Positions 1 to 29,592 of a stretch of 29,592 nucleotides of DNA are shown here, in pieces (positions within the stretch are counted from its first letter, which is position 1; each line of letters begins with the position of its first letter). A model generated the notes under the pieces. That model was not told where the DNA came from and did no database searches. It saw only the letters and a list, made by a program, of their open reading frames with translations. The DNA is taken from positions 54,199 to 83,790 of the forward strand of contig NW_020312027.1 in assembly GCF_003144115.1 (NCBI RefSeq). The letters run 5' to 3'. The position numbers and the translations under genes are program-made. This stretch comes from Tilletiopsis washingtonensis (lineage: Eukaryota > Basidiomycota > Exobasidiomycetes > Entylomatales).

Positions 1-753
1 TGCATGTCGCACACCGACGACACACCGACTTTGCCGCGCCCAGTTGCCCTTGCGTCCCTTCTTGCCCGAGAGGCTTGCGTGGCCCCGCAAGCCTGCAGCC
101 CAGCAAAGCTCTCGTCACCTCTCTCCTTGTCTCTCTCGTCTCGCGTCTCGTCTCGTTGAGGAAATATGGAACCCCCGCCGCCCCTTTCCCCCCACCCCCC
201 TCTCGCTTGCCATTTCTCCCCCACGATTGATCATCGTCCGCCACCTAGCCAAGCTGGCGGATCAAGGCACGCCAAGCTTGTCAGTGCCCCCTCCTGGCAG
301 CTTCTCCTGCTTCCTGGTCACCCGCGTCGCCCGCCCTGCTGGTGATCTACCCTGCTCCCCCGCTTGCTTGCGCTCATTCGGGAGAGCGGGCCCCTGGGGC
401 ACCAAATGGGCCGAAGAGCGCATTCAAAAAAGGTTGAGTCATTGACTCATTGCGCATTGGCGAAGCTGCCGCTCCCTCGCATGATGCTCATCGTCTTCGC
501 TACGCCCGTGACGCGGTCCGTTGCTCTGTGCCGAGCATGGGCACGACCAAAAGCCGCGCTGGCTGAAGGCTTCGATCGATGAAAGCGTTGCATAGGCAAG
601 GGAAGAACGGGGCAAAAGGTTCGCATCAGCCAGCCCGGAAGAGGGGATCAGGCCGCAGTGAAAGGCTACGATCGCGTGCAAAGACTCACCTCGACTCCTC
701 TCTGCGTCCTTCCCTTCTTCGGTCCTTGTCTTGGCGGGCTCGATGCCCCTCAC

Positions 754-754
<1 letters not shown>
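1..754. other. Left-edge region without a recognisable gene
   Basis: No frame here shows the strong third-position G/C preference of the real genes in the window, and I recognise no protein family in any frame. The left part is pyrimidine-rich, with TCTCG pentamers at about 134-155. A paired bZIP-type site lies at 435-449 and is listed separately. The stretch lies beyond the 3' end of the PhzF gene, so it may be the promoter or end of a gene outside the window. That is inference. Confidence 0.5.
435..449. promoter_or_regulatory. Inverted pair of AP-1/Gcn4-type bZIP sites
   Basis: TGAGTCA at 435-441 and its reverse complement TGACTCA at 443-449 are separated by one base, giving a near-perfect 15-bp palindrome. 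Each half matches the consensus bound by fungal Gcn4/CPC1 and other AP-1-like bZIP factors. The nearest recognised gene, PhzF, ends rather than begins on this side. The site would therefore more likely serve a gene off the left edge, or may be a chance match. Confidence 0.4.

Positions 755-849
<95 letters not shown>
755..849. repeat. Homopolymer of 95 C (95 G on the minus strand)
   Basis: An uninterrupted run of 95 C on the plus strand. It starts 31 nt downstream of the PhzF stop codon, so a PhzF transcript reading through it would carry 95 consecutive G in its 3' untranslated region. Long proline or glycine open frames across it are artefacts of the run. The length is as assembled and could be wrong. 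Confidence 0.9.
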
Positions 850-852
<3 letters not shown>

Positions 853-880
853 CCGCCGCTCTGTCTCGCACTGCCCCGCC

Positions 881-1765
881 CTACTCCTCCTCCTCCTCGT
901 CCTCCACGAGCGCCTCGCCCTTGAAGCAGACGGAGGTGCAGCCGCCGATCCAGCTCTGTCCCTCGATGCTGCGCACCACGATGCGTCCCTCTCTGCCGAG
1001 CTGCTCTCCCTGTCTGACGACAAAGTTGCCCTGCTTGGGCGCCATGCTGCTGCGCGCCAGGCCGGCGGCGAAGCTGCCGGTGACTGCGTCTTCGACGACG
1101 CCCGAGGCGGGCGCAAAGGTGCGGACCAGCAGCGTCTGCTCTGCTTCTCCCTGCTCGGACAGCGCGGCAAAGACGCCCCACATGAGCGCGCCCGCCTGGT
1201 GCATGTGCCGTGTCGAGACGGCACGCACGGCGGCGGGCGACGCCAGGCGCAGCGCCAGCCAGGGCGGGCCATTGTCGATGTGCTGCGCCTCGACGACGTG
1301 GGCCGTGTCGATGTGCATGGCTGCGCACAGCTGCGCCACGATGTGCGGCTCGACGACGGCGGCGTGGCGCAGGGGCGGCGCGGCGAAGAAGAGCAGCATG
1401 CCCGCCGCGGCGTGGCCGGCGTGGGGGCGCTCGATGCGCAGGCGCACCGTGCCGATGCCGCAGTGCATGCGCAGCTCGTCGCCGCTGAAGTCGGGGTGCG
1501 CCTCGAGCCAGGCGCGCGTGGCGCCCAGCGTCGGATGTCCGGCAAACGGCAGCTCGCCCTCGGGCATCCAGATGCGCACGGCAAAGTGCGCCGCGCTGCC
1601 CGGCGGCGGCGGCAGCAGAAAGACGGTCTCGCTCAGCTGCGTCCAGCGGGCGAGGCGCTGCATGGCGGCGGCGCTCGGCGCACGCGCGACGTGCAGCACG
1701 GCGACGGCATTGCCGCGGTAGGGCGCGCGCGCAAAGACGTCGATCTGATGGAAGGGCGCGAGCAT
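881..1765 (-). CDS. PhzF-family (phenazine biosynthesis-like) isomerase
   Basis: An intact single-exon gene of 294 residues, the usual length for the PhzF family. These are two-lobed cytosolic proteins of the diaminopimelate-epimerase fold; phenazine PhzF isomerises trans-2,3-dihydro-3-hydroxyanthranilate, but most fungal members have no assigned substrate. Family marks visible are the N-terminal FHQIDVF with RGNAVAVL (about residues 6-24), SETVFL with the candidate catalytic Glu46, FAGHPTLGA (about 74-82), and a C-terminal DAVTGS block. The ATG at 1765 has a good context and begins where family members usually begin. An in-frame ATG at 1834 would add 23 mostly hydrophobic residues, which I consider less likely. 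The C-terminus ends in a short run of Glu. It is transcribed away from the alpha/beta hydrolase across a 232-nt divergent promoter. The family call is firm; the substrate is unknown. Confidence 0.9.
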   Translation of the reverse strand: MLAPFHQIDVFARAPYRGNAVAVLHVARAPSAAAMQRLARWTQLSETVFLLPPPPGSAAHFAVRIWMPEGELPFAGHPTLGATRAWLEAHPDFSGDELRMHCGIGTVRLRIERPHAGHAAAGMLLFFAAPPLRHAAVVEPHIVAQLCAAMHIDTAHVVEAQHIDNGPPWLALRLASPAAVRAVSTRHMHQAGALMWGVFAALSEQGEAEQTLLVRTFAPASGVVEDAVTGSFAAGLARSSMAPKQGNFVVRQGEQLGREGRIVVRSIEGQSWIGGCTSVCFKGEALVEDEEEEE

Positions 1766-1997
1766 GGTGGGAGTGACAGGGCAAGCGCGGCACCAGCAGG
1801 AAGAAAGCAAGGCAAGGCGCATGCCTCGCAGCATGGCCTGTGCGCCTGTCACGTGCGCGCTGCTCCCACGCTGCCTTGTGGAGGTGCGGCGGTCAGCCGA
1901 TGCGCAAGCGGCGCGACTTGGCAATTGCGCCCCTTGAGTTGGCGCTGGCTGTGAGGAGCGTCGCTTGTCTGCCCACCACCACAGCGTCGCATCCACC
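1766..1997. promoter_or_regulatory. Divergent promoter with an E-box
   Basis: This 232-nt gap lies between two genes transcribed away from each other, so it must hold both promoters. A CACGTG palindrome at 1850-1855, in the context GTCACGTG, matches the core bound by bHLH factors of the Cbf1/Pho4 type. I see no clear TATA box. Confidence 0.45.
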
Positions 1998-4588
1998 ATG
2001 GCCGCGCCCGTCTCGCCCACCACACAGGCGCCAGATGTCGTGCGCGATTTCGCACACGAGGAGGCGGCGCCCGTTGCGCCCTCCTCCTCCAAGGGCACCT
2101 CCACAGACGTCTCCTCCTCCTCAACGCCCCTCTCGCCCTCGCCCTCGCACTCGCGCTCCGCCCTGCTGCCTTCGTTCCTGCACAAGCCGGCGCCGCCCAC
2201 GCCGCACTGGTCCTCGCTCGAGGATCTCAACGACCCCGATCCCTCGCGCGCCTTTGCCGCCGACCGCAAGGCGCGCCGCAGGTCGCACCCCAACGCCGCC
2301 CTCGCCGCCGTGCACGCCCTGCCCACCGTCATCTTCCCCCTGCAGGGCGCCGGCGCCGGCTCCGAGTTTGCACAGCAGGCGCCCCTCTGGTCGCGCTACC
2401 CTTACAAGGCGCTCTACTATGCCTACTTTGGCCTCACCGTCGGCCTCCTCTTTCTCCCCTACTTTGCCCTCGCCTCGCTGCTGCCCGCCATGCGCGGGCG
2501 CCGCCGCTGGAGCTGGAAGAAGGCCACGCTGATCCGCCTCTACCGCCACTCGACACGCCTCACGTACCGCTCCCACACGTCCTTCACGCGCGACCTCAGC
2601 CAGGAGGTGCCGCACTCGCAGACGTTCAACTCCAAGTTCACCTGGGTGCCCGCGCTGCCCGCCGCGCTGCTGCGCGGCGAGATCCGGCGCGCCATGGCGG
2701 CGCAGGGCGTGAGCAACGAGCGCACCTGCGGCTTCTGGTTCGGCGCGCGCGACGACGGCGGCGCCGTGGGCCAGCCGGCGGCAAAGGGCGAAAGGGTCGT
2801 GCTGCATCTGCACGGCGGCGCCTACTGGATCGGCTCGGCTCACGAGAAGGACGTCTCGGCGGCCGTGTCGCTGCAGCTGCTGCACAAGCTCGAGGCGCGC
2901 CGCCGCCGCCGCGCCGGGCGCGACGCCGATGCCGCCACACCCGGCGTCGAGCTCGACGCCTCGCCGCTGGGCTCCACGCTGCCCGTCGTCGGGCCCGGCT
3001 ACTGCCGCCGCTCCTTCTCCCTCGACTATCGCGTCTGCATTCCCGGCCATCCGGAGCGCGGCAGCTTTCCCGCCGCCCTCATGGATGCCGTGGCGGGCTA
3101 TCATTACCTGGTCAAGGGCTGCGGCTTCGAGGAGGACAATGTCGTCGTCGTGGGAGACTCGGCGGGCGGCAACTTGGCACTGGCGCTGTGCAGATACTTG
3201 AGGGATGAAGATGTGGGCTTGAAAGTGCCTGGCAGGTGAGTTGGCACAACGAGGGAGGCGACGCGGGCGAGTAGGTGCAAGGGGCCAAGGGGAATGCTGG
3301 AGGGCGAACAAGGGCAAGGACGGCGACGACGTTGGATGCGCGGGGCAGCGCGAGACGAGCTCGATCTCGGCGTTGCGAACGCAGTTTCAATGCGCCGAGA
3401 CAGGAAGAGAGAAGGCGAGAGTGGGAAGCGCCCGGGGGGGGGGGGGGGGGGGGGGGGAAAGGCAAAGGCAGGCATTTCACGACGAGCTTGTGCTGCGAGG
3501 GGTCAAACGGAGGAGAACGGGAAGCGCAGCCCTGTCGAGACGCGTGTGGCGTTGGAGACTGCCCCTCGGACGGACGGGCTTGGCGATCCGCACACGAACG
3601 GGGGAGGGGGGGAAAAGCAGTTCAGGGCATGGAAAGCGCGATGAGGGGCGGCAGATAGGGGGGGGGGGTATTCCGTGACGGAGAGGAAGGTCGCGGGCTT
3701 GCTCGACGCGTCTTGCCTCTCGCGGTAAAGAGGAGGCGGACGCCATTCCTCGGGCTGCAGTTTCTTGCGCTCCTGCGTGGCTCCAGCCTGCGCCTCGTCA
3801 TTCATACTGACTCTTCCGCCCCTCAGCATGCTCCTCCTCTCGCCGTGGGCCGACACTTCGCGTTCGCACTCTGGGCCTCTCAATGCGCTCAACCACTTTT
3901 CGTCGGTGTACCAGAACCGCGCCGTCGACATTATCCCTCCCGGCTCGGGCTTCCGCAACACGGCCGTGTCTGCTCTGCTCGGTGTGCTGCCGGCGAGCGA
4001 GACGTACCGCAATCCGTACCTCAGCTCCTGCTCGCTGCACCTCGACGTCGAGGCGCCCAGCTGGGGCTACGAGGGCTTTCCGAGGCGCATCTACATTACC
4101 ACGGGCGACGGCGAAGTGTCGTACGACCAGCACCTGACGCTGGCGCATCGCCTTGCGGCGGGCACGCGGCGCACGCGGCCCATCTACGTCGGCGACCGCC
4201 TCTCTGCCGACGCCGACGCGCAGGCGCTGGCGGCAAGAGCCAACTATCCGCGGCCGCGCCGCAGCTCCATCCCCGGACCCGTGCTGCCGCGCCATGCGCC
4301 CAAGCACGAGCAGGTCAGAGCTCCGCCGGGCGCACAGCAAGTGGAGGGCGAGGCGGTGACGGACGGCAAGCGAGAGGAGGGCGCAGGTGGAGAGGAGCGA
4401 GAAGTGTGGCTGGACGAGTGCCGGGACGCGGTGCATGACTATTTGCTCTGTGAGTCACGCAGGAGGAGCATGGTTGAAGCTGAGACTGACGACGACGACG
4501 ACGACGACGACGTGCAGTTGGATGGTGGGGACGGGAGCGAGACGTCGGCTGGGAGCGCATCTCGGCGTGGATCGAGGCGGACGAGTAG
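1998..4588 (+). CDS. Membrane-anchored alpha/beta hydrolase (steryl acetyl hydrolase/HSL type)
   Basis: Three exons: 1998-3235, 3827-4449 and 4518-4588, giving 643 residues. A Ser/Pro-rich tail (1-60) precedes a membrane segment at about 138-164, then an alpha/beta-hydrolase-3 domain. The oxyanion motif HGGAYW is at 272-277, the nucleophile elbow GDSAG at 386-390 (Ser388), the candidate Asp near 513 in GEVSYD, and the candidate His616 in AVHDYLL. A Lys/Arg-rich, low-complexity insert at about 300-325 splits the core. Saccharomyces Say1-type relatives deacetylate sterols in the ER; the substrate here is inferred. The start is ATG in CCACCATGG. Intron 1 (591 nt) is far longer than others in the window. 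Intron 2 (68 nt) holds a GAC repeat, and splicing it restores the usual family ending, GWERISAWIEADE. Reading through it instead gives an unrelated tail ending at 4616. Confidence 0.88.
3434..3457. repeat. Homopolymer of 24 G
   Basis: Twenty-four uninterrupted G on the plus strand inside the first intron of the alpha/beta hydrolase, so the pre-mRNA would carry the G version. Confidence 0.9.
3658..3668. repeat. Homopolymer of 11 G
   Basis: Eleven G on the plus strand, in the same intron as the 24-G run and about 200 nt downstream of it. A G-rich stretch at about 3600-3612 lies between the two. Confidence 0.85.
4488..4511 (+). repeat. (GAC)8 microsatellite in an intron
   Basis: Eight exact GAC units lie in intron 2 of the alpha/beta hydrolase (4450-4517). 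If the intron were retained, the repeat would be translated as eight consecutive Asp. Confidence 0.85.
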
Positions 4589-4772
4589 CCGGGCCTGTGC
4601 AGCGATACCCCCCTGACGCCCCATGTTGCCCCGGGCATGCCATACGTACTCCTGGTGTGTGCGGTGTGAGGGACGAGCGCGCCATGTGCGCTGCAGTGCG
4701 CTGCGATGCTGGTGCGCATGCGGCGCGCGCGCGCGAGCGGCGAGAGGAGCGTGACGCACGACGGACCTCCAC

Positions 4773-6587
4773 ATGGCATCGCGGCACCTCGCCGCGGCGT
4801 TGCTCAGCCGGCGCGCCTACTTCTCGCCGCCGCCTTTGCTTCTCCCCACCACAGCGCGCAGCCTTGCAAGCCATACAGCGCACAACGCACACGGCGCACG
4901 GCACACGCAGCGCCGCGCAGCCCGCTCATCGCAGCCCACCCTCGCCGCGATGCCCGACCTCGTCCTGCCCGGCGCACTGCACCACGCACACGTCCATCTC
5001 GACAAGTGCTACCTGCTCGACGCATGCTGCTCGCTGGGCGATGGGTGCGTGAGAGGCAAGGCAGAGCAAAGGGCGATGGCTGACGGCTGCCTCGCTCCTC
5101 GTCCGCTCTCGCCTCGCACAGCACGTTCGACGAGGCCCTGAAGAAGACCAGCGCCGCGTGAGGCCACATTCTGCTGCCCAGCCAGTGCAAGACTGACACC
5201 CGAGTGTCAGCAAGGCGCACTTCACACAGGCCGACGTACGTCCTCCCTCCACCCTTCCGCACATGCCGCCTGCGCTCACTCTGCTTCTTTCCGCAGGTCG
5301 AGGCGCGAGGAGCGCGATTCATCGCCGCGGCACTGGCACATGGCGTAGTCGGCATGCGTGCACACGTCGAGGTCCGTTGCCTCACCCCCTTCCCCTTTCC
5401 TTCTTTTCTGATCCCCTCGACGACACCAGGTGGATCCTACCGTCTCTCATCTCTGTCTCCAGGCCGGTCTTTCCCTCCGACAGCGCTTCGCCTCGCGCTG
5501 CGCCGTTGTTCTCTGTGCCTTTGCACAGGACGCCCTCTTCTACCCCGACGCCGCATACGAGGCGCACATGCATGAGCTGCTGCGCAGCGCCGCGTCGCAC
5601 GAGGGAGTCGGCGCCGTCGGATGCGCCCCTTATGTCGAGGCGTCGCGCCACAACTCCCTCCGAGCACTCCAATTCATCTTCGATCTCGCGCAAGAGTTCG
5701 GCAGGGATGTGGATCTGCACATCGACTATACGCTGGATCCCGCCTCGCCTCTACTCTGGGACGCCTTGGCGATGCTCAAGCAGCACACCTGGCTCGTCCA
5801 CGGCCGCACGAGACGACTGACGCTGGGCCACGCCACGGTTATTTCGACGTTTGCAGAGCAGGATCTCGATCGTCTGGCGCGAGAATGCAAGGGCGAAGAA
5901 GTCGCCTTTGTAGCGTTGCCACACTCGGATCTGTACATGCAAGGACGAGACGTGGAGTATTCGAGGAGATCAAGAGCAACATTGCCGGCGCTGGACTTGG
6001 CAAGGAGAGGCGTGAGAGTGGCGGTGGATGTCAAGTGAGTGCAAGCGTGCAGCCGTTTGACAAGGATCAGCCAGGCTGATGAGGCGGACAACGACGCAGC
6101 AATGTGGGCAACCTGTTCACGCCGCAAGGAGATGGTGATCCACTTGCGCTGCTGCCGATGCTGGTGGGCGTGTATCAGTGAGTCTCCCCTCTCCTTCGCT
6201 GGCCCCCCTCCACCCTCCCGGCGCCATCGAGTCCTCGAGCTGACCCTCTTTGCGCTAGGGACGCAACGCCCGACTCTCTCGAGCTACTTCTCGTACGTCG
6301 CCCACGATTGCTGCCCTCTTCCCACGCTTACCTTCGCCGCACAGCAAATGGTCACCACAAATGCCGCCTACGCAGCCGGCTTCCCATCTCCTGCCTCTCC
6401 TCTTGAGCCTCGCGCCATCGACTTGGCCGCGGAGCTAGGCGCCGAAGGGACTGCGACGCTCTTGCATGACTGTGCGTCGGTGCAAGAAGCGGTTCTGGCG
6501 CCGCCGCATGGAAGAACGGCATGGAGAAACGGGAGGAAGGTCGCGGAGAGGAAAGTGGAGAGTTGGGTTGCTGAGGAAGATCAATGA
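4773..6587 (+). CDS. Cytosine-deaminase-like metallo-dependent amidohydrolase
   Basis: Eight exons: 4773-5044, 5122-5157, 5211-5235, 5297-5371, 5430-6034, 6100-6177, 6259-6292 and 6345-6587, giving 455 residues. All seven introns are 52-81 nt. The protein follows the CodA-like amidohydrolase fold: HVHLDK (residues 73-78) supplies the HxH metal pair, MRAHVEV and FAQDALFY follow, then DLHIDY, LTLGH and a NNVGNLFTPQG block. Where bacterial CodA has a catalytic Glu (HCDE) and the Asp metal ligand (GHDD), this protein has Tyr (HIDY) and Asn-Asn (VNN). From memory, a fungal subfamily shares these changes, so it is probably a distinct enzyme class rather than a decayed one, and its substrate is unknown. 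The first 59 residues are rich in Arg, Ala, Ser and Leu without acidic residues, like a mitochondrial presequence. The internal ATG at 4950 would give a 396-residue cytosolic form. It lies 184 nt downstream of the hydrolase on the same strand. Confidence 0.85.
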
Positions 6588-7218
6588 GATGGTGCTTCTG
6601 GCCTTGGCTCTCCTCTCTGCGCTGCGAGGCGTCGAGGTGGACGCGAGTGTCGCGAGCAGGCTCCTGCGTCACGCTTTGTTCCGTCAGGTGCAGGCGAGAG
6701 CCGGGCCACGCAGGCTGGCCGCTCTTCGGCCAAGCGGAGTGAGAGAGCGCCAACGAGCGTGCCAGCCTGCGCCTCGCAGTCGACGTCGGCGGCGGCGGCG
6801 CCACCTGCGCGGTTGCCCGGTCCAGCTGAGGCTGGATGCAGGCGGGATTGAAGCAGAGCGACCAGGCTCCGCCGCCAATCGTCGTGCGCAGCGGGCATCA
6901 AATCCTTGTGCAAGTCTCGAGCGCCAAAGTGCGCAGAGTGAGCCTGCTTGCCACCGGCACAGGCGTCTGTGGAGCGTGTCGTCTTGTGGACGCATCTGCG
7001 ACGGCAAGGAACGCCGCCTGCCTGTAGACCTGCGATGACGCCAGGCGCCGCATCTGAGCCAGCAAGCCATGCCCACGCTGCGTACCCGTGCCAAACCCCG
7101 CCGGTTGGCCCCTCGCCGCGATCAAGCAGATCGGACCACGAGAGCAGCTGCTCGTGGTGCATGCGCGCGTGCGCGGCGCCCGGCGCCCCCCGCTCCGGGT
7201 GCGGCAGACGGCAGCCCC

Positions 7219-7242
7219 GAGGATCCAACGCAGCGGCGCGCA
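7219..7242 (+). repeat. 24-nt imperfect direct repeat, copy 1
   Basis: Matches 7448-7471 at 22 of 24 positions. The shared core is GAGGATCCA followed, after a few bases, by AGCGGCGCGCA. No function is evident. Confidence 0.6.
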
Positions 7243-7447
7243 TGCGCGTCAGAGAGATGCGTTCGCCGCTCGCGTCGAGAGCGACCGGTGCCGGTCCGGT
7301 GCAGGCAGCTCTCGTGCGCCTTCATCGGCGCGTGGCTTGGGCGCCGTGACGTGCCGCCGAGACTCTTCATGGCTTGCGCATGTGCTGTGCTGCGGTCTGC
7401 GCATCCCGTCGCTGTGCTAGTGAAGCAGCGGGGAATCCGGCGGCTCG

Positions 7448-7471
7448 GAGGATCCAGCACAGCGGCGCGCA
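7448..7471 (+). repeat. 24-nt imperfect direct repeat, copy 2
   Basis: The second copy of the element at 7219-7242, in the same orientation and 229 nt downstream. Confidence 0.6.
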
Positions 7472-8174
7472 CCGAGAAGGAGTCTGGTTCCCGCGGGCGA
7501 GCGGCGCGGCGAGCGTGAGATTCAGCCCCGCCCCCGCAGCATGCAGGTCCACGAGCTAGTCCAACACGCCAAACACGAAATTGCTGCCTGACGCCTCTGC
7601 GTGCCCTATGATCGACGTGTGGCTTGCCCGCCGCGCCGTGCCGTCCAGCTCACCGCACATCCGCTGCGCTGTGCGCTGCCCTTCTCATCGCTGAGATTGT
7701 GAAAGCAAGCGCTCTTGGGCGAGGCTGGGCCGCTGGCGCCGCTGACGGCTTGGCGCGCCCGCCCACGTGCGCGGCGCACGCTGTCGCGCATGCCGCGCCC
7801 CGCCGGCTCCGCTCCAGCTAGCGCAGACCCGAGCTTTTGGGACCGACGGACGTACCCCGATTTTGCAGCTGCGTGACCCAGCGCGCACGGACTCGGAGCG
7901 CTGGAGCCCAGCATGCGGGCGATCGACCAGGCACCTAGGCCAGCGCAATCGCCGGCAAAGGATGCGATCGCTGCGTTCTTGAGAGCTCGGCTGTGGACCA
8001 AGCCAGGCCCGCAGGGCGAAGCGCCGCTTTCGCGCGTGCCGCTTGGCGTGACTTTATCCGCCGCTCTCGCCCCGCCCCAGATGCGCTGCCGCGCCCCGCT
8101 GCTGTCCAGAGCGGGACAGCCAGCGCAAGGCATCTGTGCATCCCACCACCACGCCTCTCTATCCCTTGACTCGT

Positions 8175-9482
8175 ATGGACTTCCTCATCGCATCACTCGT
8201 CGCTCTCAACGGCTTTCTCCTTCTCATTCTCTCGGTGCGCCCTCTGCGCGACATTCTCTCCCACCTCCGCGCCTTTCTCTCCGTCCTCCGCATCTGTGTG
8301 CGCGGACTGCCGGCGGTTCCGCCCGCCGCAGTCCGCCCGCGTCCTGCTCCACCCGCGACGGAGCCACCTCCTTCCGCTCCACCCGCCGCAGTCCGCCCGG
8401 CGCCGCACAAGTCCGACCTCGCTACGCTCTGCGTCCTGGCGTACGGCGCCCCTCACGTCGCTCAGCTCGGCTTCATCATCGGGCCGTGGACACTGGTGGA
8501 CATCTACGACGAGGGCGCCATCTGGCTGTGGGCTCATCGCGACAAGCCTGCGTACGCCATCGTCCAGCGCGGCACGACCACTCTCGCGGATGCGGGTGCA
8601 TGCGGTGAGCTGATGCGCGCCTCGCTCCACGGCTCCGTCGCCGGATGGACCGAGTGTGCCGTCTCCAGAGCCCTTCGCGTCGCCGAGATTCTCGCGCACC
8701 ATGGCATTGATCCGTCGACGCACCACATCACGTGTGCGGGCCACTCGCTGGGCGCATCCTACTCCGAGTTCCTGCTGCACCACCTTCGAAGCCAGGGGGG
8801 CGGCAGCGGCCCGCTTCACGATGCCATCACCTTCGACTCGCCGGGCCTACCGGTGGCGTTTCGCCGTCAGGAGCGCGTGCCCGACATGCTCATCGGCCTC
8901 ACTACCATCATGGCTTCCGCGAGCTTCATCAACACGCTGAACACGCCGCTCGCCGAGACTCTCTACACCAGCGGACGCGGCAGCAGCATCTTGCTGGAGG
9001 ACGTAGTGCGTGTCGGCTGGTCGCTCATCTCCGAAGGGCCCGAAGCCGCTTTCGCTCTTTGCTACCAACGCACGCCGTCGCTCGAGAAGCATCGCATGCG
9101 ATCGATCCTCCAGACTGTGAAGGCAGGACACTTCATGCGATCGAGCCGCGAGCTGTGGGCGCGCAACACATGGTCTCCACACGTCGCACGGTCTGCCACG
9201 GCTGTGGCCTCGGCCTCGTCTCGCATCCGCGCGACGACAGGCCGTGCTCTCTACTCGCTCTCATCGACCTTCGCTCGACCGACGGGCCCCGCCCCAGAGT
9301 CGGACGTGCGCGAGCCGGACGGTGATCTGCCAGCGGCATTCCTGCCGCCGTCGAGTCTTGCCCAGCACTTGAAGCGCCATCAGCAGATCTACGTCGAAGT
9401 CGGTGCTTGCCTGGTCGGCGTGGCGTGGGCCGACCCCGTTGAGCTCGGCACGACCATCCTTCTCGCGCGTGGCCAGCTCTGA
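8175..9482 (+). CDS. Lipase-like alpha/beta hydrolase with N-terminal anchor
   Basis: A single-exon gene of 435 residues. A hydrophobic N-terminus (about residues 3-23) looks like a signal anchor or signal peptide. It is followed by a Pro/Ala/Arg-rich linker (about 46-78) containing an in-frame duplication, and then the hydrolase core. The lipase elbow GHSLG is at 189-193 (Ser191) in the context ITCAGHSLGASYSEFLLHHL, followed by DAITFDSPGLP (about 216-226), an arrangement seen in class 3 lipases and DUF2974-like proteins. I cannot assign the catalytic His with confidence. The C-terminal third is Ser/Ala/Arg-rich and matches no domain I recognise. I chose the ATG at 8175 because it starts directly at the hydrophobic segment. 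The likely reaction is ester hydrolysis of a lipid, by inference from the fold. About 1.6 kb of empty sequence lies upstream and 1.5 kb downstream. Confidence 0.75.
   Translation: MDFLIASLVALNGFLLLILSVRPLRDILSHLRAFLSVLRICVRGLPAVPPAAVRPRPAPPATEPPPSAPPAAVRPAPHKSDLATLCVLAYGAPHVAQLGFIIGPWTLVDIYDEGAIWLWAHRDKPAYAIVQRGTTTLADAGACGELMRASLHGSVAGWTECAVSRALRVAEILAHHGIDPSTHHITCAGHSLGASYSEFLLHHLRSQGGGSGPLHDAITFDSPGLPVAFRRQERVPDMLIGLTTIMASASFINTLNTPLAETLYTSGRGSSILLEDVVRVGWSLISEGPEAAFALCYQRTPSLEKHRMRSILQTVKAGHFMRSSRELWARNTWSPHVARSATAVASASSRIRATTGRALYSLSSTFARPTGPAPESDVREPDGDLPAAFLPPSSLAQHLKRHQQIYVEVGACLVGVAWADPVELGTTILLARGQL
8319..8399 (+). repeat. In-frame 60-nt-period duplication in the lipase-like gene
   Basis: The 18-nt block CCCGCCGCAGTCCGCCCG occurs at 8322-8339 and again at 8382-8399, exactly 60 nt (20 codons) apart. 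It encodes PPAAVRP twice in the proline-rich linker. Upstream of copy 1, 8302-8316 is nearly complementary to 8324-8337, so the mRNA could form a stable hairpin there. Confidence 0.75.
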
Positions 9483-10997
9483 GGGCGGATCGCGAAGGCC
9501 CTTCCATTCGCCGCAGCAGGCTTCGTGTCACGTTTGCGCGCAGATTCGCAAGCTGACCAAAGTCGGCCTGGTTTTCACGAATCACTTCGAGTCTTTAGGC
9601 TCACGCGCAGCACGATTCTTGTCCTTAAGCTCAGCGTCTCGTGCTCTTCTCTCTACATCCACTTCGAGGCGGCCTCCATCCACCTGATCCCCTTAGAATC
9701 GCCTTTTCTGTAGGAAGTCAGCTGCTGGATCGAACGTTCGCCTCCCAATCACAATAGCACTCTTATACCCTCTCAGACACTCGCTGCATACTGAGGAGCT
9801 GCGGGTCTTTCCTTCGACCTGTCTCCCTCTTCCAAGCCCTGCAGCTGCCCTCGCTTCACCGCTCGCTGCGCGACAGGCGTGGCTGAGTTGCTGGCCGTGG
9901 CGACGCTCAGTGCAGCCACAGCGGTCAGCTGCAGTCCGCAAAGAGTGCGATAATATTCAAACATCAAGTCCTGGGGCTGTCTTTGGTGCGATTCTGACGC
10001 AGAGACGCATCTGCTTGAGGCAGAGATGTCACAAGCGCGCAGCAGTCGCGATGCACGAGGCGACGGGCGGGAAGCGATGCCGTACGCGTGGGAACGCAGG
10101 TGAGCGACGCTGCACACTGAATGCACTGGCGCAGCACCACTGCTCACGCACACTGCACGCTGCTCTCCCTCGCCGGCGGGCTGCAACACAGTCCCCGTTG
10201 CCGACGAGGAAGCATATCATCCACGGAGCGCCAGACGCTTCGCTGACCGCTCATTGACAGCATCCACCTCAGCAGCAGATGGGCGGCGCGATCGGGTCGC
10301 AAGGCACCTGCGACCATAACGCGATTGCCGGCTGCTCGCGCTGGGTCCTGACACTTTGCTGTTCAGAGGTCTATAACCCTCACATCGGCGGCATACATGC
10401 TCCATGCGCTCGCGCGCTGAGGAGACCTCGCGGCTCGAGCAGCGCCAGTGCAAGCGAACGGATGCCCACCGTCGGACTGCGACGAGCTCCTGACACTGGC
10501 CAGCCGCGGCAGCCAGCGCGGGAGCCGTTTGGTGTTGTAGCACGCCAGCAGAGCACCACCGACCCCGACATGCGAGGTCCGCCACCAGCGCACAGACATC
10601 TCGTCATGAAGCATGCTCAGCCGCGGACTTGAGATGCACCGCACGGGCAGCGGAGCGGACGGCGCTGTCTGTGCAGCGCTTTGTGCTCTCGCTGAGTCTG
10701 CCTGGTGTCCATGCGCGAACGCCCACGCAGACGGACTCGTCCGTTCTACGGCTGGCAAGGCAGCTGCAGACAGAGCAAAGGGTGCCCATCCAGCGAGTGC
10801 TGCGAGGCTCGTGGACGCCGCGTGCTTGCACATCATCGCCGGCATCGTAGCGCACCCATCGACAGCTGCTAACGAGACCGCGCGTCAAGCCTCATCCCGC
10901 TCGCCGGCTAGATAGGTGACATTCCAAAAGAGGCAGCGGGAGCAGGTCCGGGGTTGCAGAGCTTGCGAGAGGCGGCGCGCGCTTGCGGCCGGGCAAT
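9483..10997. other. Intergenic region, 1.5 kb, no gene recognised
   Basis: This stretch separates two converging genes, the lipase-like gene ending at 9482 and the GT34 gene ending at 10998, so it should hold both 3' ends. The first few hundred bases are less GC-rich than the flanking genes. I see no coding signature, RNA gene or repeat of note. Confidence 0.5.
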
Positions 10998-12789
10998 CTA
11001 GTTCTGACGGCTCGAGTCGGCGACGTAGGTGCGCCGCTCCGTGGCGTTCATGGCCGCCCACGAATCCCACCACATGGCCACCGTATCGTTGCCCGTCATG
11101 TAGCGCGTCTCGTTGAGCGGCACGTCGAGGCGCGCGCCGGCGATCTCGGGTGCCGGCACGCGCACCGCGCCCGCGACGGCGCGGCTGATGTTGTTGGCCG
11201 GGTACACGGCGTTCAGCAGCGCATCCCATCCCGTCTCTGCGGTGCGAGCAGTGTCAGCGGCAGGCCAGGCGTGATTAATCAGCATGGGTGTAACGCACTG
11301 TCGGCGCTCTGTGGGAGCGGAGCGTACGCGTCAGCGGTGCTCTCTGCGCAGCGTTTCTCGCAACTCACCATCAGGTGGCAGGCAAAGTCTCCCGGGTACC
11401 AGATCTTCGTCTTGAACTGGTGGTTCGGCTGGAACGTGCCGAACATGTCCGCATTGAACCAATGCGGCGGCACGATGGCGATGCTGTCGGTAAGCTCGTT
11501 GTTGGAGCCCGCCATGCCCAGCGCCGTCTGCTCGCCGTTCCACCACGAGTGCTGCGGCTCGTAGATCGGAGCGGCGATGATCGTCGAGAGGATCCTGCAG
11601 CACGGGTCAGCGCGGCATGCGTGACGCCCGTCTGCTGCCAGACTCACTTGATGCTCTGCGGCGCAACGCGCACGAGCAGCACGCCGGCGTTGATGGGGCC
11701 CCACTGGTCACGCGCCATGAGGAACGATTGCGTCCGGCCGAACTCGGTGTCGGGCGGCAGGAACATCTCGAGAGGAACGTTGGGGTTCGTCACGACAAAG
11801 TCGGCGTCCGAGTACCTGGAGCCGCACCAGTCAGCGCATGCGTGAGCCCGAGGAACACAGGCCACGCACAAAATCCACTCGAGGCGGTCCGCCTTGGGCT
11901 TGCGGAGCTCGTCGGTGACAAGGGAGAGGAGGGCAGCGGGCTTCGACCACACTGAGGGAGGCGAGAGTCGTCAGCACGCTGCTATCCTGCCGCGAGGCTG
12001 CAAAACGCACTGCCGGTCTGTCCGCCGCCTTGCGGGCCGCGGAGCACCTCCTCGCGCACGAGCCAGAATGGGTAACCCCATCGACGTGCATAGTTCTGCA
12101 TCAGGTCGATGGAGAGGTCGTAGGGGTTGTAGGGCACGGTGATGTTGATGGCCTTGCCGTCAGCGTCCAGCGCCACCGGCGGCGGCGGCAGTGGGTCGCT
12201 GTGACGCGAGCCGCTGCCGAACTTGAGCGTGACGTAGCCAATCTTGGCGCCGCGCTTGCGCACGATGACCTGGTCGAGCGAGTCGGGCAGCACCGGCGGC
12301 TCCACCTCGGGCACGGGTGGCGGCGACGCCGAGAAGACGCCGTGCTTGAGGTTGCTGAGGATGACGGACGTCGTCTCGGCCTGCCAGATGCACGTGAGGC
12401 CGACGCCGAGCAAGACGTATAGCAAGGGCACGAGATACCGCCGCGGGTTCTGCAGGCCGTGGTGTCAGTCGAGGGGCTGCGGAGCGGCGGCGAGAGCGAG
12501 GAGGGCCAGCCAGGCCTGCGCCGGCGAAGCAGGGCAGCGCTCTCTTGCCCGCGCCACGACACCCGTCACAGCGGCACTGCCTGGCCTGCGACAACGCCTG
12601 ATCCATCGCAGCCGCACTGCCGGACCTGCCGCACACCTGTCCACCACTCACCTTTGTCACGGGCGCGCAGCGGGTGCGGCGGACGCGGCGCGAGGGCTCG
12701 GGGCTGCGCGGCACATCGGCGCGCGCGCCGTAGAGCGGCAGCATGAGCGGCTCGCTCTGCTCGTCGTCCTTTTCGTACTGGGAGACCAT
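10998..12789 (-). CDS. GT34 glycosyltransferase (GMA12/MNN10 family, type II membrane)
   Basis: Seven exons in transcript order: 12652-12789, 12011-12449, 11870-11951, 11648-11815, 11369-11594, 11299-11308 and 10998-11236, giving 433 residues. A cytoplasmic tail of about 50 residues precedes a membrane anchor at about 51-68 (LVPLLYVLLGVGLTCIW) and a proline-rich stem, the layout of a Golgi type II transferase. The catalytic region shows MWSKPAALL and EWIL-YSDADF, with the DxD metal/nucleotide-sugar motif at 223-225. It continues with INAGVLLVR and WYPGDFACHL (about 341-350), in family order. GT34 members include yeast alpha-1,2-galactosyl- and alpha-1,6-mannosyltransferases; sequence alone does not say which this is. 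Introns are 53-62 nt except the first (202 nt). Exon 6 is only 10 nt, but both flanking introns have good donors, CTGAC branch motifs and acceptors, and the frame is kept. Its divergent neighbour is a UDP-galactose-type transporter, which favours galactose. Confidence 0.87.
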
Positions 12790-14947
12790 GGTGCGCGCAG
12801 GCCGCGGAAGCAGTGGGAGAGGGGAACGGCTAGGGGGGTGGTGGAGCAGAGGAGAGAGGCGCAACGGCACGCCGGGTGCTGAGTGCAGCAGCCGCCGGCA
12901 GCAGCGAGGGCGGCCGCGAGTTTATCGCCAAGGAGGCGAGCGCCTCGCCTCGGCGTTCCTGCGCGCGCGGCAGCTGCTCCGCGGGTGTCGGCGGTTGAGT
13001 GCAGCTTCAAGTCAGAGTGCCGGGCAGATTTCAGTGATGAGTGGCGCGGAAAGTGAATTGCGCGACGGCTGCACGCCGCGAGCCACGCGGTCTCGGAGGC
13101 AGCGCAGGCGCGCACTGTGCAGGCACAGCGCTCGTGCCCGCCTTGGCGCTGCGCCGCCGCCGCCCGGCCGCCGTACCGCCGCTTGCTGAGATCCAGGATG
13201 CGCGGCGTGCGGCGTAGCGTGCTCGGGCGTTCTGCAGAAGGCACGGGAGCGGGCACCAGCGCAGTCTCAGCTGCACCATGCAGCATGCCGCCGCCGCACT
13301 CGCCCGCCCGCGCCCGTCAGCTGCAGCCGCAGGCGCAAAAGGAAGGTGCGCTGCGGCTCCATCGCCTCCGCCGCCGCTGAGCGGCTGCCGTCGACCCGAA
13401 AGGCCGGAGCGACGGCATGCCTGCGGCTGCGACGCGCGCCCCCTGGCAGCGCTGAAGAAGGAGCGCCGCCTCCTGCAGCTCCGCAACGCGCAGAGACGCG
13501 AGAGAAGCACACCGCTGCCGCAGCCGCAGCCTGGTCGTTCTGCGTGCTGTGTGGATTAGTGAGCAGCTTGCTTCAGCGCAGGTCGGTACTGGCGCTCCTC
13601 GTGCAGCCCTTTTGCCGCCAGCACCAGAGATGCTCTGCATGCTGTGCTTCGCGGCGCCGCAGCTGGCGCAGCATCCGCGGCCGGCAGCCGGGCGTGCCTG
13701 TGCCGTCTGCCGCTGAGGCGAGATCTGGCAAATTCCGTACCTTAGCGCCGCCGCCACACGCACCCCTGCTGCCCCCGCCGCCGCGTCTCGCGTCTGTGCT
13801 GGCGCCGCGACCTTCATCTTCCCGCCGCGCCCCTGCACCCTGCGTCGCTGCTGGCGCTGCCTCCCCAAGCGAAAGAGGGCGAGACGGCGACGGCAGACAC
13901 ACCCGCCGCTGCGATGCCGACGGGTGCGACGGACAGCGCAGGCACTCTATCCGCGCCCTCACAGCAGAGCATCTGTCTGCTGCTTGCGAGCCGTCGCAGC
14001 AACAGGCAGCGACGGCCATGCAGGCGGCAGGCGAGTCAAAGCGCTTCTCATGATCCACGCGTGTCGCACGCGCCTCTCGGGTGCATCTCTCCGCCCAGCG
14101 CGCAGCCCCGTGCTGCAGACGTGGGCAATGAACCGCTGCGCAGCAGCCTGCAGCAGAGCTTGGACCAAGCACCGGCTGCGCTCAGACGCGGGCGGGACAG
14201 ACGCTAGAGTGCAATCGAATGCAGGATGCAACACTTAGCCTCTTGCTTGCAGCCCCCAGACGCAGCAGCAGCGCAGCACGGCAGCACGGCACAGACACGA
14301 ACGCCGCGCCGCCAGAGAAGCTCGCCGCGTCGCTTTGCCGCACAGACGCGAGACGGCCAGACGGCCGCGCTGCGGCGCTGCCTCACCAGGCGCCTGCCGC
14401 TCTGCCGGCGGACCGGCGGCCTGTCAGAGATGAGGAAAGCTGCCTGACACTCTACTGCTGAGTGCGCGCCGTCGGTGTGGCATCGCCTGTGAGGGCGGCA
14501 AGGCGGCGGCACCCGGCATCGGCGCCCGACGCGCACCAAAAGACACCCACAAGCCAGCCCCGCGCCGCGCCGCCGGGCGGCGGCACGCTGCTGCCGCGCC
14601 GCGCGCGCGGCCTCGTCCGCATCGCGGCGTGCTCGCGTCCGACCGCCCTGCCGCACCTCGCCCGGGTGCCGCTGCTTGCCACCCACCACCACCGGCGCTC
14701 GCCGCTCCACATCTCTGCGCCTCTCTCTCTCCTCGTCCGAACACTCCTCCACGCTCTCTCGTTCTCTCCTCTCACGCATCGCTCGCTCGGATCACCCCGC
14801 CTCGGCCGCCGCGCTGCTGCCGCGCCGCATTCGCTCCTCCTCGCCTCGCTCCTCCGCTGTGCGCTCCGTGGCTGGCCGCGGGCAGCGCCTCTCCCGCCTT
14901 TCGGCCGCCGGCCGCACCTTCACACCCCACCGCCGCACCTGCCCGCC
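12790..14947. promoter_or_regulatory. Long divergent intergenic region, 2.2 kb
   Basis: It lies between the starts of the GT34 gene (minus) and the nucleotide-sugar transporter (plus), so it holds both promoters and 5' leaders. It is very GC-rich, and many long open frames result from composition alone; I recognise no protein in them. The frame of the transporter stays open upstream of its ATG back to about 14462, but that translation is low-complexity Arg/Ala/Pro and does not look coding. A pyrimidine-rich tract near 14707-14776 is listed separately. Confidence 0.5.
14707..14776 (+). promoter_or_regulatory. Pyrimidine-rich tract upstream of the transporter gene
   Basis: A C/T-rich stretch with CTCTCTCTCT runs about 170-240 nt upstream of the ATG. 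Such tracts commonly precede transcription start sites in filamentous fungi and yeasts. Assigning it to the core promoter is inference. Confidence 0.35.
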
Positions 14948-16260
14948 ATGTCGTCCAACGCCGTCAAACTTGGCGCCCTCGGCCTGCTCACCGTGCAGAA
15001 CAGCGCGCTGAGCCTCGTCATGGCGCGCAGCCGCGTGCCCGATGCCGACGGCCACATCTACCTCGGCCCCACGGCCGTCTTCCTCGTCGAGCTGCTCAAG
15101 GTGCTCATCTCGCTCAGCGCGCTCTTCTACACGCGCCTGCACGCCGCTGCCGCTGCGGCCACGCCCGCCGGCGGCGACTGGTTGCCGCTGGCGCCCTCGG
15201 CCGCTGATGCAGACGCCGATGAAGTGCAAGGCGAAGGCAAGCGCACCGGCCTGTGGGAGGTGAATACGTGGCGCACCGCCGCCGCCGAGGTGGCCGCGAC
15301 GGTGTTCGAGCGCAGTGGCCTACGCTTGGCTATCCCTGCGCTGCTCTACGTCTGCCAGAACAACCTGCAGCTCGTCGCCGCCTCGCACATGGGTGAGTAG
15401 AGCGGCGCCGCATGGCGGTCGCGTTGCTCACGTCCGCTCCAGACGGCGCACTGCTGCAGACCTTCTCGCAGGGCAAGCTGATCAGCACAGCCCTCTTCGC
15501 CACGCTCATGCTGCACAAGAAGCTCTCGCGCTGGCAGTGGACGAGCGTGGCGGCGCTGGGCCTGGGCGTCATTCTGGTGCAGCAGGGCTCGCCCCACGGC
15601 CCCGCATCTGCGCCGCCGCCGCCAGGCTCGCCGCCGCCGGGCTTCGCGCTCTCGGGCGCGGCGACGGGCCTCATTGCCATCACCACGGCCTGCGTCATCT
15701 CGGGCTTTGCCGGCGTGTACACCGAGATGATCCTCAAGGGCCAGGCCGAGTTCTGGGCCGTCAACGCACAGCTCTCCGCCTTCAGTCTCGTGCCCGCGCT
15801 CATCCCGCTGCTCACCAACGCCATGGATGCGCAGGGGCACTGGGCGCCCATGCGCTACTTTGGCGCCTGGGCGTGGGCGAGCGTGCTGCTCAACGTCTCC
15901 GGCGGCCTGCTCGTCTCGCTCGTCGTCAAGGTGGCCGACAATGTGGCCAAGGGCTTCGCCGTGGCGCTCGCAATTGTCCTCACCTTTCTCTTCTCGGCCG
16001 TCTTTCTCTCGTACAGCATCACGCTGGCGTGCGCGGCGGGCGTCGCCGTCGTCGTGCTCAGCATGGTCGTGTACAGCACGAATCCGCCGCCAAAGCCTGC
16101 GCAGTCCGAGACGGTCTTTGATGCGCGTGAGACGGACGCGCACGACACCGAGTACGAGTCGGCAGACCAGTCGATGGACGAGCGCAGCGACTCGCCGCCG
16201 CACACTGCGATCCGCCTGCCGACCCATGTGATCTCAGAAGAGGAGGACAAGCTCGGCTAG
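14948..16260 (+). CDS. UDP-galactose/nucleotide-sugar transporter (SLC35A type)
   Basis: Two exons, 14948-15392 and 15443-16260, joined across a 50-nt intron (GTGAGT donor, CCAG acceptor), give 420 residues. It is a multi-pass membrane protein of the nucleotide-sugar transporter family that exchanges a nucleotide sugar for the nucleoside monophosphate across the Golgi membrane. Family signatures in order are KLGALGLLTVQNSALSL at the start, VFLVELLKVLISL, YVCQNNLQLVAASHMD, then QGKLISTALFATLMLHKKLS. Further on come AVNAQLSAFSLVP and GGLLVSLVVKVADNVAKGFA, the last being the most diagnostic block. Its resemblance to the Schizosaccharomyces Gms1 UDP-galactose type is the basis for the substrate. 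The C-terminal 65 or so residues form an acidic, Ser-rich tail likely to face the cytosol. A Gly/Pro-rich loop (PPPPGSPPPG) is an odd insertion between membrane segments. It sits between two glycosyltransferase genes. Confidence 0.9.
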
Positions 16261-16848
16261 TCCGCCGTCCCGTTCGCGTCACCCTTGTATCAGCCCCTAG
16301 CATTTCTCCCATAGATTCACCGTCGGAAGCAGCCGACCACTCTGCGATTGCATCATCCCTGTCTCGCCGCTCTCGCCTTCTGCTTCTTTCCACATGTACG
16401 ATTCGCGGGACCGTCACCATCGGAAAGTCTTACAGTTTCTGCGCCTTGGGCTGCTGGCCACAGCCAACGAGCGTGAGACGGCTGCGGCGAACGATCCCGC
16501 GAGGTGCAGAAAGGAATGGCCGCTGTCATAGATTTGTGCAGCTGGAGGACTGAGCATCTAGCCGTCGTGCATCGAAGGGGGCTGTCTGTGGCCGCAATCA
16601 GCCTGCCTGTAGCGCTGCGTTCCCACGGCACCGAGACGAGCGCGCAGTAAGAGTGCGCATGCTGCGCGTTCCGATCGCCTCGACGACGGGGAGAGAAGTG
16701 CAATTGCCCGTCATGTTGCCCAGTGTAGCGAGGAGCTTTTGGCTGCAGAATCATCCTTTGATCTCAATGGAGCATCTGTAGCAGCTGTGGCCTCTCATGG
16801 CGCCGCTATGGTACTCACTACCCTGGTCCCTCTTGAGGGGCGCGGTGT
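16261..16848. other. Intergenic region between transporter and GT25 genes
   Basis: Some 590 nt separate two genes on the same strand, so this holds the transporter's 3' end and the GT25 promoter and leader. I see no gene. Two ATGs near the right end (16797 and 16808) lie in the other two frames relative to the chosen GT25 start. Confidence 0.5.
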
Positions 16849-18192
16849 ATGCCCCCCCCCCCCCCCCCCCCCCGCTCGTGCCCGCCCTGCTTCGGCCGCT
16901 GCCGCGTGCTGCTCTACTCGCTGCTGCTCTGCACGTTTGGCTATGCCGCCTGGGCTGCGTGGCGCGTGCGCGGCACCGTCGGCGAGCGCATGGTGGCTAC
17001 CCGTGTGCGCATGCAGCCCAGCTCGCTGCATCTGCCGCCACCGACGCGCGAGACGCTGCCGCAAGTGTACAGCGGCGACACCACGACGCTGCTGCCGCTC
17101 AACGAGACGCTCGGCTTCGAGTGAGTGGAGTGAGGGCTATGCCCTGCAGCACCTGGTCTCATGCCTCTGCCAGGGCCATCTTTGCGGTCAACATGCCCAC
17201 GCGGCCCGACAAGCGCGACGAGCTCTACCTGCTCGCACACACGGCCGGGCTCAAGATCGACGTGCGCGACGGCGTCGACGGCAAGACGATCAAGCATCAG
17301 CAGGCGCCCGACATGATCGGCCACCTGGGCGCCCTGCGCGGCCATGCCAATGTGCTGCGCGAGATTGTCGACCGCAAGCTCACGTCGGCGCTCGTGATCG
17401 AGGACGACGCGGACTGGGACGTCGACCTCCGCGTGGCGCTGCAGCGCCTCATGGGCCCGCTCGCCACGCTCAGGCAGTCGCTGCACCCCGACGCCAGGAT
17501 CACGCGGCCCTCGGCGTGGGCGCCGTGGGGTGAGAACGACTTTGACGTGCTGTGGTTCGGTGCGTCGGCGCGATGATGTGGCGCTGCTGCGCCAGGGCTG
17601 ACCTGGCCTGCAGGGCACACGCACGAGGCCTCGTGGAACGAGGCCGGCGGACCGCGCCCCTACGTGACGTACGAGGACGACACGATGGCCGACTTTGAGA
17701 AGACGGAGCCGCAGAACCGCTGGGTCTACAATGACTACCGCATCGCGCTGCCCAAGCAGGAGCACAGCGAAGAGCTGGCGCCGCCGCGCCGCATCATTCA
17801 GAAGGGTCGCCACCCGATGGGCTCGCAGGCCTACGTGCTGACGCTGCGAGGCGCCATGAAGATGCTCTACCACATCAACCACGTGCCCTTGTGAGTGTAC
17901 CTGCGTGGCGAATTGCCTGCCGCTGCTGACGTGCACCGCCAGCCGGCCCTTTGACGAGCAACTCAAGTACATGCTCGAGACCGACGTGCTTGACAGCTAC
18001 TGCGTTGTGCCGGCACTCTTCTCCATGTACCTCGCGCCGTGGGAGTCCACCGACAGCGACGTCTCTGTCGCGCAGGGCGTAGACAAGCCGCGCATTCTCA
18101 CAGGCAGCGACGGCTTCGCGTGGGACATTCGGAAGAGCAGCCGCGCCTCGCTCGAGGACCGCCTTGGCGCCACTGTGCCCAAACGGCCGTAG
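16849..18192 (+). CDS. GT25-family glycosyltransferase (Golgi, type II)
   Basis: Four exons, 16849-17120, 17174-17559, 17614-17890 and 17943-18192, with introns of 53, 54 and 52 nt, give 394 residues. A short N-terminus precedes a membrane anchor at about 19-38, as in Golgi type II enzymes. The GT25 domain follows: AIFAVNMPTRPDKRDEL (from 92), the DGVDGKTI loop, LGALRGHANVLREI (about 142-155) and the acidic SALVIEDDADW (about 162-172), which carries the DxD-like motif. After these come DVLWFGH, a conserved GSQAYVLTLRGAMKML block and the closing FRPFDEQL region. GT25 includes bacterial LPS and collagen beta-galactosyltransferases, so UDP-galactose is the expected donor, by inference. The chosen ATG stands directly before 22 C, read as seven Pro, so the N-terminus depends on the exact run length. 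Met48 is an alternative start that would lose the anchor. Confidence 0.85.
16852..16873 (+). repeat. Homopolymer of 22 C at the GT25 start
   Basis: Twenty-two uninterrupted C immediately follow the ATG at 16849. As assembled, the run is coding and gives a poly-proline N-terminus. A change of one or two bases would move the downstream frame onto a different upstream ATG. Confidence 0.9.
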
Positions 18193-19286
18193 CGCGCTTT
18201 GCTCTCCTGAGAGCTTTGGTGATACACCAGGGCACTCGCTATGCACTCCACGGCCGAGCTTTGCTGCCGTGACCGCGGCTTGTGCCTCTCCGGACCTCCG
18301 ACAGCTTGTCTTGCTCCATTCGCCCCCTTCTCCTCCTCCACAGCACGACGGCTGCTTGCGCGCGCGCGGCTGTTCTGCTAGATGCCTGCAATACCAATGT
18401 CACCTCATACGATTTGCGTGCAGTCTGCGCGGGACGCCGGCGTCGCGACGCGCCGCCCGTCAAACGGCTCCGCCGCTGACAGGGAGCTGCTCCGGCTCAG
18501 GCGTGGCAGCTTCGTTCGGAAACGTGTGCCGCGCCCGTTGGGTGGAGACGCGTGGCACTCGACCCAGATTGCCACGATCGCGAGGGTTGAGCACGACGGA
18601 CAACCTGGGCTGCTGTAGGACCGCCTACTTCTGGGCTCAGGCCAGTCGTCCGGGGCTCGTCTGCCGAGCCGTGGCGTGATGACGAGCGTCAAGACGTGTT
18701 CGGGAAGCTCGTTGAAGCCGGGTCGCCGCAGGAACAGCCCTACATCTTTGCGGCACGATGAAGCAACTTGTACTTGCGCTGAGCTGCATGTCAGAGCCAG
18801 TGGGGGGTCCTCTGCGGCACGAGGCGGTACTGCGTTGTCTCACTGCTGTCTCCACGCTCTCAGCGACCTTCTGAGGCTCGCGTGCTGTCCTCCATCGCCC
18901 CTGCCCACCCTCGTTGGCTCAACAAAGTCCATGCCCACCGCCCGGCCGCTCTCATCTCCTGCAAGCGTCGCCTAGATGCGAGGTCGCGCTCGTGAACGGC
19001 TGCGGGCTGCGCAGCAAGTAGAGGCGGGCCACAGACTCACCTGCGCCCCTCGCATCCGTCTGCCGCTCGTGCGGAAGCGTGTCATCCACTTCACTATCCC
19101 CCTCTCCACCCTCCGACTGACGCCGAGACCAATGCCAGGCCCTAGGCCCATGTTGAGCGCACGCTGCAGCGACAGGATGAAGGAGAGTCGCATTATGGTG
19201 GTACGCACAGAGAAGGGCAGCGGCGTCGAGCAGGGGTAACTAGGGCAGCGTATCGGCTAGAACGAGATGAGGACGGGAGCGTAGCC
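18193..19286. other. Intergenic region between converging genes
   Basis: About 1.1 kb separates the 3' ends of the GT25 gene and the SDR gene. No open frame shows a coding signature and no RNA gene or repeat stands out. It should carry both transcript ends. Confidence 0.5.
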
Positions 19287-20521
19287 TCACTTGGCGGCGA
19301 GGATCTGCTTGACCTCGGCCTTGATGGCCTCGGCGTCGACGCCGACCTTCTCCTTGACGAAGGCGGCGCAGAAGGCCATCATCTCGTCGCCCTTCTGTGC
19401 GTCGCGCGAGTAGGCCGTCGACTGGGCGAGCTTGGCCGTGGGCACGAGGTAGGCGGCGTCGAGCTTCTTGGCGTCGACCTCGGCCGACGTGGCGGCGTAG
19501 AGCGAGGTGCGCGCGCCGTCCTCGGCCGTGGTGAGGAAGCGCGTCATGAAGCCGATGGCGCGGCCGGCGATGGCGCCGTACGACTGGATCGGGCCCTGCG
19601 TGAGGTTCGTCTTGATGACGCCTGAGGGGTGTCAGCGCGGGCAGTGAGGGCGGCGGCGAGAGTGCGCACCCGGGTGCAGGCTGAGGTTGTAGACGCGCTC
19701 GGCGCCGAGCGACTTGAGCAGCGCCGAGAAGCGGTTGGCGAGCTGGATGTTGCCTGCAGAACAGAGAGGGTCAGCATCAGCATGTACCTGTGCGTCGCAC
19801 CACCGCGAGCGCCCTGCTTTAGCACGCACCCGTCTTGCTGGTGCCATAGCGGTACCACGTGGCCGTCGACTCGAGGCGGCCGCCGCGCTGGTTGACTTTC
19901 TCGAGGCTGCTCCAGTCCGTCGTCGAGAGCGGGCTCTTGTGGCCCATGCTCGACACGTGCACGATGCGCACGCTGCGCTCGGCGTGCTCGGGCAGCAGCG
20001 ACGTCTTGACGAGCAGCGGCAGCAGCAGGAGCGTGAGCAGGTAGTGCCCGACGACGTTGGTGCCGATCTGCATCTCGAGGCCGTCCTCGGTGAAGACGTA
20101 CGGCATCGCTGGGTGACCGGCTCAGCACTGCAGCGCATCCATCTACACGCGCACTACTCACCCATCACGCCGGCGTTGTTGAGACACACGTCGAGGCGGT
20201 CCGTCTTGGCGATGATGTCCTCGGCGGCCTTCTTGACGCTCGCGAGGCTGGCGAGGTCGCACTGGATGTGCTCGACGCGGCCCGCAGCGGCGACGTCGGT
20301 GGCGCGCAGCGAGGCGATGGCCGCCTGCGCCTTGTCGGCGGAGCGAGCGAGGAGGAAGACGCGGGCGCCGGCCTGGGCCATCTGGCGCACGCAGATGTCG
20401 CCTGCGAGGGTGGTGAGTGCGGGGTGGGGGCGCGCGACGCACGCGCGCACGCACCGATGCCGCTGTTGCCGCCGGTGACGAGCGCCACCTGGCCGGTGAG
20501 GTCGGGAAGGTCGATGGCCAT
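19287..20521 (-). CDS. Short-chain dehydrogenase/reductase (retinol-dehydrogenase-like)
   Basis: Five exons in transcript order: 20455-20521, 20162-20401, 19830-20108, 19670-19753 and 19287-19621. The introns are 53, 53, 76 and 48 nt and the protein has 334 residues. It is a classical NAD(P)-dependent Rossmann-fold oxidoreductase. The cofactor loop TGGNSGIG is at 16-23, NNAG at 97-100, the catalytic Ser in VHVSSMGHKS (about 152-161), and the active-site YGTSK at 190-194. SLHPGGVIKTNL follows, the usual post-active-site loop. The overall pattern (TGQVALVTGG, LASLASVKKAAEDI, QIGTNVVGHYLLTLLLLPLL) is that of retinol-dehydrogenase/WW-domain-oxidoreductase-like fungal SDRs, whose substrates are mostly unknown. 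The C-terminal region from about 225 is specific to such fungal members. I see no signal peptide. It is likely cytosolic or peripherally membrane-bound. Confidence 0.9.
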
Positions 20522-23500
20522 GCTGGGTGTTGGGTGAGGGGGTGATGAGGAGGGAAGGATGGCGAGGGGAGCCCGATGCCGGGCCTCATCACCGAGCTCC
20601 ACTTTGGCTGCGCGCCCGTGCACCTTTCAACGCCGGCGCCGTGCGCAGCACGGCGAATTTCAGATCGGCACCGCCGCGCGGCGGCACCGGAGCCGTCGAT
20701 CCGCCAGCTGCGCATGCGACGCAGAGGGGCCTGCGCCGCCTCACCAGCGCCGACATGCTTGCCGCACGGCCGTGGACGCGTGGCATCGAGCACTATGCCT
20801 CTCGCCATGTCACTGCACCCCGGGCCTGAGGAAGGTGATGCGATACCTCAACGGGAGCGCAGCACCGGCACGGGGCCGGGTGCATGTGGAGCGTCTCGAG
20901 GCGCTGGGATCAGGGCGACGTGCTGACTCAGCATTCTCACGCGCCCTTGGCACGCTCTTCGGCGCCCAGCAGCCCAAGCCGGCGCTAGGCAACCTCGCTG
21001 CTGCTTTGTTTTGGGCTCATATTGTGCAAAATACTTAGGCCTCGAGCCTGCCAGCGATGCTGCAGCCGCTCAGGCTTGGTAGGCGCAAGGAACAGGTGCA
21101 GGCGGGCGTGGCGAGCCAAAGTCGCGTCTTCGCATGCTGGCACGCAAGGACGCGAGGGCGTTACCCCAAATTGGGCCGCCTGCATGTCAACACGCCCCGC
21201 AGTTCTCGCTCCACCACCCACAGCAAGGAGCAGCCGCAGGCTGACTACGCAAGGTCAGCGACACGGTCCGTCCGCTGCGGTGCGTTGGCCGCCCACAACA
21301 CGGCTTGCGCCAACATGGCCTCGGCGCAGCAAGCCCGATGGCCGTCGCGGTCCGCGCTGCGTCGCCGACAACACGGCGTCTGCCAGCGCCACAGCGCCCG
21401 GGTCTCTTTCTTCCCGCCCATCAAGCCCCCGCTCTCTCCCTGGACGTCAGGATCACTCAGTCGCGGCTCATAGCAGCTCAGCTCATACATGCACCGCCAG
21501 CTGCACCTGCCGCGCGGCTCAGCCGGCCCCTCGCAGCGTCGGCAGCAGCCCAGCCGGCTGCGCAGCGCAGCGCGATCTGCTCAGAGCTGAGGTACGCCTT
21601 TTTCGCCTCGCGAAAGCGCCTACATCGCTCTGCTGACGCTGAGTCGCAGCTGCTGTCCTGGCTCGAGCTTGACGTCGTCGCCAGCCGCCAGCGCGGTTCG
21701 CCAGTCGCGCTCAGGTCACGCACTGCGCATCGGGTGATGAGCTGAGTTGTCTCACCGCTGCTCACGCCTCTCTCTCGCCGCCACCGTGCATCGAAGCATT
21801 GGTCATGATCGGAAGCTGCAGGATCTGGCCGGTCGATGCGCTTGCATGCGCCACAATCCTCGCGATCGAGCTCGTTCATCGCTCGCCTGGCGCCCGGATG
21901 GCCGAACGGCTGCAGGCATCCTTCGAGGGAAATGCGCCCGTGCGAGAGCGGGCTACGGTCGTCGAGCAGAGAGTTGGTGGGCATGGCGCTGGATAGCAAA
22001 GAGGTCCTGTCCGTCATGAGTCGGCGTGGCGCGTCAGGCTCCTCGTTCTCACCTCGTGTGTCGCTGCTCGCGCTCGGCGTGCCCGGCCGCTCGGTGTCAC
22101 TCTCGCGCAGGCCAGCTCTCGCTCGACTGCATCCAGACAGTGCACTTCGCCGAAGCAGCGGCTGCTCGTCGTCGATCTCGCCAGAGTCCCTGTCGCGCCT
22201 CGCTACGCCGCGGCTTCGGCGACGAGCATGCTCGGTCACCACCGACGCCTCGACTAGCTTCGCCGGGCTCATCGTTCAACGCACGTGCCATTCGATTCCG
22301 CGCTCTCGCGATCGCCACGCCGAGGACGCGCCTCGTCGCCAAGGTCGAGTGAGTCGCGTTCGAGGTGCTCTCGCCAGCGTCCAGCGTCGTGCAGTCAGCC
22401 AAGCTCTTCGTCACCCTCCGTGGCACCTCACCCGTCCTCCGCTCTACCTTAGCGTGCCTTGTGCTCCCTGACCGCCCGCTCACCTGCCGTTGATGGCGGA
22501 CATCACACATGCCTTCCGTGTCTTCACCTACTGTCTTTCTAGCGCGTCACCCGGCCGCGAGTGAGGGCAACATCGACCTCGCGATGCGCGCGAGATGCTG
22601 ATCAGACAGCATGGCATGCTCCGCGCCTCACTGCTCCCCCTCATCACAGCCCACCGTGTTACCTAGCACATCCGCCACTGCCGGCGGTGCCTCGACGAGC
22701 TTGACGCTTCGGCTGTCACACACAACCGCCGAGCGCTACTCCAGGCCTGCCCGGGTCTATGCACTGACCGTTTGTCGCCTCCACGGCCCACACTCACCGC
22801 TGTCAATGCATGCATGCCAGAGCCCTGTTGTGTGCCCCATCGCGTCCCTTGGTGCCGAAAGGGCGCGCAAGCTCCGCCTCTTGCCCGGATGGTGTGACGC
22901 AAGGCCGTTTGCGCTCGACGATGCAACGGCATCGCTTCTATCCCGCGTGACACAACGAGCTCCGCGCAGCGTCCAGTCGTCATGGCCGGACAAGAGAGCT
23001 GAGACAGCACCCTTCCCGGTGTGTCGGGCCGCAAGTCGTCGCTTACGCTGATGATGCAGCAGATCGGGCACAGGCGCTGGATAGGTTCTACATTGTCGTG
23101 GGACCGTTGCATTGCCTCTATCGCTCTTCATCCGTGCCGCAGACGCTCGCATTACTCGCTTGTGTGCACAGCTTTGCCGCATCACCGCTGGCTCTGGAGA
23201 CGTTCGACCGCACTGGACAGACGGCAAGCCCCGCACTGTCTGGAGGGCAATGTCGAGCTCTTCCATTCGCCTTGTGCAGCTGTTCAACCGTGAACGCTCC
23301 AGGTGTCGGCGGCAGCGCTGCGCGGGCTCACCGCATCCCTGCTAAGCCTGCTAAGGTTCTGTGTCGCGGGCACGTCGACGCGGCGGCCCCGTTTTCGCGC
23401 AGTAAATCGATGCGCCTCGGACGGCCGCGCCGCGCGGCGTCCATGAATGATTTCTGCGCCGGCAACGAGTTGTCCGGCTGCGCGCGCCATTCAGCAGGCA

Positions 23501-24841
23501 TGCAGCACAATCGGTGCCTTACTGCACACCCTAGTGCGCTTGTCGAGACTGTCGCGGCGGACAAGTCTTTCCTCAACACATCGTGCGGCTTCAAGGTACG
23601 GACCGCGCCAGGTACGAAGCCTGCGCCAGCCACTCAGAGTGCAGGGCAGTAGCTGTACAGGCCGCTGCGACAGGTCCTGCACCTGTCGGCGCGCCGATAA
23701 GGATCAGCGCGCCGAGCTGACCGCAGAGTGCTGGGCAAAGGTCCCCAGGCAAAGCGTTGCCTCCTGGCAGCTCCAACGCCTCGAACAGGGGCTGTGAGTG
23801 ACGGAGCTATGGACACCAGGCCTCGCAGGCTTCGGTGAGAATGGACTGTCTAGGCGATGCGCGCTGCGGCTGGCACTTCTTGCTGCCAACGCATGCGGTC
23901 ACGCTGCTCTGCGAGCTGTGGGTCGGGCGGAGCGCGCTCAGCTTCGTGCAGGGCAGCTGTGGTACATTGCGATGTGCTGTCTACCCGGCTCTTCCTTGCC
24001 GTGAGGCACGCCGACCGCGACGACCTGCTACACTAGCTTCAGGAGAGTGTTGATGCGTAAAGCGAGCGCAGGCTGCAGCTTGAGCAAGCCGGACAGCAGA
24101 GGTGTTGTGCTGTAGCGGCTGGCGGACAGCTGCGGCGCGGCTCGCGGAACGCGTCTGCGCGCGGCGAGGGCGCAGAAGCAGGCGCCGCAGCGGCGCGCAG
24201 CGGCATACCCGTGACGCGCCGCGCGCGGCGGGCTGCCTGACCTCCACATCACCCCCCATCGCAATGTCAGAGCGTCGCTTCACCTCGCTCCATCACCTGT
24301 CCGCTCATTGGCGGTGCGCTGCAGTGGAGCAACGCCGGCGCCGTGGCGCGGTGACGCGCGCGGCGGTCTGCTGCCTCAGGTCGGCCGCAGGTGCAGCAGA
24401 CCCTGCGCCGAAGAGCGGCCGGAAGGTCAGGCGTAGGCTGCCGTCCGCCACGACAGGGGCGGGGTGAGGCATGGAGCTCAAGAGGAAGTGAGTAGCGCAG
24501 CCTAAGCAGCGCGGCAAAGAGCGCAGGACGCTGTGCAGCCGATTGTCGCGCCGAGGAGCGAGCTGCCAGCAGAGTGCGGGTCTCGCGAAGCTGGCAGCGA
24601 GCGGGAGAGGAGTAGGAGTGAGCGCCGAAGGAGGGGCGTGGGAAGACTAGACAGAGGCCACGCGCAGAGGCTCGAGGGGTGGCGACGGCGGCGGCGGTGA
24701 CTGTGCGTGCGGCGTGCGACGGGACCGTGGCGCGGCCAGGCTACGGGAAGAACAGCAAAGAGGGATGGGCGCGGGTGATGCTGCGAAGGCTAGTCAGCTT
24801 GCTCGGCCGCTGCGAGCACTACAGACACGGGCAGCGGGGAA
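20522..24841. other. Gene-poor region, left part
   Basis: I recognise no gene on either strand. Open frames of up to about 260 codons occur, but their third-position composition is weaker than in the real genes and no domain or splice-joined model emerges. The first few hundred bases must contain the promoter of the SDR gene. A strongly CpG-rich stretch lies at about 24100-24480. No transposon protein, long terminal repeat or tandem array was seen. Confidence 0.45.

Positions 24842-24887
<46 letters not shown>
24842..24887. repeat. Homopolymer of 46 G
   Basis: Forty-six uninterrupted G on the plus strand, the second longest G/C run in the window. It lies within the gene-poor right end, about 360 nt beyond a CpG-rich stretch. 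Confidence 0.9.
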
Positions 24888-24888
<1 letters not shown>

Positions 24889-26543
24889 GCGGCGCTGTGC
24901 TGTGACGAGGTGATGGTGGAGGAGAGCTAAGGAGAAGCGCCGGTCGCAGCAGTGGCAGCAGCAGCCCAGTGCGGGGGCCGCGCCAACAACGGCAGCGCGG
25001 CGTCGTGTTTGGAGGGCACACACAGCGGCAGCGCACTGCCAAATACGCGCGGACCAGAGCGGCAGCCGCAGGACGGCGACGTTGACATGGCTGGTGGTCC
25101 GAATGAGGCAGGTCTATTGCAGCCGTGCACGGGCCGCGCTCGTTCGGTGCCGCGTCGCTCGGAACGACGGCCGCGCGAGGCGCACCTGCACGAAGCGGCT
25201 GGTCCTCTGGCCGCGACACATTCAAGAACCCTTCAATCCGGCGGCTGCAATGGCTCCACGCTTGTGCGGCTGAGTGTCTGCGTGACGTCTTGCGCGCAGC
25301 AATGCGCAGACGCGTCGTCGCGTGGACGGGGCCGGACTCGCCCGCGCTTCATGGACGACGAAGTGTGCGACGGTCGGCTGCGGCAAGCAAGAGCCTGCTC
25401 CCAGGGGCTTCCCTCGATGCGCTGTCTCTCGTTCCGTTGCGAGAGCGCTGCGTGCAGCGACCGCTCAGGAACGGCCAGCGCATGTGGGCAGCGCACAGCA
25501 AGAGTTGCAGCGAGGCTTACTGCGCCCGGAACTTGACGCTTCGCATCACAGCGGCGTCGCTGTGCAGAATGAAGGACTTGTGAGGCCGACGCTCCCTGCT
25601 CTGGAGGCGACCGTGCCGCTCTGCCAGGTCGACGCGGTGCTGCTCGAGAAGCGAATGCCGGCGTCGGATTTCGTCGAGCGCATGGACTGGCAGCGCTTGC
25701 AGTGCTCTCCCTGCTCTGCATTGGCACCGATGGCGCATGAATCCGCAGCCAATTTGCCTCAATTGCGCTGCTGGGCGTGTGGTCTTGCAACCGCGCCGCC
25801 TTGTGTGCGCCTTCTCGCTGAAGGCCGCGTGCGATGGGTCTCGACACCGGCTGCAAGCTGCGCCATTCGCCTCTTCGCTCATCGCCTCTGCGCTCTTGTC
25901 GCGACGTCGCCAAGCCTGCTCGCAGCAGCAGCGCCTCATCCCCGCGTGGAAGCGCAGCACTTCTAGCGTCGTGTTGACTAAGCAACGACGGAGCGGCACA
26001 CAACACCCACGTCAAGCAGATTGCTTCGGATCACTCGCTAGCGGCGTCGGTGCGCGCGATTGCAGCAAGCCCAGCCCAGCTGCTCTCCTCTCTCTGGCGG
26101 GCTATCGTCGCACTGCTGCGAGCCCACGTGGAGCGGACCGCTCGCCCTCTGCGAGTCCCGCGAACGGGCAACTGACGGGCGCACAAGGCAACGACGACGT
26201 TCGAACCTGCAAGCCGTGCAGGTGGGCGCACGAGGCGGGTCGTCTCGCAATGAAATGAGGCCGAGTCTGCTTCGCGCCGATGAGCAGTGAGACGCGGCCG
26301 GTCACAGTGCCAGCCCGGCATGACTACTTGCCTAGCGAGGGTGGCGAAGTCTGTCCGACATATGCAGAGGCTTCACGCGGCTCTCGCAGGAGCTGAGGGC
26401 GGGGAGGGGCAGCTTCAGGAAGCAAAGCGAGATCACGGGCACATAGATAGGCTTTCGCGGTGGTGCCTCGCACCGGGTCCGTCAAAGAGCGACTGAGGCG
26501 CCCGGAGCCGGCAGAGAGTGGCGCGGGGTGCGAGACTTGTTGA

Positions 26544-26553
26544 GGGGGGGGGG
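26544..26553. repeat. Homopolymer of 10 G
   Basis: Ten G on the plus strand, the shortest of the G/C runs noted in this window. Confidence 0.75.
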
Positions 26554-27126
26554 AAGGTCTGGTCGCCACAGCAGATGAGTGCGCCGCGCGCCGTCCATGG
26601 CGGAGAGTGTCGGACAATTCAGCTGCGTGCGACGCTACTTGGGGTGTCGCATCTGTCGGCGGCCAATGGAGACCATTGGGGTTTGTCGACGTCTGCCGTC
26701 AGGAAGGCCCGTGAGAGGAATGCGTTGCCATGGTCCACACAAAGTAGCGCTACGCAATGAGCGGTGGGCAGGGTACATCGAAGAGCGCACAGAACGTGGC
26801 GAAGACGGAAACGTCGAGCTCACTTGGCAAGGCGAGTGCGCAGGGCCTACAATGCCAGCGGTGCACGCGGCGCTCTCTACGGCAACTGCGACCGGGCGCG
26901 AGCAGACAAGCGAACAGCTCGCTGTACCAACACTCACCAGAGTGCTGGCGAGACTGGCGAGGACAGAGAAAGCGGGTGAGAGAGGAGAGGGGGGCGCAAG
27001 GCGGGTTCCAGGTGCGTCGCGAAAGCAGCCAGACTGCAGCCGCGGCCTCCAGGGCGGCCTTGTCTTGTCACTTGCGCTCTCAGGTCGTACCGTACCATGC
27101 ATATTTCTGCGGACTGGAACGGTAAT

Positions 27127-27148
27127 ACAGGTCCTCTACAGGTCCTCT
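27127..27148 (+). repeat. 11-bp tandem duplication
   Basis: The sequence ACAGGTCCTCT occurs twice without a spacer, at 27127-27137 and 27138-27148. It is probably a simple slippage duplication. Confidence 0.7.
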
Positions 27149-29592
27149 CGCAAGCCGGCCTGTTGCTTGCACCCGAAGCGATCTCTTCGTCACAGGTACA
27201 CGCGAACCGGGCGTGCAGAGACGCGCCGCGCACGGCATTCAGGGCCACACTTCTATCAGCTGAGCTTGTGTGCGGGAATGTCGAGCCCAGAATCTAGCTA
27301 AGACAGCCCAGGTCCCGATTTTGCTATCAAAAGTACCGCCACGCAAGACCCGTGGGCCTGGCAGCAGGTCGGTGACTCGGCGGAGCGGCTGGCCTCGCGC
27401 TGCTGCACCTGCGCTCCCACCACCGCGCGCCGATGCGCTGCGCGTCCCCACCGCAGCGCGCACCGCCATCGCGTCGTCTGTCAATCTTCAGCCAAACGCT
27501 CTGCCGGCATCCGGGCCGTCGAGGTACGACACTAAGCAGCTTCAATCTCGATCCAAAATGAGGCAAGATTCGAAATGCATTTACTGGCAGCTGGAGGGAG
27601 GCTCATGCATGACGCGCAGGGGCGGGCATAGGCCGCCAAGAGTGCAAGCCGCGCGCGTGCTCACGGCAAGGTGCGCAACGCAGCACAGGCAGCGCCAGCA
27701 CCTGGACGCGCCAGGAAGCTTGCGCCGCTGCGGCAGGAGTAGCGAAGCAGCGTCAAGTGGAGTACCACGGAGTCCGCAGCAGATTGCAGCAAGGCGGGCT
27801 GCCGTCCTCCGGTAGCTTGCCTCCACGATAACGTGCGCGACACGCGTGACATGGCAAGATGAGTATGCCATGGGAGTGCGGCATGTCATTTGTCTGTTGA
27901 GCGGGCACAGCTGTACGGCGGCTCCTGCCAGCAAGTAGTACGCTCCGTGCATAATGAGACGGGCTGGCGGGGATAGCAGTCTGCGGGCGCAGGGCAGTCG
28001 CAAGCAATGACGAGTCAGTGCACAGAAGGTGCGTTCAGCGGCGGCGGAGCACTGGCCGCGCTCGCAGCACAAAAACGAGCCACAAACATGCTCAGAGGGC
28101 ACATTGTGCGGCTCGTGACACAGCAGCAAGCCCCCTCGCTCTCAAAAGATCGCGCACAGCAGCAGCGACAGCCAGACGCCGCCAGCCACGGGCAACACCA
28201 GCGGACCAGTCAAGAGAAAAGGCGCAAGAGACGGCGCATCGGCGAGACAGCGAGCGTGAGCGTCGTGGTATCAAGAGCCCAGCCTCACGTGAGCGAGGGG
28301 ACCCTGCTCGCAGTTTCGGTTGGTAGCGCACGGCTGGGAGCGGCGGAGGTCACTGCCTGGTCACAGAGCCGCAGAGCCGCCGTTCCCGCGCAACACGCTG
28401 TGTGTGTGATGCACGGCGGCAGAGAAGCAGCGCCTGAGGTGAGTAACCAGGCCGCAACATGATAACGAAGCCTCGCTGCGTCTTGCTCGCCGTCTCAATC
28501 CGCTTGCGGAGCGAGAAGCGCTCACTTGCCGCCTGAGACGAAGAAAGCACGCCGCCGCAGCATCACCTGCCTTTGTCAGCGCTTGGACCCGCTGCGTGCG
28601 CCTTGCGCATCTTGTAGCGCTCGTGGCGCCTGCCTCGCGGCTCGATCGTACGCGAGCGACGCTGCTCGCCCGCTGGCAGATCAACCCTGGCCCGCTGCTT
28701 GTCAAGGCTGTTGTGTCGCTGTGCACCAGAAGCGACGGGCCGCAGAAAGGGCGGGTTGTATTCATTGCAGCAACAGCGTCTGAGCAGTCATCCAACATTG
28801 AGGCAGCTAGTGCTTGTACCGCCCTCGTCTCCTCCGCTCACCATGTTTGCTTTTGGCTTGCCGCAACAGATGTATGGCGAGGCGCCAACCCACTCCCTAC
28901 GCGGCCTGTGGTGAGCTGTCTGGCAGCAGAAGACGCCGCGGTCGCTGGCGAGAGCTCAGAAGGCGGGTGCGCTTGTGAGCGCTTGCGCCATACACAACGC
29001 GCAGCGAGGCCTCAAATGCCTTGCACATGCACACCGCTCCCCGTCGAAGCGCCTGCGTCCGCAACAACAGGCAGCATAGGCGATGCGTGTTGCTGCTCAG
29101 CGCCGCACATTGCGCACGCATGATGCTTGATGCAGAGGTCCCAGCCCGACAAGAGCTCGCGAGCGGCCCTGGCTGCAGGCCGCGGTGTCGCAAAGCGCAG
29201 CCGCAGCATTGTCAGCGACACGCTCACCAATGAGAGTTGTCTCGAGTCGCTGCCAAGTCCCCCCTTCTTTCCCCCTTTTCCTCTGCCTTCTCCTCTTGCG
29301 TCAACAACCTGCCGCACTCCGGCCGCCCTGGCTAGCTCTTTCTTCCTCTTGTGCAGCGGTTTTCAGGCGTAAGCCAGGAGAAAGGTCGTAACGTCCGTCG
29401 GGGAGGCGTCTCCCAAGATTGCTCTTGCTTGCGCCCAGCGAGCACGGGCAAGGTCGCGGGCACCAATGACCCGACAACACGCGGTGCACAGGCAGAGCGG
29501 CGAAGAGCAGGGCATGCTGGGCTTGCCGCTCTCTCGGCAGACGCCAGTTCATTGTTGCTTGCCATGCGCGGGAGCGCAAGGGACTGGGGAGA

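Follow-up and report, generated by a model that had tools for sequence, protein, structure and literature searches.

In Schizosaccharomyces pombe, the GT34 Golgi enzymes of the Gma12/Gmh group are supplied by the UDP-galactose transporter Gms1, and UDP-galactose is likewise the donor of the animal members of family GT25. As described in the accessible parts of PMC12892413, GT34 includes galactosyl-, xylosyl- and mannosyltransferases: its S. pombe members are described with a DxD motif and include galactosyltransferases, the mannosyl enzyme Gmh5 carries DxT and has an active site nearly identical to that of Mnn10, and the plant xylosyltransferases, among them XXT1, also fall within the family. 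In the accessible text of PMC5883313 and PMC13028003, fungal GT25 genes appear as annotations and not as characterised enzymes. In the former, a bagasse transcriptome study, the Aspergillus fumigatus GT25 gene Afu8g00650 shares a CAZyme table with the GT32 transferase gene Afu8g00640; the latter lists, for the yeast Phaffia rhodozyma, a GT25 gene that is lower in an sre1 mutant.

Linkage of genes for sugar-nucleotide supply or polysaccharide synthesis is of a known kind in fungi. In Aspergillus, ugmA and ugtA form a linkage that is conserved in Pezizomycotina (PMC4630932), the galactosaminogalactan (GAG) cluster comprises five genes (PMC4817252), and further gene clusters are known from basidiomycetes (PMC10218983), as far as the accessible parts of these papers report. 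The view, taken in an earlier sequence-only reading of the locus studied here, that genes of glycan assembly are rarely clustered in fungi was thus too strong. This locus resembles the Aspergillus examples as a fungal linkage of this sort, yet it differs in its enzymes (a UDP-Galp mutase and the five GAG genes there) and in that conservation or co-regulation has been published for those clusters, whereas the present trio is known from one genome. The Afu8g00650/Afu8g00640 pair, with its consecutive locus numbers, is also comparable, although the partner there is a GT32 enzyme, no transporter is named in the accessible text and the neighbourhood is deduced from the locus numbers (PMC5883313). 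No unit composed of GT34, a transporter and GT25 is described in the titles and abstract openings searched, a literature drawn mostly from outside subscription journals.

The window, i.e., the whole stretch of DNA that was analysed, spans 29,592 nucleotides (C30:54199-83790; GC content 66.8%) of the 18.7 Mb, 32-contig genome of Tilletiopsis washingtonensis. Using gene models spliced by hand from GT..AG junctions, we found three intact genes that adjoin one another, encoding a GT34-family glycosyltransferase, an SLC35A-type nucleotide-sugar transporter and a GT25-family glycosyltransferase, with outer limits at exactly 10998 and 18192 (Table 1). The splice models and family matches thereby confirm that the three genes are consecutive, as had been proposed. 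The least certain junction of the GT34 model is its last acceptor (GCAGAG, at the 11234/11235 boundary), which was picked for frame. GT34 and the transporter are transcribed away from each other, and the divergent promoter proposed for the two is putative, being deduced from gene orientation; the largest stop-to-stop ORF lying wholly inside the gap between them (13190-14053) gave no Pfam match at E 0.01.

Table 1. Features of the trio in the window and of the second transporter locus on contig C15. Window positions are given for all but the last line.
Feature	Coordinates	Strand	Details
GT34-family glycosyltransferase	10998..12789	-	6 exons, 429 aa; ATG 12789, stop 10998
GT34 exons	12652-12789, 12011-12449, 11870-11951, 11648-11815, 11369-11594, 10998-11234	-	splice model
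GT34-transporter intergenic region	12790..14947	divergent	2158 bp between start codons
SLC35A-type (PF04142) nucleotide-sugar transporter	14948..16260	+	2 exons (14948-15392, 15443-16260); 420 aa
GT25-family glycosyltransferase	16849..18192	+	4 exons, 394 aa; splice model
GT25 exons	16849-17120, 17174-17559, 17614-17890, 17943-18192	+	splice model
C22 homopolymer	16852..16873	+	directly after GT25 start codon; reads M-Pro-run
C15 locus (transporter, Stealth_CR2, GALT)	L023 4084-8746 and L057 2944-3969		Pfam

The transporter matched PF04142 (Nuc_sug_transp; E 1.6e-64, 218.5 bits, above the cut-off of 27) and the NCBIfam SLC35 model TIGR00803 (E 9.2e-36, 123.6 bits, above the cut-off of 55.85), a model to which neither GT34 nor GT25 gave a match at E 0.01. 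In the PDB it matched CMP-sialic acid transporters (6oh2, E 3.8e-29; 6i1r, E 3.8e-21). To characterize its pocket, we took the residues of SLC35A1 and SLC35A2 that the accessible part of PMC8411240, which concerns three pockets, describes as setting UDP-galactose apart from CMP-sialic acid, and mapped them via an alignment with mouse SLC35A1. The transporter carries the same residue as SLC35A2 at ten of these 13 positions (E48, K51, Q137, N138, Q141, K160, T164, S235, N256 and K318), and Q141 occupies the position of SLC35A2 Q129, proposed in the same source to hold the beta-phosphate. The remaining three positions differ: L142, S260 and N299 replace Y130, G239 and Q278 of SLC35A2, respectively, and since S260 also corresponds to Y214 of SLC35A1, the CMP-type tyrosine is absent. 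The protein is likely a UDP-sugar carrier, judging by these residues. Compared with SLC35A1, SLC35A2 and SLC35A3, it shares the Pfam and NCBIfam family and ten of the 13 SLC35A2 pocket residues, but departs from them in the three substitutions, in a diverged K160 helix and in a long acidic C-terminal tail.

The pocket does not, however, name the sugar. In the model of PMC8411240, as far as its accessible text goes, the SLC35A1/A2 pocket recognises mainly the nucleotide rather than the sugar, and the genome contains a second clear SLC35A-type gene, on contig C15 (PF04142, 102.6 bits), whose product is identical to the window transporter at 145 of 339 aligned positions (43%) and keeps the same ten pocket residues. 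Of the shared galactose donor that had been proposed for the trio, the UDP-type pocket therefore supports the nucleotide, while galactose itself is not singled out. The K160 helix of the window transporter reads GALLQTFSQGKL, which departs from both PATFQILAQLK of the C15 paralog and AAVYQVTYQLK of mouse SLC35A1. This divergence might point to another cargo or to another kind of coupling, so the cargo of the window transporter may differ from that of its paralog.

As to the transferases, GT34 matched PF05637 (Glyco_transf_34; E 7.5e-8, 32.8 bits, above the cut-off of 23). It contains a single hydrophobic segment (residues 52-70, Kyte-Doolittle (KD) mean 1.86, against a threshold of 1.6), preceded by a basic N-terminus, and a D-A-D motif at residues 223-225 (D223-A-D225); its sequence thus combines a single N-terminal membrane segment with a DxD motif, as in the type II GT34 enzymes Gma12, Gmh1-3 and Gmh6 of S. 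pombe (PMC12892413, accessible part). The arrangement differs from that of S. pombe in having a GT25 partner, of which there is none there. No relevant PDB chain matched GT34, and XXT1, considered as a structural anchor, gave no phmmer match at E up to 10; two complement-receptor matches (E ~0.06) were taken as chance. Protein searches of the T. washingtonensis genome found no GT34 paralog.

This gene could alternatively encode an alpha-1,6-mannosyltransferase of the Mnn10/Mnn11 type, which would use GDP-mannose, a donor unrelated to the transporter. Mnn10 and Mnn11 do belong to PF05637 (PMC5225481, accessible part), yet no homologs of either were found in the Basidiomycota sampled in that source, and the D-A-D found here stands against the DxT of Gmh5, the enzyme whose active site is close to that of Mnn10 (PMC12892413, accessible part). 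We consider a mannosyltransferase unlikely.

GT25 scored below the cut-off against PF01755 (Glyco_transf_25; E 2.8e-4, 21.3 bits, cut-off 24) and matched procollagen galactosyltransferase 1 (COLGALT1) in the PDB over the core of the glycosyltransferase domain (E 1e-9); having missed the Pfam cut-off, it is filed as GT25-like by its relation to COLGALT1. The two proteins share the GT25 core and an E-D-D motif, here at residues 167-169. They differ in architecture: the part of COLGALT1 that matches lies in the C-terminal half of chains of 520-653 residues, whereas the present protein is a 394-residue type II protein. Its single N-terminal segment (residues 20-38) has a KD mean of 1.55, under the threshold, and so the type II anchors that had been read into both transferases are clear for GT34 and weaker for GT25. 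The 5' end of the gene calls for caution: the ATGs at 16797, 16808 and 16849, located before or abutting the C22 tract, each fall in a different frame, and no stop interrupts any of the three frames across the tract, so either the frame of entry into GT25 hinges on a tract prone to slippage or the length of the tract is an assembly error. Tracts of this kind are common in the genome, where runs of 20 cytosines matched 604 times on the forward and 633 times on the reverse strand, overlaps included; the window holds, besides C22, very long homopolymers at 755-849 (C95), 3434-3457 (G24) and 24842-24887 (G46). Two weak GT25 matches elsewhere in the genome (E 0.07 and 0.7) lay, by eye, opposite TPR-like and P450-like frames and were dropped. 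Profile searches of the genome with PF05637 and PF01755 returned no matches and missed even the window's own genes, because introns split the domains, and are therefore uninformative about copy number.

Which sugar the trio would use was approached through the genome's supply of nucleotide sugars. Frames resembling galE occur on contigs C7 and C3, the best exon reaching 141.5 bits against a cut-off of 262.3. Together with a GALT-like gene on C15, they suggest that UDP-galactose can probably be made. An NDP-sugar dehydrogenase frame on C16 scored over the cut-off (223.7 bits) and one on C14 below it, so UDP-GlcA is probably available and UDP-Xyl perhaps. Among the individual candidate donors we judge galactose the likeliest, because animal GT25 enzymes use UDP-galactose and the S. 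pombe GT34 enzymes are galactosyltransferases (the latter from the accessible part of PMC12892413); UDP-Xyl, UDP-Glc or UDP-GlcNAc may instead serve one or both enzymes. A variant in which the genes form a real unit for another sugar (e.g., UDP-xylose, UDP-glucose or UDP-GlcNAc), the C15 paralog being the actual UDP-galactose transporter, draws on the diverged K160 helix, on the position of the GALT gene near the paralog and not near the window transporter, on the plant xylosyltransferases within GT34 (PMC12892413, accessible part) and on the possible supply of UDP-Xyl from UDP-GlcA indicated by the dehydrogenase frames. The nearest solved relative of GT25, however, is a galactosyltransferase, and a use of xylose would be hypothetical; overall we find another sugar rather doubtful.

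To assess whether the trio reflects linkage or chance, we surveyed the neighbours of seven of the eight transporter-like places in the genome (the window, C15, C12, C14, C11, C20 and C5), leaving out a weak place on C4 (24.3 bits, below the cut-off). Since the search works exon by exon, the number of members found for each family is a minimum. At the five loci other than the window and C15, 34 ORFs were listed and 20 put to Pfam, five of them the transporters themselves; nine of the 15 scanned neighbours matched a family (septin, NUDIX, tubulin, PHD, aminotransferase, histone deacetylase, GST, CPDase and chorismate-binding), six matched none, and at none of the five loci was a transferase recognised among the scanned ORFs. 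On the right side of the C12 transporter, where no gene was recognised, the ORFs were listed but lay outside the Pfam scan. The C5 place is a marginal PF04142 match, with 28.5 bits (cut-off 27) and one in-frame stop, and 22.5 bits, below the cut-off, on rescan.

The C15 locus presented a different picture. Ten ORFs from three stretches were scanned there, excluding the small ones at L023 6-466, which lie upstream of the transporter. On one side, the next recognised neighbour is a convergent Stealth_CR2 gene ~1.7 kb away (55.5 bits, cut-off 39.4), with an apparent N-terminal membrane anchor; Stealth proteins are sugar-phosphate transferases. The GALT/GAL7-like gene, whose two domains scored 152.5 and 121.5 bits, lies ~8 kb from the transporter, with another candidate gene (L057 1328-2665) in between. 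Both clear PF04142 genes, the window's included, thus have a recognised transferase neighbour (two of three if C5 is counted), against none of the rest, a tally that is suggestive but based on small numbers. The transporter-Stealth_CR2 neighbourhood is a new observation made here, and mildly favours real linkage over chance.

Assuming 6900 genes and 50-100 glycan transferases per genome, any one transporter would be flanked by two transferases with a probability of 5e-5 to 2e-4, and under the same gene-count assumptions 0.0004-0.0015 such cases are expected among seven transporters; as the case was selected for its pattern, this two-flank figure overstates linkage. The gene number follows that of U. 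maydis, 6902 (PMC10218983, accessible part).

Contig C30 begins with (CCCTAA)n telomere repeats (L032 1-100), which places the trio 65-72 kb from them, and ends at the right end of the window. Ten ORFs of the window were put to Pfam. Upstream lie a PhzF-like gene, an alpha/beta hydrolase, an amidohydrolase-like frame below the cut-off (25.1 bits, cut-off 29.7) and an ORF (8052-9482) that is without a Pfam match and, by eye, lipase-like; downstream lies a short-chain dehydrogenase. In the right-hand ~9 kb (20600-29592), the scan covered one ORF (21511-22275, minus strand), which had no Pfam match. No glycan-related gene was recognised among these flanks. Farther out on the contig, where 15,664 letters left of the window lay outside the analysed sequence, GH31 glycoside hydrolase fragments were observed at C30 30720-33461 (L029 6221-8962), ~21-23 kb before the window begins; the second fragment scored below its Pfam cut-off.

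The three genes may therefore be ordinary Golgi glycosylation genes of different pathways that happen to be adjacent in T. washingtonensis. Such a coincidence would fit the unrelated recognised flanks, the lack of recognised transferase neighbours at the five other loci and the fact that the case was picked from a scan after the fact. It sits less well with the very low two-flank expectation for seven transporters, and with a one-sided transferase neighbour at one of the six other loci (C15), against an expectation of 1.4-2.9% per locus. Weighing these points, we hold chance adjacency to be a real possibility that falls short of even odds.

Taken together, the three families, their intact reading frames and adjacent positions, the layout of the anchors, the acidic motifs of catalysis and the UDP-type pocket, all read from the predicted genes, are consistent with a small Golgi glycosylation unit combining UDP-sugar supply with two transferases, to which we assign a probability of roughly 0.5. 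The odds of this reading and of its alternatives overlap; a unit for another sugar would itself be one form of a real unit. Here, we infer a Golgi location, an antiport mechanism, a common donor and a joint function: the transporter would carry a UDP-sugar into the Golgi lumen and UMP out of it, and the lumen-facing type II GT34 and GT25, encoded on either side of it, would take UDP-sugars as donors to lengthen glycans on mannan or on glycoproteins that are secreted or belong to the cell wall.

A broader proposal is that the SLC35A genes of this lineage have been kept beside the luminal transferases that they feed, GT34 and GT25 in the window and the Stealth-domain transferase with the GALT gene on C15, the trio being a self-contained cassette of supply and two transferases whose cargo has changed, as the diverged K160 helix would suggest. 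We regard this as distinctly unlikely, and set it a little lower because the marginal PF04142 place on C5 is without such a neighbour. The sugar of fungal Golgi transporters is hard to assign from sequence. If the proposal is true, a neighbouring gene would be a direct clue to the cargo of each SLC35A carrier, and a conserved SLC35A-transferase neighbourhood would yield testable donor assignments and point to the acceptor of GT25.
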